From Streptomyces marinisediminis (GTDB lineage: Bacteria > Actinomycetota > Actinomycetes > Streptomycetales > Streptomycetaceae), in assembly GCF_026262575.1 (NCBI RefSeq), contig NZ_JAPKFL010000002.1:235953-299952 (forward strand): DNA of 64,000 nucleotides, read 5' to 3'. A program made the position numbers and the translations under genes. Positions 1 to 64,000 of this stretch are shown here, one piece after another (within the stretch, counting starts at the first letter, position 1; each line of letters begins with the position of its first letter). The notes under the pieces are model-generated. The model was given only the letters and a program-made list of their open reading frames with translations, searched no databases and was not told the DNA's origin.

Positions 1-395
1 TCATGGCCCACCTGGGGCTCACCCCGCAGTCGGTGCACACCCTGGGCCACCGGGTGCAGGGCCGCGGCGACGAGGCCGCGCACCGCCTGCTGCGGGACGC
101 GAAGGCCGCCCAGGACGCGGGCGCCTCCGCCGTCGTGCTGGAGCTGGTGCCCGCCGAGCTGGCGGCCGAGGTCACCCGCTCGCTGCACGTGCCCACCATC
201 GGCATCGGCGCCGGCGCGGCGTGTGACGCGCAGGTCCTGGTGTGGACGGACATGGCCGGGCTGACCCCGGGCCGGATGCCGCGCTTCGTCCGGGAGTACG
301 CCGCCCTGCGGGAGACGCTGGGCGGCGCGGCGCGGGCGTTCGCCGAGGACGTCGCGGGCGGCGCGTTCCCGGCCGAGGAGCACACCTTCCACTGA
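1..395 (+). CDS. panB: 3-methyl-2-oxobutanoate hydroxymethyltransferase, C-terminal part
   Basis: Partial gene cut by the window start; the Met at base 3 is internal. PanB transfers a hydroxymethyl group from methylene-tetrahydrofolate to ketoisovalerate, the first committed step of pantothenate synthesis, in the cytosol. The visible 130 residues carry PanB landmarks: GLTPQSV, the RVQGR loop, the [10 protein letters not shown] segment with the catalytic Glu, and the TIGIGAG motif near residue 70. About half of a normal PanB (270-290 residues) is missing. A strong hairpin follows the stop. The family call is firm; nothing can be said about the start or promoter. Confidence 0.93.
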
Positions 396-403
396 GCCCG
401 GGC

Positions 404-439
404 GGCGGGCGGCGCGGCGGGAACGCCACGCCGCCCGCC
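404..439. terminator. Hairpin terminator between panB and a convergent small gene
   Basis: Perfect 11-bp GC stem (404-414 with 429-439) and a 14-nt loop, directly after the panB stop and before the stop of the convergent gene at 442. No U-tract, as is common for Streptomyces terminators, so it could serve both directions. Confidence 0.6.
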
Positions 440-441
440 GG

Positions 442-639
442 TCACGGCGCGGTGGAGTCCGCCGCGCCGCGGGCCCGCTCCACGCGGTAGCGGCGCCAGT
501 GGAACCAGGCGATGTTCGACGCGACGCCGAGCATCAGGACCCACACCACGCCGAGGAAGCTGCCGTGCGCGAAGGAGACCGCGGCGGCCGCCGTGGCGAG
601 CACGCAGACGACGAGGGCGTACAGGGCGATGCGGGGCAT
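442..639 (-). CDS. Small two-helix membrane protein, unknown function
   Basis: A 65-residue protein not recognised as a named family. Two hydrophobic stretches (about residues 4-27 and 30-48) predict two membrane helices, followed by a basic WHWRR-like cytoplasmic tail. The start was chosen at ATG 639 because GGGAG lies a few bases upstream; longer readings of the frame run through the npdG gene and are implausible. It sits downstream of npdG on the same strand with a gap of about 90 bases, so read-through is possible. The function is unknown. Confidence 0.6.
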   Translation of the reverse strand: MPRIALYALVVCVLATAAAAVSFAHGSFLGVVWVLMLGVASNIAWFHWRRYRVERARGAADSTAP

Positions 640-730
640 GGGGTGCGGCTCCCGTTCACGGCGGAGACAGTGCGGATACGCCTCCATTGTCCCCCACGCC
701 CCGCCGGGTCCGCCCCCTGCCCCGCTGGGC

Positions 731-1420
731 TCAGACGTCGGTGAGCCGCACTCCGGCGTGGGCGCGGTAACGGCGGTTGACCGAGATGAGGTTGGCCACC
801 AGGGACTCGACCTGGTGGGCGTTGCGCAGCCGCCCGGCGAACACTCCGCGCATGCCGGGGACGCGTCCGGCCAGCGCCTGCACGATCGCGCAGTCGGCCC
901 GGTCCTCGCCGAGCACCATGACGTCGGTGTCGATCGTCTCGACCGCCGGGTCCTGGAGCAGCACCGCCGACAGGTGGTGGAAGGCCGCCGTGACCCGCGC
1001 GTCGGGCAGCAGCGCGGCCGCCTGCTCGGCGGCACTGCCCTCCGCCGGCTTCAGCGCGTACGCGCCCTTCTTGTCGAAGCCGAGCGGGTTGACGCAGTCC
1101 ACGACCAGCTTCCCGGCCAGCTCCGCGCGCAGGCCCCCCAGCGTGGCCGCGTGCCCGTCCCAGGGAACGGCGACGATGACGACGTCCGCGCGCGCCGCAC
1201 AGGCGGCGTTGTCCGCGCCCGTCACACCGTGGCCGAGCTCCTCGGCCGCCGCCCGTGCCCGTTCCGCGGCCCGGGAGCCGATGATCACCGGCTGCCCGGC
1301 CTTCGCCAGCCGGTAGGCCAGCCCCCGGCCCTGGTCACCGGTTCCGCCCAGCACGCCGACGGTGAGCCCGCTGACGTCCGGCAGGTCCCACGGGTCCTTC
1401 TTCGCTGATGTCGAGGTCAT
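731..1420 (-). CDS. npdG: NADPH-dependent F420 reductase
   Basis: 229 residues. It moves hydride between NADPH and the deazaflavin cofactor F420 in the cytosol and so keeps F420H2 available to F420-dependent reductases. The N-terminal Rossmann motif VGVLGGTGDQGRGLA (about residues 21-35) and the GSRAAERA segment that reads the NADP phosphate are typical of Fno/NpdG. VIVAVPW and the VVDCVNPLGF strand also fit. The length is normal for the family. The start is ATG 1420; no other start gives a sensible N-terminus. The genes around it are mixed housekeeping functions with no F420 biosynthesis genes. Confidence 0.88.
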   Translation of the reverse strand: MTSTSAKKDPWDLPDVSGLTVGVLGGTGDQGRGLAYRLAKAGQPVIIGSRAAERARAAAEELGHGVTGADNAACAARADVVIVAVPWDGHAATLGGLRAELAGKLVVDCVNPLGFDKKGAYALKPAEGSAAEQAAALLPDARVTAAFHHLSAVLLQDPAVETIDTDVMVLGEDRADCAIVQALAGRVPGMRGVFAGRLRNAHQVESLVANLISVNRRYRAHAGVRLTDV

Positions 1421-1500
1421 CCCCCGATCCTGCCAGCCCGCCTCCCACCGCACCCTACCGGCCGGTACTCCGCGCGCCCCGCGCCGGGCGCCGCCGCCCG

Positions 1501-1540
1501 GGGCCGCGGGGCACGGCGCGGGGCCGCGGGGCACGGCGGG
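1501..1540. repeat. 20-bp tandem duplication
   Basis: Two near-identical 20-bp units (1501-1520 and 1521-1540, one difference) of GGGCCGCGGGGCACGGCG-type sequence in the 140-bp gap between npdG and the next gene. No function is evident; probably replication slippage in GC-rich spacer. Confidence 0.5.
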
Positions 1541-1562
1541 CGGGGCCGGGTGCCGGCGGGCG

Positions 1563-1814
1563 TCAGGGCCGGGCGCCGGGGCCGTCCTCGTCGCCGTCCT
1601 CCCCGCGCCAGCGCGCGTCCTCCTCGCGCCACTCCTGGTTGCGCTCGCGGGCCGTCTCCATCGCGTGGGCGGCCTCCTCGCGGCTGGCGTAGGGGCCGAA
1701 GCGGTCGAGGGCGCGGCACTGCGGGCCTTCCTCGACGGTGCCGTGCTTGAGGCAGTAGTACCACTCACCCGGTTTGCCCGGAGTCCTGCGCTGGAAGAGA
1801 GCCATGCCCGTCAT
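1563..1814 (-). CDS. Conserved small actinobacterial protein (SPOR-like annotation)
   Basis: Up to 83 residues; internal ATG 1805 gives 80 and is a likely alternative start. The sequence is hydrophilic, with a conserved core [17 protein letters not shown] and an acidic C-terminus. Similar Streptomyces proteins are often called SPOR domain or hypothetical protein, because the [15 protein letters not shown] segment resembles the SPOR fold's strand-helix turn. There is no signal peptide or membrane helix. It is divergent from map with only 44 bp between starts, so the two promoters must overlap. The molecular role is unknown. Confidence 0.72.
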
Positions 1815-1858
1815 GCTGCCCCACCGCCGCCGGTGCCACCACGGTTAGACTCGCGCCC

Positions 1859-2716
1859 ATGTCTGGCCAGTCGCTGCTCGTCCCCGGAACGCTCTCCCCG
1901 CGCCGCACCGTCCCCGCGTCGATCCCCCGACCGGAGTACGTGGGCAAGGACGCCCCCGCGCCCTACACCGGCCCCGAGGTGCAGGACGCCGAGACGGTCG
2001 AGCGCATGCGGGCGGCCGGCCGGGTCGCCGCCGGAGCGCTGGCCGAGGCCGCCCGCCACATCGCGCCCGGCGTGACGACCGACCGGCTCGACGAGGTCGC
2101 GCACGCCTACCTGTGCGACCACGGCGCCTACCCCTCCACCCTGGGCTACCGCGCGTTCCCCAAGTCGCTGTGCAGCTCCGTCAACGAGGTGATCTGCCAC
2201 GGCATCCCGGACTCCACCGTGCTGCGCGACGGCGACATCGTGAACCTCGACGTCACCGCCTACCTCGACGGCGTGCACGGGGACACCAACGCCACCTTCC
2301 TGTGCGGCGAGGTGGACGAGACCTCACGGCAGCTCGTGGAGCGCACCCGGGAGGCGCTGAACCGGGCGATCAAGGCGGTGCGGCCGGGGCGGCAGCTCAA
2401 CGTCATCGGGCGCGTCATCGAGGCCTACGCCCAGCGCTTCGGCTACGGCGTCGTGCGCGACTTCACCGGGCACGGCATCAACACCTCGTTCCACTCCGGG
2501 CTGATCGTCCCGCACTACGACGACCCCCGGGCCACGACCGTGATCGAGCCGGGCATGACGTTCACCATCGAGCCCATGCTGACCCTCGGCACCCACGAGT
2601 GGGAGATGTGGGAGGACGGCTGGACGGTCGTGACGAAGGACCGCCGGCGCACCGCCCAGTTCGAGCACACCCTGGTCGTGACACCGACGGGCGCGGAGAT
2701 CCTGACGCTGCCGTGA
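1859..2716 (+). CDS. map: Type I methionine aminopeptidase
   Basis: 285 residues. It removes the initiator Met from nascent cytosolic proteins using two divalent metal ions. All five metal ligands are visible in order: Asp in [10 protein letters not shown], Asp in GDTNATF, His in [11 protein letters not shown], Glu in TIEPML and Glu in AQFEHT. The roughly 40-residue N-terminal extension with a PxxP-like segment is typical of the longer actinobacterial MetAP. ATG 1859 is the first start after the short divergent intergenic region. Streptomyces often carry more than one map paralogue, so this may not be the only copy. Confidence 0.95.
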
Positions 2717-2854
2717 ACCACGCCGCACGGCCCGCCCCGCACGGCGGTCGAGGGGCTCCGCGACGGCCCGCCCCGCGCGCGGGAGGCGGCGCTCGGGCGG
2801 GGTAGTCTGCGCCCTGCGAGGGACGTCGGCTACGGGCTTCGGGGAGGGCGTGGC

Positions 2855-3853
2855 ATGAGGGCGCGGGTGCGGGTGGCGGCCGTGGCGGTGACGCTGGCGA
2901 CAACGCTGACAGGGCTGACGGGGCTGACCGGCTGCGTGACGGTGCACGGCGCGACGGCCGTCGTGCCGGCCACCACCGAGGCGGAGGCCGAGCGGGTGCT
3001 GGCGCGGTACGCGGAGGTCGCCAACGAGGCGCACGCCACCTACGACCCCGACCTCGTGGGCCAGGTCTCCGAGGGCGCGCTCGGCGCCATCGAGCGGGCC
3101 TCCCTCACCGCCCACCGGGCCGTCGCACCGGAGGGCGACGCGGACCACACGCCGTTCACGTTCACCGACCCCCGCTTCCACATACCCCGGCAGGCGGCGT
3201 GGCCGAAGTTCTTCCTGGCCGACACCGGCGTGCGGGCGGGCGACACGGAGTCGCACTGGCTGCTGATGTTCACCCGGGACGCGGTGGACGAGGACTGGCG
3301 CGCGGCCTACCGGGCCACGCTGGCGCCGGAAGACGTGCCGCGCTTCACCGAGGACGCCGACGGCTACGCCCGGGCGCTGCGCCGGGGCGAGGCGGAGGAG
3401 CTGCTGCTCGACCCGGGCGAGCTGGGCGAGGCCTACACCGACTTCCTCCAGGACGGCGAGGGCGACGCCTTCGCCGAGGGCGACGCCACCACGGGCCGCC
3501 GCGAGACGCGCGCGAAGTCGGCCGGCAAGGCGACCGAGCGCCACCAGTGGTCGGACACCCCGGCCGACCCGGAGCGCTACCCCGCGATGGGGCTGGCGAC
3601 CGAGGACGGGGGCGCGGCGGTCTTCTTCACCGTGCACCAGCACACGCGCAAGACGATGGCCGAGGGGTACACCCCGCAGGTGCCGCGGCTGATGGAACCG
3701 CTGCTGGAGGGCGAGGCCCGGCAGTCGCTCACGACGGCCTACGTGTACCAGCAGCTCGTCAGCGTCCCCTCCCGGGACGCCGCCGAGGACGGCGGGGAGC
3801 GGATCGTCTTCGTCGACCAGGCGTCCGGCCTGGTCTCGGCCGAGGGCGAGTAG
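2855..3853 (+). CDS. Putative lipoprotein, unknown function
   Basis: 332 residues. An N-terminal signal peptide ends in the lipobox LTGC (Cys near residue 28), predicting diacylglyceryl anchoring on the outer face of the membrane. The rest is soluble, acidic and rich in charged residues, with no catalytic motif I recognise; it resembles the uncharacterised Streptomyces lipoproteins annotated only by DUF. The start ATG 2855 has GGGGAGGG just upstream and gives an ideal signal sequence. It lies alone between map and a convergent gene. The export call is strong; the function is unknown. Confidence 0.8.
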   Translation: MRARVRVAAVAVTLATTLTGLTGLTGCVTVHGATAVVPATTEAEAERVLARYAEVANEAHATYDPDLVGQVSEGALGAIERASLTAHRAVAPEGDADHTPFTFTDPRFHIPRQAAWPKFFLADTGVRAGDTESHWLLMFTRDAVDEDWRAAYRATLAPEDVPRFTEDADGYARALRRGEAEELLLDPGELGEAYTDFLQDGEGDAFAEGDATTGRRETRAKSAGKATERHQWSDTPADPERYPAMGLATEDGGAAVFFTVHQHTRKTMAEGYTPQVPRLMEPLLEGEARQSLTTAYVYQQLVSVPSRDAAEDGGERIVFVDQASGLVSAEGE

Positions 3854-3934
3854 CACCGCCCCGGCCGCGCGGCGGGTGGCCGCCCCCGCCCCGGACGGTC
3901 GGCCGCTCCGCGGGGCGCGGTCCGCCCGGTGGCG

Positions 3935-4672
3935 TCAGCGGGCGGGCCAGGCGGCCGGGCCGGGGACGTCGTGGAAGTCGTCGTCGGGCTCCTGCCGGGC
4001 GTGCGCGGCGCAGGCGTCGGTCAGCGCCTCCAGCAGCGTCAGCGGGTCGGGCAGCGGGCGCTCGGGGGCCCGGACCCACCGCACCTCGGCCTCGGGCACG
4101 CCGGGCAGCCGGGCCGGTGGCACCAGCACGTAGCTGCCCCGGCAGTGCCAGCGCAGCCCGGGGTGCTCGTCCATCGTCTCGGGGTGGCAGTCCAGTTCGC
4201 AGGGCCACCACTCGTCCTCGTCCTCGGGCGTGCCGCGGGTGGCGGTGAAGAAGAGCATCCGCTCCTCCCCCACCACGGCCACCGGCCCCGGCTCCACGCC
4301 CGTGGACTCCAGCCGTTCCAGCGCGGCCTGCCCCGCGGCCCGGGGGACGTCCAGCACGTCGTGGGTGAGCCCGGTGGCGGTGACGAAGTTGGCCTGCGGG
4401 CGGCTGCTCGCCCACCGCACCACCTGCTCGGGCTCGGTGGTCGCCTGCGTCCGCCAGGCGAAGGAGACCGGGTGCCGGGCGGGGGTGGGGCAGCCGATGC
4501 GCTCGCACGAGCAGCCGTAGCCCTCCGGGTGGGCGGCCGGCGCGAGCGGGAAGCCGGCGGCGGCAGCGGCCAGCAGCAGATCCTCGCGGGCCTGGGCGGC
4601 CTGGGCGGCGCGGCCCTCGGCGTTCTTGCCCCGCCGGCGCAGCCAGCCGGAGAATCTGCTTTCCCGTTCCAT
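3935..4672 (-). CDS. Bifunctional DNA primase/polymerase (prim-pol) N-terminal-domain protein
   Basis: 245 residues, resembling the stand-alone Streptomyces proteins annotated with the N-terminal prim-pol (AEP-like) domain. Visible hallmarks are the PLAPAAHPEGYGCSC and CPTPARHP segments (a Cys-rich loop), FAWRTQATTEPEQVV, and a C-terminal RGSYVLVPPARLPG strand. The helicase part of true phage prim-pol proteins is absent. The catalytic DxD/H residues of active polymerases are not obvious, so the enzyme may be inactive or have another role. The start is ATG 4672. It is convergent with the lipoprotein gene. Confidence 0.72.
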   Translation of the reverse strand: MERESRFSGWLRRRGKNAEGRAAQAAQAREDLLLAAAAAGFPLAPAAHPEGYGCSCERIGCPTPARHPVSFAWRTQATTEPEQVVRWASSRPQANFVTATGLTHDVLDVPRAAGQAALERLESTGVEPGPVAVVGEERMLFFTATRGTPEDEDEWWPCELDCHPETMDEHPGLRWHCRGSYVLVPPARLPGVPEAEVRWVRAPERPLPDPLTLLEALTDACAAHARQEPDDDFHDVPGPAAWPAR

Positions 4673-4758
4673 CCGCTCTCCTTCGCCGCCGGGCGTCCGC
4701 CGCGCACTGCCGAGTTCCCCGAGGATACGGAACGCACCGGCCCGGCCGGGAATCGGCC

Positions 4759-4801
4759 GGGGCCGCCCGCCGGCCGGCGGCGCGGGCCGGCGGGCGGCCC
4801 C
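4759..4801 (-). terminator. 17-bp hairpin after the TetR gene
   Basis: A perfect 17-bp stem (4759-4775 with 4785-4801) and a 9-nt loop begin 7 bases past the TetR stop codon. No U-tract. It very likely ends TetR transcription before the prim-pol gene. Confidence 0.7.
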
Positions 4802-4807
4802 GGCGGG

Positions 4808-5437
4808 TCAGCCGCGCGGCCGCAGCCCGGCGAGCACCAGGTCGACGAGGGCGTCGGTGTAGGCGTGGGAGAGCTCACCCCGGCGGGTGAGCCAGCGCTG
4901 GAAGAACGGGGCGAGCAGCAGGTCCAGGGCGAGGCGCAGGTCGGCGTCCCCGCGGATCTGCCCGGCCTCCTGCGCGGCCCGCAGCCGTCGCAGGTAGACG
5001 GCGTGGCCCGGTTCGTCGAGCCGGGCGGCGAACTCGCGGGACAGCTCCGCGTCGGCCGCTCCGGCGATCGCCAGGGCCCGGTAGGGGGCCTCGAAGGCGG
5101 GGTCGCTGAACTCGTCGGCGGTGGCGCGCAGGACGGCCTTGAGGTCGGCCGCGAGGTCTCCGGTGTCCGGTATCCCGGCGTCGTAGTCGGCGTCCTCGGT
5201 GCGGGCGGTGAACGCGTCGAGCAGCACGGCGGCCTTCGAGGGCCACCAGCGGTAGATGGTCTGCTTGCCGACGCCCGCGCGGGAGGCGATGGCCTCGATG
5301 GTCAGCTTGTGGTAACCGACCTCGCCGACCAGTTCCAGGCTCGCCTCCACAATGGCGCGGCGGGAGCGTTCGCTGCGGCGGGAGACGTCGGGGGCGCGGG
5401 TGCCGGACGCGGTGCCGGGGGCGTTCTTCGGGGCCAT
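4808..5437 (-). CDS. TetR/AcrR family transcriptional regulator
   Basis: 209 residues. The N-terminal TetR helix-turn-helix is clear (IEAIASRAGVGKQTIYRWWP, around residues 45-65). The C-terminal ligand domain resembles TetR_C_33-type regulators with the LLAPFFQRWL helix. ATG 5437 was chosen over the 22-codon longer reading because the longer one runs into the repeat-rich divergent promoter. It is divergent from the small DUF6243-like gene at 5548, which is its most likely target. A dyad in the shared promoter supports autoregulation. The ligand is unknown. Confidence 0.88.
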   Translation of the reverse strand: MAPKNAPGTASGTRAPDVSRRSERSRRAIVEASLELVGEVGYHKLTIEAIASRAGVGKQTIYRWWPSKAAVLLDAFTARTEDADYDAGIPDTGDLAADLKAVLRATADEFSDPAFEAPYRALAIAGAADAELSREFAARLDEPGHAVYLRRLRAAQEAGQIRGDADLRLALDLLLAPFFQRWLTRRGELSHAYTDALVDLVLAGLRPRG

Positions 5438-5452
5438 GGAGCGCAATGTACC

Positions 5453-5493
5453 AAGAAGGAGACGAGACGACCCGTCTTGACGAGACGAAACGT
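5453..5493. promoter_or_regulatory. Probable TetR operator in the divergent promoter
   Basis: AGACG-ACC-CGTCT (5465-5477) is a perfect 5-3-5 inverted repeat, flanked on both sides by further GAGACGA half-sites. It lies between the divergent TetR (start 5437) and DUF6243-like (start 5548) genes, where an autoregulatory operator is expected. Binding is inferred. Confidence 0.55.
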
Positions 5494-5547
5494 ATCGACT
5501 CATACTGGCGGAGCACCCGCGTTCCCGATCTCTGAGGAGGCCCGCTC

Positions 5548-5721
5548 ATGAGCGGTACGTCACGCGGCAACGGCATGCTCGGCGTCGGCGGCGGCCGCCG
5601 GCACCTCTCGCGCCGGGAGCTGTCCGGCGGCCGGGCCGGACGCGGCGGCCCGGGGCCCCGGCCGGACCCGGCGGCCGCCAAGCGCGAACTCCTGCGCAAG
5701 CTGCGGGAGTCGCGCACCTGA
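5548..5721 (+). CDS. Small DUF6243-like protein
   Basis: 57 residues: short, glycine- and arginine-rich, with the pattern MLGVGGGRRHLSRREL and a charged C-terminal helix AAAKRELLRKLRES. This matches my memory of the small Streptomyces DUF6243 family; the function is unknown. The start is very well supported: GAGGAGG at 5534-5540, then 7 bases, then ATG 5548. It is divergent from a TetR gene and probably controlled by it. A strong stem-loop begins 36 bases after its stop. Confidence 0.7.
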   Translation: MSGTSRGNGMLGVGGGRRHLSRRELSGGRAGRGGPGPRPDPAAAKRELLRKLRESRT

Positions 5722-5756
5722 GCAGCCGGTGAATCACCCGAACGAAGCACTGCGCG

Positions 5757-5817
5757 GAGGGCTCTTCACGGAGGACCATGGGCACACCCGTCCACGGCGA
5801 TCCCGTGAGGAGCCCTC
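5757..5817 (+). promoter_or_regulatory. Stem-loop leader that buries the ddaH ribosome binding site
   Basis: The 15-base arms 5757-5771 and 5803-5817 pair fully (one G-U), with a 31-nt loop. The right arm contains GTGAGGAG (5805-5812), the only good Shine-Dalgarno for the TTG start at 5819. The structure may therefore block ddaH translation, act as a terminator for the gene ending at 5721, or do both as an attenuator. No matching riboswitch class is known to me. Confidence 0.55.
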
Positions 5818-5843
5818 GTTGTACGCAGCCCGACGCTTCCTGA
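5778..5843 (+). CDS. Possible 21-codon leader peptide in the ddaH leader
   Basis: ATG 5778 opens a 21-codon frame running through the loop and right arm of the stem above and stopping at 5841-5843. The stop overlaps an in-frame internal ATG of ddaH as TGATG. A GGAGG motif precedes the ATG but only 3-4 bases away, which is short for efficient initiation. If translated, ribosomes would open the stem. This is suggestive only; the peptide has no recognisable features. Confidence 0.22.
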   Translation: MGTPVHGDPVRSPRCTQPDAS

Positions 5844-6628
5844 TGTGCCCACCCGTGCACTTCCGTGTCACGTACTCCATCAACCCCTGGATGGACCCCG
5901 GCAAGCCCGTCGACCTCCCGCTGGCCGTCGCGCAGTGGGAGGCCCTGCGCGACCGCTACCGCGCCCTGGGCCACACCGTCGAGGAGCTGGCGCCCGACCC
6001 CGCGCTGCCGGACATGGTCTACGCGGCCAACGGGGCCCTCGTCGTCGACGGACGCGTGCTCGGCGCCCGCTTCGCCCACCCCGAGCGCACCCCCGAGGCC
6101 GCCGCCCACCGCTCCTGGTACGCCGCGCACGGCTACGCCGAGATCCGCGAACCGGACCACGTCAACGAGGGCGAGGGCGACTTCGCCGTCACCGCCACCT
6201 GGCTGCTGGCCGGGCGCGGGTTCCGCAGCAGCGCGCTCTCCCACCCCGAGGCGCAGGAGTTCTTCGGCCGCCCGGTCGTCGGCCTCGACCTGGTCGACCC
6301 GCGCTTCTACCACCTGGACACCGCGCTGTGCGTGCTGGACGACGCGCGCGACACCGAGGTCATGTACTACCCGCCCGCCTTCTCCCCCGGCAGCCGGGCC
6401 GTGCTCGCGCGGCTCTTCCCGGACGCCGTCGTCGCCGAGGAGGCCGACGCGCTCGCCCTGGGCCTCAACGCCGTCAGCGACGGCCACCACGTGCTGCTCC
6501 CCCAGGGGGCGACCGGGCTGTTCGCCCCGCTGCGGGAGCGCGGCTACGAACCGGTGCCGGTGGACCTGTCGGAACTGCTGAAGGGCGGCGGCAGCGTGAA
6601 GTGCGTCACGGCCGAACTCCGGGGCTGA
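5819..6628 (+). CDS. ddaH: Dimethylarginine dimethylaminohydrolase / amidinotransferase family
   Basis: 269 residues from TTG 5819. Predicted to hydrolyse N-omega-methylated arginine (or a related guanidine) to citrulline plus an amine in the cytosol. Visible DDAH features are the MCPPVHFRVTYSINPWM start, the NEGEGDF acidic loop, the RFYHLDTAL segment with the catalytic His, and the C-terminal GGSVKCVTAE with the nucleophilic Cys. TTG 5819 is preferred because GAGGAG lies 6 bases upstream and homologues have about ten residues before MCPP; ATG 5843 is the alternative. Start usage may depend on the leader hairpin. Confidence 0.9.
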   Translation: MYAARRFLMCPPVHFRVTYSINPWMDPGKPVDLPLAVAQWEALRDRYRALGHTVEELAPDPALPDMVYAANGALVVDGRVLGARFAHPERTPEAAAHRSWYAAHGYAEIREPDHVNEGEGDFAVTATWLLAGRGFRSSALSHPEAQEFFGRPVVGLDLVDPRFYHLDTALCVLDDARDTEVMYYPPAFSPGSRAVLARLFPDAVVAEEADALALGLNAVSDGHHVLLPQGATGLFAPLRERGYEPVPVDLSELLKGGGSVKCVTAELRG

Positions 6629-6721
6629 GCCCCGCCACCGCGCGCCCGGCCGGTGGGCCGGACGACCGGTGGGCCGGAACGACCGGTGGGCGCCCGGCCG
6701 GTGGGCGGTCGCGTCGGCGGC

Positions 6722-7792
6722 CTACCGGGCCGGGGGGCCTTCCCAGGTGTCGCCCCACGCCACGTCGCGCGCGGCCCGGTAGGCGTCGCGGTCGCGCTTG
6801 GTGACGGTCGTGCCGGTCAGCTCCCCCCGCGGCGTGCACAGGTCCAGCAGCACCTGGCCCTTGCGGAGCCGGGGGTGGCGCACGACCCGGGACCACGCGG
6901 CGGCGTCGCCCGCGACGCCCGCGCCGGCCCCCTCGACCCTTTCGCCCGCGTCGGCCTCACCCACGCCCTCGGCCCCTTCGCCGGCGCCCGTACGGGGGCG
7001 GACCGACGACGGGTGGACGGCGGCGACGTAGGAGAACTTCTCGTCCTCGTAGGCCAGCGTGCCCCCCTTCACCCGGCGGTGCAGGGCCGAGCGCGGGACG
7101 CGTGCGGCGAAGTGGCACCAGTCCGCGCCGGGGACGATGGGGCACGCGGCGCCGTGCGGGCACGGCGCGAGCACCCGCAGCCCGGCCGTGAGGAGCTGCT
7201 CGCGGGCGGCGCGCACCCGCAGGTGGCCCTCCGGCGTGCCCGGTTCGACGACCACCACCGCCCGGCCCGCGCGCGCGGCGGTGTCCACCACGGCGGTGCG
7301 GTCGGCCGGGGTCAGCTCGCCCAGCACGTAGGAGACGGTGACGAGGTCGGCGTCCGGCACCCCGGGGTCGGCGCCCAGCCGGGCCTGCCGCCAGGCGACC
7401 CGGGGCAGGGACCGCCCGGCCAGCTCGGCGCCGAGCGCGAGCGCGGGTTCGGCCCAGTCCACGACGGTGCTCGCGCACCCGGTGGGCCAGGTTCCGGCCG
7501 TGGCCCAGGTGGCCGCCCCGGTGCCGCCGCCGAGGTCGGTGTGGGTGGCGGGGGACCAGCCGGGCAGGCGCGCCGCCAGCGCGCGCAGCGCGGCGCGGGC
7601 GGCGGCGTGGGTGGCCGGCATGCGGTAGGCGGCGTAGGCGACCGCGTCGGCCCGGTTGCGCAGCACCGGCGCGTGGGTCTGCGTCACGCCCCGGTAGCTG
7701 GCGATGAGCCGGTCGACGGCGGCGGTGGCCTGCCGGGGCGGCAGCCCGTCCAGCAGCGCGTCCAGGGCCGCGCGGAGTGTCTCGTCGTGCAC
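6722..7792 (-). CDS. Rsm22-family (mS35-like) methyltransferase
   Basis: 356 residues from GTG 7792. This family is a SAM-dependent methyltransferase linked to small-ribosomal-subunit assembly; eukaryotic members bind the mitoribosome and carry an Fe-S cluster. SAM motif I is seen as TDLGGGTGAATWA. The cluster-type Cys pattern CPHGAACPIVPGADWC and a later LDLCTPRG also fit. There is an alanine/glutamate-rich insertion before the C-terminal strand. It is a single gene convergent with ddaH; the serine hydrolase gene ends 47 bases upstream of its start on the same strand, so they may be cotranscribed. Confidence 0.82.
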   Translation of the reverse strand: MHDETLRAALDALLDGLPPRQATAAVDRLIASYRGVTQTHAPVLRNRADAVAYAAYRMPATHAAARAALRALAARLPGWSPATHTDLGGGTGAATWATAGTWPTGCASTVVDWAEPALALGAELAGRSLPRVAWRQARLGADPGVPDADLVTVSYVLGELTPADRTAVVDTAARAGRAVVVVEPGTPEGHLRVRAAREQLLTAGLRVLAPCPHGAACPIVPGADWCHFAARVPRSALHRRVKGGTLAYEDEKFSYVAAVHPSSVRPRTGAGEGAEGVGEADAGERVEGAGAGVAGDAAAWSRVVRHPRLRKGQVLLDLCTPRGELTGTTVTKRDRDAYRAARDVAWGDTWEGPPAR

Positions 7793-7839
7793 CCGGCCAG
7801 GGTAGGCGGCGCGCGCCGGCGGGTGCGGCGCGGGCGGCC

Positions 7840-8922
7840 TCACTCCGGCAGGGGGCCGCGCACCGCGCGGGCGAGCCGGGTGGCGGCCGCGGCGCGCGGA
7901 CGGCTGTCGGGCCGGTCGGGGCGCACCGGGTGCACGGTGGTCGCCAGCAGGACGAGGAAGGTGCCGGTGGCCCGGTCCAGCACCAGGCTGGTGCCGGTGA
8001 AGCCGGTGTGGCCCGCCGCGCCGCGCCCGGCCAGCTCGCCCATGAACCACGGCTGGTCGACGGCGAAGCCCAGCCCGGGGGCGTCCAGCAGCAGGGCGAC
8101 GGAGTCCGGGCGCAGCACGGGGCCGCCGCCGGACAGCAGCGCCCGGCACAGCACGGCCAGGTCCCGCGCGGTGCCGAACAGCCCCGCGTGGCCGGTGACG
8201 CCGCCGAGCGCGTGCGCGTTCTCGTCGTGCACGACGCCGCGCAGCGGGCCCCGGTCGGCCTTGGCGCGGGGCCGCCGCTGGTCCTCGGTGGCGGCGGCGT
8301 GCGGCACCGGCCCGAACCCGGTGTGCGCCATGCCGAGCGGCCCGGTGACCTCCGCGCGCACGAGCGCGTCGAGCCGGGCCCCGGTGACCCGCTCCAGCAG
8401 CCGCCCCAGGGCGAGGAAGCCGAGGTCGGAGTAGCAGGTGCCGGTACGGGTGAGCGGCTGGCGCCACAGCAGGTCCCAGCCGTGGCCGTCGTGGAAGGGC
8501 AGCTCGGGCGCGAGCCCGGAGGTGTGCGTGAGCAGGTCGCGCACCGTGACGCGGTCCTTGCCCGCGGCGCCGAACTCCGGCAGGTGGCGCGCGACGGGGG
8601 CGTCCAGCCCGAGCTCGCCGCGCTCCACCTGCCGCACGGTGAGCACGGCGGTGACGAGCTTGGTGAGCGAGGCCAGGTCGAACGGCGTGTCCGTGCGCAC
8701 CGGCTCGGGGTCGGCGGCCCGGGCACCGGCGGCGGTCCAGCGCACCGCCCAGCCCGCGGCGTGCTCGACGGCCAGGTAGGGGCCGCGCCCGGCCGCCACC
8801 ACCGCGCCGCCGCACCAGCCCCGGGCCGGGAGGGCGTCCACCTCGCGCACGAGGGCGGCCAGCTCCCCGGCGTCGAGCCCGGCCCGCGCGGGGGCGGCCG
8901 GGGTCAGGACGGGTGGCGCCAC
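7840..8922 (-). CDS. Beta-lactamase/DD-peptidase-fold serine hydrolase
   Basis: 360 residues from GTG 8922, overlapping the end of the efflux gene by 19 bases. The class C fold motifs are in place: SLTK (nucleophile Ser and Lys), YSDLG (in place of YxN) and HTGFTG (in place of KTG). There is no clear signal peptide, so it may act in the cytosol as an esterase or amidase rather than on peptidoglycan. GGGGATG lies about 8 bases before the GTG. Translational coupling to the MFS gene is likely. The substrate is unknown. Confidence 0.85.
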   Translation of the reverse strand: MAPPVLTPAAPARAGLDAGELAALVREVDALPARGWCGGAVVAAGRGPYLAVEHAAGWAVRWTAAGARAADPEPVRTDTPFDLASLTKLVTAVLTVRQVERGELGLDAPVARHLPEFGAAGKDRVTVRDLLTHTSGLAPELPFHDGHGWDLLWRQPLTRTGTCYSDLGFLALGRLLERVTGARLDALVRAEVTGPLGMAHTGFGPVPHAAATEDQRRPRAKADRGPLRGVVHDENAHALGGVTGHAGLFGTARDLAVLCRALLSGGGPVLRPDSVALLLDAPGLGFAVDQPWFMGELAGRGAAGHTGFTGTSLVLDRATGTFLVLLATTVHPVRPDRPDSRPRAAAATRLARAVRGPLPE

Positions 8923-10307
8923 GGCCGGCACATCCCCACGAAGCAGCCGCCCGCCAGGACCAGGGTGGCGAGCTGGACGAGCGCCATCGGCACCGCGGTG
9001 TGCTCGCCGGCGACGCCCACCAGCGGCGAGGCGACGGCGCCGATGAGGAACTGCGAGGTGCCCAGCAGCGCCGAGGCCGACCCGGCCGCGTGCGGCGCGC
9101 GCTGCAACCCCTGGGAGTTGGCGTTGGGCAGCACCAGCGCCATGCCTGACATGAGCACGAACAGCCCGCCCGCGATCGGCACCAGCCCCACCTCGCCGAA
9201 CACCCCGGCCGTCAGCAGCAGCAGGACGACGGCGGCGACGGTGGTGACACCGAGCCCGACGAGCAGCACGCGGTCCAGCCGCACCCGGCCGACGAGCACC
9301 TTGCCGTTGAGCTGGCCCACGGCGACGAGGCCGACGGAGTTGACCATGAACAGCAGGCTGAACGTCTGCGGGGAGGCGCCGTAGATCTCCTGCACGACGA
9401 ACGGGGAGGCGGCGATGTAGGCGAACAGCGCGGCGAAGGCGAGCGAGCCGGTGAGCAGGTAGCCGCTGAAGACCCGGTCGGCCAGCAGCGTCCGCATGGT
9501 CCGCAGCGCGTGCCCCAGGCCACCGCCGTGCCGGGCGGCCGGCGGCAGCGTCTCCGGCAGCCAGCGCACGGTGACCAGGGTCAGCACGACGCCGAGCCCG
9601 GCGAGGATGAGGAAGATGCCGCGCCAGTCGGTGAAGTGCATCACCTGAGCGCCGAGCACCGGCGCCAGCACGGGGGCGACGCCGGAGACCAGCAGGAGAG
9701 TGGAGAAGAAGCGGGCCATGGCGAGCCCGTCGAACAGGTCGCGGACGACGGCGCGGGCGATGACGATGGCCGCCGCCCCGGCCAGCCCCTGGAGCAGCCG
9801 GAAGGCGGTCAGCGCCTCGACCGTGGGCGCGAACGCGCAGGCGGCGCTGGCGGCCACGTAGCAGACCATGCCCGCCAGCAGCGGGCGGCGGCGGCCGAAC
9901 CGGTCGCTCATCGGACCGACGACCACCTGGCCGAGCGCGAGGCCGAGCAGGCAGGTGGTGAGGGTGAGCTGCACCTGGGCCGCCGGGCTGCCGAAGGCCG
10001 CGCCGACCTCGGGCAGTGCGGGCAGGTACATGTCCATCGACAGCGGTGGCAGGGCGGTGAGGCTGCCCAGGACGAGGGTCAGCAGCAGTCCGGCGCGCTG
10101 CCGCCGGGTGAGCTGCGGGGCGGTGGGGGGAGCCGCCGAGGAGGCGACGACGGCCTCGGAGGCGGGGGCCTCGACGGGGCCGCGCGGCCCGGGGAGGAGG
10201 GGGTCGTCGGCGGTCGGCGCGGCCCGGGGGGACCGGACGGGTCGGGTCGACGGGGCGGACGGGGTGGACGGGGCGGACGAGCAGGAGGACGGCCCTGAGT
10301 CGGACAT
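8904..10307 (-). CDS. Bcr/CflA-type multidrug efflux MFS transporter
   Basis: 467 residues. A proton-driven drug/H+ antiporter of the inner membrane with about 12 helices. The N-terminal 65 residues are a disordered Ser/Pro-rich extension; transport begins near RRQRAGLLLTLVLG. The loop 2-3 motif GPMSDRFGRRRPLL is typical of MFS, and SMDMYLPALPEV is a Bcr/CflA signature. ATG 10307 has GGAGAGG just upstream. It overlaps the following hydrolase gene. An imperfect TGTT-N7-AACA dyad lies at 10325-10339, just above the start, and could be an operator. Confidence 0.88.
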   Translation of the reverse strand: MSDSGPSSCSSAPSTPSAPSTRPVRSPRAAPTADDPLLPGPRGPVEAPASEAVVASSAAPPTAPQLTRRQRAGLLLTLVLGSLTALPPLSMDMYLPALPEVGAAFGSPAAQVQLTLTTCLLGLALGQVVVGPMSDRFGRRRPLLAGMVCYVAASAACAFAPTVEALTAFRLLQGLAGAAAIVIARAVVRDLFDGLAMARFFSTLLLVSGVAPVLAPVLGAQVMHFTDWRGIFLILAGLGVVLTLVTVRWLPETLPPAARHGGGLGHALRTMRTLLADRVFSGYLLTGSLAFAALFAYIAASPFVVQEIYGASPQTFSLLFMVNSVGLVAVGQLNGKVLVGRVRLDRVLLVGLGVTTVAAVVLLLLTAGVFGEVGLVPIAGGLFVLMSGMALVLPNANSQGLQRAPHAAGSASALLGTSQFLIGAVASPLVGVAGEHTAVPMALVQLATLVLAGGCFVGMCRPWRHPS

Positions 10308-10324
10308 GCACCTCTCCGGGAGAT

Positions 10325-10339
10325 TGTTGACGGCTAACA
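10325..10339. promoter_or_regulatory. Imperfect TGTT-N7-AACA dyad before the efflux gene
   Basis: TGTT (10325-10328) and AACA (10336-10339) are inverted around seven bases, 18 bases above the efflux start codon. The size suits a MarR- or TetR-type operator, but no cognate regulator gene is adjacent. Weak evidence. Confidence 0.25.
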
Positions 10340-10386
10340 CATTCTCCCAGCCTCCCCGAGCGCCCCGCCCCTGCCCCACCCCAGCA

Positions 10387-10420
10387 CCGCCCCGCCCTGC
10401 CCGGAGGCAGGGCGGGGCGG
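10387..10420 (-). terminator. Perfect 15-bp terminator after phoD
   Basis: CCGCCCCGCCCTGCC (10387-10401) pairs exactly with 10406-10420 around a 4-nt loop. It lies 50 bases past the phoD stop and before the efflux gene start, so it separates the two units. It is the strongest hairpin seen in this part of the window. Confidence 0.85.
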
Positions 10421-10469
10421 GCGCGGAGCCGGTGGACCGGGGCCGGGAGCGGCCCGCCCCCGGCCGGGA

Positions 10470-12098
10470 TCAGGCCCGGCGCAGACCCGGGCGGCCCGCC
10501 GCGGAGACGAGGGTCGCCGCCGTGCCGATCGGCGCGCCGGGCGTCGTCACGCCGCTGACCGTGCGGTAGTCGGCGCGCAGCTCGCGCTCGTCCAGCGTGA
10601 GCAGCACGTAGCCCCGGCGGCCGTCGTAGAAGGCCAGGTGCGGGTTGGCGGCGGTGAGCGTTTCCCAGTTGGCGGGACGCTCGGCGCCGTCGCCGCCGCT
10701 GGAGATGGAGGACGTGACGACCTCCACACCGGCGGTGCGGGAGGCGGGGTCGTCGGCGTCGCGCTTGATGTCGAGGCCGTAGTGGACGTGGACGTCGCCG
10801 GTGAGGACGGCCAGGTTGTCGATCCCGGCGTCCTCGGCGGCCCGCAGCACCCGCTCGCGGGCGCCGGGGTAGCCGTCCCAGGAGTCCATGGACAGCGGGG
10901 AGGGTTCGGCCACCCGGTTGCGGCGGCGGGCGAAGACCACCTGCTGCGCGAGCACGTTCCAGGTGGCCCGGGAGCGGCGCCAGCCGTCGGCGAGCCAGCG
11001 CTCCTGCGCCGGGCCGAGCATCTGCCGCGCGGGGTCCAGCGACTCGGGCGTGGGCAGCTTCCAGCCGTCGCCGTTGGCCTGGTTGTCGCGGTACTGCCGG
11101 GTGTCGAGCACGTCGATCTGGGCCAGCGAACCGAAGTGCAGCCGCCGGTACAGCCGCAGGTCGGGCCCGGAGGGACGCTGGGGCCGGCGCAGCGGCATGT
11201 TCTCCCAGTAGGCCCGGTAGGCGGCGGCGCGCCGGATGAGGAACTCCTCCGGCGGCACGCTGTTCTCCGGGTTCTCGTCCGCGTAGTTGTTCTCCGTCTC
11301 GTGGTCGTCCCAGGTGACGATCCACGGGTGGGCGGCGTGCGCGGCCTGGAGGTCGGCGTCGCCCTTGTAGAGGGAGTAGCGCAGCCGGTAGTCCTCCAGG
11401 GTGACGGTCTCGCGGTCGAGGATCGCCGGGAGCCGCCGGTCGCCGGTGTAACGGCGGGCGCCCGCGGCGGCGCCGACGGGGTACTCGTAGAGGTAGTCGC
11501 CCAGGTGCAGCACGGCGTCGACGTCCGGCTCGGCGGCGAGGTGCCGGTAGGCGGTGTAGTAGCCCTGGTCGTAGCGCTGGCAGGAGGCGAGCGCGAAGCG
11601 GAGCTGGTCGACGCCGCCGGCCGGGGCGGTGCGGGTGCGGCCGACGGGGCTGAGGTGGCCCCCGGCGCGGAAGCGGAAGTAGTAGTCGGTGCCCGGCCGC
11701 AGGCCGCGCGGCTCGGCGTGGACGGCGTGGTGGAACTCCGGGTGCGCGAGGTGCGTGCCCCGGCGTTCGACGCGGCGGAACCGGGCGTCGCGCGCCAGCT
11801 CCCAGTGCACGGGCACCGGGCGGGCGGGCAGACCGCCGTCGGGCTGGAACGGCTCGGGGGCCAGCCGCGTCCACAGCACGACGGAGTCCGGCAGCGGATC
11901 GCCGGACGCGACGCCGAGGGTGAACGGCTCGGCCCGCAGCCTGGTCTCCCGGGCGGCGGGGGCGGCGTGGGCGGACTGGGGCAGGTTCGTGCCGAAGGCG
12001 AGGGCCGCCGCGGCACCGGAGACGGTCAGGAACCGGCGGCGGCCCAGGTGGCGGGCGGCGGCTCGGAGTTCGTGGTCTGCGCTCCCGGAGTGCGTCAT
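10470..12098 (-). CDS. phoD: Alkaline phosphatase D, Tat-exported
   Basis: 542 residues. A secreted metallophosphatase/phosphodiesterase that frees phosphate outside the cell. The N-terminus has a twin-arginine signal (RRRFLTVSG, residues 20-28) ending near AHAAP. Metal- and phosphate-binding motifs are present: [34 protein letters not shown] and [10 protein letters not shown]. The length and the ASGDP segment after the signal match PhoD. ATG 12098 gives the Tat signal. Expression would be expected under PhoP control, but I do not see a clear PHO box in the 111-bp divergent gap to the SDR gene. Confidence 0.93.
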
Positions 12099-12209
12099 GG
12101 CGCCGAGTGCACCGCGCGCGCACGGCACCTGGTTGGCGCGTACGCGACACAGTGGTGGCCATCGGATGACGGCCCGCGCCACCCCGTACCCGTGGCGTAC
12201 GCTGCGGAC

Positions 12210-13025
12210 ATGACGGACGTCAACGAAACGTTGAACGACGGCCGGACGGCCCCGGCGGTCCCGGCGCGCAGCGCCGTGGTGACGGGCGCGGGCTCGGGCA
12301 TCGGCCGCGCGGTCGCCCTCGCGCTGGCCTCCGCTGGCTGGGCGGTGACGCTCGCCGGGCGCCGGGCCCAGGCGCTGGCCGAGACCGCCGCCCTGCTGGA
12401 CGACGCGGCCGGGTCCGCGGCGGCCGGCCCGGTGGCGGCCGTCCCCACCGACGTCACCGACCCCGCGTCCGTCCGCGCGCTGTTCGCCACCGCCCGGGAG
12501 CGCTTCGGCCGGGTGGACCTGCTGTTCAACAACGCGGGCACCTTCGGCCCCGCGGTGCCCCCTGACGAGCTGTCGCACGCCGACTGGTCGGCGGTGGTCG
12601 CGGTGAACCTCACCGGCGCGTTCCTGTGCGCCCAGGCGGCGTTCCGGACGATGAAGGAGCAGTCGCCCCGGGGTGGCCGCATCATCAACAACGGCTCCGT
12701 CTCGGCGCACAGCCCACGCCCGCACTCGGTCGCGTACACCGCCACGAAGCACGCGGTGACGGGCCTGACGAAGTCGCTGTCCCTGGACGGCCGCCCGCAC
12801 CGCATCGCCTGCGGGCAGATCGACGTCGGCAACGCGGCCACCGAGATGACGGCGCGCATGCGCACCGGCACCCTCCAGGCCGACGGCTCCACCGCCGTCG
12901 AACCGGTGATGGACGCCGCCGACGTCGCCCGCACCGTGCTCCACATGGCGGAGCTGCCCCTGGAGGCCAACGTCCAGTTCGCCACGGTCCTGGCGACCGG
13001 CATGCCCTACGTCGGCCGGGGCTGA
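12210..13025 (+). CDS. Short-chain dehydrogenase/reductase
   Basis: 271 residues from ATG 12210. A classical SDR: the cofactor motif [12 protein letters not shown] near residue 25, NNAG around residue 108, catalytic Ser in NGSVSAHSP and Tyr-Lys in [13 protein letters not shown] after strand 2 suggests NADP preference. The C-terminal [12 protein letters not shown] and [17 protein letters not shown] match SDRs often found as stand-alone genes in Streptomyces. It is divergent from phoD and followed by a strong terminator, so it is monocistronic. The substrate cannot be inferred. Confidence 0.88.
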
Positions 13026-13049
13026 CCCCCCGGACGACGCGGAGGCCCC

Positions 13050-13076
13050 GCCCCGGCCGCGCGGTGCGGCCGGGGC
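13050..13076 (+). terminator. Terminator after the SDR gene
   Basis: An 11-bp perfect stem (13050-13060 with 13066-13076) with a 5-nt loop, starting 25 bases after the SDR stop. The rest of the 273-bp gap to the next gene is low-complexity GC-rich spacer in which I see nothing else. Confidence 0.65.
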
Positions 13077-13298
13077 GCACGGCGTCCCCCGGGCGCGTGA
13101 GCCGTGCGGCGCCGACGGCCCGCCCGGCGCGCCCCGGCCCCGCGGCCCGGGCGGCGCCGACGGCACGGGCGGCCCCCTCCCGCCGCACGGCGCGGCCGGG
13201 GCCGACGGCGCGGTCCGGCCGGGTCCGTCGTACGGCGCGCGGCACGTTCGGCCGCCTCCGGCATGCGCGAGCGGCCCGGACGTGCGCAGGGTGGAGGC

Positions 13299-13544
13299 AT
13301 GGACGCGCGAAACCCGGACGAGACGCGGTACCGGGTCGTGGTCGGTTCCTTCGGCGACGACCACGGCTACCGGCTCGTGTGGCTGCGCGGCGTCGGCTGG
13401 GAACCGCTGACGGAGGAGGAGCTCGAGCCCCGCGTGCGCGAGGTCTTCCCCGGCATCGACATGGCCGACCCCGAGCAGGTCCACTGGGTCGACCGCGAGG
13501 AGGCGTGGCCCGCCGCCTGGCACCCGGAGCGCGACGAGGGCTGA
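13299..13544 (+). CDS. Small conserved hypothetical protein
   Basis: 81 residues from ATG 13299; soluble, acidic and Trp-rich (RLVWLRGVGWEPLTEEEL, VHWVDREEAW), with no membrane or export signal. Similar short proteins occur in other Streptomyces but I know of no function. GGAGG is present but only 1-2 bases from the ATG; no better start exists, since longer readings are arginine-rich nonsense. It is convergent with phzF, with a palindromic GC stretch between the stops. Confidence 0.65.
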   Translation: MDARNPDETRYRVVVGSFGDDHGYRLVWLRGVGWEPLTEEELEPRVREVFPGIDMADPEQVHWVDREEAWPAAWHPERDEG

Positions 13545-13580
13545 GCCCCGGGCGCCGCGGCGCCGGGCCCCCGCGCCGCG

Positions 13581-14492
13581 TCAGGGCAGGCGGACGGCGG
13601 TGCCGGAGACGTGCACGCGCGGGTCCCCCTGGCGCAGTTCGACGGCCAGCACCGCCGGGCGGCCCATGTCCACGCCCTGGTGCAGGGTCAGGGAGGCGGT
13701 GTCCGGCACGAGGCCGAGTTCGCGCAGGTAACCGCCGAGCGCGGCGGCGGCGGCACCCGTGGCCGGGTCCTCCACCACCCCGCCGACCGGGAACGGGTCG
13801 CGCACGTGGAACACCGTGGCGTCGCCCGCGTCCCGCCACGTGAGCTGGAGCGTGGTGAGGTCCCGGCGCAGCATGAGCGCCTTCAGCCGCTCGACGTCGT
13901 AACTCAGCGCCGCGAGCCGCTCCCGCGTGGCGGCGGCCAGCACCAGGTGGCGGGCGCCGGCGAAGGCGACACGCGGCGGCAGCGCGGGGTCCAGCTCCTC
14001 CGGCCGCCAGCCCAGCGCGGCCAGCGCCTCGGCCACGTCCGGCGCGGCGATCGCCTCCGTGGTCGCCGGCACGCTGGAGAGCGTGGCCCGCAGCTCCCCG
14101 GAGGCCGTGCGGGCCACGGTGACGGGCACCGCCCCCACCGGCGTACTGAACACCAGCTCCCCGGGCCCCGCGCGCTCGGCCAGCGCCACCGCGGCGGCCA
14201 CCGTCGCGTGCCCGCAGAACGGCACCTCCGCGAGCGGGCTGAAGTAGCGCACCGCGAAGTGCCGGCCCTCCGGCGCCGTCGGCTCGCCCGGCGCCCCGGG
14301 GTGCGCTGGCGGTGGCGCCAGGAACGCCGTCTCCGAGTACCCGACCTCGGCCGCGACGGCGAGCATCGCGGCCGTGTCCATCCCGGCCGCGTCCAGCACG
14401 ACCCCGGCCGGGTTCCCCCCGTCCGGCGTCGCCGAGAAGGCCGTGTAGCGCAGCACCTCGGTGCGCTCGCGTTCGCTGTGCTCGTTCCCCAT
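13581..14492 (-). CDS. PhzF-family isomerase/epimerase
   Basis: 303 residues. A diaminopimelate-epimerase fold built of two similar halves. PhzF itself isomerises a phenazine precursor, but most family members, including stand-alone ones like this, have unknown substrates. Visible features are the N-terminal AFSATPDGGNPAGVVL, the catalytic Glu in GYSETAFL, FAVRYFSP, PFCGHATVA and the C-terminal DPATGAAAAALGGYL. ATG 14492 was chosen over a 14-codon longer version. No phenazine genes are nearby. Confidence 0.87.
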   Translation of the reverse strand: MGNEHSERERTEVLRYTAFSATPDGGNPAGVVLDAAGMDTAAMLAVAAEVGYSETAFLAPPPAHPGAPGEPTAPEGRHFAVRYFSPLAEVPFCGHATVAAAVALAERAGPGELVFSTPVGAVPVTVARTASGELRATLSSVPATTEAIAAPDVAEALAALGWRPEELDPALPPRVAFAGARHLVLAAATRERLAALSYDVERLKALMLRRDLTTLQLTWRDAGDATVFHVRDPFPVGGVVEDPATGAAAAALGGYLRELGLVPDTASLTLHQGVDMGRPAVLAVELRQGDPRVHVSGTAVRLP

Positions 14493-14571
14493 GCAGGCGC
14501 CAACCGGCCACCCCCGCAGGGTATTCCGCCCCACCCCTCGAGGCCGGACGCCGCGCGGGCGCGGAACGACC

Positions 14572-14605
14572 GGAAGCCGCCACCGGCGTCGCGGTGGCGG
14601 CTTCC
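14572..14605 (-). terminator. Terminator after the LysM transglycosylase gene
   Basis: A 13-bp perfect stem (14572-14584 with 14593-14605) with an 8-nt loop, about 60 bases past the transglycosylase stop and upstream of the phzF start. Confidence 0.75.
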
Positions 14606-14666
14606 GCCCGGCCCCGCCGACCGGCCGCCGGGGGGCAGACGGGCGGCCGACGGGTCGGCGAACGGC

Positions 14667-15419
14667 TCAGTAGGGACCGAAGACGTTGTCGATGGAGCCG
14701 TAGCGGTCGGCCGCGTAGTTGCAGGCCGCCACGATGTTGGCCACCGGGTCGTACTGGTCGTGCGGGGTGCCCGCCACGTGGTAGGCGTCGAACGTCGGCT
14801 CGATGACCTGGAGCAGACCGATCGAGGGCGTGCCGTTCTGGGCGTTGATGTCCCAGTTGTTGATCGCGCTCGGGTTGCCGCTGGACTCCCGCAGGATGTT
14901 GCGGTGGATGCCCTCGTAGGTGCCCGGGATGCCGTGGGCCTCCATGATGTCGAGGGCCTCGGTGATCCAGCCGTCGAGGTTGTCGGGGTAGGTCTTGGCG
15001 GCGGCGGGCGTGGCGTCGCGCTCGGCGGACCGGCTGACGGCCCGCTCGCCCCGCCCGTCCCCGGCGGCCAGGGTGAGCTTCTGGCCCGGGCGGATCAGGT
15101 CGGGATCGGCGCCGATGGTCTCGCGGTTGGCGTCGTAGAGGGCTTCCCAACCGCCCTCGACGTCCTCGGCGGTGGCGATGGCGTGCAGGGTGTCCCCGCT
15201 GACGACGGTGTAGGCGTCCGCCGGTGCGGCGGGCGCCGCGACCACGGCGGGCGCCGCGGGCTGCTGCACGACGGACGGCGCGGGCGCGGCGTTCGCCGTG
15301 CCGGCCGCGGCGAGCGGCGCGGCGATACCGGCCCCGCCGGCGGCGAGGACGACGGAGACGCGGGAGACGTGGCGGGAGACGGGCGAAGTACGCGGGCGGC
15401 GGTGGCGACCACGGGACAT
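14667..15419 (-). CDS. Secreted LysM-SLT (lytic transglycosylase) protein
   Basis: 250 residues from ATG 15419. The N-terminus is a long Sec signal with a twin-Arg-like basic start, ending near TANAAPAP. One LysM domain follows (YTVVSGDTLHAIA to PGQKLTLAAG, about 70-118) for peptidoglycan binding. A C-terminal SLT-type domain has the catalytic Glu in ILRESSGNPSA and the GLLQVIEPTFDAY motif. It probably cuts wall glycan during growth or spore germination. It is preceded by a ydaO leader, so c-di-AMP should control its expression, as for other Streptomyces wall hydrolases. Confidence 0.92.
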   Translation of the reverse strand: MSRGRHRRPRTSPVSRHVSRVSVVLAAGGAGIAAPLAAAGTANAAPAPSVVQQPAAPAVVAAPAAPADAYTVVSGDTLHAIATAEDVEGGWEALYDANRETIGADPDLIRPGQKLTLAAGDGRGERAVSRSAERDATPAAAKTYPDNLDGWITEALDIMEAHGIPGTYEGIHRNILRESSGNPSAINNWDINAQNGTPSIGLLQVIEPTFDAYHVAGTPHDQYDPVANIVAACNYAADRYGSIDNVFGPY

Positions 15420-15433
15420 GGGTGTGTTCCTCT

Positions 15434-15622
15434 CCTACGCCTGCGAGGTGAGCTGTCGGATTCGGGCCGGAGCTGCCCGGCCATCCCCCGTACGCGTCTG
15501 CGAACGAGGCATGGCTTCACCCCAAGCCGGCCGCGCGGTGACGCGTCCGGCGCTTACCTGGTTCCCCCGCTCCTGCCGTGGCGGCTGCGGTCCTCCCCCG
15601 GCCGGGCGGCAGGACTCGGCGT
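15434..15622 (-). ncRNA. ydaO (c-di-AMP) riboswitch
   Basis: On the minus strand the leader shows the ydaO core in order: GCCGAGTCCTGCCG near 15620, CGGGGGAACCAGG, CTTGGGGTGAAGCC, then CCGAATCCGACAGCTCACC and TCGCAGGCGT just before the LysM gene. These are the conserved blocks of the class that binds c-di-AMP and normally shuts expression off when the ligand is high. The boundaries are approximate. It explains the unusually long untranslated leader of this wall hydrolase. Confidence 0.9.
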
Positions 15623-16015
15623 CCCGGCGGTGGGACCCCCGCGATGCGGTGCGGGGGCGAGGACACGAAAGCACAAGCAGGAGACGGGCGACAAGAAGCG
15701 GGGCGAAACCTGGTGCCCTTCACACAACAACCCGGGCCGCCACCTCGCGACGTTCCGCACCGGATCACTGCCGAAGGGTGAGGACCGGCCGACCCTCCAC
15801 GGGCAACCCCCCACCGCACACCGCGAACTGACGCCGCACCCACCGCACCGACCCCCCGGCGCCATTGCACCAGCACACGGTTCCGTGAACTCCGCCACAC
15901 CGCCCGGCACCCCCGCGCGAAGTGGCACACGATGAGCACTTGTTGAGCCGTTGTTGCTTATTGCCCGTTTTGCCTGCTTAGGGGCGGGTCGCGGGCGGAC
16001 GCCGGGAGGCGCGGC
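15623..16015. other. Non-coding region upstream of the ydaO leader
   Basis: About 390 bases of lower-GC sequence between the riboswitch and the methyltransferase stop. It should contain the promoter of the LysM transcription unit, but I cannot point to a convincing -10/-35 pair. No gene, repeat or RNA is recognised. Confidence 0.5.
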
Positions 16016-16777
16016 TCAGGCGGACGCCGCGGGGCGCTGGAACAGCGCGGTGTGGAGGAAGGCCGCGCCGAAGTACCCGGAGTCGGCCGGCTGCTCCCGC
16101 ATGGGCCGCAGCTCGCGCTCGGTGAGGCCGGCGAAGACGTGGCGGAGCTCCTCGGGGGTGTAGGCCAGGCCGCCATGCAGACCGGGAGCACCGGAGCCGG
16201 CGGGCGGACGCCGGTAGAGGTCGGCGTCGGACAGCTCGCAGCCCATCCGCCCGGCGGCGAAGCAGGTGAGCGCGAAGTGTCCGCCGGGGGCCAGGACGCG
16301 GTCGAGCAGCGCGAGGTAGCTGACACGGCGGTGCGGTGGCAGGTGGTGGAAGCAACCGGAGTCGTAGACCAGGTCGTACGGGCCGCGCAGCGCGGTGCCG
16401 ACGAGCGCGAAGGCGTCGCCGTGGTGCAGGCGGACGTCGGCCCCGGCCTCGCGCACGCGCTCCCCCGCCCAGGCCAGCGCCGTCGGCGAGAGGTCGACGC
16501 CGTCGACGGCGAAGCCGTGCGCCGCCAGGTGGACGGCGTTGCGCCCCGGGCCGCAGCCGAGGTCCAGCGCGCGACGGCCGGGCAGGAGACCGGCGTCCAG
16601 GTAGGCGGCGAGGTTCTCGTCCGGCTTGGCGACGAAGAACGGCACCGGGCGGTCCCGGTCGGCGTAGAACCGGTCCCACCAGTGGGCCCCTCCGGTGGTC
16701 CAGCGGTCGGCCTCCGGGGCGAACAGGCCGTCCAGCAGGGCGAGTACGTCCTCTACCGTGCGTAGCGTGCGCTCCAT
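16016..16777 (-). CDS. Class I SAM-dependent methyltransferase
   Basis: 253 residues from ATG 16777 (ATG 16795 would add six). SAM motif I is RALDLGCGPGRNAVHLA near residue 70, followed by VDGVDLSPTALAWA. The WWDRFYADRDRPVPFF segment ahead of it is typical of small-molecule methyltransferases of the thiopurine/tellurite type. GPYDLVYDSGCFHHLPPHRR marks motif II. There is no adjacent biosynthetic gene to suggest a substrate. It is alone between two long non-coding regions; neither start has a good Shine-Dalgarno. Confidence 0.85.
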   Translation of the reverse strand: MERTLRTVEDVLALLDGLFAPEADRWTTGGAHWWDRFYADRDRPVPFFVAKPDENLAAYLDAGLLPGRRALDLGCGPGRNAVHLAAHGFAVDGVDLSPTALAWAGERVREAGADVRLHHGDAFALVGTALRGPYDLVYDSGCFHHLPPHRRVSYLALLDRVLAPGGHFALTCFAAGRMGCELSDADLYRRPPAGSGAPGLHGGLAYTPEELRHVFAGLTERELRPMREQPADSGYFGAAFLHTALFQRPAASA

Positions 16778-17334
16778 GCCGGGACTGTAGGCCATCAGCC
16801 GACGAAAGCCCAGGTCAGCGCGTTCCCCCCGGGGCCGTGAGCGGCCCGGGAACGGCCCCCGCCAGGGCGGCGGGGCCGCCACCCGGGGACCACCGCGGCC
16901 GCCCGTCCAGCCCCCGCCCAGCGGTTCCGCCGGGCCCTTCCGCCGCGCCGCGTGACGGACCTTCCCCACGGCCGCCGCCCGCGTGCCCGCGCGGGCGGCG
17001 GTGGGCAGCGCTCCGGGTGTGCCCTGCGGTGCCGGGCCGCGGCGTCGCGGCCCGCGATCGCGCCCGGGGTGGCTTCCCCCTGCTGCGGCACACCTTCGCC
17101 CCCGTGGTGCCTCACACCGGTCAGACTCCGCCCGATGGGGCAAAGTGGCTGGGCCGCGGCGATCCGGCGCTCCGCACTCAGGACGTACATCCACTTCATG
17201 CCGCAGTCGGGCCAGAAGGGGAGGGAGGCGCCGGGGCAGGGGCTCGCTGACGGCTGATTCGCCCCAAACTCTCCCCGGGGGCGCCCGGGCTCCCGGCGGA
17301 GGCCGTTTTGCCAACGCCAGTGGGGCGGGCGGCA
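16778..17334. other. Non-coding region between methyltransferase gene and rnpB
   Basis: About 550 bases. It contains several GC hairpins, for example around 16979-17010, and a minus-strand frame beginning MKWMYVLSAERR near 17200 that I do not recognise and do not call. It may include the 3' trailer of rnpB. No convincing gene is seen. Confidence 0.4.
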
Positions 17335-17746
17335 GACGAGTCGTGCTGTACGCCGGATTCTGTCTCCGCCGGTCCTCGCGGACCGGTGGGAGGCGGCCAT
17401 CCATCTGGGACCGGTGTCACCACCGGCCTCCTGCGGTCTACCCGCGGACTCGGGCGAGCAGCCCTCGGTCATCCGCGCAGAGCCGCCGTGCGGCGGCCCC
17501 TCTTGACCTTGCTCCGGGTGGGGTTTACCGAGCCGCCCAGGTCACCCTGGGCGCTGGTGGTCTCTTACACCACCGTTTCACCCTTACCGGACGCCGCGTG
17601 CGCGGCTCCGGCGGTCTGCTTTCTGTGGCACTTTCCCGTGGGTCGCCCCAGGTAGGCGTTACCTACCACCCTGCTCTGCGGAGTCCGGACGTTCCTCGGT
17701 GGGCCCTGGTGGGTCCGCCGCGACCGCCCGCACGGCTCGTCTGCCG
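17335..17746 (-). ncRNA. rnpB: RNase P RNA, bacterial type A
   Basis: The catalytic RNA of RNase P, which trims tRNA 5' ends. Conserved blocks read on the minus strand in order: CGAGCCGTGCGGGCGGTCGC at the 5' end, GAGGAACGTCCGGACTCC, CAGAGCAGGGTGGTAGG, ACAGAAAGCAGACCGCC, GTAAGGGTGAAACGGTG, GGTAAACCCCACCCGGAGCA and, at the 3' end, AGACAGAATCCGGCGTACAG. A -10 box TAGGAT (17759-17754) places the 5' end near 17746. The ends are approximate. No protein gene is called within it. Confidence 0.95.
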
Positions 17747-17753
17747 TACCGGC

Positions 17754-17759
17754 ATCCTA
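17754..17759 (-). promoter_or_regulatory. -10 element of rnpB
   Basis: TAGGAT on the minus strand, about 8 bases before the predicted RNA 5' end, fits the Streptomyces housekeeping -10 (TAGRRT). No good -35 is visible at the usual spacing. Confidence 0.5.
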
Positions 17760-18004
17760 CGCCGGGACGAGGCCACACCGCTGACCGGCCCGCGGGCGGC
17801 GGTGGGCGCCGGCCGGACGCGGCGCGGACCCGGGCCCGTCGGGGCGGTGGGGAGGCGCGGCCTCCGCGCGGGCGCGGTGCCCGGGCGGCCCGCGTCGGCG
17901 CGGTACGTTCGTCCGGCCGCGCGTGGCGGGCGGGGTGCGGACGGCGCCGTACGCTGCTGGTCGCCGCTTGTGCGGGCGTGACGTAGAGGTTGAGGAGTGG
18001 AAGC

Positions 18005-18835
18005 GTGCTGGTGCTGTTGCCGCCGTCCGAGGGGAAGGCGACCCCGGAGCCCACCGGGGGGAAGGAGAGCGCGCTGCGCCTGGACGCGCTGTCGCTGCCG
18101 GAGCTGGGCGGCGCCCGGGAGCGGGTGCTCGCGGAGCTGGTCGAGCTGTGCGCGGAGGCGACGCGGGAGGGCGGGGACGACGCGAAGGCCCGCGAGGTGC
18201 TGGGGCTGAGCGAGGGCCTGCGCGGTGAGCTGGCGAAGAACGCGGCGCTGCGCACGGCGCCGGTGCGGCCGGCCGGTGAGATCTACACGGGCGTGCTCTA
18301 CGACGCGCTGGGGCTGGCCACGCTCGACGCGGCGGCCCGGGCCCGGGCGGAACGCTCGCTGCTGGTGTTCTCGGGACTGTGGGGCGCGGTGCGCGTCGGG
18401 GACCCGATCCCCTCCTACCGCTGCCCGGGCGGGGTGAAGCTGCCGGGGACGGGCGGGCTGGGCGCGTACTGGCGGGGCCCGTTGCAGGCGGTGCTGCCGC
18501 CGCTGGCCGGGGACGGCCTGGTGCTGGACCTGCGCTCGACGGCGTACGCGGCGATGTGGAAGCCCAGGGGCGAGGTGGCCGAGCGCACGGCGACGGTGCG
18601 GGTGCTCCAGTCCAGGATCGTGGACGGGGTGGAGAAGCGGTCGGTGGTGAGCCACTTCAACAAGGCGACGAAGGGACGGCTGGTGCGCGCGCTGCTCACC
18701 GAGGGCGCCACGCCGGGCACCCCGGCGGAGCTGGCCGACGCCCTGGCCGACCTGGGCTTCGCGGTGGAGTGGGCGGCGCCGGAGAAGCCGGGTACGCCGA
18801 CGCGGCTGGACGTCGTCGTGACGGACGTGCACTGA
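18005..18835 (+). CDS. yaaA: YaaA-family peroxide stress protein
   Basis: 276 residues from GTG 18005, with GAGGAG 7 bases upstream. YaaA proteins limit damage from hydrogen peroxide by lowering free iron and bind unusual DNA structures. Family signatures are the start VLLPPSEGKA, YTGVLYDALG, VFSGLWGAVR, PIPSYRC and a C-terminal VVSHFNKATKGRLVRALL. The length is slightly above the usual 240-260. It is the first plus-strand gene downstream of the divergent rnpB. No OxyR-like site was recognised. Confidence 0.9.
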   Translation: MLVLLPPSEGKATPEPTGGKESALRLDALSLPELGGARERVLAELVELCAEATREGGDDAKAREVLGLSEGLRGELAKNAALRTAPVRPAGEIYTGVLYDALGLATLDAAARARAERSLLVFSGLWGAVRVGDPIPSYRCPGGVKLPGTGGLGAYWRGPLQAVLPPLAGDGLVLDLRSTAYAAMWKPRGEVAERTATVRVLQSRIVDGVEKRSVVSHFNKATKGRLVRALLTEGATPGTPAELADALADLGFAVEWAAPEKPGTPTRLDVVVTDVH

Positions 18836-19038
18836 GACACGCCCCGCACGCCACGCACCCCACCGGCCGCGGACCGTCCGGCGCGGACGACCGTGCCCGG
18901 GCGACCGAGCGCAGGCAGCCCGGTGCGGGCAGCGGGCCGCAGGCGCCCCGGGCGCGGGAAACCATGCGCGGACGACCGGGCGCGGGCGACGAGGGCGCAG
19001 GCGACCCCGAGCAAGCAGCCGGGATGCGGGCGGCGGGG

Positions 19039-19129
19039 CGCGGACAGCCGGGTACGGACGGCGGCACGCAGGCGAACGAGCCCGAGCAGCGGCACGCGGA
19101 CAGCCGGGTACGAACAGCGGCGCGCAGGC
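19039..19129. repeat. 35-bp direct repeat in the yaaA-acyl-CoA dehydrogenase gap
   Basis: Copies at 19039-19073 and 19095-19129 (56-bp period, a few mismatches) share GCGGACAGCCGGGTACG and a following CGCAGGC. The surrounding 18836-19210 stretch is a degenerate, GCGGG-rich spacer with no believable gene. Confidence 0.55.
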
Positions 19130-19210
19130 AGGCGGGCCCGGGCGGCGGGATGCGGGCGGCCGGTGCGGGTGGTGGGGCCGTTGACAGGGTGCGGGTGGCG
19201 GGACGAAAGT

Positions 19211-19226
19211 TAAGCAAGCGCTTAGT
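19211..19226. promoter_or_regulatory. TetR-type operator TAAGCAAGCGCTTAGT
   Basis: An imperfect palindrome 20 bases before the acyl-CoA dehydrogenase start. The identical 16 bases occur, inverted, at 58784-58799 directly before a quinone oxidoreductase gene. It agrees at nearly all defined positions with the KstR2-like pattern AnCAAGnnCTTGnT and resembles operators of lipid-sensing TetR proteins. The regulator is not encoded next to either site. Confidence 0.7.
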
Positions 19227-19245
19227 CTCCCTGATCGGAGTGGTC

Positions 19246-21057
19246 ATGCCCGCGTCCTCGGCCGACCCCGCCCTGCTGATGTCCCGACGGGACCTCGCCT
19301 TCCAGCTCTACGAGTGGCTCGACGCGGAGGCCCTGACCCGGCGTCCGCGCCACGCCGAGCACTCCCGGCAGACGTTCGACGCCGTGCTGGAGCTGAGCGA
19401 GCAGCTCGCCGCGCGCTACTTCGCCCCGCACAACCGGGCGAGCGACCTCCAGGAGCCGCGCTTCGACGGACGGACGGTCGAGACGATCCCGGAGGTGCGC
19501 GAGGCCCTGGCGGCGTTCGCGAAGTCGGAGCTGCTCGCGGCGACCATGGACGAGGAGCTCGGCGGCATGCGGCTGCCCCACCTGGTCTCCACCGCGTGCT
19601 TCAGTTGGTTCCAGGCCGCCAACATCGCCACGTCCGCCTACCCGTTCCTCACCCTCGGCAACGCCCGTCTGCTCATCGCGCACGGCTCGCCCCGCCAGGT
19701 GGACACCTACGTGCGGCCCATGCTGGCGGGCCGGTTCCTGGGCACCATGTGCCTGTCCGAGCCCCAGGCCGGTTCCTCGCTGGCCGACGTGGCCACCCGC
19801 GCCGAGCCGCGGCCGGACGGCACGTACCGGCTGTTCGGCAACAAGATGTGGATCTCCGGCGGCGACCACGAGCTGTCCGAGAACATCGTGCACCTGGTGC
19901 TGGCGCGCGTGCCCGGCGGGCCGCCCGGGGTGAAGGGGCTGTCCCTGTTCGTCGTGCCCAAGCGGCTGGTGGCCGACGACGGCACGCTCGGCGAGCGCAA
20001 CGACGTCGTCCTGGCCGGGCTCAACCACAAGATGGGCTACCGGGGCACCACCAACGCCGCGCTGAACTTCGGCGAGGGCGCGCACCGGCCCGGCGGCGCG
20101 CCGGGGGCGGTCGGGGAGCTGGTGGGCGAGGCGCACCGGGGACTGGCGTACATGTTCCACATGATGAACGAGGCCCGCATCGGCGTCGGGGCGGGCGCGG
20201 CGGCCCTGGGCTGCACCGGGTACCTGAAGTCGCTGGCGTACGCGCGCACCCGGCCGCAGGGGCGCCCGGTGGCGGCCAAGGACCCCGCCGCGCCGCAGGT
20301 GCCGATCGTCGAACACGCCGACGTGCGGCGCATGCTGCTGGCGCAGAAGGCGTACGCCGAGGGCGCCATGGGACTCGTCCTGTACTGCGCGCGCCTGGTG
20401 GACGAGTGCCGCACCGCGCCCGAGGAGGCCGAGCGCGAGCGGGCCGGGCTGCTGCTGGACGTGCTCACCCCGGTCGCCAAGAGCTGGCCCTCGCAGTGGT
20501 GCCTGGAGGCCAACAGCCTGGCCCTCCAGGTGCACGGCGGCTACGGGTACACCCGCGAGTACGACGTCGAACAGCACTACCGCGACAACCGCCTCAACCC
20601 GATCCACGAGGGCACGCACGGCATCCAGGCGCTCGACCTGCTGGGCCGCCGCGCCGTCGCGGGCGACGGCGCCGGACTGCGCGCGCTGGGCGACGCCCTC
20701 GGCGCGACGGCCGCCCGGGCCACCGCGCGCGGCGGCGAGGCCGCGGAGCTCGCCGGGCGGCTGACCGCGTCCTGGGACCGGGTGGTGGCGGTGACGGCCG
20801 CACTGTGGCGCACCGGCGAGGCGGACCGGGCCCTGGCGAACGCGACGGCCTACCTGGAGGCCGTCGGCCACGTCGTGCTGGCCTGGATCTGGCTCGGCCA
20901 GTACCTGGCCGCCGACGGCTCCGACGCCTTCCACCAGGGCAAGCGGCAGGCCGCCCGCTACTTCTTCCGCCACGAACTGCCGCGCACCGGGCCGCAGTTG
21001 GACCTGCTGGCGAGTGCCGACACCACCGTGCCCGACACCGACCCGGCGTGGCTGTGA
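19246..21057 (+). CDS. Acyl-CoA dehydrogenase (long form)
   Basis: 603 residues, the long ACAD class (FadE5-like) with an extra C-terminal helical domain. It would oxidise acyl-CoA to enoyl-CoA with FAD, the first step of beta-oxidation, in the cytosol. Motifs include LGTMCLSEPQAGSSLADV (FAD/substrate loop), NKMWISGGDHELSEN, MMNEARIGVGAG and a C-terminal QVHGGYGYTREYDVEQHYRD with NPIHEGTHGIQ. ATG 19246 has GGAG upstream. It is preceded by a TetR-type operator, so it is probably derepressed by fatty acyl-CoA. Confidence 0.93.
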   Translation: MPASSADPALLMSRRDLAFQLYEWLDAEALTRRPRHAEHSRQTFDAVLELSEQLAARYFAPHNRASDLQEPRFDGRTVETIPEVREALAAFAKSELLAATMDEELGGMRLPHLVSTACFSWFQAANIATSAYPFLTLGNARLLIAHGSPRQVDTYVRPMLAGRFLGTMCLSEPQAGSSLADVATRAEPRPDGTYRLFGNKMWISGGDHELSENIVHLVLARVPGGPPGVKGLSLFVVPKRLVADDGTLGERNDVVLAGLNHKMGYRGTTNAALNFGEGAHRPGGAPGAVGELVGEAHRGLAYMFHMMNEARIGVGAGAAALGCTGYLKSLAYARTRPQGRPVAAKDPAAPQVPIVEHADVRRMLLAQKAYAEGAMGLVLYCARLVDECRTAPEEAERERAGLLLDVLTPVAKSWPSQWCLEANSLALQVHGGYGYTREYDVEQHYRDNRLNPIHEGTHGIQALDLLGRRAVAGDGAGLRALGDALGATAARATARGGEAAELAGRLTASWDRVVAVTAALWRTGEADRALANATAYLEAVGHVVLAWIWLGQYLAADGSDAFHQGKRQAARYFFRHELPRTGPQLDLLASADTTVPDTDPAWL

Positions 21058-21105
21058 CCGGACGGCCCGGGCCACGCACCGGACCGGCCACGCACCGGAC
21101 CGGAT

Positions 21106-21141
21106 GAGGCCCGGGCCGGCCGGCGGCGCGGCCCGGGCCTC
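21106..21141. terminator. Bidirectional terminator between convergent genes
   Basis: A 12-bp perfect stem GAGGCCCGGGCC (21106-21117 with 21130-21141) sits between the acyl-CoA dehydrogenase stop and the convergent RNase H/phosphatase stop at 21144. Confidence 0.75.
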
Positions 21142-21143
21142 CG

Positions 21144-22289
21144 CTAGCGCAGGTGGGAGGTGTCGTTCAGCAGGCGCAGGGAGGCGTTCCCGTCCGCGTA
21201 GTAGGCGACGGCCGACAGGGAGGCCGCCGACAGCTCCATCCGGAACAGGGACTCCGCGGGCGCGCCCAGCGCCAGCCGGGCCAGCGTCTTGACCGGCGTG
21301 ACGTGGGTGACCAGCAGCGCGGTGCGGCCCGCGTACCGGGCGAGCAGCTTGTCGCGGGCGAGCGCCACGCGCCGGGTGACCTCCGCGAACGACTCCCCGC
21401 CGCCGGTCGGGGCCGCCGCCTCCGAGGCGAGCCAGGCGTCCAGGTCGGCCGGGTACCGCTCGCGGACCTCGGCGAACGTCAGCCCCTCCCAGGCGCCGAA
21501 GTCCGTCTCGCGCAGCCCCTCGTCCACCCGGACCTCCAGGCCCAGGCGGCGCGCGACGGGCTCCGCCGTCTCCCGGCAGCGCCGCAGCGGGGAGCTGACC
21601 ACGGCCTGCACGGTGCCCCGGGCCGCGAGGGCGGCGGCCGCCGCCTCGGCCTGGCGACGCCCCGCGGCGGACAGCTCCGGGTCGCCGCCGCCGCTGCCCG
21701 AGAAGCGCTTCTGCGGGGTCAGCGCCGTCTCGCCGTGCCGCAGGAGCACGAACGTCGTCGGGGTGCCCGGATCCGCCGACCAGCCCGGCGGGGGCGCGGC
21801 GGGAGCCGTCTCGCCCACGTCCTCGCGCGAGGGCGCGGCGGCCGGGTCGGGCACGCCGGACGGGCGCCACTGCTCGCCGCGCCGCCCCGCGTCCATGGCC
21901 TCGTTGGCCAGCCGGTCCGCGTGGGCGTTCTCCGCCCGGGGAATCCAGGTGTAGCGCACCGCGTCGGCGGGGAACAGCTCGCTCGCCTCGGCGGCCAGCG
22001 GGCGCATGCCCGGGTGCTTGATCTTCCAGCGGCCCGACATCTGCTCGACGACGAGCTTGGAGTCCATCCGCACGTGCACCGACGCGCCGGGGTCGAGCTC
22101 GCGCGCCGCGCGCAGCCCGGCGATCAGGCCACGGTACTCCGCGACGTTGTTGGTCGCGGTGCCGATGAACTCGGCGGCCTCGGCGAGCACCGCGCCGGTG
22201 CCCGCGTCCTTGACCACCGCGCCGTAGCCGGCCGGGCCCGGGTTGCCCCGGGAGCCCCCGTCGGCCTCGACGAGCAGACGTCGTCCCAT
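21144..22289 (-). CDS. Bifunctional RNase H / histidine phosphatase
   Basis: 381 residues. The N-terminal RNase HI domain (1-140) has acidic residues in VEADGGSRGNPG, NNVAEYRGLI and RMDSKLVV, plus the HADRLANEA end. A Pro-rich linker leads to a histidine phosphatase domain with the catalytic RHGE (TFVLLRHGETALTP) and a later LLVTHVTPVKT. The actinobacterial homologue (Rv2228c type) acts as RNase H and as an alpha-ribazole-like phosphatase of cobamide synthesis. It is the last gene of a tight operon with the zinc-ribbon and Nif3 genes, 8 bases after the former. Confidence 0.93.
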   Translation of the reverse strand: MGRRLLVEADGGSRGNPGPAGYGAVVKDAGTGAVLAEAAEFIGTATNNVAEYRGLIAGLRAARELDPGASVHVRMDSKLVVEQMSGRWKIKHPGMRPLAAEASELFPADAVRYTWIPRAENAHADRLANEAMDAGRRGEQWRPSGVPDPAAAPSREDVGETAPAAPPPGWSADPGTPTTFVLLRHGETALTPQKRFSGSGGGDPELSAAGRRQAEAAAAALAARGTVQAVVSSPLRRCRETAEPVARRLGLEVRVDEGLRETDFGAWEGLTFAEVRERYPADLDAWLASEAAAPTGGGESFAEVTRRVALARDKLLARYAGRTALLVTHVTPVKTLARLALGAPAESLFRMELSAASLSAVAYYADGNASLRLLNDTSHLR

Positions 22290-22297
22290 CGCCCGCG

Positions 22298-23041
22298 TCA
22301 CAGCCCCGACTCGGGCGTGCGCACCAGGATGCGGCGGCAGTTCTCGCACCGCACGACCGTCTCCGGGGCGGCGGCGCGCACCTCGTTCACCTCGGTGATG
22401 TTCAGCTCCAGGCGGCAGCCCTCGCAGCGGCGCTGGTACAGCTTGGCCGCGCCCACGCCGCCGTGCTGCCCGCGCAGCTTGTCGTAGAGCCCGAGCAGGT
22501 CCTCCGGGACGGAACCGGCCACGACCTCGCGCTCCTTGCGCACGGTCTCGGCCTCCGCGTCGATCTCCTCGGTGGCGGCCGCGCGCCGGGCCCGGGCCTC
22601 CTCGACCTTGGCCCCCACGGCCTCCACGCGCTCGGTCAGCTCGGCGACGCGGGCGGCGGCGGCCTCGTTGCGCTCCATGATCTCCAGGACCACGTCCTCC
22701 AGCGTGGACTGGCGGCGGGCGAGCGAGGACAGCTCGCTCTGCAGGCTCTCCAGGTCCTTGGGGTTGGTGACCATGCCCGAGTCCAGCCGCTGCTGGTCCC
22801 GGGCGGCGCGCTTGCGCACCTGGTCGACGTCCTGCTCGGCCTTGGTCTGCTCGCGGGCGGTGTCGCCCTCCTCGGTCTGGGCGGCCACGAGCAGGTCGCG
22901 GAGCTGCGTCAGCTCCTCCTCGCGGGTGCGCACTTCGCCGTGCTCGGGCAGGTTCTCCCGGCGGTGGGCGAGCTGCGTCAGCCGCAGGTCCAGGGCCTGG
23001 AGGTCGAGGAGGCGGATCTGGTCGGCGGGCGCGGCGTTCAG
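22298..23041 (-). CDS. Coiled-coil zinc-ribbon protein (CT398-like)
   Basis: 247 residues. A long coiled coil (about residues 15-175, rich in Glu/Arg/Ala heptads) ends in a C4 zinc ribbon, CEGCRLELN then CENCRRILVR. Actinobacterial homologues start NAAPADQIRLLDLQ, so the best start is CTG 23041; CAGGAG lies 7 bases upstream, and the CTG overlaps the Nif3 stop as CTGA. The chlamydial relative binds secretion and sigma-54 factors; the role here is unknown but genetically linked to Nif3 and RNase H. Confidence 0.88.
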   Translation of the reverse strand: MNAAPADQIRLLDLQALDLRLTQLAHRRENLPEHGEVRTREEELTQLRDLLVAAQTEEGDTAREQTKAEQDVDQVRKRAARDQQRLDSGMVTNPKDLESLQSELSSLARRQSTLEDVVLEIMERNEAAAARVAELTERVEAVGAKVEEARARRAAATEEIDAEAETVRKEREVVAGSVPEDLLGLYDKLRGQHGGVGAAKLYQRRCEGCRLELNITEVNEVRAAAPETVVRCENCRRILVRTPESGL

Positions 23042-23895
23042 TTGGGGGCTCCTGAGTGGTCGGGGTGGGTCCCGGACGCCGCGTGGGCGGTCCAGGGGTC
23101 GGTGACGGCGCGGGACACGTGCGTGCGCAGGCCCCAGCCGTGCCGTTCGGAGACGGCGTCGAGCTGCGCGGCGGCCTGCTCGCACCAGGGCCACTCGGTG
23201 GCCCAGTGGGCGGCGTCCAGCAGGGCCGGGGTGCCCTGCTCGCGGGCCTCGGAGGCGGGGTGGTGGCGCAGGTCGGCGGTGAGGTAGGCGTCCACGCCCA
23301 CCGCACGCACCCGCGCGAACAGTCCGTCCCCGGAGCCGCCGCACACGGCGACGGTGCGGATCAGCGCGTCCGGGTCGCCCGCGGCGCGCACGCCCTGCGC
23401 CGTCGCGGGCAGCCGCTCGGCGGCGTACTGGGCGAAGGCCGCCAGCGACAGCGGCTCGGGCAGCTCGCAGACGCGGCCGAGACCGCGCCTGCCGTCCGGG
23501 TCCCCGGCGTCCGGCACCAGCGGGCCGGTGACGCGCAGACCGAGCGCCTCGGCGAGCGCGTCGGAGACGCCCGGGTCGGCGACGTCGGCGTTGGTGTGCG
23601 CGACGTGCAGGGCGACGTCGTGCCTGACGAGCGTGTGCACGACGCGGCCCTTGGCGGTGTGGGCGCCGACCGTCGTGGTCCCGCGCAGGTAGAGGGGGTG
23701 GTGGACGAGCAGCAGGTCGGCGCCGAGCGCGACGGCCTCGTCCGCCACCTCCTGCACCGGGTCGACCGCCAGCAGGACCCGGGACACCTCGGCGTCCGGG
23801 TCCCCGCAGACGGTGCCGACCGCGTCCCATTCCTCGGCCGTGGCGGGGGGCCACAGGGCGTCCAGCGCGGCGATGACTTCGGATAGTGCGGGCAC
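23038..23895 (-). CDS. Nif3-like dinuclear metal-centre protein
   Basis: 285 residues from GTG 23895. The family (YbgI/YqfO) forms toroidal hexamers with a two-metal site and has been annotated as GTP cyclohydrolase I type 2, which is unproven. Metal motifs: LLLVHHPLY (two His), AHTNADVAD (His, Asp), and a C-terminal DAAHWATEWPW in which the usual GHxxxE becomes HWATE. First gene of the Nif3, zinc-ribbon, RNase H/phosphatase operon, with a 4-base stop/start overlap to the next gene that suggests translational coupling. Confidence 0.92.
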   Translation of the reverse strand: MPALSEVIAALDALWPPATAEEWDAVGTVCGDPDAEVSRVLLAVDPVQEVADEAVALGADLLLVHHPLYLRGTTTVGAHTAKGRVVHTLVRHDVALHVAHTNADVADPGVSDALAEALGLRVTGPLVPDAGDPDGRRGLGRVCELPEPLSLAAFAQYAAERLPATAQGVRAAGDPDALIRTVAVCGGSGDGLFARVRAVGVDAYLTADLRHHPASEAREQGTPALLDAAHWATEWPWCEQAAAQLDAVSERHGWGLRTHVSRAVTDPWTAHAASGTHPDHSGAPN

Positions 23896-24118
23896 GGGGC
23901 AAGGCTACCGTCCGTCCCGGCACCGGTGGCGGGCCCGCTCCCCCGGCCGCCGCCGACCGCCGCGTCCACCGCCCGGGGCGGCGGGGGCCGGTCAGCACAC
24001 CGGCGCCGCCGTAACCCGGTAGACCCCGGTCCGGCCACCCGAACGGATGAACGCGGCCCCCTTCTCGCCCTGGCGGGGCGGGTGCTGTCCCTAGCGTCGC
24101 CCGTGGAGGTGCACATCG

Positions 24119-25873
24119 ATGACAGCCTGTGCGACCGAATCCGGCACGGCGACCGACGACGTCCACGCGGCGCAGGACGGCGGCGACGGCGCGCCCCGGG
24201 TGGCCGCCGACGCGGACCCCGGCGGCAGCGGTGCGGCCGATCCGGGGCCGGGCGGGGAGGAGGGGCCCAGAGCCACGGCCCCCGCTCCCCCGCGGCCCGG
24301 CGCTGCCGCCACGCGGCGGACGCCCGCCGCCCGGCCACCCGCGCCCGCCGGAGCCGCCAGCGCCACCGGGGCCGCCGCGCCGCGCGGGGCGAGCACACCG
24401 ACGCGCCGTGCGAGCACGCCGCCTGCGGCCGGGGCGGGGGCGCGAGCGGCTGGCGCGGGGGGCGGCGGGGCGCCGGAGGCCGGAGCCGCCGAACCCCGGG
24501 TCACTCCGGGCGGCGAGGCGCCCGGGGCCGGAGTGCCGGGCGGCGGGCCCGCGCCCCGGGCCCGGGGCGGGTTGCGCGCCGGGCTCGCGTCACACGCCGG
24601 GGGCGGGGCGGATCAGGGGGTTCCGGGGCCGCCGCCCTACCGGCCGCTGGCCTGTGTCGTCGCGGCCGACGGCAGCTACGCGGCGCGGCTCGCCGCGCCC
24701 GGCGGCGGTGACCGCTGGTGCCCCGAGCGGTGGACGCTCGACGGGCCGGAGCCCTACGCCGTCGCGCTGCCCGGGGTCCAGCCGGAGGACCCGCACGCCC
24801 AGCTCCTCCCCCTGCGCGACGGCCGCGTCCTCATCCTGCGCCGCACGGGCGACCGGTACCGGCCCGCGCTGCTCTACCCGACCGGTCCGGGCACCGGCGA
24901 GCTGCCGCTGGGCGCCGTGGAGTGCGCGCAGCTCGTCCTGCTGCCGCCGGTCCCGGGCGGTGCGGCGGCCTACGCACTCGCGCCCGGCGCGCGGGCCACC
25001 ACCGTGTGGCGGTTGGTGGGCGGCGCGGGCGGCCCGGAGCCCGTCGCGGTCGTACCGGGTCACTGCACCGAGGGGAGCTGGCTGGACCACGGGGGACGGC
25101 TGCTGGCGCTGAACCGGCGGGAGGGGGACGGCCCGGTGAAGGCGGTGGTGGTGGACCTCGCCGCGGCCGACGCCGTCACGCCGCTGCTGGAGATCGCCGA
25201 GGGCAGCAACGACCGGCTGGTGCTGGCCGACCCGGACAGCGGGCTGCTGCTGGTGCGCTCGGACGCCCCGGGCACCGAGCGGCTCGGCTGGGGCGTGCTG
25301 GGCAGCCACCTGCCCGTCCGCTTCCCCGCGGCTCTCCACCCCGGCGGCGCCACCCCGGGCGCTCCCGTGACGGTGACCCCGTTCGCCGTCCAGCCCGGCC
25401 AGGCGCTGCTGGCGGAGAGCTGCGCGGTCGCGCTGCGGGTGGAGGGCGCGCCCGGCACCGGGGGCCGCCTCGGGCCGGGGTTGCCGTGGCTCGCGGTGTG
25501 GCGTCCCGGCTGGCGGGCCGTGCAGTACCTTCCGGCGCCTGACGGCTGGTTGCGCACCGGGCACTTCACGGCCGACGGCGAGCTGCTCCTGCCGTACGCG
25601 ACGGCGACCGTGCCCTGCGGGGTCGCCCGGCTGCGTCCCGCCGCGCCGGAGGACGGCCCGCCCGCCCCGCCGCGGCGCGCGGCACCTCGCCGGCCGGAGG
25701 GGGCGGCGCCGCGCCCACCCGCGCGAGGGCCGGAGCCGGTCCCGTCCACCGCCCCCGCCCCACGCCTGGCCACCGCTCCGACCACCGCCCCGGACCCGGG
25801 TGCGGCGGCCGAGCCCGTGTGCACCTGCCGACCGGTGCCGCTGCGCGAGGCCCTGGCCACGGCGGGACGCTGA
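24119..25873 (+). CDS. Large unknown protein with disordered N-terminus, possible beta-propeller
   Basis: 584 residues from ATG 24119, with GGAGG 8 bases upstream. Residues 1-165 are Ala/Gly/Pro-rich and probably disordered. Residues 170-500 are a run of short beta-like repeats (DGRVLILRRTGDRYRPALL, GGRLLALNRREG, VLADPDSGLLLVRSD, DGELLLPYATATV) that look like blades of a propeller. The tail is again Pro-rich and ends with VCTCRPVPLREAL. There is no signal peptide or membrane helix. I do not recognise the family. It is divergent from the Nif3 operon. Confidence 0.7.
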   Translation: MTACATESGTATDDVHAAQDGGDGAPRVAADADPGGSGAADPGPGGEEGPRATAPAPPRPGAAATRRTPAARPPAPAGAASATGAAAPRGASTPTRRASTPPAAGAGARAAGAGGGGAPEAGAAEPRVTPGGEAPGAGVPGGGPAPRARGGLRAGLASHAGGGADQGVPGPPPYRPLACVVAADGSYAARLAAPGGGDRWCPERWTLDGPEPYAVALPGVQPEDPHAQLLPLRDGRVLILRRTGDRYRPALLYPTGPGTGELPLGAVECAQLVLLPPVPGGAAAYALAPGARATTVWRLVGGAGGPEPVAVVPGHCTEGSWLDHGGRLLALNRREGDGPVKAVVVDLAAADAVTPLLEIAEGSNDRLVLADPDSGLLLVRSDAPGTERLGWGVLGSHLPVRFPAALHPGGATPGAPVTVTPFAVQPGQALLAESCAVALRVEGAPGTGGRLGPGLPWLAVWRPGWRAVQYLPAPDGWLRTGHFTADGELLLPYATATVPCGVARLRPAAPEDGPPAPPRRAAPRRPEGAAPRPPARGPEPVPSTAPAPRLATAPTTAPDPGAAAEPVCTCRPVPLREALATAGR

Positions 25874-26214
25874 GCGCGCGCTCAGCACGCGCGCCGCGTC
25901 AGGCGCCGCCCGGCAGGCCCGGCGTCCGGCACGGCGTCCGGCCAGGGCACGGGGCAGCTCACGCGGGTGGGCACAGGGCACCCCGCCGGACGCCGGGCCG
26001 GGCCGGGCCGGAAGACGCCGACCCGGCCGACACCGACACCGGCACACGGGTACGGGCACGGGCACGGGACCCGGCGGTCAGGAGGTGCGGTACTCCGGGG
26101 TCACCGGGTGACCCGTGCCCGTACCGCCCTCATGGCTGACCGGCCCTTCGCGGAATCCTCTCGCGGTGCTGCCGCCCCAGCGCCCGGTCCCACGGTCCGG
26201 CCCGCCCGCGTTCC
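25874..26214. other. Intergenic spacer with a long inverted repeat
   Basis: 341 bases between the unknown protein and the convergent HxlR gene. The only structure of note is a 14-bp inverted pair, 26049-26062 with 26112-26125, separated by 49 bases, plus an inner GGTCACC/GGGTGACC palindrome near 26100-26113. It may end both converging transcripts. No gene is seen. Confidence 0.45.
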
Positions 26215-26589
26215 TCAGCGGACCGGGCCGGCAACGTCGACGGAGACCTTTTCGGCTCCGATCCGCCGCATGCGGTCGGTTCCCCACTCCCCCAACGAGG
26301 TCAGGGCCGCGTCGAGCGAGATGCCGTGCTCCGTCAAGGAGTACTCGACCTTCGGCGGCACTTCCCGGTACACCTCGCGGTGCACGAGCCCGTCCTCTTC
26401 CATTTCCCGCAGGTGTTGAATCAGCATCTTCTCGCTGACGCCCGGCAGGCCGCGCCGGAGCTCGGCGAACCGGCGGGTCCCGTAGTGGCGCAACTCCCAG
26501 AGGATCAGCGGCTTCCACTTGCCGGCGACCACGTCCATCGCCGCGTCGATGCCGCAGAAGTAGGGACCGCGTCGTGCTGTCGTCGCCAT
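26215..26589 (-). CDS. HxlR-family transcriptional regulator
   Basis: 124 residues from ATG 26589 (GTG 26607 is possible). A winged helix of the HxlR/MarR-like type: CGIDAAMDVVAGKWKPLIL then RRFAELRRGLPGVSEKMLIQHLREMEEDGLV (recognition helix) and the wing VPPKVEYSLTEHG. Cys near residue 13 matches the redox-sensing Cys of HypR/YodB-type members. It is divergent from an NADP-dependent oxidoreductase, the usual arrangement for a regulator and its single target. Its probable operator lies between them. Confidence 0.9.
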   Translation of the reverse strand: MATTARRGPYFCGIDAAMDVVAGKWKPLILWELRHYGTRRFAELRRGLPGVSEKMLIQHLREMEEDGLVHREVYREVPPKVEYSLTEHGISLDAALTSLGEWGTDRMRRIGAEKVSVDVAGPVR

Positions 26590-26616
26590 TCGCCCCCCAA
26601 GAGGCACTTACCCGGA

Positions 26617-26645
26617 AGTGAGTACCTCACTAATAAGTCGGTACT
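26617..26645. promoter_or_regulatory. Probable HxlR operator
   Basis: The 15-bp palindrome AGTGAGTACCTCACT (26617-26631) overlaps a wider dyad, AGTACC (26621-26626) and GGTACT (26640-26645). Both lie in the 120-bp promoter shared by the regulator and the imine-reductase-like gene. Confidence 0.6.
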
Positions 26646-26709
26646 GGTCAACCCTACCGGCGGCGGAGAGGATTCCGGAGAACGACGAACACGAGGGGGA
26701 GCACCGAAA

Positions 26710-27585
26710 ATGACAAGCGACGACACGACCCGGGTGAGCGTTCTCGGACTGGGGGCGATGGGCAGCGCTCTCGCGGACGCCCTGGTGAAAGCCGGATACG
26801 CGACGACGGTCTGGAACCGCTCGCCCGGGAAGGCGGACGACCTGGTCGCGCAGGGCGCGAGGGCCGCTGCCACGCCCGGCGACGCGGTCCGGTCCGGACC
26901 GCTGGTGATCGCGTGCCTGCTGGACCACGCGTCGGTCCGTGAGGTGCTCGACCCGCTCTCCGGTGACCTGGCCGGACGCACCCTGGTCAACGTCACCACG
27001 ACGTCACCGGCGCAGTCACGGGAGTTGGCCGCCTGGGCCGCCCGCGCCGGGATCGCGTACCTGGACGGCGGCATCATGGCGGTACCGGAGATGATCGGCC
27101 GGCCCGGGGCGTCGATCCTCTACAGCGGGTCCGCCGACGTCTTCCACCAGCACAAGCCGCTGCTCGACCGGTGGGGGGCCAGCACCTACTTCGGTGAGGA
27201 CGCCGGGCTGGCCTCCCTGTACGACCTCGCCCTCCTCGCGGGCATGTACGTCATGTTCGCCGGGTTCATGCACGGCGCCGCCATGGTCGCGCCGGCCGGC
27301 GTGACGGCGAGCGAGTTCGCCGCCAAGGCCGCCCCCTGGCTGACCGCCATGACCAGCGCCTTCCAGGAGTACGCCGAGGTCATCGACGGCGGGGACTACA
27401 CCGTCGCGGGTCAGCAGAGCCTCCGTTTCTCCAACCTCGGTGACCTTCTGGCCGCGAGTGCCGACCAGGGCATCAGCACCGAAGTGGTCGACATGGTCCA
27501 GCGGCTCATCCAACGCCAGATCGACGCGGGCCACGGCGAGGAGGGCTTCGCCCGCATCATCGAGAGCATCAGGCAACCGGGCTGA
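26710..27585 (+). CDS. NAD(P)-binding imine reductase / 6PGDH-like oxidoreductase
   Basis: 291 residues from ATG 26710 with GGGGGAG upstream. The Rossmann motif VLGLGAMGSALA (about 11-22) and VWNRSPGKAD (NADP phosphate binding) are followed by an all-helical C-terminal domain, as in imine reductases and beta-hydroxyacid dehydrogenases. The Lys catalytic in hydroxyacid dehydrogenases (GxxGxGxxxK) is absent; the loop reads YDLALLAGMYVMFAGFMHG, which points to the imine-reductase branch. It is divergent from an HxlR regulator that probably senses electrophiles. The substrate is unknown. Confidence 0.87.
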   Translation: MTSDDTTRVSVLGLGAMGSALADALVKAGYATTVWNRSPGKADDLVAQGARAAATPGDAVRSGPLVIACLLDHASVREVLDPLSGDLAGRTLVNVTTTSPAQSRELAAWAARAGIAYLDGGIMAVPEMIGRPGASILYSGSADVFHQHKPLLDRWGASTYFGEDAGLASLYDLALLAGMYVMFAGFMHGAAMVAPAGVTASEFAAKAAPWLTAMTSAFQEYAEVIDGGDYTVAGQQSLRFSNLGDLLAASADQGISTEVVDMVQRLIQRQIDAGHGEEGFARIIESIRQPG

Positions 27586-27660
27586 GGGCTCGCCCGGCCG
27601 GGCGTGGGCCGTGGCCGTCCGGTGGGCCGGTCGTCCCAGCGGCGGCACTCCGGACGCGGG

Positions 27661-27740
27661 GACGCGTGTGCCTCCGGGGTGCGTACCGGAGGCGTGTGCG
27701 CCTCCGGGATGCGTACGAGAGATGCCTGCGCCTCCGCGTG
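27661..27740. repeat. Degenerate tandem repeat of CGCCTCCGGG units
   Basis: About 2.5 copies of a 28-30-bp unit containing TGCGCCTCCGGGATGCGTAC, in the 285-bp gap before the next gene. Copies differ by small changes. No gene is seen in this gap. Confidence 0.4.
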
Positions 27741-27870
27741 CCGGGGGTGCGTGCGGCTGCTGACGTGGGGCGGCGGCGCTTCGGCCGGGGACGGCGCACG
27801 GTCCGCCCGGAGGGGCGGCGTCCCCGGCACCGGGCCCCCGGGGGCCCGGCACGTACTCCGGTGCGGCAGC

Positions 27871-28614
27871 ATGAGCCGCATGACCAGACCACACGCCCAG
27901 TCGGCGCGGCCGTCGGCGGCACGCCCGGACCCACGGCCGGCGGCCCCGCCGGAGCCCGGTGCGGCGGCCGCGCCGTCCGGGCCGGAGCCCGGGCTGCTCG
28001 CCGCCTTCGAGGCCGCGAAGGGGTTCATGCCGCGCCACGAGGGCCTGGCCCTGTACGCCGCGGCCCGGCGCGCCGCGCGTCTGGGCCACCCGCTGCTGGA
28101 GGTCGGCACCTACTGCGGGCGCTCCACCCTGCTGCTCGCGGACGCCGCGCGGCGGGCCGGGGTCACGGCCGTCACCGTCGACCACCACCGGGGCAGCGAG
28201 GAGCAGCAGCCGGGCTGGGAGTACCACGACCGGGAGCTGGTCGACCCGGCGGTGGGCCGGATGGACACGCTGCCCGCGTTCCGCCGCACCGTGCACGCCG
28301 CGGGCCTGGAGGAGCACGTGCTCGCCCTCGTCGGCCGGTCGCCGCAGGCGGCCGCGGTGTGGCGGGCGCCGCTGGGGCTCGTCTTCATCGACGGCGGCCA
28401 CACCGAGGAGCACGCGCGCGCCGACTACGTGGGGTGGGTCCCGCACCTGGCCGACGGCGGGCTGCTGCTGATCCACGACGTCTTCCCCGACCCGGCCGAC
28501 GGCGGCCGGGCCCCGTTCCACCTCTACCTGCGTGCGCTCGCCTCCGGGGCCTTCGCCGAGGAGCCGGGCACCGGGTCGCTGCGCGTGCTGCGCCGCACCG
28601 GGCGGGGCTGGTGA
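27871..28614 (+). CDS. Class I SAM-dependent methyltransferase (Methyltransf_24 type)
   Basis: 247 residues from ATG 27871 (ATG 27880 is also possible). A disordered 45-residue N-terminus precedes the domain. SAM motif I reads PLLEVGTYCGRSTLLLADAA, followed by VTVDHHRGSEEQQ. The later GLVFIDGGHTEEHARADY is the typical aspartate loop of O-methyltransferase-like proteins. It is 1 base from the amidase start, so both are probably one operon. In actinobacteria this pair is often conserved, which suggests a link to cell-wall biology rather than antibiotic synthesis. Confidence 0.85.
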   Translation: MSRMTRPHAQSARPSAARPDPRPAAPPEPGAAAAPSGPEPGLLAAFEAAKGFMPRHEGLALYAAARRAARLGHPLLEVGTYCGRSTLLLADAARRAGVTAVTVDHHRGSEEQQPGWEYHDRELVDPAVGRMDTLPAFRRTVHAAGLEEHVLALVGRSPQAAAVWRAPLGLVFIDGGHTEEHARADYVGWVPHLADGGLLLIHDVFPDPADGGRAPFHLYLRALASGAFAEEPGTGSLRVLRRTGRGW

Positions 28615-28615
28615 G

Positions 28616-29500
28616 GTGAGGCCCGCGCGCCGCGCGTTCGTCGCCGCCGCCGTCCTGCTGCCGCTGTGCCTGGCGGGCGCCCTGGTGTGGCTGCTGAACC
28701 GGGCGGGCGGGGAGCGGACCCCCGCGCCCCGCCCGCCCGCGCCCACCGCTTCGGCTCCGGACGCCCCCGCGCCGTCCGGAGCGCCGGAGGCCGGAGCGCC
28801 GGAGGCCGGGGCGCCGCTGCGGGGCGCCGTCGTCGTGCTGGACCCCGGGCACAACCCCGGGAACGCGGAGCACCCGGACGAGCTGGCGCGGCTGGTGGAC
28901 GCGGGGAACCACCGCAAGCCGTGCGACACCACCGGGACGGCCACCGACGGCGGTTACCCGGAAGCCGAGTTCACCCTCGCGGTGGCGCGGGCGGCCCGGG
29001 ACCGGCTCGAAGAGCTGGGCGCGACCGTGGTGTTGACACAGGACGCCGACCGGCCGTTCGGGCCCTGCGTCGACGAGCGGGCCGCGATCGGCAACGAGGC
29101 CGGGGCGGACGCGGTGGTCTCCGTGCACGCGGACGGTGCGGGCCCCGGCCAGCGCGGCTTCCACGTCATCCTGCCCGCCCGGGTGCGGGAGGGGACGGCC
29201 GACACCCGTGGCATCACGGACCCGTCGCGGGCGCTGGGGACGCACCTGGTCACGGCGTTCACCGCGGCGACGGGCAGCGAGCCCGCCCGGTACCTGGGGC
29301 CCAGGACGGCCGCCTCGGGCCTGGACGTGCGCGACGACCTCGCGGGGCTCAACCTCTCGGCCGTCCCCAAGGTGTTCCTGGAGTGTGGGAACATGCGGGA
29401 CCCCGACGACGCCGCGCTGCTCACCGACCCCCGGTGGCGCGACCGCGCGGGACGCGGCGTGGCCGACGGCGTCGCGGCGTTCCTCGCGGACCGCGGTTGA
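28616..29500 (+). CDS. N-acetylmuramoyl-L-alanine amidase (Amidase_3)
   Basis: 294 residues from GTG 28616, nearly touching the methyltransferase stop. The N-terminal hydrophobic helix (about 6-27) is an uncleaved anchor or signal, followed by an Ala/Pro linker. The catalytic domain (about 68-294) has the zinc ligands in VVLDPGHNPGN (His), EAEFTLAVARAA (Glu), VSVHADGAG (His) and the catalytic Glu in KVFLECGNM. It resembles mycobacterial Rv3717 (Ami1) in lacking a wall-binding domain. It would cut stem peptides from the wall glycan. Confidence 0.92.
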   Translation: MRPARRAFVAAAVLLPLCLAGALVWLLNRAGGERTPAPRPPAPTASAPDAPAPSGAPEAGAPEAGAPLRGAVVVLDPGHNPGNAEHPDELARLVDAGNHRKPCDTTGTATDGGYPEAEFTLAVARAARDRLEELGATVVLTQDADRPFGPCVDERAAIGNEAGADAVVSVHADGAGPGQRGFHVILPARVREGTADTRGITDPSRALGTHLVTAFTAATGSEPARYLGPRTAASGLDVRDDLAGLNLSAVPKVFLECGNMRDPDDAALLTDPRWRDRAGRGVADGVAAFLADRG

Positions 29501-29618
29501 GCACGGGGCGCGGCACCGAACCAGGGGGTCGTCCACCAGTTGACCGGGGAATCCGTACGATGGGGGCCGCCCCCGCGTATGACCGGATCATGACGACGAG
29601 ATCGACGAAGGACCTGAC

Positions 29619-30491
29619 GTGAACAACCGCTCGCTCAGCCGAGGCGACGCAGTGGTGATCGGAGCAGCGGTCGTGCTGTTCATCGCCTCGTTCCTCGACT
29701 TCTACTCCGCCGGGATCCAAAGCTGGAACGGCTGGTCGAACTTCTGGTGGCCGGTCATGCCGTCCGTCTTCCTGGCCGGTTTCTTCGCGGCCGGTCTGAT
29801 CGCGGGGTCCCGTTTCCTGCCGTCCGAGCCCAAGCCGCTGGGCCTGAAGCTGGACCAGTGGGGCCTGGCGCTCGCCCTCTTCGCCCTGTGGACCTCGCTG
29901 TGGACGCTGCTGAGCGGCGCCAGCTCGTTCAAGGACGGTCTGGACATCGGCGCGGGGCAGATCATCTCCTTCATCGCCCTCCTCCTGCTCGCGGCCGGGG
30001 CCGTGCTGACTCACTTCGTGCCCGCGCTGCGCGCGCCGCTCATCCCGGCCGGCGGGCCGAAGCCGGCGCAGCCGTACGGCCAGCAGGCCGGTTACGGGTA
30101 CCCGGCCCAGGGCGGCCAGCCGTCCTACGGCTACCCCGGCGCGCCGCAGCCCGGCGCCCCGCACGACCCGCAGGGCTCCTACGGCGGCCAGCCCCAGCCG
30201 CACGGCGCCCAGCCGTCCTACGGCGGCCAGCAGCCGCACCAGCCGCAGGCCGCGGCCCAGCAGCCGCCCGCCGCGCAGCCGCAGGCCGACCCGAACTTCC
30301 AGCCGTTCTGGTTCGCGGTGCCGGTCGCGCGGCCGCTGGTCGGGGAGGACGGCTCGCCGCAGCCGGTCGCGGAGCTGACGCCGGGCACCTGGTACCTGGC
30401 GGTCGAGCAGCGCGGCCAGGCACTCGTCGCACAGACCCAGGACGGCCGCCGCGGGCTGCTCCAGGACACCTCCGGCATCCAGCGCGGCTGA
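29619..30491 (+). CDS. DUF5336-like membrane protein with Gln/Pro-rich tail
   Basis: 290 residues from GTG 29619, with AAGGA upstream. Four predicted membrane helices (about 10-30, 42-65, 82-102 and 110-135) are followed by a cytoplasmic low-complexity region with repeats of YGYP, PSYG and QPQ. A short folded C-terminal domain has WFAVPVARPLVGEDG and a predicted beta structure. The membrane half resembles DUF5336. The tail may drive assembly at the membrane, but the function is unknown. Followed by a strong terminator. Confidence 0.78.
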   Translation: MNNRSLSRGDAVVIGAAVVLFIASFLDFYSAGIQSWNGWSNFWWPVMPSVFLAGFFAAGLIAGSRFLPSEPKPLGLKLDQWGLALALFALWTSLWTLLSGASSFKDGLDIGAGQIISFIALLLLAAGAVLTHFVPALRAPLIPAGGPKPAQPYGQQAGYGYPAQGGQPSYGYPGAPQPGAPHDPQGSYGGQPQPHGAQPSYGGQQPHQPQAAAQQPPAAQPQADPNFQPFWFAVPVARPLVGEDGSPQPVAELTPGTWYLAVEQRGQALVAQTQDGRRGLLQDTSGIQRG

Positions 30492-30512
30492 CCGCACGGC
30501 GCGGCAGGTCCC

Positions 30513-30557
30513 GCGAAGGCCCCGGCTCCCGCCGCACGCGGGGACCGGGGCCTTCGC
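30513..30557 (+). terminator. Terminator after the DUF5336-like gene
   Basis: A 13-bp perfect stem GCGAAGGCCCCGG (30513-30525 with 30545-30557), beginning 22 bases after the stop. Confidence 0.8.
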
Positions 30558-30670
30558 CGTCGCGGGGCCGGCGGCCGGGCGCGCGCGGGTGCCGGCCGGG
30601 GCGCGGGCCGCGCGCCCGTCCGGGAGGCAGCGAAAGAGGCGGTCGGGGCGGAAGCGCGCGGCGGCCGAGC

Positions 30671-30733
30671 GGCAGCAGCCGGCCGAACCGCGCGGGGCCG
30701 GGCGTCGGCAGCAGCCGGCCGAGCCGCGCGGGA
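30671..30733. repeat. 25-bp direct repeat in the convergent gap
   Basis: GGCAGCAGCCGGCCGA then CCGCGCGG occurs at 30671-30695 and 30707-30731 (36-bp period, one difference). The surrounding 30558-30769 spacer holds no gene. Confidence 0.5.
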
Positions 30734-30769
30734 GCCCGGCCTCCGCAGCGGTCGGCGCGGGGCCCGGCG

Positions 30770-31837
30770 TCAGCAGCAGTCGGGGGCCAGGCCGCGCGGG
30801 AGGCCGGTGGCGCCGAAGACCTCCGTCGTCGCCTCGTCCCCGCCCAGCGCGGCGGTGGCCAGCAGCAGGGAGCCGGCCGTCCACGCCGTCTGCTCGCGCG
30901 GCCACACGGCGTCGTCCGCGTAGACGTAGCCGGTCCAGTACATGCCGCTCGGCGCGCGCAGGTGGGTGATGGAGCGCAGGATCTCCACCGCGCGGTCGGA
31001 CTCCCCCATCGCCCACAGGGCCAGGGCCAGTTCGGCGCTCTCCCCGCCCGTCACCCAGGGGTTGGGCACGACGCAGCGCACGCCCAGGCCGGGGACGACG
31101 AAGCGGTCCCAGCCCGCCTCGATGCGCTCCTTGGCGGCCGGGCCGGTGACGGCACCGGTGAGCACGGGGTAGTACCAGTCCATCGAGTAGCGGGACTTGT
31201 CGGCGAACCGCTCGGGGTGGTGGGCGATGGCGTGGCCCAGCCGCCCGGCGGCCAGCTCCCAGTCCGGCTGCGGCTCCTCGCGGTGTTCGGCGATGGCCAG
31301 CGCGCACCGCACGGCCTGGTAGACCGAGGAGCAGCCGGTCAGCAGGGCCTCGGTGCGCACCGTGCCGTCGGCCTCGCGCTTCCAGGCGACCTGGCCGCCG
31401 GGCTGCTGGAGCGCCAGCACGAAGGCGACGGCGGCGGAGACGACGGGCCACATGCGGTCCAGGAAGGTGTCGTCCCCGGTGGCGAGGTAGTGGTGCCAGA
31501 CGCCGACGGCGACGTAGGCGCAGAAGTTGGACTCCCGGCCCCGGTCGGTCGGCGCGTCGGCGGCGCCGTCCGCGTAGGCCGCGTACCAGGAGCCGTCGGG
31601 GAGCTGGTGCTCGGCGAGCCAGCGGTAGGCGGCCTCGGCGCGGGCGTGCTCGCCCGCCGTGTCGAGCGCCATCGCCGCCTCCACGTGGTCCCAGGGGTCC
31701 AGGTGGTGGCCGCGGAACCAGGGGATCGCGCCGTCGGGCCGCTGCTGGGCGAGGATGCCCGCGACCGTCACCGCGGCCTCCTCGGCCGTCAGCACGCCGG
31801 GCAGGACGAGGCGTTCGGTGCGCTCCGGGCTCGTCAC
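30770..31837 (-). CDS. (Alpha/alpha)6-barrel protein, annotated 'prenyltransferase'
   Basis: 355 residues from GTG 31837, overlapping the methyltransferase stop by 4 bases (GTGA). Helical-pair repeats with QQRPDGAIPWF, HHLDPWDHVEAAMALD, QLPDGSWYAAYADG and ESNFCAYVAVGVWHHYL match the terpene-cyclase/GH15-like toroid fold. The acidic residues of the squalene-hopene cyclase DxDD motif are not seen, so a glycan-processing or lipid-handling role is as likely as prenyl transfer. It is the last gene of an operon with a glycosyltransferase and methyltransferase. Confidence 0.8.
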   Translation of the reverse strand: MTSPERTERLVLPGVLTAEEAAVTVAGILAQQRPDGAIPWFRGHHLDPWDHVEAAMALDTAGEHARAEAAYRWLAEHQLPDGSWYAAYADGAADAPTDRGRESNFCAYVAVGVWHHYLATGDDTFLDRMWPVVSAAVAFVLALQQPGGQVAWKREADGTVRTEALLTGCSSVYQAVRCALAIAEHREEPQPDWELAAGRLGHAIAHHPERFADKSRYSMDWYYPVLTGAVTGPAAKERIEAGWDRFVVPGLGVRCVVPNPWVTGGESAELALALWAMGESDRAVEILRSITHLRAPSGMYWTGYVYADDAVWPREQTAWTAGSLLLATAALGGDEATTEVFGATGLPRGLAPDCC

Positions 31838-32595
31838 GCGGCGCCCCCGGCGGAGGGCGCCGCGGTGCGCGGCAGGCGCGGCTTGGTGGCGTAGGCGACG
31901 AAGCTCTTGCCGATGAGCGGGTCGAGCGCGCGCTCGGCGAGCCGGGTGGCCAGTGGCTTCTTCATGATGTCCCACACCAGGAGCTTGTGGTAGGCGCGCA
32001 CCGGCAGCGCCGCGTCCTGGCCGTCCCGGTGCACGCCGAAGGCGCACTTGAGCCACCAGTAGGGCGAGTGCAGGCCGTGCGCGTGGTGGGTGCCGTAGGG
32101 GCGCAGTCCGGCCTCGCGGAGCTTGGCGAGGAGTTCGTGCGCGCGGTAGATGCGGATGTGGCCGCCCTCCACCTCGTGGTAGGCGTCCGAGAGGGCCCAG
32201 CACACCTTCTCGGGGCCGTAGCGCGGCACGGTGACGGCGATGCGGCCGCCCGGGCGCAGCACGCGCACCATCTCGGCCAGCACGCCCTTGTCGTCGGGGA
32301 TGTGCTCCATCACCTCGGAGATGATGACGACGTCGAAGCTGTCGTCGGGGAAGGGCAGCGCCAGGGCGTCGCCCTCCATGGCGGTGGCCGTGGCGCCCGC
32401 CGGGGCCTCGCCGGCCTCCCGCATGGCGGCGAACCAGGTGGCCACCTCGCGGATCTCCGCCGCGTCGCGGTCGAGCGCGACGACGTGGGCGCCGCGCCGG
32501 TAGCACTCGAAGGCGTGGCGTCCGGCGCCGCAGCCCAGGTCGAGGACGCGGTCGCCCGCGGCGAGCGGGAACCGGGAGAAGTCGACGGTCAGCAC
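31834..32595 (-). CDS. Class I SAM-dependent methyltransferase
   Basis: 253 residues from GTG 32595. SAM motif I reads RVLDLGCGAGRHAFE (about residue 17), acidic loop VVALDRDAAEIREV, motif II DVVIISEVMEHIPDD and VRVLRPGGRIAVTVPRYGPE. The N-terminus MLTVDFSRFPLAAGD is typical of the methyltransferases found next to this glycosyltransferase type. It is 43 bases after the GT4 gene and coupled by a 4-base overlap to the barrel protein gene. Its substrate is probably the glycosylated product of the operon, which is unknown. Confidence 0.88.
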   Translation of the reverse strand: MLTVDFSRFPLAAGDRVLDLGCGAGRHAFECYRRGAHVVALDRDAAEIREVATWFAAMREAGEAPAGATATAMEGDALALPFPDDSFDVVIISEVMEHIPDDKGVLAEMVRVLRPGGRIAVTVPRYGPEKVCWALSDAYHEVEGGHIRIYRAHELLAKLREAGLRPYGTHHAHGLHSPYWWLKCAFGVHRDGQDAALPVRAYHKLLVWDIMKKPLATRLAERALDPLIGKSFVAYATKPRLPRTAAPSAGGAA

Positions 32596-32638
32596 AGGGG
32601 TTCTGCTTTCGTGGCGGGGGTCGGGGCGGGCGTGGCGG

Positions 32639-33985
32639 TCAGGTGCGCGGTCGGGCGGCGGTGCGGGCGATGGCCTCGCGGTAGTGCTCGGCGGTGCCGA
32701 TGGCCGCCTGCCGCCAGGTGAACCGGCTGAGCACCCGGGCCCGCCCGGCCGCGCCGAGGCGGGCGCGCAGCGGGGCGTCGTCGAGGAGGCGGCCGAGGGC
32801 CGCGGCGAGCGTGCCGGCGTCGCCGGGCGGCACCGCCAGGCAGGTCTCGCCGTCGGGCCCGGCGACCTCGGGGATGGCGCCGCCGGTCGTGGCCACCAGC
32901 GGGGTCCCGGTGGCCATGGCCTCGGCGGCGGGCAGCGAGAAGCCCTCGTAGAGCGAGGGGACGCAGGCGACCTGGGCCCCGCGCACCAGGTCGGCGAGGT
33001 CGCGGTCGCTGAGGCCCTTGACGAACTCGACGGGGCGGCGTCCGGTGCGGTCCGGCACGTGCAGGCCGAACCGCTCGATGGCGGCGGCCACCGGCCCGCC
33101 GTCCGCCCGGCGGCCCACGACGACGAGGTGCGCGCCGGGCTGTTCGGTGCGGATCTTGGCCAGGGCCTCCACCAGATGCACCAGTCCCTTGAGCGGGACG
33201 TCGGCGCTGGAGGTGGTGACGATGCGTCCGGGGACCTCGGGGACGGCCGGGTCGGGGGCGAACAGGTCGGTGTCGGCGCCGATGTGCACGACGTGGACGC
33301 GGTCGCCGCGCACGCCGAGGTGGTCGACGATCTCCCGGCGCGAGGTGCCGGAGACGGTGAGCACCGACGGCAGGCGGCGGGCGACGCGGCGCTGCATGCG
33401 GGTGAAGCCGTACCAGCGGCGCACGGAGAGCCGGCGCCTGGCGGTGTCGGCGGCGGCCAGGTCGAGCTCGCGGTCGACGGTGACGGGGTGGTGCACGGTG
33501 GTGACCAGCGGGGCGCCGAGCGCGCCCGGACCGCCGAGGAGCCCGTAGCCGAGCGTCTGGTTGTCGTGGACGACGTCGAACGCGCCGCGGCGGGCGGCGA
33601 GGTGGCGGCGGGCGCGCAGGGAGAACGTCAGCGGCTCGGGGAAGCCGCCGGTCCACATGGTGGCCACCTCCAGCGCGTCGATCCAGTCGCGGTACTCGCC
33701 GCGGCCGGGGGTGCGGAAGGGGTCGGGCTGCCGGTAGAGGTCGAGGCTGGGCAGCTCGGTGAGGGTGACGCCGTCGTCGACGACCGGGTAGGGCTGGGCG
33801 CCGATGACCTCGACGCGGTGGCCCAGGCGCACCAGCTCGCGCGAGAGGTGCCGCACGTAGACGCCCTGGCCGCCGCAGAAGGGGTTGCCCTTGTAGGTGA
33901 GCAGGGCGACGCGCAGCGGGCGGTCCTCGCCGCCGCCGGCGCGCCGGGGTGCGGACGCCGCGTCGCGTATGGCCTCTGCGGTCAC
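32639..33985 (-). CDS. GT4-family glycosyltransferase
   Basis: 448 residues from GTG 33985. A GT-B fold retaining enzyme. The N-terminal domain opens with VALLTYKGNPFCGGQGVYVR (acceptor-side glycine loop). The C-terminal domain contains TSSADVPLKGLVHLVEALAK and the EGFSLPAAEAMATGTPLVAT motif with the donor-binding Glu pair. There is no membrane helix. First gene of a three-gene operon that is divergent from a KstR-like TetR gene. The donor and acceptor are unknown; a lipid-linked or polyketide-like acceptor would fit the regulator. Confidence 0.9.
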   Translation of the reverse strand: MTAEAIRDAASAPRRAGGGEDRPLRVALLTYKGNPFCGGQGVYVRHLSRELVRLGHRVEVIGAQPYPVVDDGVTLTELPSLDLYRQPDPFRTPGRGEYRDWIDALEVATMWTGGFPEPLTFSLRARRHLAARRGAFDVVHDNQTLGYGLLGGPGALGAPLVTTVHHPVTVDRELDLAAADTARRRLSVRRWYGFTRMQRRVARRLPSVLTVSGTSRREIVDHLGVRGDRVHVVHIGADTDLFAPDPAVPEVPGRIVTTSSADVPLKGLVHLVEALAKIRTEQPGAHLVVVGRRADGGPVAAAIERFGLHVPDRTGRRPVEFVKGLSDRDLADLVRGAQVACVPSLYEGFSLPAAEAMATGTPLVATTGGAIPEVAGPDGETCLAVPPGDAGTLAAALGRLLDDAPLRARLGAAGRARVLSRFTWRQAAIGTAEHYREAIARTAARPRT

Positions 33986-34042
33986 TCGCCGTCCGTCCCT
34001 TCGTGCCGGATTTCCGCGGGAGCGTATCCGCTCGCGCTAAGG

Positions 34043-34056
34043 TAGAACAAGTTTCA
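34043..34056. promoter_or_regulatory. KstR-type operator TAGAACAAGTTTCA
   Basis: Fits every defined position of the KstR consensus TnnAACnnGTTnnA. It lies between the divergent glycosyltransferase operon (start 33985) and the KstR-like regulator (start 34184), so it can control both. Confidence 0.7.
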
Positions 34057-34183
34057 GTCCGCCGGACGGCGGGCCGCCGCCTCCCTGAATCTACCGGCCG
34101 GTCACCACGCCGCTGAGAACGGAGCCGGTGATTCCCACCACGGTTCCCCGACCACACCGACGACTTCGAGCCCCCACGCCACC

Positions 34184-34882
34184 ATGACCTCTTCCGCCAC
34201 ACCGCCATCGGACCGGCCCCCCGCCCCGCCGACGCCGCCCGGCGCACCCGGCGCACCCGGCGCGACGGGGCACCCGCCCGCCGGGCCCCCCGCCGCACCG
34301 CGCTCCGGACGGCAGGAGGCGCGGCGGCGGGAGATCCTGCGCGCCGCGACGGAGCTGGCCCGCGCGGGCGGCTACGACGCCGTGCAGATGCGCGAGGTGG
34401 CCGAGTCCGCCGGGGTCGCGCTGGGCACGCTGTACCGCTACTTCCCGTCCAAGATCCACCTGCTGGTGGCCGTCCTGCAGGACCAGCTACGCCTGCTGCA
34501 CGCCACGGTGCGCGAGAACCCGCCACGCGAACGGGGCGCGGGAGCCCGCGTGGCGGCGGCGCTGATGCGCGCGTTTCACGCCATGCGGGACGAGCCCCAC
34601 CTCGCCTCCGCGATGGTGCGGGCCCTGACCGCGGCGGACCGCTCGGTAAGCGCCGAGGTCGACACCGTGCTGGCGAGCACGACGGGGATCGTGCTGGAGG
34701 CGATGGGGTCGCGCGAGCCCGTGCCGCCGGCGGCGCTCTCGGCTGTCCGGGTGATCGAGCACACCTGGTTCTCCCTGCTCATCGCCTGGCTCTCCGGCCG
34801 GGCGACGATCGCCACGGTGCGCACCGACCTCGCGACGGTGTGCCGACTGGCCGACGCGCCACCCGGCGCGGGCGAGAACTGA
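34184..34882 (+). CDS. KstR-like TetR-family regulator
   Basis: 232 residues. A Pro/Ala-rich N-terminal tail (1-42) precedes a TetR domain with GGYDAVQMREVAESAGVALG and TLYRYFPSKIHLLVAVL. These segments strongly resemble mycobacterial KstR, the repressor of cholesterol catabolism that senses a sterol-derived CoA ester. The start ATG 34184 lacks a clear Shine-Dalgarno; internal starts would shorten the disordered tail only. A KstR-consensus site lies in its promoter. No sterol-degradation genes occur in this window, so the ligand may be another acyl-CoA. Confidence 0.85.
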   Translation: MTSSATPPSDRPPAPPTPPGAPGAPGATGHPPAGPPAAPRSGRQEARRREILRAATELARAGGYDAVQMREVAESAGVALGTLYRYFPSKIHLLVAVLQDQLRLLHATVRENPPRERGAGARVAAALMRAFHAMRDEPHLASAMVRALTAADRSVSAEVDTVLASTTGIVLEAMGSREPVPPAALSAVRVIEHTWFSLLIAWLSGRATIATVRTDLATVCRLADAPPGAGEN

Positions 34883-35076
34883 GGGCGCACGGTAGGCGCG
34901 CGTGCACGCCCCGTATGCGCCCCCTTACCTCCCCGTGGCCGACTTTGTATGGTCGCTCCCGAGCCGGGCCGACTTCAATGGCGCTGTCGCCGCCCCGGTA
35001 GGGCCACGCGCCTCGGGGTAGACGGCAACAGCACGGCAGTCAGGGCTGGTTGCGGGATTGGCGGAGGGAAGCGTCA
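34883..35076. other. ramR upstream region
   Basis: About 190 bases between the TetR stop and ramR, with somewhat lower GC. It must contain the ramR promoter and any developmental regulator sites. I see two GACTTTGTATGG / GACTTCAATGG-like blocks (34941-34952 and 34970-34981) spaced 29 bases, which may be regulator half-sites. Weak evidence. Confidence 0.3.
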
Positions 35077-35682
35077 GTGATCCGGGTGTTACTCGTGCAC
35101 GACACACGCCTGTTGAGATCGGGACTGGCCGAACTGCTCAGCAAGGCACAGGACATGACCGTGAGCACCGCACCGTGGAAGCGGGCGGGCCGCGCCGCGC
35201 GCTCCACCGGGGCGGACGTGTGCGTGGCCGACGTCGAGGAGGGGGGCACCGGCGACCAGCGGGACCTGGACGCGCTGCGCCGTGAGATACCCACCCCCTC
35301 CTGCCGCCTCCTGGTCCTGGCCAGCCCGGGGCGCCCCGGGCCGCTGCGGCAGGCGTTCGAGGCGGAGGCCCTGGGGTTCGTGAACAAGGACGCCAGCCCC
35401 GAGGAGCTGTTGACCGGGATACGGCAGGTGGCCAAGGGCGAGCGCTTCGTCGACGCCTCGCTGGCCTTCGGCTTCCTCCAGGCCACCCAACTGCCGCTGA
35501 CCCCCCGCGAGCTGAGCGTGCTGTCCCTGGCGGCCGAGGGGGCGTCGGTGTCGGAGATCGCCCGTTCGCTGCACCTGAGCAACGGGACGATCCGCAACTA
35601 CATGTCAGCGATCACCCGGAAGACCGGAGCCCGCAACCGGGTGGACGCCATCTGCATCGCCCAGCGCTCCGGCTGGCTCTGA
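35077..35682 (+). CDS. ramR: RamR/AmfR response-regulator-like activator
   Basis: 201 residues from GTG 35077, with GGAGGG upstream. An N-terminal receiver domain (VLLVHDTRLLRSGL, CVADVEE with the would-be phospho-Asp, FVNKDASPEELL with the conserved Lys) and a C-terminal LuxR/NarL helix-turn-helix (LTPRELSVLSLAAEGASVSE, NGTIRNYMSAITRKTGA). Length and position next to ramCSAB identify the activator of the SapB/AmfS operon. Codon 5 is TTA (35089-35091), so translation should need the bldA tRNA. No partner kinase is nearby, as usual for this orphan regulator. Confidence 0.93.
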   Translation: MIRVLLVHDTRLLRSGLAELLSKAQDMTVSTAPWKRAGRAARSTGADVCVADVEEGGTGDQRDLDALRREIPTPSCRLLVLASPGRPGPLRQAFEAEALGFVNKDASPEELLTGIRQVAKGERFVDASLAFGFLQATQLPLTPRELSVLSLAAEGASVSEIARSLHLSNGTIRNYMSAITRKTGARNRVDAICIAQRSGWL

Positions 35683-37608
35683 GCGGGCCGCCGCCGGGCC
35701 GTCTGTTCCGGCCGCCCCTTCACCCCCGGGCTCGTCCCCGGCCCCGGACTCGTCCCCGGTCCCGGATTCCCCGCCGCGTCCGTGCGCGGGCTCGTCCCCG
35801 GGCGCGTTCTCCGCCCCGGGCGTGGCCCCGCCTCCGGTCCCCTCACCGCCGCCGCTCCCCTCACCCGGCGCGCTCCAGGTCCCGTCCCAGCTTCCGGCCA
35901 GCTCGCGGTAGAGCGCGGAGGTCTTCGCCAGCTCCGCGGGGGTGCCGCACCGCGCGCGGGCGCCGTCCAGCACGAGCACGCGGTCCGCGCGCCGGGCCGA
36001 GCTCATCCGGTGGGCGATCACCACGAGCGTGCCGGAGCGCGCCCGGAAGGCCGCCTCCGCGCGGGCCTCGGCGGCCGGGTCGAGGTGGCAGGTGGCCTCG
36101 TCCAGCACCACCAGCGGCGCGGGGGCCGCGTACGCCCGGGCCAGCGCGAGCAGTTGCCGCTCCCCCGCCGAGAGCCGGTCCGGCGCCACCTCGGCGTCCA
36201 GCCCGCCCAGGCGGGCGGCGAGCGCGGCGGCCCCGGTGGCCCGGAGCGCCCGGTGCAGCACGGCGTCGCCGACCGGGCCGCGGCACAGGTAGGCGAGGTT
36301 GGCGCGCAGCGTGCCGGAGAAGACGTACGCCTCCTGCGGGACGAGCGCGACCGGACCGCGCACGGCCAGGTGCCCCGCGCTCGGCGCGAGCAGCCCCGCC
36401 AGGAGCTGGGCCAGCGTGGACTTGCCGATGCCGCTCGGCCCGACCACGGCCAGGTGTCCGCCGCGCGGCAGACTCAGGTCCACGCCGTCCAGCACCGGGT
36501 GCGCGCGCCGCCCGTAGGCGAAGCTGACACCGCGCAGCTCCAGCGCCGCGCCCGGGTCCCGGGGGGCGGGCGGTGGGTGCGGCACGGCCGGCGGGGCCGC
36601 TCCCCCGGTGCCGCGCAGCCGTCCGACGACGACCGCGAGCCGCGCGCCCGCGTTGCCCAGGCCGTGCACCAGGCTCTCCAGGGCGGGCAGCAGCGACTGC
36701 AGCAGGTAGGTCAGGGCCCCGGCCAGCGCGCCGGTGCTGACCCCGCGGGACAGCAGCCAGGGGGTGAGCAGCAGGAGCAGCACGACCGGCAGCCGCCCGC
36801 CGACGCCCAGCGCCACCGCCCGGCTCACGCCCCAGCGCGCCAGCGCCCCGGCCGCGCGGCGTTCGGCGTCCACGTGGGCCCGTGCCCGGGCGCGCGTAGG
36901 GGCCTGGGCCCCCGCGGCCACCACGTCCCGCAGCCCGCCCGCCGTCTCGCTCAGGTGCTCGGCGATGGCCTCGTCGGCCACCAGGAAGTCCCGCTGCCGC
37001 CGCGCCAGCGGACGCAGCGAGAACCCGAAGACCGCGAGCCCGAGCACCAGCGGAGGCACCACCACCAGCAGCAGCAGCGGGTGCAGCGAGGCCATCCCGA
37101 CCAGCGCGGCGGCGGAGGTGAAGACGAAGGCGCGCCCGGCCATGAGCAGACCGGCGAAGCTGTCCCTGGCGATCTCCACCTGGTGCGTCAGCCGGGAGAC
37201 GGCACCGGAGTCCCGGGCGCGCCCGCGGCGGACGGCGGCGTGCAGGTCGCTGCCCACGACGCGCTCCACCAGCAGGTCGCGCAGCGGCTCGGCCAGGTCG
37301 GCCACCGCCCGGTACACGCGCCCGGTGCCCACGGCGCCGACGAGCACGCCCAGCGCGCCCACGCCCAGCCAGGCCAGGCCGGCCCCGGCGTCCCCCCGCA
37401 GGAAGCCGTCGTCCAGGGAGTGCGCGACGGCCAGGCCGAGCAGGAGGGTCTGCGCGGCCTCCACCACCGACCAGCCCGCGAGCGCGCCCAGCGCGCGGGG
37501 ACGCCGCCACAGCCGCCGGGCGCCCGCCGCGAGCAGGCCGCGGGCGCCGAACTCTCCGCGCCCCGTGCCGGTGCGTGCCGGGTCCTCGCCCGCGGGGGCC
37601 TCACGCAT
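35605..37608 (-). CDS. ramB: Lanthipeptide ABC exporter subunit (RamB/AmfA-like)
   Basis: 667 residues. A half-type exporter: a six-helix membrane domain (about 35-320) and an ATPase with Walker A GPSGIGKST, signature LSAGERQ, Walker B LVVLDEAT and switch IAHR. It would pair with RamA to export the modified RamS. The start ATG 37608 overlaps the ramA stop by 8 bases. The C-terminal 90 residues are a Gly/Glu/Pro-rich tail; the last 26 codons are antisense to the end of ramR. A frameshift near 35690-35870 that lost an earlier stop is possible. Confidence 0.9.
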   Translation of the reverse strand: MREAPAGEDPARTGTGRGEFGARGLLAAGARRLWRRPRALGALAGWSVVEAAQTLLLGLAVAHSLDDGFLRGDAGAGLAWLGVGALGVLVGAVGTGRVYRAVADLAEPLRDLLVERVVGSDLHAAVRRGRARDSGAVSRLTHQVEIARDSFAGLLMAGRAFVFTSAAALVGMASLHPLLLLVVVPPLVLGLAVFGFSLRPLARRQRDFLVADEAIAEHLSETAGGLRDVVAAGAQAPTRARARAHVDAERRAAGALARWGVSRAVALGVGGRLPVVLLLLLTPWLLSRGVSTGALAGALTYLLQSLLPALESLVHGLGNAGARLAVVVGRLRGTGGAAPPAVPHPPPAPRDPGAALELRGVSFAYGRRAHPVLDGVDLSLPRGGHLAVVGPSGIGKSTLAQLLAGLLAPSAGHLAVRGPVALVPQEAYVFSGTLRANLAYLCRGPVGDAVLHRALRATGAAALAARLGGLDAEVAPDRLSAGERQLLALARAYAAPAPLVVLDEATCHLDPAAEARAEAAFRARSGTLVVIAHRMSSARRADRVLVLDGARARCGTPAELAKTSALYRELAGSWDGTWSAPGEGSGGGEGTGGGATPGAENAPGDEPAHGRGGESGTGDESGAGDEPGGEGAAGTDGPAAARSEPAGALGDADGVHPVAGSGLPGDR

Positions 37609-39349
37609 CGGCCGCCCCCGCGGCGTGGCCGGCGGGCGGGCCGGTGTCGGCGTCGCCCGGGGGCTGCGCCGGGTCGGCCGTGAACACCGCGCGGTAGTCC
37701 GGGTCGCGCCACAGCCGGGCGTGCGGGGCCAGGGCGCGCAGGCGGCCCGCGTCGAGCCAGGCCACCAGGTCGGCACGGGCGGCGGTGGTGGCGCGGTGGG
37801 CCACCACGAGCTGGGTGCAGGCGCGGTCCGGGTCGAAGAGCACGGAGGTGACCTGCCGTTCGGTGCTGGTGTCCAGGCTGGAGGTGGCGTCGTCCAGGAT
37901 GAGCAGACGTCCCTGGTGGGCGAAGGCCCGGGCGAGGCCGAGGCGCTGCGTCTCCCCGCCGGAGAGCGGGGCGTCGGCGCAGGCGGTGGCGTAGCCGTCG
38001 GGCAGGGTGCGGATGAAGCCGTCGGCGCAGGCGGCCCGGGCGGCGGCCCGGACGGCGGCGTCGCCCGGCGGGGCGGGGCCGAGGCCGATCGTCCCGGCGA
38101 GTGTGCCGCCGAGCAGGGCGGGACGCTCGAAGGCGTAGCCGACGGCGGCGCGCAGCGCGGTGGCGTCGACGGAGTCCAGCGGGACGCCGTCGAGCAGCAC
38201 GGTGCCCGCGCTGGGTTCGGCCAGCTTCCCGGCCAGCCGGGCCAGTTCGGACTTGCCCGAGCCGGAGCGCCCGACGATCGCGACGGTGGCACCGCCGGGG
38301 ACGGTGAGGTCCACGGCGTCCAGCACCGTGGCGCCGTCCCGCACCGCGCTGACGCCGCGCAGCTCCAGCCGCCCGGGGCCGTCCGGGAGCGGGGTGGTGC
38401 CGTAGGGCACGGCGGGCACGGCGTGCACCTCCGCCAGCCGCTGCGCGGACGCGCGGGCCCGCACCAGCGCGGCGATCCGGCCCGTCAGCACGCCGATGCC
38501 GCCGGCGAGCACGGCGTAGCGCGCGGCGGCGAGCAGGTCGCCGACGCTGAGTCCGCCCGCGGCCAGCAGCAGGCCGGCCGCGGCGACGACGGCGAGCTGG
38601 AGCAGCGGTACGAGCGCCGCGGCCTGCGCGGCGGCCCGGCCCTGCACCCGCCACATGCGGTACCCGGCGCGGCTCAGTTCGGGCAGCGGACTGAGGACGC
38701 GGGTGCGCTCGCGCTCCAGCGTGCCGGCCGCGGCGACGGTGCGGGCGCCCGACAGCGCCTCGGCCAGCCGTCCGGCGATGCGGCCCTGCGCCTGCTGGTA
38801 CCGGGCGACCGCGTCCCCCGAGGTGCGCGCGAACGCCCGCAGCAGCAGGACGAGGACGGGAGCGCCGAGGAAGAAGACGGCCGCCAGCCGCCAGTCGATG
38901 AGCGCGAGCGCGGTGATCCCGCCGAGCGGGAGGACGAGGGCGGCCAGGAGCGCGGCGGCGGTGGCGGGAGCGGTCCCCGCCTGCGCGGCGAGCGCGGTGC
39001 CGCGGGTGACCAGGTCGCCGGTGCTGAAGCGGGCGGCCCCGGCCGGTCCGACGGCCAGCACGTGGCCGGTCAGGCGGTTGCGGAGCCGGGCGGTGGCGTG
39101 GGCGCTGGTGGTGCCGGTGAGGACGGTCTCCACGGCGTCGAAGACGAACAGCGCGGCCAGCAGCCCGGCGCTGACCAGCAGCCAGCCGGTGGCGGGCGCG
39201 TCGGCCAGCAGGAGGTCGAGGGTGCGGCCGAGCGCGGCGGGCAGCAGCAGGGTGGCGCCCGCGTCGGCGGTGGTGATCAGGGTGAGGGCGGCGGCACGGG
39301 GAGCGCCGTGCCGCAGGGCGTCGAGGAGGAGGCGGTCGGCGGGGCTCAT
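37601..39349 (-). CDS. ramA: Lanthipeptide ABC exporter subunit (RamA/AmfB-like)
   Basis: 582 residues from ATG 39349. An ABC exporter half: membrane domain 1-310, then an ATPase with Walker A GRSGSGKSE (Ser-Glu where Ser-Thr is usual), signature LSGGETQ, Walker B LLILDDAT and VAHR. Walker B has Asp-Asp in place of the catalytic Asp-Glu (LDDAT), so this subunit may be the weak site of an asymmetric RamA/RamB heterodimer, while RamB keeps LDEAT. It is separated from ramS by a 400-bp gap with a hairpin. Confidence 0.91.
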   Translation of the reverse strand: MSPADRLLLDALRHGAPRAAALTLITTADAGATLLLPAALGRTLDLLLADAPATGWLLVSAGLLAALFVFDAVETVLTGTTSAHATARLRNRLTGHVLAVGPAGAARFSTGDLVTRGTALAAQAGTAPATAAALLAALVLPLGGITALALIDWRLAAVFFLGAPVLVLLLRAFARTSGDAVARYQQAQGRIAGRLAEALSGARTVAAAGTLERERTRVLSPLPELSRAGYRMWRVQGRAAAQAAALVPLLQLAVVAAAGLLLAAGGLSVGDLLAAARYAVLAGGIGVLTGRIAALVRARASAQRLAEVHAVPAVPYGTTPLPDGPGRLELRGVSAVRDGATVLDAVDLTVPGGATVAIVGRSGSGKSELARLAGKLAEPSAGTVLLDGVPLDSVDATALRAAVGYAFERPALLGGTLAGTIGLGPAPPGDAAVRAAARAACADGFIRTLPDGYATACADAPLSGGETQRLGLARAFAHQGRLLILDDATSSLDTSTERQVTSVLFDPDRACTQLVVAHRATTAARADLVAWLDAGRLRALAPHARLWRDPDYRAVFTADPAQPPGDADTGPPAGHAAGAADA

Positions 39350-39358
39350 CGGTGACGT

Positions 39359-39428
39359 GCTCCTCGGCGTTTCCCGGCTTCTCGGCGTCGCGGGCTCCTC
39401 GGCGTTTCCCGGCTCCTCGGCGTCGCGG
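39359..39428. repeat. Two-copy 35-bp tandem repeat before ramA
   Basis: 39359-39393 and 39394-39428 are identical except for one base; each contains CTCCTCGGCGTTTCCCGG. The array lies directly upstream of the ramA start codon, inside the ramS-ramA gap, so it becomes part of the ramA leader. Confidence 0.75.
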
Positions 39429-39664
39429 GACTCCTTCGGTCCCGTGGGCTCCCGGCGTCACGGGGCTGCGCGGCCCCGTGGGCCGCCACTCCCGTGGGCC
39501 TCCGGCTCCGTGAACCGCTGCCGCGCCCCGGGCGGCGGGCGCCGCCGCCGGGACCGGGTGCGGCGCGCGGGCGGCGCCGGGCGGTGCGCGGCGCCACCGC
39601 GCGGGCCCCTCAGGGCCGCACACGGCGGCGCCCGGCCCCGCGCGGGGCGCGGAACCGGGGGTAC

Positions 39665-39698
39665 GGTCCCGGGCGGGTACGAGCCGCCGCCCGGGACC
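39665..39698 (-). terminator. Attenuator-like hairpin after ramS
   Basis: A 12-bp perfect stem (39665-39676 with 39687-39698) with a 10-nt loop, about 57 bases past the ramS stop. As a partial terminator or RNA stabiliser it would keep precursor mRNA in excess over the exporter genes. Confidence 0.65.
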
Positions 39699-39754
39699 GG
39701 GCCTGCGTGACGCGGCCTCAGCGGGTCACGTCAGCAAACCGCCGGCTGACCGGA

Positions 39755-39871
39755 TCAGAGGCACAGGATGGTGCTGGCACCGCTGTGCTTGTCGCAGGCG
39801 AGCAGGCTGACGTTGCTGCCCGCGTCGGTGCTGTCCGGGGTGTCCATCTTCTGCAGGTCGAGAAGCGCCAT
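39755..39871 (-). CDS. ramS: SapB/AmfS-family class III lanthipeptide precursor
   Basis: 38 residues from ATG 39871. The leader begins MALLDLQKMDTP, the LDLQ box that class III synthetases recognise. The core holds two Ser-X2-Ser-X3-Cys motifs, SNVSLLAC and SGASTILC, each able to form a lanthionine- or labionin-type ring, and ends in LCL like S. griseus AmfS. AAAGGA precedes the start. The mature product should be an amphiphilic surfactant peptide needed to raise aerial hyphae. It lies between ramC and ramA. Confidence 0.96.
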   Translation of the reverse strand: MALLDLQKMDTPDSTDAGSNVSLLACDKHSGASTILCL

Positions 39872-39933
39872 GGTTTCTCATCCTTTCTCTGTAGGGACGG
39901 GGTTGTGCTTCCTGACCCCTGGCCGGGGCAGGT

Positions 39934-42600
39934 CTATTGGGGCCGCGAAGGCGGCTCGGGCCGCCGGAGCGGCGGGAGGAACGGCAACCGCACGGGCGCG
40001 TCGTGGCGGGCGGCGCCCACCGCGAGCAGGCAGCCGGCGGTGCCGGTGTAGAGGTCCATGGACAGGCGCATCATCTGGTCGCCGGGGAAGGCCAGCCCGT
40101 CGCCGTAGGCCATGCCGTACCAGTTCAGGGCGTCCAGTTGCGCGTCGAGGTCGGCGCGGGTGGCGCCGGGCGCGGTGGTGCGGGCCAGGTGCCACACCAT
40201 TCCGGCGCGGCCCCGGAAGAGGCCGGGCTGGGCGTAGAAGCGGGAGCGGGCGGCCGGCAGGATGGCCTCCCGGGCCCGCTCGAAGTCCTCCTCGCCGGGG
40301 CGCAGGGCGAGGTAGTCGTCGAGGACGGCGGCGATGCCCACGCTGCCCGCGCCGAGGTAGGGCATGGTGCGCGGGCCCTCGTCGACGTGCAGCGCGCCGT
40401 GCCGGTCGGGCACGCAGCGCTCCAGGTCCCGGCGCAGGGCCTGCGCGGCCAGGTCCAGCAGGCCAAGGTCGCCGGTGCGTTCGTGCCGGCGCAGCGCGAG
40501 CAGCGCGGTGCCGCTCGCCCCGTGCAGCAGTCCGGCGCGCGGGATGCGTCCGTCCGAGCCGGCGGCCCGCGCGACGGCGTCGGCGGCGTGCCGCAGCGCC
40601 TGGTCGGCGGCGTCGTGCAGCGCCGGGTCGCCGGTGCGCGCGCCCAGGTGGTCCAGGGCGAGGCCGACGCCGGGCAGGCCGCTTTCGAGGTCGTGGCCGA
40701 GGCGGTGCCAGCGTTCGGCCAGCACGCGGTCGACGAGCGTGGCGGCGCGCTCGGTGTGGCCGAGCCGGTCCAGCACCAGGGCGACGCCGAGCAGTCCGGT
40801 GTACAGACCCAGCGGGGTGCGCGCGGACGGCTGGGCGGTGTGGTCCAGCAGCCACTGCTCGCCGGTCTCGTAGCGCGGGGCGCCGGTCTCGGCGAGCGCG
40901 TACAGCACACCCGCGGCACCGTAGGCCAGACCGAGTCCGGCGCCGTCGGCGAACTGGGCGATGTCACCGGGGAAGAGGCGGTCGTCGCGCTCGGGGGTGG
41001 CGGAGGCGAGCAGGGCGCGCACCATCGCGTCCCGGCTGCGCGGCCAGTCGCCCGGCGCGGTGGGCACGGCCGGGGCCGTGCCGGGCGCGGACTCCGCGTC
41101 GGCGGACGCGGTACCGGCGGGAGCGGGCGCGGGCACGGGGGCCTGCGGCGCACCGGCGCCCTCGCGCGGCACCGCGCGCCCCTCGATCTCGGCGACGGCG
41201 TCGTCCAGGAACTCCCGGGGCACGTCGGGGAACTGCTCGCGGATCACCTGTGCCAGATGGGCCGCCTTGCGCCGGTCGACCGCGAGCAGCGTGGTGACGG
41301 GCAGGAAGAGCGCGAGCCGCAGGCAGGCCAGGGCGTAGGTGTCGATCGCGACGCCGCGGCGGTCGCCGGGGGCGATGAAGCCGGGGTGTGCGACGGTCTG
41401 CCGGGGGTCGTCGGCGATGGGCGCGGCGGCCTCGAAGTCCAGCAGGGCCACGGACTTCTCGTCCGGCGCCACCATGATGTTGAACATGTGCAGGTCGTTG
41501 AAGACCAGCCCGCGCTCGTGCACGACGCTCACCGCTTCGGTGACCGCGCGGTGGATCGCCAGGGCCCACTGGGTGTAGTCGGCCACGGCGCGCGGGTCGG
41601 GGTCGTCGGCCAGCAGCGGGTGGCGCTGGGCGTAGAAGGTGTTGAGCGGCTGGCCGGGCAGGAAGTCCATGACCAGGAAGCGGTGGCCCTCCAGCGTGAA
41701 CCAGTCCCGCACGCCGGGTGCCACCTGGCTGCCGGCCAGCCGGTCCAGCGCCGCCTTCTCGCGCTCCAGCCGGCGCACGGCGTCGGCGCCGTCGGCGGCC
41801 AGCCCGGCGTCGGGGCGGCCCTCCTTGAGCACGACCTCCTCGCCGGTGCGCGTGTCGGTCCCCGCGTAGACGCCGCCGCCGTTGGAGAAGTGCAGGGCGC
41901 GCTCGATGCGGTAGGGCAGGTCGGCGACGGTGGAGGAGTTGCGGGCGTCCAGGTGCGGCTGGAGGAACGGCGGCAGCGTCACCCACTCCGGCACGTGGAA
42001 GACGGGGTCCTTGCGGTCGGGCACCAGCTCGCCCCGGCCGTTCTCGACGGCGGGCACGAGCTGCCCGTGCTCGTTGACGCAGTTGCGGGGGGCGAAGCCG
42101 CCGTAGCGCACGTACAGCGGCCCCTGGTTCCAGCGCAGGTCGGTCAGGACGTACGGGCCCGGCTCCCCGGCGAGCTGCTCGTCGAGCTCGCGCAGCACCG
42201 TGTGGAGCTGCTCCTCGTCCACCGGGTAGAGCGTGACCGCCTTCCCGGAGGTGGCGCGGCTGGCGTACTTGGCGTTGCGCAGGTGCAGCAGGTGCAGGTC
42301 CGGCACGAACTTGAAGGGGATGCCGCGGGGCACGCAGTAGTCCCAGACGCGGCCGGCCACGGCGTCGGCGTTGGCCAGCGTGGCGGAGACGTGGACCTTC
42401 CAGCCCTGGGCCGGGAACGTGCCCTCGTCCGGGCGCAGCTCCAGCCAGTCGCCGTGCCGTGCGTGGCGCCAGCCGGAGGGCACGGTCCGCCGTGCCGTCC
42501 GCAGGGTGGCGTCCCGGTCCCCGGAACCGGCGGAGAGCCGGTCAGGAGTCTCGTAGAAGACCCTGTCCGCCAGGCAGTACGCCTCGTACCGGCTGTCCAT
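39934..42600 (-). CDS. ramC: Class III lanthionine synthetase (RamC/AmfT)
   Basis: 888 residues from ATG 42600 with AAGGGGGA upstream. Three parts: an N-terminal lyase-like region (1-220), a Ser/Thr-kinase-like domain with Lys259 (VVLKE), NDLHMFN (Asp369/Asn374) and DFE (Asp388), and a C-terminal LanC-like cyclase (about 540-888). The cyclase lacks the zinc-binding Cys-His set: GLLHGASG and NWYGMAYGDG appear where LanC has its ligands, as in class III enzymes. It phosphorylates and dehydrates Ser in RamS and closes the rings. An Ala/Pro linker (about 505-545) joins kinase and cyclase. Confidence 0.96.
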   Translation of the reverse strand: MDSRYEAYCLADRVFYETPDRLSAGSGDRDATLRTARRTVPSGWRHARHGDWLELRPDEGTFPAQGWKVHVSATLANADAVAGRVWDYCVPRGIPFKFVPDLHLLHLRNAKYASRATSGKAVTLYPVDEEQLHTVLRELDEQLAGEPGPYVLTDLRWNQGPLYVRYGGFAPRNCVNEHGQLVPAVENGRGELVPDRKDPVFHVPEWVTLPPFLQPHLDARNSSTVADLPYRIERALHFSNGGGVYAGTDTRTGEEVVLKEGRPDAGLAADGADAVRRLEREKAALDRLAGSQVAPGVRDWFTLEGHRFLVMDFLPGQPLNTFYAQRHPLLADDPDPRAVADYTQWALAIHRAVTEAVSVVHERGLVFNDLHMFNIMVAPDEKSVALLDFEAAAPIADDPRQTVAHPGFIAPGDRRGVAIDTYALACLRLALFLPVTTLLAVDRRKAAHLAQVIREQFPDVPREFLDDAVAEIEGRAVPREGAGAPQAPVPAPAPAGTASADAESAPGTAPAVPTAPGDWPRSRDAMVRALLASATPERDDRLFPGDIAQFADGAGLGLAYGAAGVLYALAETGAPRYETGEQWLLDHTAQPSARTPLGLYTGLLGVALVLDRLGHTERAATLVDRVLAERWHRLGHDLESGLPGVGLALDHLGARTGDPALHDAADQALRHAADAVARAAGSDGRIPRAGLLHGASGTALLALRRHERTGDLGLLDLAAQALRRDLERCVPDRHGALHVDEGPRTMPYLGAGSVGIAAVLDDYLALRPGEEDFERAREAILPAARSRFYAQPGLFRGRAGMVWHLARTTAPGATRADLDAQLDALNWYGMAYGDGLAFPGDQMMRLSMDLYTGTAGCLLAVGAARHDAPVRLPFLPPLRRPEPPSRPQ

Positions 42601-43047
42601 CGTCCCCCTTCGGTGGGCTGCGAGCGCCGGACCCCGTCTCGTGCGGGTCACCCGGGGCGGGAGGCCCCGGTGCGGCGCGACACAGACGTTTCCATCCCGG
42701 TGCGTAACGGAGTAGTCACGGGTGTCATGAAGGAGGTGTGAAGAATGCACACACGACTCCCCCACGGACGGGTCAGTGACAACGCGTGCGGAGCGCTTTA
42801 CCGCACGTGTCCGCGCGGGCGACAGTGGTGTACGTCGGACGCGCCCCGCCCCGCACCGGCCCGGCGGCGCTCCCACGCCACGTCGGCCCGAGGCCCCACG
42901 GCCCGCGCGACCTGTCCGAAGGGCGGCACCCGGTGCTCGCCCGGGACGGCGGAGACCACACCGGCGACGCGGCACCGCCCGGCGGCCGGTGCCGCGTCGC
43001 CGACCGGGGCTGCCGGGGTGGCCGGGGTGGCCGGGGTGGCCGGGGTG
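42601..43047. other. ramC promoter region and spacer up to the island
   Basis: About 450 bases. It must carry the ramC promoter and RamR sites near 42601-42740. A plus-strand frame starts at 42745 with a very good Shine-Dalgarno (AAGGAGGTG at 42729-42737) but its protein is Arg/Pro-rich and ends within the repeats, so it is listed separately with low confidence. The last 36 bases are a 9-bp tandem array. Confidence 0.45.
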
Positions 43048-43086
43048 GCCGGGCGGGGGCCGATGTGCGGCAGGATGAGGGCATGA
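42745..43086 (+). CDS. Doubtful ORF with strong ribosome binding site
   Basis: 113 codons from ATG 42745. The AAGGAGGTG at 42729-42737 is a near-perfect Shine-Dalgarno with 7-base spacing, better than most real genes here, which argues that something is or was translated. The protein begins MHTRLPHGRVSDNACG, turns Arg/Pro-rich and ends in GVAGVAG repeats from the tandem array, unlike a folded protein. It may be a decayed gene whose 3' end was replaced, or a short leader frame. Confidence 0.22.
   Translation: MHTRLPHGRVSDNACGALYRTCPRGRQWCTSDAPRPAPARRRSHATSARGPTARATCPKGGTRCSPGTAETTPATRHRPAAGAASPTGAAGVAGVAGVAGVAGRGPMCGRMRA
43012..43047. repeat. Four tandem 9-bp units beside the left island repeat
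   Basis: GCCGGGGTG repeated four times without change (43012-43047), ending exactly where the 50-bp repeat begins. Confidence 0.8.
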
Positions 43087-43097
43087 GCATCGTGAAG
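43048..43097. repeat. Left 50-bp direct repeat of the island (att-like)
   Basis: Identical over 50 bases to 46525-46574. It contains the ribosome binding site and the first five codons of a monooxygenase gene (ATG at 43083), after which the two copies diverge. The left copy is thus a truncated gene start and the right copy belongs to the intact gene. It marks the left edge of an inserted segment of about 3.4 kb. Confidence 0.85.
43083..43097 (+). pseudogene. Truncated 5' end of the ABM monooxygenase gene
   Basis: ATG plus four codons (MSIVK) identical to the start of the gene at 46560, then unrelated island sequence. It keeps the original upstream context, so the gene's native promoter is probably on this side and the intact gene has been moved away from it. 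Confidence 0.6.
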
Positions 43098-43174
43098 GTC
43101 ACGGTGTCGTCACCTGACACACAAAAGATTCGGCGGGAGACCGTCAGGGGCTCGACTCGCGAGACTCCCGCAGC

Positions 43175-43543
43175 TCACGGCCGCTCGGGGCAGACCGTGC
43201 CTGCCCGCGGGCACGTCAGCAGGGTGCGTACCACGAGCCGCCCGGAGGCCGCGTAGTACCCGACGTAGACGTCCGCCCGGCGCTCCAGGCAGTTGTACGC
43301 GTGCGCCAGATGGACCGACACGGGCAGTCCGCCAGGCGTCTCCGCGAATGGCGTCACCTCGTCGGCGAGCCACCGGTATGCCGTATCCACGTCGACGAAC
43401 GCCCCGTGGTGGAGTGACGCCGGCTTGCGGAACCAGTCGTTCAGATCGTTCGGCATCACAGCGGCGTTGACGTCACGGGTTTGGCTGTCCGGGGGCCGCT
43501 CGTGTCCGGTCCACGCGTACGCGTGCCAGTGGATGTCTGCCAT
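43175..43543 (-). CDS. Hypothetical protein of the island
   Basis: 122 residues from ATG 43543, with GGAGGAC a few bases upstream, an excellent start. Soluble, with many aromatic and His residues (IHWHAYAWTGHERPP, NDWFRKPASLHHGAFVD, YNCLERRADVYVGYYA). No family is recognised. It is the last gene of the minus-strand island group. Codon use is less GC3-biased than the flanking ram genes, which supports acquisition by transfer. Confidence 0.62.
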   Translation of the reverse strand: MADIHWHAYAWTGHERPPDSQTRDVNAAVMPNDLNDWFRKPASLHHGAFVDVDTAYRWLADEVTPFAETPGGLPVSVHLAHAYNCLERRADVYVGYYAASGRLVVRTLLTCPRAGTVCPERP

Positions 43544-43617
43544 GAGTCCTCCACAGAGTGAGCCCGGCACCCCTTCGTCCACAGGGAGCCGGGCAGAGTG
43601 CTACCTACGGCACGCGG

Positions 43618-43725
43618 TCACTGACGGCCGCAGCCATCACCCCCTCCACAGTCCGGGTTCTCCGGGGGCGGCGTGGGGGCGTCGGTGTCGGGACTCGGGT
43701 CAGTGGGCTCATACTGCAAGGGCAT
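43618..43725 (-). CDS. 35-residue acidic peptide with C-terminal cysteines
   Basis: From ATG 43725, with GAGAGGA 8 bases upstream. An acidic, Pro/Thr-rich N-terminus is followed by NPDCGGGDGCGRQ, with two cysteines. There is no signal peptide. It could be a small regulator or metal-binding peptide; no family is recognised and no modification enzyme of its own is seen in the island. It is included because the ribosome binding site and island position are good. Confidence 0.42.
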   Translation of the reverse strand: MPLQYEPTDPSPDTDAPTPPPENPDCGGGDGCGRQ

Positions 43726-43951
43726 GCACGCGTCCTCTCTCCGTTGAGTGGCGGTGTGGTGCTCAGCCCGGGGAGGATGTGAGGGCCTAATCTCCAGTCC
43801 TCCCCGGGCGCTGACGCGCTGCCTCAGCCCGCGCCAGGTCACGCCCCTGCCTCGCCCTCGCGGCGGGTGCTGGCGCCGTGTCGGGGCGGACGGGGCAGGG
43901 GCAGCCCCGCTCCCCGCGTGGGTTGCCGATCTCGCGGCGGGGAGCGGGCGT

Positions 43952-44140
43952 TCAGTGGCGACGGCGTCCGGTGTGGTGCGCTCGGATCTCGACGTTGAGA
44001 TCCGTCACGGCGCTGAGGTCTCCGCGGGCACGTGCGTCGTCCCGCTGGCGGACGAGAGCCGCACACACGTCGCAGCCGTCGGCCGACTGCGGGTCCTCGA
44101 CGGGAAGCGCCAGGTGCACCGGCGGGGAGAGCGTCCTCAC
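43952..44140 (-). CDS. Small hypothetical protein, coupled to the gene before it
   Basis: 62 residues from GTG 44140, which overlaps the stop of the preceding gene as GTGA, a coupling signal. The sequence DGCDVCAALVRQRDDARARG and AVTDLNVEIRAHH resembles many short Streptomyces proteins encoded with XRE/DUF5753 or plasmid genes: a CxxC pair followed by a helix. A longer reading from GTG 44185 is possible but ignores the overlap. The function is unknown. Confidence 0.6.
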   Translation of the reverse strand: MRTLSPPVHLALPVEDPQSADGCDVCAALVRQRDDARARGDLSAVTDLNVEIRAHHTGRRRH

Positions 44141-44301
44141 GGCCGCCTCCCGTGGGCGCCGCGGAGGGAGCACGGAGAGCGGCACGGTACGACCTCGTGG
44201 ACGGGGACGAGGTACGCGCCCGGTGGCGGAAGCCGTCCCGGGTCCGCCACTAACGCGGGTGGCGTGGCCGACTCGTCAAGCGGCGCGGGTGTCTGGTCCA
44301 T
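44137..44301 (-). CDS. 54-residue hypothetical protein
   Basis: From ATG 44301, with AGGGAAGGG upstream. The sequence is Pro-rich at the start (MDQTPAPLDESATPP) and has YLVPVHEVVPCRSPC near the end. It is too short for a family call. The stop is coupled by GTGA to the 62-residue protein, so the two were probably acquired as a unit. The promoter should lie in 44302-44400, which contains a TAGAAC -10-like box. Confidence 0.5.
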   Translation of the reverse strand: MDQTPAPLDESATPPALVADPGRLPPPGAYLVPVHEVVPCRSPCSLRGAHGRRP

Positions 44302-44377
44302 GCGGAGCCCTTCCCTGTGGGACGTCGTCCTATCGACTTCTCAGGACGGTAGGGAGGGCGAAGCGACGCGGTCTACG

Positions 44378-44387
44378 ACGTTCTATG
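44378..44387. promoter_or_regulatory. Possible promoter/operator motif shared within the island
   Basis: ACGTTCTATG here and ATGTTCTACG at 46033-46042 lie upstream of the two minus-strand gene groups. Read on the minus strand, both contain TAGAAC, a plausible -10, and flanking TTGCGCAA or GGAATTCC palindromes. They may be the XRE regulator's sites. Weak evidence. Confidence 0.3.
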
Positions 44388-44400
44388 GAATTCCACGCTG

Positions 44401-45249
44401 TCACCCGAGTGAGTCAATGGCACCGGTGATCAGCGTGCGTGCGTGCTGCCCGTAGACGGCCATCCTCGCCAGCTCCGCGAAACCTTTCTCGTACTGAGCG
44501 ATCTCCGTCGGGGCCGTGATGGTCAGCGCGGCGGTCAGCAACTCCACGCCGACCTGTCGGTCATCGAACAAGGTGAACGTCTCCTGCGGCCACATCGAGC
44601 GCGTTCTACGGGCGGGGACGACCCCGAGCGACACAGCGGGGAACGCCATTGCGGCGAGCAGATACCCAAGCTGCCCCGCCATCACATCCGGACCACCCAT
44701 GACGTGGTGGAGTACGGCCTCTTCCACCACGAACGCGAACCGCCGGCCGGGCGCCCGGATGATCTGGTTACGCGTTATCCGGGCCTCGACGGCCTCCGCC
44801 ACGTCGTCAGGGGTCTCGTCGAACCGCCTGATACTGCCGAGTAGAGCCGTCGCGTACTCGTGTGTTTGGAGAAACCCCGGGATCACGGAGGAGCAGTAGA
44901 TGCGGAACTGCTGTGTCCGCTCGTACAGCGGAACGCGGGATCGCTGAAGTTGGCGGAGCCCGCTTCGCTGACGGCGGCGCCACTCGACGTACAGAGACTC
45001 CGCGGTTCGGGATGCTGCGATCAGGTCGGGCGCCTGGTCTTCCGCGCCGCACGCCCGGCACCACGCCCGGATGTCGTCGTCGGTCGGCGGTGTGCGGGCG
45101 TTCTCCAGGCGGGATACCTTGGACGGCTGCCATCCCGACGCCGCCGCCACCTGTCGTCCCGTCATCCCGGCGTCGAGACGCAGGTCCCGTAGGCGCGCGG
45201 CGACGGCGTCACGCGCGGCCTGAGCGCTGTGAGGCGGGACGACGGGCAT
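44401..45249 (-). CDS. XRE-family regulator with DUF5753 domain
   Basis: 282 residues from ATG 45249. An N-terminal XRE helix-turn-helix (AVAARLRDLRLDAGMTGRQ, ASGWQPSKVSRLENAR, about 14-60) is followed by a DUF5753 domain with FRIYCSSVIPGFLQTHEYA and the C-terminal VGVELLTAALTIT. WhiJ-type regulators of Streptomyces share this architecture and act with small partner proteins in development and metabolism. Here the neighbours are a DUF6879 protein and an 80-residue protein instead of the usual DUF397. The DUF6879 stop lies 4 bases before its start. Confidence 0.9.
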   Translation of the reverse strand: MPVVPPHSAQAARDAVAARLRDLRLDAGMTGRQVAAASGWQPSKVSRLENARTPPTDDDIRAWCRACGAEDQAPDLIAASRTAESLYVEWRRRQRSGLRQLQRSRVPLYERTQQFRIYCSSVIPGFLQTHEYATALLGSIRRFDETPDDVAEAVEARITRNQIIRAPGRRFAFVVEEAVLHHVMGGPDVMAGQLGYLLAAMAFPAVSLGVVPARRTRSMWPQETFTLFDDRQVGVELLTAALTITAPTEIAQYEKGFAELARMAVYGQHARTLITGAIDSLG

Positions 45250-45253
45250 GCGC

Positions 45254-45781
45254 CTACGGCGTGTAGTTTGCGTGTGGTACGGCGCGCTCCCAGACGGCGT
45301 CGAACGCCGCCGCATGGCGAGCGACCACGTCGGGGTCGTCTTCGAGGGACTGGCCGACCAGCTCCCCGTTACCGCTGAACATCCCGTACCGGATCAGGCG
45401 GTCGTCGAAAATCCACAGGTCGTTGCCCGGAAGTAGAAGGTCCGACGCTTGCGAGCGGGGCAGCCATCGTACGTCCTCCCCCGCCTCCACGTTCCGGTAC
45501 GTACATGCGTACTCGTGGAGGATGTACTCACTCAACGGCTCGGAGACAACGCGCGCACGGCGAACTGTCACGCCCCGGTGGACGGCGTCGACGACCGCGT
45601 CGTGGAACGCTCCCCACCACTCTTCCCGGGGCCTGTCGCGCGGGTCGTCACCGGCCCTCCAGGCGCGGAACTCCTCGTCCTCACTCGGAATCGCGTACCC
45701 GTCCCGGGTCTCCAGGTGAACGGCTGTCCGCGTGCACGCTCCCAGCAGTTCAGCGAACGGCGGAACCGTCTGCGACGTCAC
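45254..45781 (-). CDS. DUF6879 family protein
   Basis: 175 residues from GTG 45781. A soluble protein with FAELLGACTRTAVHLETRDGY, EFRAWRAGDDP, a conserved RARVVSEPLSEYILHEYACT and DLWIFDDRLIRYGMFSGNGE near the end. This is the pattern of DUF6879, found beside XRE/DUF5753 regulators in actinobacteria and suspected to be the effector half of regulator-partner pairs. It overlaps the 80-residue gene by 32 bases and nearly abuts the XRE gene, so the three form one operon. The biochemical function is unknown. Confidence 0.85.
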   Translation of the reverse strand: MTSQTVPPFAELLGACTRTAVHLETRDGYAIPSEDEEFRAWRAGDDPRDRPREEWWGAFHDAVVDAVHRGVTVRRARVVSEPLSEYILHEYACTYRNVEAGEDVRWLPRSQASDLLLPGNDLWIFDDRLIRYGMFSGNGELVGQSLEDDPDVVARHAAAFDAVWERAVPHANYTP

Positions 45782-45992
45782 ACGCCCTCCTCAGCGCTTC
45801 GACCATGCGTGCGGGGAGCCGCACGACTCCCTCTGTGTCCGGGATGGAGCCGACGCGCTTGCACTCCTCCACGGTGGCGGCGTCGGCCCACCAGCCTTGC
45901 ACGACGATGTCGCTCGTCTCCTCGTCCACCCACACCGACGGACAATGATCCTCTTTACTTTCCGGGTCTTTCGCGATGAACCCTAGCGCCAT
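45750..45992 (-). CDS. 80-residue hypothetical partner protein
   Basis: From ATG 45992. MALGFIAKDPESKEDHCPSV is followed by VWVDEETSDIVVQGWWADAA, EECKRVGSIPDTEGVVRLPA and a terminal helix. Small acidic proteins of this shape commonly sit with XRE/DUF5753 and DUF6879 genes. First gene of the three-gene operon; GGGGACGGGAGGGG upstream provides the ribosome binding site. Its position suggests an antitoxin-like or adaptor role, but this is inference only. Confidence 0.75.
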   Translation of the reverse strand: MALGFIAKDPESKEDHCPSVWVDEETSDIVVQGWWADAATVEECKRVGSIPDTEGVVRLPARMVEALRRACDVADGSAVR

Positions 45993-46067
45993 GGCCCCTC
46001 CCGTCCCCTCCCCGAAGCACCCAAGTTGCGCAATGTTCTACGACCATCCCGCCGACGAGGCACGGAG

Positions 46068-46218
46068 TCAAGGCCCCCGGGCGACGGCTCGGGAGGCGCT
46101 CTCGTCCTGCGCCGGACACGACTCGGGCCCGTAATGCCAGCGCCTGGGCGGATTCCGGTCGCCGGGTCCAGCGCTCCAGCACAGCACGCTCGTCATCGGC
46201 CGACGGCAGCGGTTCCGG
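46068..46218 (-). pseudogene. IS630-family transposase fragment
   Basis: The frame reads DERAVLERWTRRPESAQALA and LRARVV, the N-terminal helix-turn-helix of IS630 transposases, then shifts frame and continues CPAQDESASRAVARGP before a stop at 46068. The rest of the transposase and any terminal repeats are missing. It is a relic inside the right part of the island and shows past mobile-element activity there. The upstream bases 46219-46520 hold no convincing gene. Confidence 0.7.
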
Positions 46219-46524
46219 TTCGGACCACGACACGGCACCGGCACTCCGGCACTCCGGCAGAAGAACTCGTGCAAGAGCACAACGGCATCGACCTGGCGAG
46301 CGCGTACGGCCGCCGTCATCGCCCCGCATCGCGGCCGGTGGACGTGAGGGGCCCACCTCGACTCACCGACGTCCGCGACTGGCTCCTGGTGTCACCCCGC
46401 CCGCGGGCGGTGGTCAAGGGTGCGCACTCGCGTCGCTGAGCCTCCGGGGCCGCTTCGCTGTCGTCTTCTGGACGCTTGTCCTGACGGATGGAGGACCCTG
46501 CTCGCACGCGGTCCGAATCAGGCC
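46219..46524. other. Right-end island sequence without a clear gene
   Basis: About 300 bases between the transposase relic and the right repeat. Minus-strand frame 46319 (AAVRARQVDAVVLLHEFF) faintly recalls the RAGxVDAVVVxHxDR region of serine recombinases but is too short and degenerate to call. Plus-strand frames are not protein-like. Confidence 0.35.
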
Positions 46525-46574
46525 GCCGGGCGGGGGCCGATGTGCGGCAGGATGAGGGCATGAGCATCGTGAAG
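46525..46574. repeat. Right 50-bp direct repeat of the island (att-like)
   Basis: Identical to 43048-43097. It includes the Shine-Dalgarno and first five codons of the intact monooxygenase gene. With the left copy it bounds about 3.4 kb of accessory DNA. Confidence 0.85.
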
Positions 46575-46883
46575 ATCAACGTCCTGTCCGTACCGGCCGA
46601 GCAGCGGGAGGTGCTGGAGCAGCGGTTCGGCGCCCGCGCCGGCACGGTGGAGAACTCCGACGGCTTCGAGTGGTTCGAGCTCCTGCGCCCGGTGGAGGGC
46701 ACCGACCAGTACCTGGTCTACACCCGCTGGCGCGACGAGGAGTCCTTCCAGGCGTGGATGGAGGGCCCCATGAAGGCCGCCCATCAGGGCGGCGACGGAG
46801 AGGGCCGGCAGCGGCCCGCCGCCGCCGGCTCCACCCTGTGGTCCTTCGAGGTCGTCCAGCAGGCCGCCCCGAAGCAGTCCTGA
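46560..46883 (+). CDS. Antibiotic biosynthesis monooxygenase (ABM) domain protein
   Basis: 107 residues from ATG 46560. A dimeric ferredoxin-like fold: MSIVKINVLSVP, REVLEQRFGARAG, FEWFELLRPVEGTDQYLVYT (central strands with the Trp/Tyr of the family) and DEESFQAWMEGP. Some members oxidise quinols or degrade haem; mycobacterial MhuD-like proteins share this shape, so haem degradation is a real alternative. Its first 15 coding bases and ribosome binding site lie in the right repeat, so the island insertion left the gene intact but replaced its upstream DNA. Confidence 0.88.
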   Translation: MSIVKINVLSVPAEQREVLEQRFGARAGTVENSDGFEWFELLRPVEGTDQYLVYTRWRDEESFQAWMEGPMKAAHQGGDGEGRQRPAAAGSTLWSFEVVQQAAPKQS

Positions 46884-46888
46884 GCCCG

Positions 46889-46929
46889 CGGTGCCTCCCC
46901 GCCGCCGCACCCGGCGCGGGGAGGCACCG
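46889..46929 (+). terminator. Terminator after the ABM gene
   Basis: A 14-bp perfect stem (46889-46902 with 46916-46929) and a 13-nt loop, 6 bases past the stop. Confidence 0.75.
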
Positions 46930-46972
46930 CCGCTCCCCCGCACCGCCGCTCCCCCGCGCCGCCGCTCCCCCG
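46925..46972. repeat. Three tandem 16-bp units
   Basis: CACCGCCGCTCCCCCG occurs three times in a row (the third with one change) directly after the terminator stem. Spacer DNA; no function is evident. Confidence 0.65.
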
Positions 46973-47106
46973 CGCCCGAGTCGGCCGGGCGGCGGTGCCC
47001 GGGGCACGGCGGACGGCCGCGCGGAGGGCGGGTGGCAGCGCGCCCGGCGCCCGGCGCGGCTCCGGGCGCTGGCGCCGCGCCCCGGGCGGCGCGCAGCATG
47101 GTCCCC

Positions 47107-48027
47107 ATGACCGCCTCCGCCCTCGTGCCGACCGCCGCGGACGTGCGGGCCGCCGCCGCCCGCATCCGCCCCCACGCCCGCCGCACGCCGCTGCTCGACG
47201 TCGAGCTCGACGGCCGCCGGGTCCTGCTCAAGCTCGAACACCTCCAGCTCAGCGGCTCCTTCAAGCTGCGCGGCGCGCTGAACGCGCTGCTGTCAGGGCC
47301 GCGCGACGCGCACGTGGTGGCGGCCTCCGGCGGCAACCACGGCCTGGCCGTCGCCACCGCCGCCGCGCTGCTGAAGGTGCCGGCGACGGTGTACGTGCCC
47401 GAGACGGTGCCGGAGTCCAAGGCGCGGCGCGTCGAGGCCGCGGGCGCGCGGCTGGTGCGGCACGGGGCGACGTTCGCCGAGGCCGCGGCGCGCGCCGCCG
47501 AGGCCGCGGCGCGGCCCGGGCACCGCTTCCTGCACCCCTACGACGACCCGGCCGTCGTCGCCGGCCAGGGCACGCTCGCCGCCGAGGTGGTGGCCGACGC
47601 GCCCGAGGCCGACGCCCTCGTCGTCGCCGTGGGCGGGGGCGGGCTGGCCGCCGGCACCGCGCTGGCGGCGGACGGGCGGCACACCGTCGCCGTCGAGCCG
47701 CGGGGGTGCCGCTGCCTGCACGACGCGCTGGCCGCCGGCCGTCCGGTGGACGCTCCGGTGGACTCCGTCGCGGCGTCGGCCACCGGGGCGAGCCGGGTCG
47801 GCGAGATCGCCTTCGCCGTGCTGGACGCGCCCGGCGTGACGTCCGTCCTGGCCTCGGACGCGGAGATCCTGGCCGCCCGCGACCGGCTGTGGGAGGAGTG
47901 CCGCGTCGCCGTGGAACCGGCCGCCGCGGTCGCGTTCGCCGCCTGGCTGGCCGGACGCGTCCCGGGCGTCCTGCCCTGCGTCGTGGTGTGCGGCGCCAAC
48001 AGCGACTGGACGCCCGGACCCGCGTGA
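47107..48027 (+). CDS. PLP-dependent threonine/serine dehydratase-like enzyme
   Basis: 306 residues from ATG 47107 (ATG 47098 is an alternative). A fold type II PLP enzyme: the Schiff-base Lys in SGSFKLRGALNAL, the phosphate-side loop ASGGNHGLAVA, GGGGLAAGTALA binding the PLP phosphate, and VVVCGANSDW near the end. It probably deaminates threonine or serine or acts as a racemase in the cytosol. The C-terminal regulatory ACT domain of biosynthetic IlvA is absent, so it is of the catabolic type. No partner genes lie next to it. Confidence 0.88.
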   Translation: MTASALVPTAADVRAAAARIRPHARRTPLLDVELDGRRVLLKLEHLQLSGSFKLRGALNALLSGPRDAHVVAASGGNHGLAVATAAALLKVPATVYVPETVPESKARRVEAAGARLVRHGATFAEAAARAAEAAARPGHRFLHPYDDPAVVAGQGTLAAEVVADAPEADALVVAVGGGGLAAGTALAADGRHTVAVEPRGCRCLHDALAAGRPVDAPVDSVAASATGASRVGEIAFAVLDAPGVTSVLASDAEILAARDRLWEECRVAVEPAAAVAFAAWLAGRVPGVLPCVVVCGANSDWTPGPA

Positions 48028-48130
48028 CGCCACGTCAACCGCCCCGCGGGCCGCCACCCGTCCGAGGGGCTGTCGGGCGTACGGTCGGAAGGGCACAGCA
48101 CGTCACATTCCGTACCGAAAGGCCAGGCCC

Positions 48131-49051
48131 ATGCGCGCCGTCAGCTACGACTCCTACGCCAGCGACAACTCCCGGCTGACCGTCGGCGAGCTGCCCGACC
48201 CCAAGGTGGGCCCCGGGCAGGTGCTCGTCGAGGTCCGCGCGGCCGGGGTCAACCCGGTGGACTGGAAGGTGATGGCCGGCGGCCTGGACCCGCTGATGGA
48301 CGCCGTCTTCCCGGTCATCCCGGGGTGGGACGTGGCCGGGGTGGTGCGGGCCGTCGGCATGGACACCCCCGAGTTCGCGGTGGGCGACGAGGTCATGGCC
48401 TACGCGCGCAAGGACGTGGTGCACGCGGGCACCTTCGCCCAGTACGTGGCCGTGAACGCGCCGCACGTCGCCCGCAGGCCCGCCGCGCTGGACTGGGCGG
48501 GCGCGGGCGCCCTGCCGCTGGCCGGGCTGACGGCCCTGCGCACCCTGGACCGGCTGGCCGTCGGCCCGGACGACACGCTGCTGGTGCACGGCGCGTCCGG
48601 CGGGGTGGGCGGCTTCGCGGTGCAGATCGCCGTCGACCGCGGCGCCCGGGTCATCGGCACCGCGTCCGCCGCCAACCACGACTACGTGCGCTCCCTGGGC
48701 GCCACCCCGGTCGCCTACGGCGAGGGGCTGACCGACCGGCTGCGGGAGCTGGCCCCCGACGGGGTGGACGCGGTGGCCGACTACGTCGGCGGGCAGGTGG
48801 ACACCACGCTGGCCGTGCTCGCCCCGAAGGGGCGGCACGTGTCGGTCGTCGACGGCGCCGTGGAGGAGCACGGCGGCCACCTGGTGTGGGTGCGCCCGGA
48901 CGGGGCGGCGCTGACCGAGCTGGCGGGCCTGGTGGAGCGCGGCGCCGTCACCGTGGAGGTGGCGCGGGCGTTCCCGCTGGAGGAGGTCGGGGCCGCGTTC
49001 GACGCCGGCCGCGGCGGCCACAGCCCGGGCAAGCTCGTCATCACCCCGTGA
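48131..49051 (+). CDS. NADP-dependent MDR-family oxidoreductase
   Basis: 306 residues from ATG 48131. A zinc-free medium-chain dehydrogenase/reductase of the quinone oxidoreductase type: GVNPVDWKVMAGG, the catalytic-domain strand FPVIPGWDVAGVV and the NADPH motif LLVHGASGGVGGFAVQIA. The zinc ligands of alcohol dehydrogenases are missing. It is separated from the dehydratase by about 100 bases, so a shared transcript is possible. The substrate is probably a quinone or enone, as for relatives. Confidence 0.9.
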   Translation: MRAVSYDSYASDNSRLTVGELPDPKVGPGQVLVEVRAAGVNPVDWKVMAGGLDPLMDAVFPVIPGWDVAGVVRAVGMDTPEFAVGDEVMAYARKDVVHAGTFAQYVAVNAPHVARRPAALDWAGAGALPLAGLTALRTLDRLAVGPDDTLLVHGASGGVGGFAVQIAVDRGARVIGTASAANHDYVRSLGATPVAYGEGLTDRLRELAPDGVDAVADYVGGQVDTTLAVLAPKGRHVSVVDGAVEEHGGHLVWVRPDGAALTELAGLVERGAVTVEVARAFPLEEVGAAFDAGRGGHSPGKLVITP

Positions 49052-49229
49052 CGGCCGCCGACGCCGCGGGGCCGCCACGCCGCGTCGGCGCGCGGCCGGT
49101 CGCCGAGGGCCGGCCTCCTCGGCGGCCGGGACGCGGCCGGGTGGACGCGGCGGGCGGCGGCACCGTCGGCGTCGACGCCGGCCCAGCCCGCGGTCGGCTC
49201 AACCCCAACCGCCTCAGCCCACGGCCGCC

Positions 49230-49859
49230 TCAGCCCACGGCCGGGTGCGGCCTGCGGCGCAGCAGGAAGGCGGCCAGCGCGCCCGCGCCGGCCAGCGCGG
49301 CCAGGGACAGCGCCGTCCCGCCCCAGGTGACGCCGAACAGCCGGCCGCCGAAGTAGCCCAGCGCCACGCTGTACCCGGCCCACAGCAGCCCGGCCGTGGC
49401 CGACCAGGGCAGGAAGTCGCGCGTGCGGCCCCGGGCGGCGGCGGCCGCGAAGCTCATCACCGACCGCCCGGCGGGCGCGAACCGGGCGAGCAGCACCAGC
49501 GGGCCGCCGCCGCGGACCAGCACGTGGCCGAGGCGCTGCTGTGCCGTGGTCAGCCGCCGGGAGCGGGCCAGCGCGGAGGCGAAGCGGCGTCCGCCGTACC
49601 GGGCGAGGCCGAACGCGGCGAGGTCGCCGAGCACGGAGGCGGTCGCGGCGCACAGCAGCAGGGCGAAGACCTCGGGCAGTTGAGCGCCGCCGGGACCGGC
49701 CAGTTCGGCGGTGGCGGCGGTGGCGGCGGTGGTCGCGGTCACCAGCAGGACACCGCTGGGCAGCACGGGCAGGAAGACGTCCAGCAGCACCGAGAGCACG
49801 ATGAGGACGTAGACCCACGGCTCGTAGACCAGTGTCCCCAGGGTTTCCAGCACCGTCAC
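49230..49859 (-). CDS. DedA/VTT-domain membrane protein
   Basis: 209 residues from GTG 49859. DedA proteins help move undecaprenyl phosphate or phospholipids across the inner membrane. Features are the N-terminal re-entrant region VFLPVLPSGVLLV, the conserved GDLAAFGLARYGG, the FAPAGRSVMSFAAA motif with the essential Arg (usually R-x-x-P/G-x-x-R) and 4-5 membrane helices. Slightly shorter than E. coli DedA. It is convergent with the oxidoreductase gene. Confidence 0.88.
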   Translation of the reverse strand: MTVLETLGTLVYEPWVYVLIVLSVLLDVFLPVLPSGVLLVTATTAATAATAELAGPGGAQLPEVFALLLCAATASVLGDLAAFGLARYGGRRFASALARSRRLTTAQQRLGHVLVRGGGPLVLLARFAPAGRSVMSFAAAAARGRTRDFLPWSATAGLLWAGYSVALGYFGGRLFGVTWGGTALSLAALAGAGALAAFLLRRRPHPAVG

Positions 49860-50028
49860 TCCCGTCCGGCTCCCCCGAGGGAGCGGCTACCGCCGTACAG
49901 CGTACGCCGCCTCCCCCACACGGTTCGCGCGGGTGGGTACGGCGGGGCGCCGGAGGGCGCGGGGCGCGTCCGGGCGGCACAGTGTGACGGCAGCGCTGAG
50001 GAAGCAGACGAGTCGAGGGAGTACGCGC

Positions 50029-50628
50029 ATGATGACAGGTCCGGCGACGGCGGCGCTCGCGACGGCGCTCGCGGTCCTCCCCGCGGCGGTGGCGCACGGC
50101 GGCACCGCCGCCGACGGGGCGGCGGGCGAGGCCGCGCCCGGGCAGGCGTTCACCGCCGCGGCGTTCGCCCCGGTGCGCGACGGCCGGGTGCCGACCGCGG
50201 TGACCTACGCGCCCGAGCTGGTGCCGCCGGGCGCGCGCGTCGCCGTCCACCAGCGCGTCGGCGCGGCCGGGACGACGGTGGCGCTGCACGTGAGCGGCGT
50301 GGCGCCGCACCGGACGTACGGGGCGCACGTGCACACCCGGCCGTGCGGCCCCGACCCGGCGGACGCGGGGCCGCACTACCAGAACGCGGTGGCGCCGGAC
50401 CGCCCCTCGGCCGACCCCGCCTACGTCAACCCGCGCAACGAGGTGTGGCTGGACCTCACCACCGACGCCTTTGGCACGGGGCGCTCCGTGGCCCGCCAGG
50501 CGTGGACGTTCCGGCCCGGCGGGGCCCGCTCGGTGGTGCTGCACGAGCACGCCACCCAGCGCGAGGGCGACCCCGGCCAGGCGGGGCCGCGCCTGGCCTG
50601 CGTCACCGCGGAGTTCCTGCCGCGCTGA
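50029..50628 (+). CDS. Secreted SodC-like (Cu-Zn superoxide dismutase domain) protein
   Basis: 199 residues from ATG 50029, with GAGGGAG upstream. The Sec signal ends near AVAHGG. The domain has GAHVHTRPCG (copper His pair plus the disulfide Cys) and VVLHEHATQREGDPGQAGPR with a His near the C-terminus, then a Cys in ACVTAEFLP. The Cu-Zn SOD fold is likely, but the full set of zinc ligands is not obvious, so it may be a SodC-like protein without SOD activity, as in several actinobacterial homologues. A single gene followed by a terminator. Confidence 0.82.
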   Translation: MMTGPATAALATALAVLPAAVAHGGTAADGAAGEAAPGQAFTAAAFAPVRDGRVPTAVTYAPELVPPGARVAVHQRVGAAGTTVALHVSGVAPHRTYGAHVHTRPCGPDPADAGPHYQNAVAPDRPSADPAYVNPRNEVWLDLTTDAFGTGRSVARQAWTFRPGGARSVVLHEHATQREGDPGQAGPRLACVTAEFLPR

Positions 50629-50661
50629 GGACGCGGGGCGGTACGCCGGGACGGACGACGG

Positions 50662-50695
50662 CGCCCGGCCCGGGGCCACCGCGCCGGGCCGGGCG
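50662..50695 (+). terminator. Terminator after the SodC-like gene
   Basis: A 12-bp perfect stem CGCCCGGCCCGG (50662-50673 with 50684-50695), loop 10 nt, 34 bases after the stop; it may also serve the convergent nuclease gene. Confidence 0.7.
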
Positions 50696-50763
50696 TCGCG
50701 CGTACCGGCCCGGGGCGGGGGCCGAGGGCGTCGGGGCCCGGCGGGCCCGCGTCCGGGGCGCCG

Positions 50764-51441
50764 TCAGCAGCGGTTGAGGATGCCCGAGAGCGCCGACTTC
50801 TCGGCGGAGTCCACCTTCATGGCGTAGTTGTGCTTCACCCACACCCAGGAGCGGGCGTACACGCACCGGTACGCCGAGCGGGGCAGCCACTCGGCGGGGT
50901 CCTGGTCGCCCTTGGAGCGGTTGGAGCTCGCGGAGACCGCGATGAGCTGGGCCGCGCTGAGGTTGTTGGCGAACGACCGGCGCTTGGCGTCCGACCAGGT
51001 GCGCGCGCCGGAGCGCCAGGCCTCGGCGAGCGGGACCATGTGGTCGATGTCCACCTGGGAGGCGCTGGTGAGCGTCGCGCCGTCGTACGCGGAGTACCAG
51101 CGTCCGCTGGTGGCCCGGCACTCGGCGTCGGTGCGCACGCCGGTGCCGTCGCGCTGGAGCACGACCTCGCGGGTGTTGCAGTTGTCGCCCTGCTCCAGCC
51201 AGTGCGGGAAGAGGTTGCGGCTGTAGCCGTCCATGGACGCCTCTCCGGCGACGGTCAGCCCGGCCAGCATCGAGCGGGCCTGCGCGGCACTCGGCGGGGT
51301 GGGCGGCGCGGCCTGCGCGGCGGGCGCGGTGAGGACGGCGCCGGCGGTCAGGCCGGCGAGGGCGGCGACGAGGGCCGGCACCGAGCGGGCCCGGCGCGCG
51401 GCGGGGCGGGACGGGCCGGCGGACGTGCGCGTGCGCTGCAT
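50764..51441 (-). CDS. Secreted HNH-family (DUF1524) nuclease
   Basis: 225 residues from ATG 51441, with AGGGAGA upstream. A clear signal peptide ends near AAQAAPP. The catalytic DIDHMVPLAEAW motif (His-rich HNH core) and a following NNLSAAQLIAVSASSNRSKG and WLPRSAYRC fit extracellular nucleases of the DUF1524/GmrSD-C type common in Streptomyces. It probably degrades DNA outside the cell during development or for feeding. A strong hairpin in its promoter region may be regulatory. Confidence 0.9.
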   Translation of the reverse strand: MQRTRTSAGPSRPAARRARSVPALVAALAGLTAGAVLTAPAAQAAPPTPPSAAQARSMLAGLTVAGEASMDGYSRNLFPHWLEQGDNCNTREVVLQRDGTGVRTDAECRATSGRWYSAYDGATLTSASQVDIDHMVPLAEAWRSGARTWSDAKRRSFANNLSAAQLIAVSASSNRSKGDQDPAEWLPRSAYRCVYARSWVWVKHNYAMKVDSAEKSALSGILNRC

Positions 51442-51498
51442 GCGGTCTCCCTGGGGTGGGTGGGGGGACGACGGGACCCGGTGCTCGACGGCACCCCG

Positions 51499-51523
51499 GG
51501 CAACCTGCCGCCGCAGGGTTGCC
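51499..51523. promoter_or_regulatory. Hairpin or operator upstream of the nuclease gene
   Basis: GGCAACCTGC (51499-51508) and GCAGGGTTGCC (51513-51523) form a 10-bp stem with one bulged base, about 60 bases above the nuclease start. It could be an operator or an RNA hairpin in the leader. The rest of 51524-51867 holds GC-rich spacer and no gene. Confidence 0.4.
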
Positions 51524-51867
51524 AACCAAGGTGACGCAGGTAACGGGCCGACGACATGCTCACGTCACTTCACGCCCCGGGCGTACCCCGACAGGTGAGG
51601 CACCGTCACCCGGCGCCGGGGTGGGCGGGCTGGTCAGGGCGGGTGCGGGTGCCCCGTCCGGCCGACGGCGCGGGTGCCCCGGCGGCGGCGCCGGGCGGCG
51701 CACGGCGCCCGGCGGAACCCCGCCCGCGCACGCGCCCCGGCGCCCGGCGCGACCCGCCCACACGTGCGACCCGCCCCGGACGCACCCCCGGACGACGCCC
51801 CGCGCCAGCGGCGCCCGGGGACGTGACCCGGGCCACCGCGCCGGGCGCGGGCACCGGGTAGGGTGGG

Positions 51868-52010
51868 GCCGTCTGAAGGGGAGTAGCTCTTCGCCGGAAC
51901 GTCGACACACTGGGCGGTACGCCGCCCCGGCGCCCGGAGCGCACCGCGGGTTCGGCGGGCGCCAGCGAGACCTTCGGCCGCAGTGTCCTTGACCCTGCCG
52001 TGCCGAAGCG
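51868..52010 (+). ncRNA. yybP-ykoY (Mn2+) riboswitch
   Basis: The two diagnostic blocks are present: AAGGGGAGTAGC near 51876 and GCCAGCGAGACCTTCGG at 51961-51977, with a GC-rich arm between them. This class binds Mn2+ and turns on exporters of the TMEM165/GDT1 or MntP type. It lies directly before such a gene at 52067. The 3' boundary is approximate. Confidence 0.9.
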
Positions 52011-52066
52011 TGCTCTCCCCCGGGCCCCGTTCGGCGCGGCCCGACCGTACGAGGTAAGTCGTCATC

Positions 52067-52645
52067 GTGTTCAGCATCACCGTCGCCGCCGTCGTGTTCG
52101 GCGTCGTCTTCCTCGCCGAGCTGCCCGACAAGACCGCCCTGGCCGGACTGGTGCTCGGCACCCGCTTCAAGGCGTCCTACGTCTTCGCCGGCGTCGCCGC
52201 CGCGTTCCTGGTGCACGTGGCGCTCGCGGTGGCGGCGGGCAGCGTGCTCACCCTCCTGCCCGAGCGGTTGCTCGCCACCGTCACCGGCCTGCTCTTCCTG
52301 GGCGGGGCGACCCTGTTGCTGCTGAAGCGCGACGAGCACGACGAGGAGGTGCGGGAGCCGGCCGACCAGTCCTTCTGGAAGGTGGCGGGCAGCGGCTTCA
52401 CGCTCATCATGGTGGCCGAGTTCGGCGACCTGACCCAGATCATGACGGCGAACCTGGCCGCGCGCTACGAGGACCCGCTCTCGGTCGGCGTGGGCGCCGT
52501 GCTGGCGCTGTGGTCGGTGGCCGCGCTCGGCATCCTGGGCGGCCGCGCGCTGATGCGGCGCGTGCCACTGCGCCTGATCACCCGCGTGGCCGCCGCGGTG
52601 ATGGCCACGCTGGGCGTGTGGAGTCTGTACGAGGCGGTCGCCTGA
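52067..52645 (+). CDS. TMEM165/GDT1 family cation transporter
   Basis: 192 residues from GTG 52067. Six predicted helices and the two signature motifs: VFLAELPDKTALAGLVL (first E-x-G/P-D-K-T/S) and MVAEFGDLTQIMTANLAARY (second E-x-G-D-x-T/S). It is a manganese/calcium exporter of the cytoplasmic membrane; control by the Mn2+ riboswitch upstream fits manganese efflux. The coding sequence ends 5 bases before the convergent HAD gene, so the transcripts probably overlap. Confidence 0.92.
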   Translation: MFSITVAAVVFGVVFLAELPDKTALAGLVLGTRFKASYVFAGVAAAFLVHVALAVAAGSVLTLLPERLLATVTGLLFLGGATLLLLKRDEHDEEVREPADQSFWKVAGSGFTLIMVAEFGDLTQIMTANLAARYEDPLSVGVGAVLALWSVAALGILGGRALMRRVPLRLITRVAAAVMATLGVWSLYEAVA

Positions 52646-52649
52646 CGCC

Positions 52650-53366
52650 TCAGCCCGCGGCGGGCGCGGCCCCGGCGACGGTCAGCCGCACGGCGCCGTC
52701 CGGGAGCACCTCCGCGCGCAGGTCCGCGAGCGTGCGCACGTGCGCCGCCGGCGCGAAGGCGGCGGCGCGCGCGCCGACGCCGACGACCCGCATGCCGGCG
52801 GCGTGCCCGGCGGCGACGCCCGCGCCGGAGTCCTCCAGGACGACGCAGTCGGCCGGGTCCGCGCCGAGTTCGGCGGCGGCCTTGAGGAAGCCCTCCGGGT
52901 CCGGCTTGCTCGCGGCGACGCTCTCGGCCGTCACCCGCACGCGCGGCATGCGCAACCCGGCCGCGGCCATGCGGGCGCGGGCGAGCGCGGCGTCCGCGGA
53001 GGTGACCAGGGCGTGCGGGGCGTGCTCGATCGCGGCCAGGAAGCGGGCGGCGCCCGGTATCGCCACCACGCCGTCCGTCTCGGCCGTCTCGCGCGCGAGC
53101 AGCCGGCGGTTCTCGGCGTGGTTCTCGGCCATCGGCCGCTCGGGGAGCAGCTCCGCCATCGTCGCGTAGCCCTGGCGGCCGTGGACGACGGGCAGGACGT
53201 CGCGCGGGTCGAAGCCGTGCTCGCGCGCCCAGTCCGTCCACACCCGCTCCACCACGGCGTCGGAGTTGACCAGCGTGCCGTCCATGTCGAGCAGCAGGGC
53301 GCGGGCGGTCAGCGTCGTGCCGCCCCCCGGCTGCGGGGCGGTGGCGGAAGGGGCGGTGTGGGCCAT
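52650..53366 (-). CDS. HAD-superfamily phosphatase (phosphoglycolate/sugar-phosphatase type)
   Basis: 238 residues from ATG 53366. HAD motif I LLLDMDGTLVNSD (nucleophile and acid Asp), motif II ALVTSADAALA, motif III Lys in ASKPDPEGF and motif IV VVLEDSGAGVAAGHAAGM. The cap is the small helical C1 type, and WTDWAREHGFDP fits DOG-like sugar-phosphate phosphatases. It is a single gene convergent with the transporter; no sugar genes are nearby. The substrate is not predictable. Confidence 0.9.
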   Translation of the reverse strand: MAHTAPSATAPQPGGGTTLTARALLLDMDGTLVNSDAVVERVWTDWAREHGFDPRDVLPVVHGRQGYATMAELLPERPMAENHAENRRLLARETAETDGVVAIPGAARFLAAIEHAPHALVTSADAALARARMAAAGLRMPRVRVTAESVAASKPDPEGFLKAAAELGADPADCVVLEDSGAGVAAGHAAGMRVVGVGARAAAFAPAAHVRTLADLRAEVLPDGAVRLTVAGAAPAAG

Positions 53367-53453
53367 GGCGGGCGGCTCCCGGGTGCACGAGGGAGTGGCC
53401 CCGTCCGCCGGTCAGGGAGACCCGCCGTCAGGAGCGGGAACGGACGGAACCAC

Positions 53454-53474
53454 TTTGTTTCTTCACCATACAAA
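53454..53474. promoter_or_regulatory. TTTGT-N11-ACAAA dyad in the HAD/MFS divergent region
   Basis: TTTGT (53454-53458) and ACAAA (53470-53474) are inverted around eleven bases in an AT-rich island, in the 387-bp divergent gap between the HAD and MFS starts. A MarR/TetR-type operator or a promoter element (minus-strand TATGGT inside) is possible. Downstream 53475-53753 is GC-rich spacer with no gene. Confidence 0.4.
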
Positions 53475-53753
53475 ACCGGCCGCCGCAGCGCCAGCCCCCT
53501 CGCGCCTCGCTCTCCCGCACGCCCGCTCGATGCGGGCGGGCCGCGTGCGCCGCGGGAGGAGCGCCACACCGCGTGCCGCGCACGCTCCGCGTGGTGCGCA
53601 CGCCCCGGGCAGGTTCGCCCCGTCGAGCCGTCGCCGCGCCGCCGGGGGCCGCCGGCAGACCGTCGCCGGGCCGCCGACGAGCGCCGCGCGGGGCCCGCCC
53701 ACCGGGGCGGGCGCCAACAGGACGGGGCGCTCGCGAGGCTTGACGATGGACGC

Positions 53754-55856
53754 ATGACGCAAGCGCCGCCCGCCCGCCCCGGGGACCGCCAGGACAAGCG
53801 GACGCTCTACCTGGCGCTGGGCGCGCTGCTCATGGGCATGCTGCTGGCCGCACTGGACCAGACGATCGTGGCCACCGCGCTGCCCACGATCGTCAGCGAA
53901 CTGGGCGGCATGGACCACCTGTCCTGGGTCGTCACCGCCTACCTGCTCGCGGCCACCGCCGCCACCCCGCTGTGGGGCAAGCTCGGCGACCAGTACGGGC
54001 GCAAGAAGCTGTTCCAGAGCGCCATCACGCTCTTCCTGATCGGCTCGGCGCTGTGCGGCGCCGCCCAGGACATGGCCCAGCTCATCGGCTTCCGCGCGCT
54101 GCAGGGGCTGGGCGGCGGCGGCCTGATGGTGCTGTCCATGGCGATCGTCGGCGACCTCGTCCCGCCCCGGGAGCGCGGGCGCTACCAGGGGCTCTTCGGC
54201 GCCGTCTTCGGCGTCACCAGCGTCCTGGGGCCGCTGCTGGGCGGGCTGTTCGTCGACCACCTCACCTGGCGCTGGGTGTTCTACGTCAACCTGCCGCTCG
54301 GCGCGCTCGCGCTGCTGGTCATCGCCGCCGTGCTGCACGTCCCCGTGGGCCGGGAACGGCACCGCATCGACTACCTGGGCACGCTCCTCATCGCCTCCGT
54401 GGCCACCTGCGTGGTGCTGGTGACCTCGCTCGGGGGGACGACGTGGGCGTGGGACTCCGCCCCGGTCGCCGGACTCGGGGCGCTGGCCGTCGTGCTGCTC
54501 GCGCTGTTCGTCCGGGTGGAGCGCACGGCGCCCGAACCCGTGCTGCCGCCGAAGCTGTTCCGCGTCCGCACGTTCACCATCTGCTGCGTCATCGGGTTCG
54601 TCGTCGGCTTCGCGATGTTCGGCTCGATGACCTACCTGCCGACCTACCTCCAGGTCGTGCGGGGCGTCTCGCCGACGCTCTCGGGCGTGCACATGCTGCC
54701 GATGGTGCTCGGCATGCTGACGACCTCCGTCCTCTCCGGCCGGCTCATCAGCCGGACGGGGCGCTGGAAGGTCTTCCCCGTGCTCGGCACCGCCCTGACC
54801 ACCGTCGGACTCCTGCTCCTGCACACCCTGGACGCCGGCAGCGGCGACGTGCGGATCAGCCTGTACTTCCTGGTCTTCGGCCTGGGGCTGGGACTGGTGC
54901 TCCAGGTCATCGTCCTGGTGGTGCAGAACGCGGTGCGCTACGAGGACCTGGGCGTGGCCACCGCCGGTGCCACCTTCTTCCGCTCCATCGGCGCCTCCGT
55001 GGGCGTGTCCGTCTTCGGCGCCGTCTTCGCCGCCCAGCTCACCTCCCGGCTGCGGGACGCGCTGGCCGGGGGCGCGCTCCCGCCCGGGGTGACGCCGCGG
55101 CGGCTCGCGGAGGACCCGCGCGCGGTGGCGGAGCTGTCGGCCGGGCAGCGGGCGGGCGCGCTGGAGGCCTACGCCGGGGCCATCACGGAGGTGTTCCTGT
55201 GGGCGGTGCCGGCGATGCTCGTCGCCTTCGTCCTGGCCTGCCTGCTCACCGAGACGCCGCTGCGCGGCAGCGTCCACGCCCCCGACTCCAGCGAGACCCT
55301 CGGGCTCAACCCCGTCGAACGCACCTCGCACGACGAGCTGGCCCGGGCGCTGAGCGTGCTGGGCAGCCGCGAGGGCCGCAAGGACCTCTACGCGCGCCTC
55401 ATCGCCGACGCGGGCCTGGACCTGCGCCCCGCCGCCGGCTGGCTGATCCTGCGCATGTTCCGCGACGGCCACGTCGAACCCGGGCTCCTGGCCGACCGCA
55501 TGGGCCTGGACCGGCGGGTCGTCCTCGCCGGCGCGCGGCAGGCGGAGACGCGGCACCTCGCCACGCGCGAGGGGCTGCGGCTCACGCTCACCCCGCGGGG
55601 CCAGGACGCCGCCGCCCGGCTCGCCCTCGCCCGGGAGAACGCGCTCGCCGCCCTGCTGGGGGACTGGTGGACCCCGGAGCGGCCGCGCGACCTCATTCGG
55701 CTGGTGCGGGCGCTCTCCCGCGAACTGGGCGGCTGCGACGCGGAGACGCCGCACGAGGACGGCGCGGAACGCCGCCCCGGCGGGCCGCCGTCCGACGGGG
55801 CCCCGGGGGGTCGTGAGCACGGTGACGGCGGGGGCGGTCTCCGGCGGGGACGGTGA
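53754..55856 (+). CDS. DHA2-family (14-TM) MFS drug transporter with C-terminal HTH domain
   Basis: 700 residues. Transporter part 1-510: TLYLALGALLMGMLLAALDQ with antiporter motif C-like ATALPTIVSEL, loop motif GKLGDQYGRKKLF and GFRALQGLGGGGLMVLSMAI, 14 helices. After a linker, residues 530-680 form a MarR-like winged helix (ARALSVLGSREGRKDLYARL, HLATREGLRLTLTPRGQD), a fusion common in Streptomyces EmrB-like pumps that may let the pump sense its drug. ATG 53754 is the only convincing start. It is monocistronic. Confidence 0.92.
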   Translation: MTQAPPARPGDRQDKRTLYLALGALLMGMLLAALDQTIVATALPTIVSELGGMDHLSWVVTAYLLAATAATPLWGKLGDQYGRKKLFQSAITLFLIGSALCGAAQDMAQLIGFRALQGLGGGGLMVLSMAIVGDLVPPRERGRYQGLFGAVFGVTSVLGPLLGGLFVDHLTWRWVFYVNLPLGALALLVIAAVLHVPVGRERHRIDYLGTLLIASVATCVVLVTSLGGTTWAWDSAPVAGLGALAVVLLALFVRVERTAPEPVLPPKLFRVRTFTICCVIGFVVGFAMFGSMTYLPTYLQVVRGVSPTLSGVHMLPMVLGMLTTSVLSGRLISRTGRWKVFPVLGTALTTVGLLLLHTLDAGSGDVRISLYFLVFGLGLGLVLQVIVLVVQNAVRYEDLGVATAGATFFRSIGASVGVSVFGAVFAAQLTSRLRDALAGGALPPGVTPRRLAEDPRAVAELSAGQRAGALEAYAGAITEVFLWAVPAMLVAFVLACLLTETPLRGSVHAPDSSETLGLNPVERTSHDELARALSVLGSREGRKDLYARLIADAGLDLRPAAGWLILRMFRDGHVEPGLLADRMGLDRRVVLAGARQAETRHLATREGLRLTLTPRGQDAAARLALARENALAALLGDWWTPERPRDLIRLVRALSRELGGCDAETPHEDGAERRPGGPPSDGAPGGREHGDGGGGLRRGR

Positions 55857-55993
55857 CGGGCGCCGCGCGTGCGCCGTACGGGCGCCGGGGGCGCGCCCCC
55901 GGCGCCCGTCAGCGCTCCGCGCGCATGACAGGTTGGTCACGGATGCGCCGCCGGCCGGCCTGCACTTGACCCGGCCGTCACCGCGTGGCGATC

Positions 55994-57118
55994 ATGCGTG
56001 ACATGCGGCCCCCCCACCGTCGTACCGCCGCCGTCGCCGCCCTCGTGGCGGCCTCCCTGCTTCCGCTGGCCCTGCCGGGCACGGCGGGGGCCGCTCCGGC
56101 CTGCGCGCCGCAGCTCGGCCTGGCCGGCCAGTACACCGAGTTCGTCGCGGGCGACGCCGAGCGCAGCGGCAGCAGCGAGGGCTCCGTCGCCGTCGGCGGC
56201 GACGCCGACTTCACCGCGGGCTTCGCCGTCGCCGCTCACCCGGCTCCGCCGCAGGACGCGCCGGGCAACACCACGCTCGTCGTGGGCGGGACCCTGCGCA
56301 GCGGCGCGGCGGGCAGCTCCGGGTTCACCGTGCTGGAGCGCGGCACCGCCGTCTACGGCGGGCTCGCCGGACGCCCCCCGGTGCTGAAGTCCGGCGTGAG
56401 CGCCACCGAGCGCACCACGCCGCTGGACTTCGCGGCGGAGTTCCGCACCCTGCGCTCCCTCTCCGACGAGCTGGACGCCCTGCCCACCCGGGGCACCGTC
56501 ACCCGCACCACCGCGGACGGCGCCTCCGTCGTGCGGCTGACCGGTGAGGACGAGGCGCTCAACGTCTTCCCGGTCAGCGCCGCGCAGCTCGCCTCCGCCC
56601 GCCGCGTCGTCGTGACCGTCCCCGACGGCGCGACGGCCGTGGTCAACGTCTCCGGAACGGCGTACGCGGGCGCGATCTACGACGTCGGCGACGCGGGCGG
56701 CACGCAGCGGGCGGACGACGGCGCCGGGACGGCCGAGCTGGCGCCCAAGCTGCTGTGGAACTTCCCCGACGCCACCGCCGTGGCCAAACCCTCCGGCGTC
56801 GACTGGCCCGGCACCGTGCTCGCCCCGCACGCGCACGTGGACCTGGGCACCAGCGGCGCGGTATCCGGCACCGTCATCGCGAACTCCCTCACCGGCGCGG
56901 GCGCCGAGACCCGCCAGGCGCCCTTCACCGGGTGCCTCAGAACACCGCTGCCCTCCCCCGACGGCGGCGCCGGCCCGCCCGGCGCCAACGGCGAGGATCT
57001 CGCCGACACCGGTGGCCGGGGCCCGGACCACACCCGCGGCCTGCTGCTCGCCGGGCTGGGCGCGCTCACCGCCGGGGCCGCGGCCCTGTGGGTCACCCGG
57101 CGCCGCGAGGAGAGCTGA
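55994..57118 (+). CDS. Sortase-anchored choice-of-anchor-A family surface protein
   Basis: 374 residues from ATG 55994 (GTG 55985 and ATG 56003 are alternatives). The signal peptide ends near GTAGAAPA. A choice-of-anchor A (beta-helix-like) domain follows, with GSSEGSVAVGGDADF, NTTLVVGGTLRSG and TVIANSLTGAG. The C-terminus is a sorting signal: LADTG (336-340), a hydrophobic helix and RRREES. LAxTG is the recognition motif of class E sortases in Streptomyces, so the protein should be covalently wall-anchored. A single gene. Confidence 0.88.
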   Translation: MRDMRPPHRRTAAVAALVAASLLPLALPGTAGAAPACAPQLGLAGQYTEFVAGDAERSGSSEGSVAVGGDADFTAGFAVAAHPAPPQDAPGNTTLVVGGTLRSGAAGSSGFTVLERGTAVYGGLAGRPPVLKSGVSATERTTPLDFAAEFRTLRSLSDELDALPTRGTVTRTTADGASVVRLTGEDEALNVFPVSAAQLASARRVVVTVPDGATAVVNVSGTAYAGAIYDVGDAGGTQRADDGAGTAELAPKLLWNFPDATAVAKPSGVDWPGTVLAPHAHVDLGTSGAVSGTVIANSLTGAGAETRQAPFTGCLRTPLPSPDGGAGPPGANGEDLADTGGRGPDHTRGLLLAGLGALTAGAAALWVTRRREES

Positions 57119-57174
57119 CCGCCGGGCGCCACGCCCGGGGATTCACCCGCACGGGCCGGGGAACCCGGCCTGCC

Positions 57175-57729
57175 ATGGGCACCCACACCTCCTCCCCCGA
57201 CGAGCCGGACCGGCACCCCACCCCGGCCGCTCTGCTCGGCGTCTACCTCAACGACCACCTCACCGGCGCGAGCGGCGGCGTCGACCTGGCCCGCCGCCTC
57301 GCCCGGGAGCACCAGCGGCACCCCCACGGCGAGCCGCTGGCCGAACTGGCCGAGGCCGTCGCGGAGGACCGCGCCGAGCTGGTGCGGACCATGCGGCGGC
57401 TCGACGTGCCCGTGCGCCGCTACAAGGTGGCCGTGGGCCGGCTGGCCGAGCAGGTGGGCCGCCTGAAACCCAACCGCGCGCTGGTCCGGCGCTCCCCGCT
57501 CAGCTCGCTGCTGGAGCTGGAGGGCATGCGGCTGGGGACGCAGGGCAAGGCCGAGCTGTGGTCGACGCTGCTCGTCCTCGCCGACGACCTGGGGCTGGAC
57601 CGGCGCCGCCTGGAGACCCTCCTCGACCGCGCCCACGAGCAGGCCGACGCCCTCGACCAGCTCCGGCTCCGCACGGCCCGCGAGGTCTTCGGCACCCGGC
57701 CCGCCCACGCGGCGGACCACGCCTCCTGA
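57175..57729 (+). CDS. Helical hypothetical protein (DUF892/ferritin-like?)
   Basis: 184 residues from ATG 57175. All-helical, with VYLNDHLTGASGGVDLARRLA, VAEDRAELVRTMRRL, LSSLLELEGMRLGTQGKAEL and an acidic C-terminal helix. The pattern is that of actinobacterial proteins annotated only as hypothetical, with some resemblance to ferritin-like bundles (HLTG, E/H at i+3 positions), but metal ligands cannot be assigned. It has no signal or membrane helix. It lies 56 bases after the sortase substrate, perhaps cotranscribed. Confidence 0.7.
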   Translation: MGTHTSSPDEPDRHPTPAALLGVYLNDHLTGASGGVDLARRLAREHQRHPHGEPLAELAEAVAEDRAELVRTMRRLDVPVRRYKVAVGRLAEQVGRLKPNRALVRRSPLSSLLELEGMRLGTQGKAELWSTLLVLADDLGLDRRRLETLLDRAHEQADALDQLRLRTAREVFGTRPAHAADHAS

Positions 57730-57801
57730 CCCCGCCCCGGCCCCCGCGGGGCCGTGCCGGGGAGCGCCCGCGTCCGCGACGCGCGGAGAGCCCGCCCGCG
57801 C

Positions 57802-58773
57802 TCAGCGGAGCCGGAGGACGACCTTGCCCAGCGCGGTGCGCTCCTCCAGCGAGGCGATCGCCTCGGCGGCCCGCTCCAGCGGGTGCACGACGGGCTCCGG
57901 CGCGGCGACGGCCCCCGACGCCAGCAGCGGCGCCAGCTCCGCCCACTGCTCGGCGAGGTACTCCGGGTGCTGGAGCCACCACGCGCCCCAGCCGACACCG
58001 CGCACGTCCACGTTGTTGAGCAGCAGCCGGTTCACCTTGACGGTGGGGATCTCGCCGCCGGTGAACCCGAGCACGAGCACCCGCCCGCCGGGCGCCAGGG
58101 AGCGCAGGGTGTCGGTGAACCGGTCCCCGCCCACGGGGTCGACGACCAGGTCCACGCCCCGGCCGCCGGTCAGCTCCCGCACGGCGTCCCGCCAGCCCTC
58201 GGTGAGCACGGTGTCCCCGGCCCCGGCGGCTCGCGCCACCTCGGCCTTCTCCGGGGTGCTCACCACGGCGATGGTCCGCCCGGCGCCCATGGCCCCGGCC
58301 AGTCGCAGCGCCGACGTCCCGACGCCTCCGGCGGCACCGTGCACGAGCACCGTCTCGCCCTCGCGCAAACGCCCGCGCAGGCCCAGCGCGAAGTGCACGG
58401 TGAGGTCGTTGAACAGCAGCCCGGCCCCGGCGGTCATCGACACGTTGTCCGGCAGCGGGAACGTCATCGACGGCGCGAGGGCGGCGACGTCGGCCATGGC
58501 GCCCCCGAACCCGGTGAGCCCGACCACGCGGTCGCCCGGCGCGAAGCCGCAGTCCGCCGGCGCCTCGCGCACCACGCCCGCCAGTTCGCCGCCCACCGTG
58601 AACGGCAGCTCCGGCTTGTACTGGTACAGGCCACGCGACAGCAGCGCGTCCGGGAAAGCGACCCCGGCGGCGTGCACCTCCACCAGCACGTGCTCCGCGC
58701 TGGTGGGTTCGGCCACCTCGGCGACCTCGACCGCCCTGGGCCCGTCCAACCGCGTCACCCGCACCGCTCGCAT
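57802..58773 (-). CDS. NADPH:quinone oxidoreductase family protein (MDR)
   Basis: 323 residues from ATG 58773, with GGAGG upstream. Zinc-free MDR: AGVAFPDALLSRGLYQYKPE, YKPELPFTVGGELAGVV and the cofactor motif VLVHGAAGGVGTSALRLAGA. It probably reduces quinones or acts on acyl-CoA-derived enones. The start is placed so that the TetR-type operator TAAGCAAGCGCTTAGT (58784-58799, inverted) lies just upstream; the same site precedes the acyl-CoA dehydrogenase at 19246, so both belong to one regulon. Confidence 0.9.
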   Translation of the reverse strand: MRAVRVTRLDGPRAVEVAEVAEPTSAEHVLVEVHAAGVAFPDALLSRGLYQYKPELPFTVGGELAGVVREAPADCGFAPGDRVVGLTGFGGAMADVAALAPSMTFPLPDNVSMTAGAGLLFNDLTVHFALGLRGRLREGETVLVHGAAGGVGTSALRLAGAMGAGRTIAVVSTPEKAEVARAAGAGDTVLTEGWRDAVRELTGGRGVDLVVDPVGGDRFTDTLRSLAPGGRVLVLGFTGGEIPTVKVNRLLLNNVDVRGVGWGAWWLQHPEYLAEQWAELAPLLASGAVAAPEPVVHPLERAAEAIASLEERTALGKVVLRLR

Positions 58774-58783
58774 ACCGGCCTCC

Positions 58784-58799
58784 ACTAAGCGCTTGCTTA
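58784..58799. promoter_or_regulatory. Second copy of the TAAGCAAGCGCTTAGT operator
   Basis: Identical in 16 of 16 bases to 19211-19226, in inverted orientation, 11 bases before the quinone oxidoreductase start. A site this close to the start codon should act as a repressor site. Confidence 0.7.
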
Positions 58800-58921
58800 C
58801 CATCGAGTCCGCCCGATGCTAGGCAACCGAGCGGCGCCCAACAAGGCCCCGCTCCCGGACGGCCCCGGCGGGATGGCGCGCGGCGCTGCGTGCGGCGGCC
58901 GAGCCGGGCGGCGGAACGGGT

Positions 58922-58963
58922 CGTGACGGCCGAGGAACAACCTGGCGTGACGGCCGAGGAACA
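58922..58963. repeat. 18-bp direct repeat upstream of the NERD gene
   Basis: CGTGACGGCCGAGGAACA occurs at 58922-58939 and 58946-58963 (24-bp spacing) in the otherwise featureless 58803-59054 gap. It may be a pair of regulator sites. Confidence 0.45.
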
Positions 58964-59054
58964 GGGTCAGCACGGCCGCTCCCCCGGTGGCGGGCCGACG
59001 CGGCCGCTCCCCCGGGCCCTTGCGCGCGCGCCGCAGCCCTGCTGCCATGGCCCG

Positions 59055-59897
59055 GTGGACGACGGTCGCGGACTGCGCATCTCACCGTGGCACCGGCACG
59101 GGCACGAGCGGCTGTCCGTCAGCCTGCCCGGCGGGGAGCGGATCGCCTGGTACGACCGCCGGAGCGGACGGCTCACCGTGCTGGTCGAGGCCTACCGCGA
59201 CCAGGCCCTCGCCACGCTCACCCCCTACCTCACCGGCCGCCCCTACCCCTCCGCGCAGACGCCCCCGGACCCGCTCGCGGCACCGCTGCCGCAGGACGAC
59301 CTCGCGCTCCACCGCCCCGGCGAGACCCCGCGCCGCACGGCCGGCGCGCCGCGTCCCGGCCGCCGCGCCCCGCTCCGGCGGCTCGCCGGTGGCCGCCCGG
59401 ACGCCGCCCGCGGGCACGCCGACCCGCGCGGCGAGCACGTGGTCGGCGCGGAACTCGAGCGGCTGACCGGCGGCGACTGGTACGTGCTGCACGCCGTCCC
59501 CCTGCCGCCCGAGACGGCCATCGACCACCTGCTCGTCGGCCCCGGCGGCGTCTTCTGCCTGCACACCGAACGCCATCCCCGGGCGACGGCCCGGGTCGGC
59601 GAGGACCTGGTGCGAGTCGGCCGCCACGCGCACCCCTACGTGCGCCAGGCCCGCCGCGAGGCCGTGCACGCGTCCGCCGTGCTGACCCGCCGCTGCGGCT
59701 TCCCCATGCCCGTCCGGCCCGTCCTGGTGCTCGTCGGCGTCCGCAGGCTGACGGTGGTGCCCACGCTGCACGACGTGTGCGTCCTGCGCGATCGCCAGCT
59801 CGGCGCCCTGGGCGCGACCGGCGGCGTCCTGTCACCGGCCACGGCCGCCCGCGTCCACGCCGTCGCCCGGGACCGCGCCACCTGGCCCACCACCTGA
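59055..59897 (+). CDS. NERD-domain protein (nuclease-related)
   Basis: 280 residues from GTG 59055; longer readings add a low-complexity N-terminus that is probably not translated. LSVSLPGGERIAWYDRRSG opens the chain; the NERD core runs GEHVVGAELERLTGGDWYVL, IDHLLVGPGGVFCLHTERHP and later PVRPVLVLVGVRRL. NERD domains are related to restriction-like nucleases and often occur in proteins for DNA processing or defence, but many are of unknown role. It overlaps the convergent flavoprotein gene by 66 bases. Confidence 0.8.
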   Translation: MDDGRGLRISPWHRHGHERLSVSLPGGERIAWYDRRSGRLTVLVEAYRDQALATLTPYLTGRPYPSAQTPPDPLAAPLPQDDLALHRPGETPRRTAGAPRPGRRAPLRRLAGGRPDAARGHADPRGEHVVGAELERLTGGDWYVLHAVPLPPETAIDHLLVGPGGVFCLHTERHPRATARVGEDLVRVGRHAHPYVRQARREAVHASAVLTRRCGFPMPVRPVLVLVGVRRLTVVPTLHDVCVLRDRQLGALGATGGVLSPATAARVHAVARDRATWPTT

Positions 59898-60440
59898 CCC
59901 GCCCGGCCCGGCCCGCACCGCGTCCAGCGCCAGGTGCCACGGGTACTCCTCGGCCCGGTTGCCGCCCGCGGGCCGGGGCACGAACCCGTCCGGAGCCCCG
60001 TACAGCACGCGCACCCCGGCCCCGCGCAACACCTCCACGCTGCGCGCGAGCTGCGGATGGCTGCCGTACTCGACGCTGACGCACGGCATCACCACCAGCG
60101 GCCAGCCCTTGCCGAGCGCCTCGACCGCGTGCCCGGCCAGCCACGTCGGCGTCAGTCCGAGCGCCACCGCGTTCACGGTGTTCAGCGTCGCCGGAGCGAC
60201 CACCGACACCGTCGGCGGTGGCCACTCGGACGCCTCCCACGGCCGCCGCCGGTCCGTGCGCACCGGGTGCCCCGTCAACTCCGCCCACTCCGGGAGCCGG
60301 TCGGCCGTCCACTCCGCCGCCGTGGGCGTCAGCCCGAGACACACCTCCCACCCGTCCGCCTGCGCCGCCCGCACCGCCCGGTCCACGTACTGCACCGGCG
60401 GCGCGGCACACCCCAGCAGATACAACACCCCACGCGTCAT
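59832..60440 (-). CDS. Flavoprotein (HFCD/CoaC-like)
   Basis: 202 residues from ATG 60440. A homo-oligomeric flavin-containing Cys decarboxylase fold: VLYLLGCAAPPVQYVDRAVR, SVVAPATLNTVNAVALGLT (the PASANT-like flavin motif) and VVMPCVSVEYGSHPQLARSV. The length is right for the EpiD/CoaC family. Members act in pantothenate-CoA or lanthipeptide Cys oxidation, but this stand-alone copy is usually annotated only as flavoprotein. The C-terminal 60 bases overlap the NERD gene on the other strand, which is unusual. Confidence 0.8.
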   Translation of the reverse strand: MTRGVLYLLGCAAPPVQYVDRAVRAAQADGWEVCLGLTPTAAEWTADRLPEWAELTGHPVRTDRRRPWEASEWPPPTVSVVAPATLNTVNAVALGLTPTWLAGHAVEALGKGWPLVVMPCVSVEYGSHPQLARSVEVLRGAGVRVLYGAPDGFVPRPAGGNRAEEYPWHLALDAVRAGPGGSGGGPGGAVPGDGVDAGGRGR

Positions 60441-61032
60441 CCCCCCACTCCACCACACCCGCCCCGGCGCCCGGGAAAGTCACCACTCCGTCGGTACGGG
60501 CCTGGGCGCGGGCACAACGGCCAGCGGGCCGAGGCGTCGACGGGGCACTCGACGGCGGAGGCGGTCGCGCCGTCGGCGACAGGCCCGCGCGCGGCGGCGC
60601 GGGCGCGCCCTCCGCCGGCCCGCCTCCCGCGCACCACCGGCCCGTGGACGGACCCGACGCGCCGGAGCAGGCCCGCCCCTCACCGGCCTCGCCGCCCCGC
60701 CCGGGCCCCGCCGCCCCCTGGCCGCGCGCCGCACGGCACGCGGCCGGGAGACCGCGGCGGGGCCCTCGTCGCCACCGCCCGCGCGGCGTCCGGCCCCGGC
60801 CTCACCCTGTGGACCCGCCCAGGCCGCGCCCCGCACCGCCAGGCGCCGAGGAGCTCGCACGAAAGGCCCCCGACCCGGGCGTGCCCGCTCCCACCGGGTC
60901 CGGCGCCGCGGACGGCCCAGGGCACTACGGGCACTACGCCTTCCGCCGAGTTGGCGCGGCGCTCCGCTGGCCGTCAAGCGACTGAGTACGCGTACTCATG
61001 CCTCCCGCGAGCGAAGACGGCATCCTGTACCC
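60441..61032. other. Long non-coding gap with a palindrome before a membrane protein gene
   Basis: About 590 bases, GC-rich and gene-free; frames here are Arg/Pro-rich shadows. Near its end lies the 16-bp perfect palindrome TGAGTACGCGTACTCA (60983-60998), 34 bases before the next start, which is a strong candidate operator. The remainder shows no recognisable RNA. Confidence 0.5.
60983..60998. promoter_or_regulatory. 16-bp perfect palindrome TGAGTACGCGTACTCA
   Basis: A fully symmetric 16-mer in the promoter of the small membrane protein gene. The size and symmetry suit a TetR/MarR/CueR-type dimer or a promoter-overlapping operator; no adjacent regulator gene is seen. Confidence 0.5.
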
Positions 61033-61353
61033 ATGGGGGCGGAGACGAAGCGTGCGAACAAGCCGTCGACCGGAGGGAAGGTCGCGGCCGGCCTCGGGCT
61101 GGTCCTGCTCGACCTGCTGGCGATCGCCGTGTTCCTGTGGGGCTACCTGATCACCGGGTGGGCCGACAACTGGAGCCAGGACAACGCGCCCGAAGCGCCA
61201 CAGGCCGCTCGCCAGGCGATGTGGTTCCTGGCCGGCGGCGCGGTGGTCACGGGCGGTGGCCTGCTCGCCCTGGGACGGCGCGCCTACGGCATCGTCCAGC
61301 TACTGACCCTGGGCGGCGCAGCGGCGGCGTTCGCCCTCCTCGCGACACTCTGA
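61033..61353 (+). CDS. Small membrane protein, DUF6234-like
   Basis: 106 residues from ATG 61033. Three hydrophobic helices: VAAGLGLVLLDLLAIAVFLW (about 17-42), MWFLAGGAVVTGGGLLAL and LTLGGAAAAFALLAT. A loop SQDNAPEAPQAARQ lies outside or inside between the first two. The pattern resembles DUF6234 of Streptomyces; the function is unknown. It is preceded by a perfect palindrome, so it is probably expressed on a specific signal. Confidence 0.7.
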   Translation: MGAETKRANKPSTGGKVAAGLGLVLLDLLAIAVFLWGYLITGWADNWSQDNAPEAPQAARQAMWFLAGGAVVTGGGLLALGRRAYGIVQLLTLGGAAAAFALLATL

Positions 61354-61492
61354 CGCGGCTACCGCGAACCAGACGCGCGGTGGACTCCGCGCTCGCTGAC
61401 ACCGCGGGCGCGAGGTTGACGCCCGGCTAGCGCTCCGAGGCCGCCGTGGCAGGCTGCCCGCGCGGAATCGGCCATACCGCGACGGGGCCGCG

Positions 61493-61981
61493 TCAGTTGG
61501 CGCGCGCGGACCCCTCCGGCCAGACCACGTGCACAGGGAGCCCGGCCTGCTGTGCGGCGACTACCACGTCTGCGGTGCCGCCACCCTTCGCGCCGGGCGG
61601 CTGGCCGTTCCACACCGCCACCAGACGCTCCCCGCGCTCCAGCAACACCGCGTTCGCAGCCTCATACGCCTCACGGCTGGCCGTCTCGTAGGGCATCACC
61701 ACCACCTCGACGGCCGCGTCGACCAGCCGGTCGAAGGTAGGCGCGTGGTCGGGCTTCACCTTCCGCTCCCGGTAGTCCCGCGACGGCACCACAGCCACAA
61801 GCTGCCCCCCGGCCTCGAGGACAGCTTCAGCGAACAGCGTGTCCGAGCCGCGCGCGATGCACGACACCCCGACCAGGCCGCCTGCGCCGTGCTCGGCGAC
61901 GAGCTTCCGCAAGGCGTCCCGCACCAGGAGGACGGTGTGGTCGGTCAGGTCCATGTGTCCTGTCACGGCCAGCGTGGTCAC
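61493..61981 (-). CDS. SLOG-like nucleotide-sensing protein
   Basis: 162 residues from GTG 61981, with GAGGGGA upstream. The opening TLAVTGHMDLTDHTVLLVRD and later GLVGVSCIARGSDTLFAEAV, LVAVVPSRDYRERK and VVVMPYETASREAYEAANAV match the Rossmann-like SLOG/DprA superfamily, which binds nucleotides such as ADP-ribose derivatives. Such proteins often act in stress or conflict systems. It begins 11 bases after the end of the XRE gene on the same strand, so the two form an operon. It has no catalytic motif I can name. Confidence 0.78.
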   Translation of the reverse strand: MTTLAVTGHMDLTDHTVLLVRDALRKLVAEHGAGGLVGVSCIARGSDTLFAEAVLEAGGQLVAVVPSRDYRERKVKPDHAPTFDRLVDAAVEVVVMPYETASREAYEAANAVLLERGERLVAVWNGQPPGAKGGGTADVVVAAQQAGLPVHVVWPEGSARAN

Positions 61982-61991
61982 GACGGTCCCC

Positions 61992-63440
61992 TCAGCTCGA
62001 CAGCAGGTCGCGGATACTATCCCGCGCCTGCGCGACGCTACGCGACACCCCGCGGCCCACCGTGTACGGGTAGAGCTGCCCGAGCTGCGTGCGGACACGC
62101 CCGGACTGGGTGTGACGGGCCGCCTCCACGGCATGCCCCGTGTGGATGACCGCTTCGGTGAGGTCGCCGGAGAGGAAGGAGCACTCGGCAAGCCCGATCC
62201 GGTCCAGGGCGTGGCTGCGGGCGGCCTCCGGGCCGCGGCACTTCACCGCTTGCCGAATCTGCGCGGCCGCCGCTTCGGCGTGGGCCGGGTTCTGCCGGGC
62301 GAGGTCGAGGAGTCGCCCACCGGTCACCCCGGCAAGTTCGGCGTCGTCGAAGTAGGCGATCCAGTACGGCTCCTTGCCCGGCTCAGCGTCGGCGAGCGCC
62401 GCGCGGGCCTGCTCGGTCGCCCGCCGGAATGCGCCGTGCCTGCCCATGGCAGCGTAGGCCCACCCCTCGCGGGTGTGGAGCATCGCCCGGATGCGTGGCC
62501 CGATGACCTGGCGGGCGCCGTCCTGAGCGAGCCGTACCAGCTCGAGCGCGTCCTGCGGCCGTTCGCGGTAGAGCATCTGCCGTGCCATGCCTGCGAGGAC
62601 GTTCGCGCCGAAGAGCAGGTCCCCGCCGGCGTGTGCGGCCCGTAGCGCGAGCCGGTAGTAGTCCTGCGCGCGGCGCTGCGTCCCTGAGTCCCACGCCATC
62701 GTCGCTGCGGTGCCGGCGAGCTGGGCCATGACCCCGTACAGCCGCTGCTCGACATGGGGGTCCTGGTGCTCCTCGAGGTGGGCCGCGACTTCGGATAGCT
62801 GACCGAGGACGGCCTTGCGGCGCAGCCCGCCGCCGTACTTGTGGTCCCAGCGGCGGAACGCTTGTGCCGTGGTCTCCAGCTCTCCTACGTCCCTTGCGCC
62901 GAGCCGTCCGCGCCGGGCCCGGCCGGTCGGCCGGACCCCGGGCCGGAGCCACCCTTCGAGCGGGTCGAGGAGGGGGGCACCGGTGACTGCGGCGGCGGTC
63001 AGGGCGCGCGCTGCTGCGCGTCGGTCCATCACGAGATCGCTCCTCGTCAGGTGTACGGCCAGGTGCACGGTGGCGTCGGCACGCCACGGCACGTCCTCGG
63101 TCGGCTTCTCACCCGACTGTGGTGGCGGTTGCTGCTGGATGTGCGGTGGCTGTTGCTCCCAAGGGCGGGCAGCGAGTCCTAAGAGGTGACCAGGGATGCT
63201 CAGCCCGTCGGCGATCCGGCAGATCACGTCGAAGCTCGTGACCTGCTGCTGCCCGGCGACGATGGTGGAGACTTCGCCGGGGGTGAGCCGGCAGGCTGCC
63301 GCGATCCGGTTCTGGGACAAGCCGCCCCACTTCTTGATGAGGGCGAAGGCGGCGGCGAAGTCGTGTTCCGCGAGGGCTCGGCGTAGGTCCTCGCGTTCGA
63401 GGACATTGGCGGGGAGCGGACCGGGGGTGGTGGCGTCCAT
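61992..63440 (-). CDS. XRE-family regulator with helical (TPR-like) repeats
   Basis: 482 residues from ATG 63440. An N-terminal XRE domain (LSQNRIAAACRLTPGEVSTI, about 40-75) is followed by a basic linker and a long helical C-terminus with TPR-like units (EVAAHLEEHQDPHVEQRLYG, AQDYYRLALRAAHAGGDLLF, VRLAQDGARQVIGPRIRAML, WAYAAMGRHGAFRRATEQAR). Streptomyces proteins of this type bind small metabolites or partner proteins and act in development or antibiotic control. It is paired with a SLOG-like gene, suggesting a nucleotide-sensing regulatory module. Confidence 0.88.
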   Translation of the reverse strand: MDATTPGPLPANVLEREDLRRALAEHDFAAAFALIKKWGGLSQNRIAAACRLTPGEVSTIVAGQQQVTSFDVICRIADGLSIPGHLLGLAARPWEQQPPHIQQQPPPQSGEKPTEDVPWRADATVHLAVHLTRSDLVMDRRAAARALTAAAVTGAPLLDPLEGWLRPGVRPTGRARRGRLGARDVGELETTAQAFRRWDHKYGGGLRRKAVLGQLSEVAAHLEEHQDPHVEQRLYGVMAQLAGTAATMAWDSGTQRRAQDYYRLALRAAHAGGDLLFGANVLAGMARQMLYRERPQDALELVRLAQDGARQVIGPRIRAMLHTREGWAYAAMGRHGAFRRATEQARAALADAEPGKEPYWIAYFDDAELAGVTGGRLLDLARQNPAHAEAAAAQIRQAVKCRGPEAARSHALDRIGLAECSFLSGDLTEAVIHTGHAVEAARHTQSGRVRTQLGQLYPYTVGRGVSRSVAQARDSIRDLLSS

Positions 63441-63597
63441 GGGGCCAGCTTTCTGGCGATCTTAGGCACGGACTCTTCCCGTTCCGCAACGTCCAACGAC
63501 TGTCTTACCGAGACGGTAACCCCCGCTGGTCATCCCGGGATTGGCCGACCGGGCCGAAACTCGGTCACAGGAGCTGTCACCCACTGCGAGCTGAGGG

Positions 63598-64000
63598 ATG
63601 CCCGTGCAAACGCACTCCGGAGCGACCCCGACCTGGGCGCCGCCGCCGGGCCCGCGTCCCGAGTACCAGCGGGCCGGGCTGTGGTGGGATGCCGTGCGCG
63701 TCCCGGCGCCTCTCGCGCACGCCGTCCTGGGTGCCCTGGACGGCCGCTCCGGCGCTGTCATCGAGGACAGCGTCGACCAGCTCTGCACCTGGCTGATCCC
63801 GCCCGGCGCCTCCGCTCTGTGGCCGCGGCTCGACGGTGTCGCGGTGCTCTCCCGGGGCAGCACCGCGATCCTCGTGCCCCCGGCCGGACAGCGCTGGGGC
63901 ACCCTGCGCTGGCTCACCCTCCCCGACCCGGGCGGCCCGTGGACGGACCCGGACGTACTGGAACAGGCCCTCACCGTCGGCCTCGCCGCCACGGTCGGAC
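63598..64000 (+). CDS. Partial hypothetical protein with conserved N-terminus
   Basis: The gene runs off the window end; 134 residues are visible. GTG 63604 may be the true start, because GAGGG lies 6 bases before it while ATG 63598 is only 0-1 base after GAGGG. The segment EYQRAGLWWDAVRVPAPLAH and TWLIPPGASALWPRLDGVAV match a family common beside XRE regulators in Streptomyces, of unknown function. It is divergent from the XRE gene with 150 bases between. Confidence 0.65.
   Translation, partial: MPVQTHSGATPTWAPPPGPRPEYQRAGLWWDAVRVPAPLAHAVLGALDGRSGAVIEDSVDQLCTWLIPPGASALWPRLDGVAVLSRGSTAILVPPAGQRWGTLRWLTLPDPGGPWTDPDVLEQALTVGLAATVG

Follow-up and report, generated by a model that had tools for sequence, protein, structure and literature searches.

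A ramCSAB-ramR locus of the SapB/AmfS family in Streptomyces marinisediminis and its conserved candidate regulatory features

Gene content and class of the locus

We analyzed a window of 64,000 nucleotides (the whole stretch of DNA under study) from Streptomyces marinisediminis, in which positions 35077-42600 carry the genes ramC, ramS, ramA and ramB in this order, followed by a convergent ramR. The features of the locus, in window positions, are:

35077..35682, plus strand: ramR (201 aa), ORF; LuxR-type activator, RamR/AmfR-like
35605..37608, minus strand: ramB (667 aa), ORF; ABC exporter half, ramB-like
37601..39349, minus strand: ramA (582 aa), ORF; ABC exporter half, ramA-like
39664..39740, minus strand: two adjoining GC-rich hairpins 3' of ramS, from folding and comparison across loci
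39755..39871, minus strand: ramS (38 aa), ORF; SapB/AmfS-family precursor
39934..42600, minus strand: ramC (888 aa), ORF; class III lanthionine synthetase (RamC_N, kinase, zinc-less LanC-like domain)
42681..42694, minus strand: promoter block 3, here TGGAAACGTCTGTG, family form TGGAAATCTC; conserved across loci
42714..42727, minus strand: direct repeat TGACACCCGTGACT, candidate RamR operator; conserved across loci
42737..42751, minus strand: promoter block 1, imperfect palindrome TGTGCATTCTTCACA, family form GTGCGTTCCGCAC; conserved across loci

A preliminary description of this DNA had proposed that all five parts of a SapB/AmfS-type cluster are present, which the open reading frames and profile models bear out. 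The locus is almost certainly a complete class III cluster of this type (ramCSAB and ramR), predicted to yield a surfactant peptide for aerial growth. RamC scored 1128.5 bits against the class III model NF038151 (cut-off 575), with PF25816, PF00069 and PF05147 all above cut-off, giving the RamC_N, kinase and LanC-like domains of a class III (LanKC) enzyme. The kinase residues Lys259, Asp369 and Asp388 had been numbered correctly, and the earlier claim of a cyclase without zinc ligands holds at the motif level, since RamC has neither WCYG nor CHG, none of its six Cys sitting in such a motif; both motifs are present in three further LanC-like proteins encoded by this genome. RamC also matched the class IV model NF038150, but the score of 356.7 bits falls below the cut-off of 650 and the zinc motifs are missing; the class IV reading of RamC was therefore rejected, and it is extremely improbable that the cluster belongs to class IV (LanL), or to another kind of lanthipeptide synthetase, and merely resembles class III.

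In RamB, ABC_tran was above its cut-off and ABC_membrane, at 20.5 bits, was under its cut-off of 28. The RamR-type activator combines a LuxR-type helix-turn-helix (GerE, 60.9 bits, above cut-off) with a response-regulator receiver, and was aligned with 68 homologues. The receiver is weak (Response_reg, 27.3 bits, under the 30.2 cut-off) and atypical, with His8-Asp9 replacing the usual acidic pair and Asp52 and Lys104 retained. A scan of positions 34880-42900 of the window for sigma-70 promoters returned none.

The arrangement was compared with 80 related loci, 62 from Streptomycetaceae and 18 from other families. A two-motif precursor adjoins ramC in 79 of the 80, counterparts of ramA and ramB come next in 68/73 (counting only loci with at least 3 kb downstream), and 67/70 (counting only those with at least 5 kb) have a convergent ramR counterpart on the downstream side. 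The S. coelicolor ram locus is SCO6681-6685 (PMC4255298), and the preliminary description had pointed to the different context here. This argument proved weak: of the genes lying past ramR, those for a TetR regulator, a glycosyltransferase and a methyltransferase are found again in 36, 37 and 35 of the 80 loci, respectively, so that the site is a common one and a special genomic position was rejected. The ramC-side genes tested recur, among the 80 loci, only in that of Streptomyces sp. JJ66 (L006).

The precursor, its predicted product and its relatives

The ramS product has the 38 residues, the LDLQ leader box and the two Ser-X2-Ser-X3-Cys motifs first ascribed to it; the box reads LLDLQ, and the predicted core is SNVSLLACDKHSGASTILCL. 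When searched against SapB/AmfS precursor models, RamS passed both NF033212 (50.9 bits, cut-off 25) and PF19402 (51.9 bits, cut-off 24.3); these scores and that of RamC lie well beyond what chance would give.

Following the route known for the family, RamC would bind the LLDLQ leader and then phosphorylate and eliminate Ser19, Ser22, Ser30 and Ser33, after which its zinc-less cyclase would join the four eliminated serines to Cys26 and Cys37, giving either two labionins or two lanthionines and two dehydroalanines. These two outcomes are identical in mass. The computed mass after four dehydrations is 1958.97 Da for the 20-mer from Ser19, 2015.99 Da for the core with Gly18, and 2087.03 Da for the core with Ala17-Gly18. 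The exporter would consist of RamA and RamB. Neither has a leader peptidase domain, none of the C39 type being listed for RamA, so cleavage of the leader probably falls to a protease whose gene lies elsewhere. The mature peptide is expected to be hydrophobic with two rings, and would likely reduce surface tension and thereby allow aerial hyphae to emerge.

The nearest core found is that of JJ66, which differs in 1 of 20 residues. That locus has the same five-gene order, a RamC that is 83% identical, and the same 78-bp ramB/ramR overlap; its leader is different and two residues longer. A precursor that by eye is the same as that of JJ66 was seen in one further genome (G202). In Streptomyces chumphonensis (L077), RamC is 77% identical, the core is 2/20 residues off, and the 78-bp overlap is again the same. 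SapB (ramCSAB/ramR, S. coelicolor) and AmfS (amfTSBA/amfR, S. griseus) resemble the system here in matching models and gene content, as well as in the LLDLQ-type leader box and two S-X2-S-X3-C motifs. Their cores differ in residues from that of RamS. For relatives of the cluster, the five-gene layout, the two SXXSXXXC motifs and morphogen activity are known (PMC13380574). Durhapeptin of S. durhamensis shares the layout and both motifs, and its core is TGASTASLLSCVSAASVLLCL (PMC13380574); the linker between its motifs is a single residue (V), compared with three (DKH) here, and the core here is less hydrophobic because this linker is charged.

The precursor had been described as new. No identical core was present among the other precursors compared, nor was the exact core string found in the open-licence literature; the claim is weakened by a nearest core only one residue away and by the size of the family, which a 2026 paper puts at over 4,000 SapB/AmfS-type precursors at NCBI (PMC13380574). 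Since the gap to the nearest core is one residue, and since cores in this family regularly vary between species, so that such variation does not mark a new kind, the precursor is an ordinary additional member of the SapB/AmfS family, and its novelty is modest.

Candidate control elements of the cluster

The promoter region of ramC contains the repeat TGACA-N3-GTGACT, 127 bases before the gene. TGACANNNGTGACT has a single match in the whole 5.6-Mb genome, the box at 42714..42727. Before ramC, the strict form of the box occurs in 33/62 Streptomycetaceae loci compared with 0/5,690 background windows, and the relaxed form in 55/62 compared with 59/5,690; five of the seven Streptomycetaceae loci without the relaxed box have a form with at most three mismatches. 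The relaxed box is missing from 17 of the 18 loci of other families, though most of these have a RamR homologue. Distances to ramC cover 30 of 80 box sites (246 genomes), and in 27 of these 30, all in other Streptomyces genomes, the box lies 67-118 bases before ramC, a range that excludes the 127 bases found here. Three of the 30 sites (L132, L142 and L145) are not upstream of ramC. The box here ends in ACTAC and not in ACTGT, and a longer box pattern therefore misses the source genome.

Because the box is unique in the genome and enriched before ramC over background, we consider the repeat likely to be a RamR operator, and RamR would switch the ramC operon on, likely via TGACACCCGTGACT. RamR is reported to bind three sites before ramC. 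No RamR box was found in the open-licence literature, a body that excludes the original RamR and AmfR papers. PMC5650626 states that ramC is directly activated by RamR; it also states that in S. coelicolor MtrA binds upstream of ramC and recognizes GTNAC-type direct repeats, so the conserved repeat could instead be the site of this other regulator. We regard this as unlikely, if deserving some weight: the repeat spacing is 9 bases here, compared with 11 (6 plus a 5-base spacer) in published MtrA repeats, for which reason a simple MtrA site was rejected, and the exact box occurs once in the whole genome here, unlike a site for a global regulator. Moreover, two Streptomyces loci (L038 and L054) with no ramA, ramB or ramR within 8 kb have no box even at three mismatches. 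The ramC genes of these two loci may belong to a different subfamily.

A TTA codon lies at codon 5 of ramR, a feature absent from the preliminary description. Most streptomycetes have such a codon in either ramR or ramC (PMC4255298), and the codon here predicts that RamR requires the bldA tRNA and that the cluster is developmental. Unlike the gene here, ramR of the two nearest relatives, JJ66 and S. chumphonensis, has no TTA codon, so that even the members of this small clade do not share bldA control.

The hairpins 3' of ramS fold with -60.2 kcal/mol over 102 nt (z -3.0, with 0/200 shuffles as good). Across loci, a test with mononucleotide shuffles found a counterpart in 67/78, compared with 1/80 control stretches inside ramC. 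The hairpins likely act as a partial terminator, keeping ramAB below ramCS, and the transcript would then contain more of ramC-ramS than of the exporter genes.

We also considered that the intact cluster is silent, or that its peptide is a species-specific signal or weak antibiotic and not a surfactant morphogen. In S. durhamensis, whose similar cluster is also intact, no peptide could be detected on the single medium used, and durhapeptin, thus undetected in its own host, is active on some species only (PMC13380574); the predicted need for a rare TTA codon in RamR synthesis points the same way. Against this, all five genes are intact, promoter and hairpin are conserved, and the stated activity of SapB, AmfS and durhapeptin S26T is induction of aerial hyphae (PMC13380574), which makes a silent cluster or a non-morphogenic peptide improbable.

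The antisense overlap of ramB and ramR

The 3' ends of ramB and ramR overlap, with the last 78 bases of ramB running antisense to the terminal part of ramR; this likewise had gone unmentioned. Such an overlap is present in 40/51 Streptomycetaceae loci, the values for L036 and L053 being unsure as their RamB alignments end early, and we found no account of it in the open-licence literature. That the overlap arose neutrally, as a side effect of a G+C-rich genome, and has no function is slightly more probable than not: when the synonymous codons of ramR were redrawn, on average 92% of the draws kept an antisense frame open for at least the same distance, and synonymous-site conservation was 0.650 in the overlap compared with 0.669 in the adjoining non-overlapping ramR. 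Because these sites are no more conserved than neighboring ramR, the synonymous-site test revealed no protein-level constraint on the RamB tail.

The position of the ramB stop, however, is less readily explained as neutral. The commonest ramB stop faces a rare ramR serine codon: at ramR codon 150, TCA accounts for 33/48 serine codons, compared with 32/682 of the other ramR serines and 32/1,649 serines in ramC, and the redrawn ramR sequences yielded the same ramB stop in only 2.7% of draws on average. This is suggestive of a ramB stop kept through a rare serine codon, and no stronger because the species are not independent. In the overlap here, the ramB stop is placed at codon 177.

A more speculative and rather doubtful reading is a self-limiting switch, in which RamR would act through one operator genome-wide, the TGACA-N3-GTGACT box upstream of ramC. 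The operon thus activated has its end within ramR on the other strand, and read-through of ramCSAB, antisense to ramR, would brake RamR, the ramB stop being kept by way of the rare serine codon for this purpose. The antisense RNA would cover the DNA-binding part of ramR.

As a peptide, the product would be one more core in a large family, though the core pair here and in JJ66, one residue apart, would offer a clean test of how far morphogen specificity separates close species. More is gained on the regulatory side: the short, nearly unique box conserved over Streptomycetaceae is a direct, testable candidate for the RamR/AmfR operator, and the antisense overlap of ramB with ramR hints at a feedback open to testing in S. 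coelicolor.

The gene cluster and its precursor

The five genes proposed for a complete SapB/AmfS-type lanthipeptide cluster across 35077–42600 were borne out by open reading frames and protein family models, as follows.

39934–42600, minus strand: ramC, matching the class III synthetase model NF038151 (1128.5 bits, cut-off 575)
39755–39871, minus strand: ramS, encoding the precursor, matching NF033212 (SapB/AmfS; 50.9 bits, cut-off 25) and Pfam RamS (51.9, cut-off 24.3)
37601–39349, minus strand: ramA, with an ABC transporter domain match
35605–37608, minus strand: ramB, with an ABC transporter domain match and a membrane domain below its cut-off
35077–35682, plus strand: ramR, facing the other four genes; its LuxR-type helix-turn-helix is clear, and its receiver domain scores weakly, below the cut-off

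The RamC residues Lys259, Asp369 and Asp388 had been placed correctly in the preliminary description. Neither the WCYG nor the CHG motif was found in the LanC-like domain of RamC, whereas both occur in three further LanC-like proteins encoded by this genome, in agreement with the proposed cyclase without zinc ligands. Beyond RamC, the genome encodes four additional LanC-like proteins (L001–L004, on contigs C13, C98, C59 and C75); motif search detected both zinc motifs in three and CHG only in L004. The domain search listed no C39 peptidase domain for RamA or RamB. Among 69 aligned RamR homologues, receiver Asp52 is conserved in 65 and Lys104 in 61, and the first acidic pair is mostly His-Asp.

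The precursor had been described as new. The exact core was not found in any paper of the openly licensed literature searched, but the closest core among the relatives compared, SNVSLLICDKHSGASTILCL from Streptomyces sp. JJ66, differs at only 1 of 20 residues, followed by SNVSLLACDKVSSASTILCL from S. chumphonensis (2 of 20). A precursor search of 295 genomes of the genus gave matches at E <= 0.001 in 28, the best other match being 87% identical, with many true matches missed by so short a query. More than 4,000 SapB/AmfS-family precursors at NCBI, and the same five-gene layout, are described in the durhapeptin paper (2026, PMC13380574). Judged from its sequence, the ram cluster is genuine, complete and ordinary, giving the SapB/AmfS family a new member.

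Relatives and genomic site

The RamC scan listed 80 of 114 relatives as loci, on which all per-locus counts rest; they come mostly from Streptomyces, and also from Actinomadura, Actinoallomurus and Micromonospora relatives. A small open reading frame with two Ser/Thr-X2-Ser/Thr-X2-5-Cys motifs adjoins ramC in 79 of the 80. By our own count, 68 of the 73 loci with 3 kb or more of downstream sequence have ramA and ramB counterparts there. Of the 70 loci with 5 kb or more, 67 have a downstream, convergent counterpart of ramR; L038 and L054 lack one, and the L079 match sits upstream. RamR homologues with 37–51% identity adjoin the clusters of Actinomadura and relatives. Counterparts of ramA and ramB are missing in L028, L038, L039, L054 and L057. 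L028, L039 and L057 are clusters without their own exporter, having ramC, precursor and ramR with no ramA/ramB match between, while L054 (S. palmae) and L038 (S. harenosi) hold ramC relatives without ramA, ramB or ramR within 8 kb downstream; L054 retains a precursor, unlike L038, where the motif filter found none beside ramC. Five loci outside Streptomycetaceae (L072, L074, L079, L080 and L084) carry two or three tandem precursors sharing a near-identical core, with one synthetase each.

The following genes flank the cluster.

34184–34882, beyond ramR: TetR regulator, with counterparts in 36/80 loci
32639–33985, beyond ramR: glycosyltransferase, in 37/80
31834–32595, beyond ramR: methyltransferase, in 35/80
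44401–45315, minus strand, ramC side: regulator with HTH_31 plus DUF5753, an architecture we take to be WhiJ-like

The counterparts all lay on the ramR side among the matches listed (8 per gene), and the ramC-side genes tested recurred only in L006 (JJ66). Because the ramR-side genes recur so often, the site is, by this gene content, a common one in Streptomyces, and the difference from the S. coelicolor context, noted in the preliminary description, does not indicate novelty.

A conserved repeat upstream of ramC

Comparison of upstream regions revealed three blocks preceding ramC that are conserved in most Streptomycetaceae loci; they are listed with their conserved sequences and their positions in the window.

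42737–42751, minus strand: imperfect palindrome, GTGCGTTCCGCAC
42714–42727, minus strand: direct repeat, TGACA-N3-GTGACTGT
42681–42694, minus strand: TGGAAATCTC

The pattern TGACANNNGTGACT had a single match in the 5,646,503-base genome, upstream of this ramC; the reversed control pattern also matched once. Within 450 bases before ramC in the 80 loci (62 Streptomycetaceae, 18 others), the relaxed repeat was present in 55/62 Streptomycetaceae and 1/18 others, versus 59 of 5,690 background windows, and the strict repeat in 33/62, 0/18 and 0/5,690, respectively. Five of the seven Streptomycetaceae loci without the relaxed repeat hold a copy with at most three mismatches; L038 and L054 have none even at that tolerance. 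Across 246 genomes of the genus, a longer pattern gave 80 sites in 76 genomes (control, by our own count, 6 sites in 5), and 27 of 30 examined sites lay 67–118 bases before ramC; the window's own box, at -127, is missed by this pattern. Sites in three Streptomyces loci (L132, L142 and L145) are not upstream of ramC, and are possibly further targets or chance matches. The repeats described for MtrA recur every 11 bases (PMC5650626), against every 9 here. The conserved repeat is likely a RamR operator.

Signals in ramR and around the exporter genes

The 102 bases 3′ of ramS form two hairpins (-60.2 kcal/mol, z -3.0 against dinucleotide shuffles). With mononucleotide shuffles, z was below -1.5 for the 110 bases after the precursor in 67/78 sequences, versus 1/80 control stretches inside ramC. 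The predicted role of the hairpins would be to hold ramAB below ramCS.

The window's ramR carries TTA at codon 5; none was found in ramR of the two nearest relatives. TTA occurs somewhere in ramR in 33/69 homologues (29/55 Streptomycetaceae), spread over 17 positions of the alignment, though some of these may reflect misalignment. Its presence in most such clusters was already known (PMC4255298). Because its position changes among homologues, the alignment suggests that TTA has been gained repeatedly, with bldA control coming and going.

The 3′ antisense overlap of ramB and ramR spans 78 bases in the window (35605–35682), JJ66 and S. chumphonensis. Among loci with both genes it occurs in 40/51 Streptomycetaceae and 13/14 others, and is exactly 159 bases in 31/51 Streptomycetaceae loci. 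The open antisense frame is expected, since 92% of synonymous ramR redraws keep it open. The ramB stop, unlike the open frame, exceeds expectation, being recreated by only 2.7% of redraws on average. Its commonest position is opposite ramR codon 150, which is TCA in 33/55 rows (33/48 serines), a codon otherwise rare (32/682 other ramR serines; 32/1,649 ramC serines). This usage is suggestive of a function for the overlap, but the species compared are related to one another, and synonymous sites inside the overlap were no more conserved than those in the adjoining part of ramR. The clade of the window has a codon other than TCA at position 150; there the ramB stop lies opposite codon 177 (TCA in 3/55 rows). 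The promoter box and the ramB/ramR overlap are the parts of the cluster worth following.
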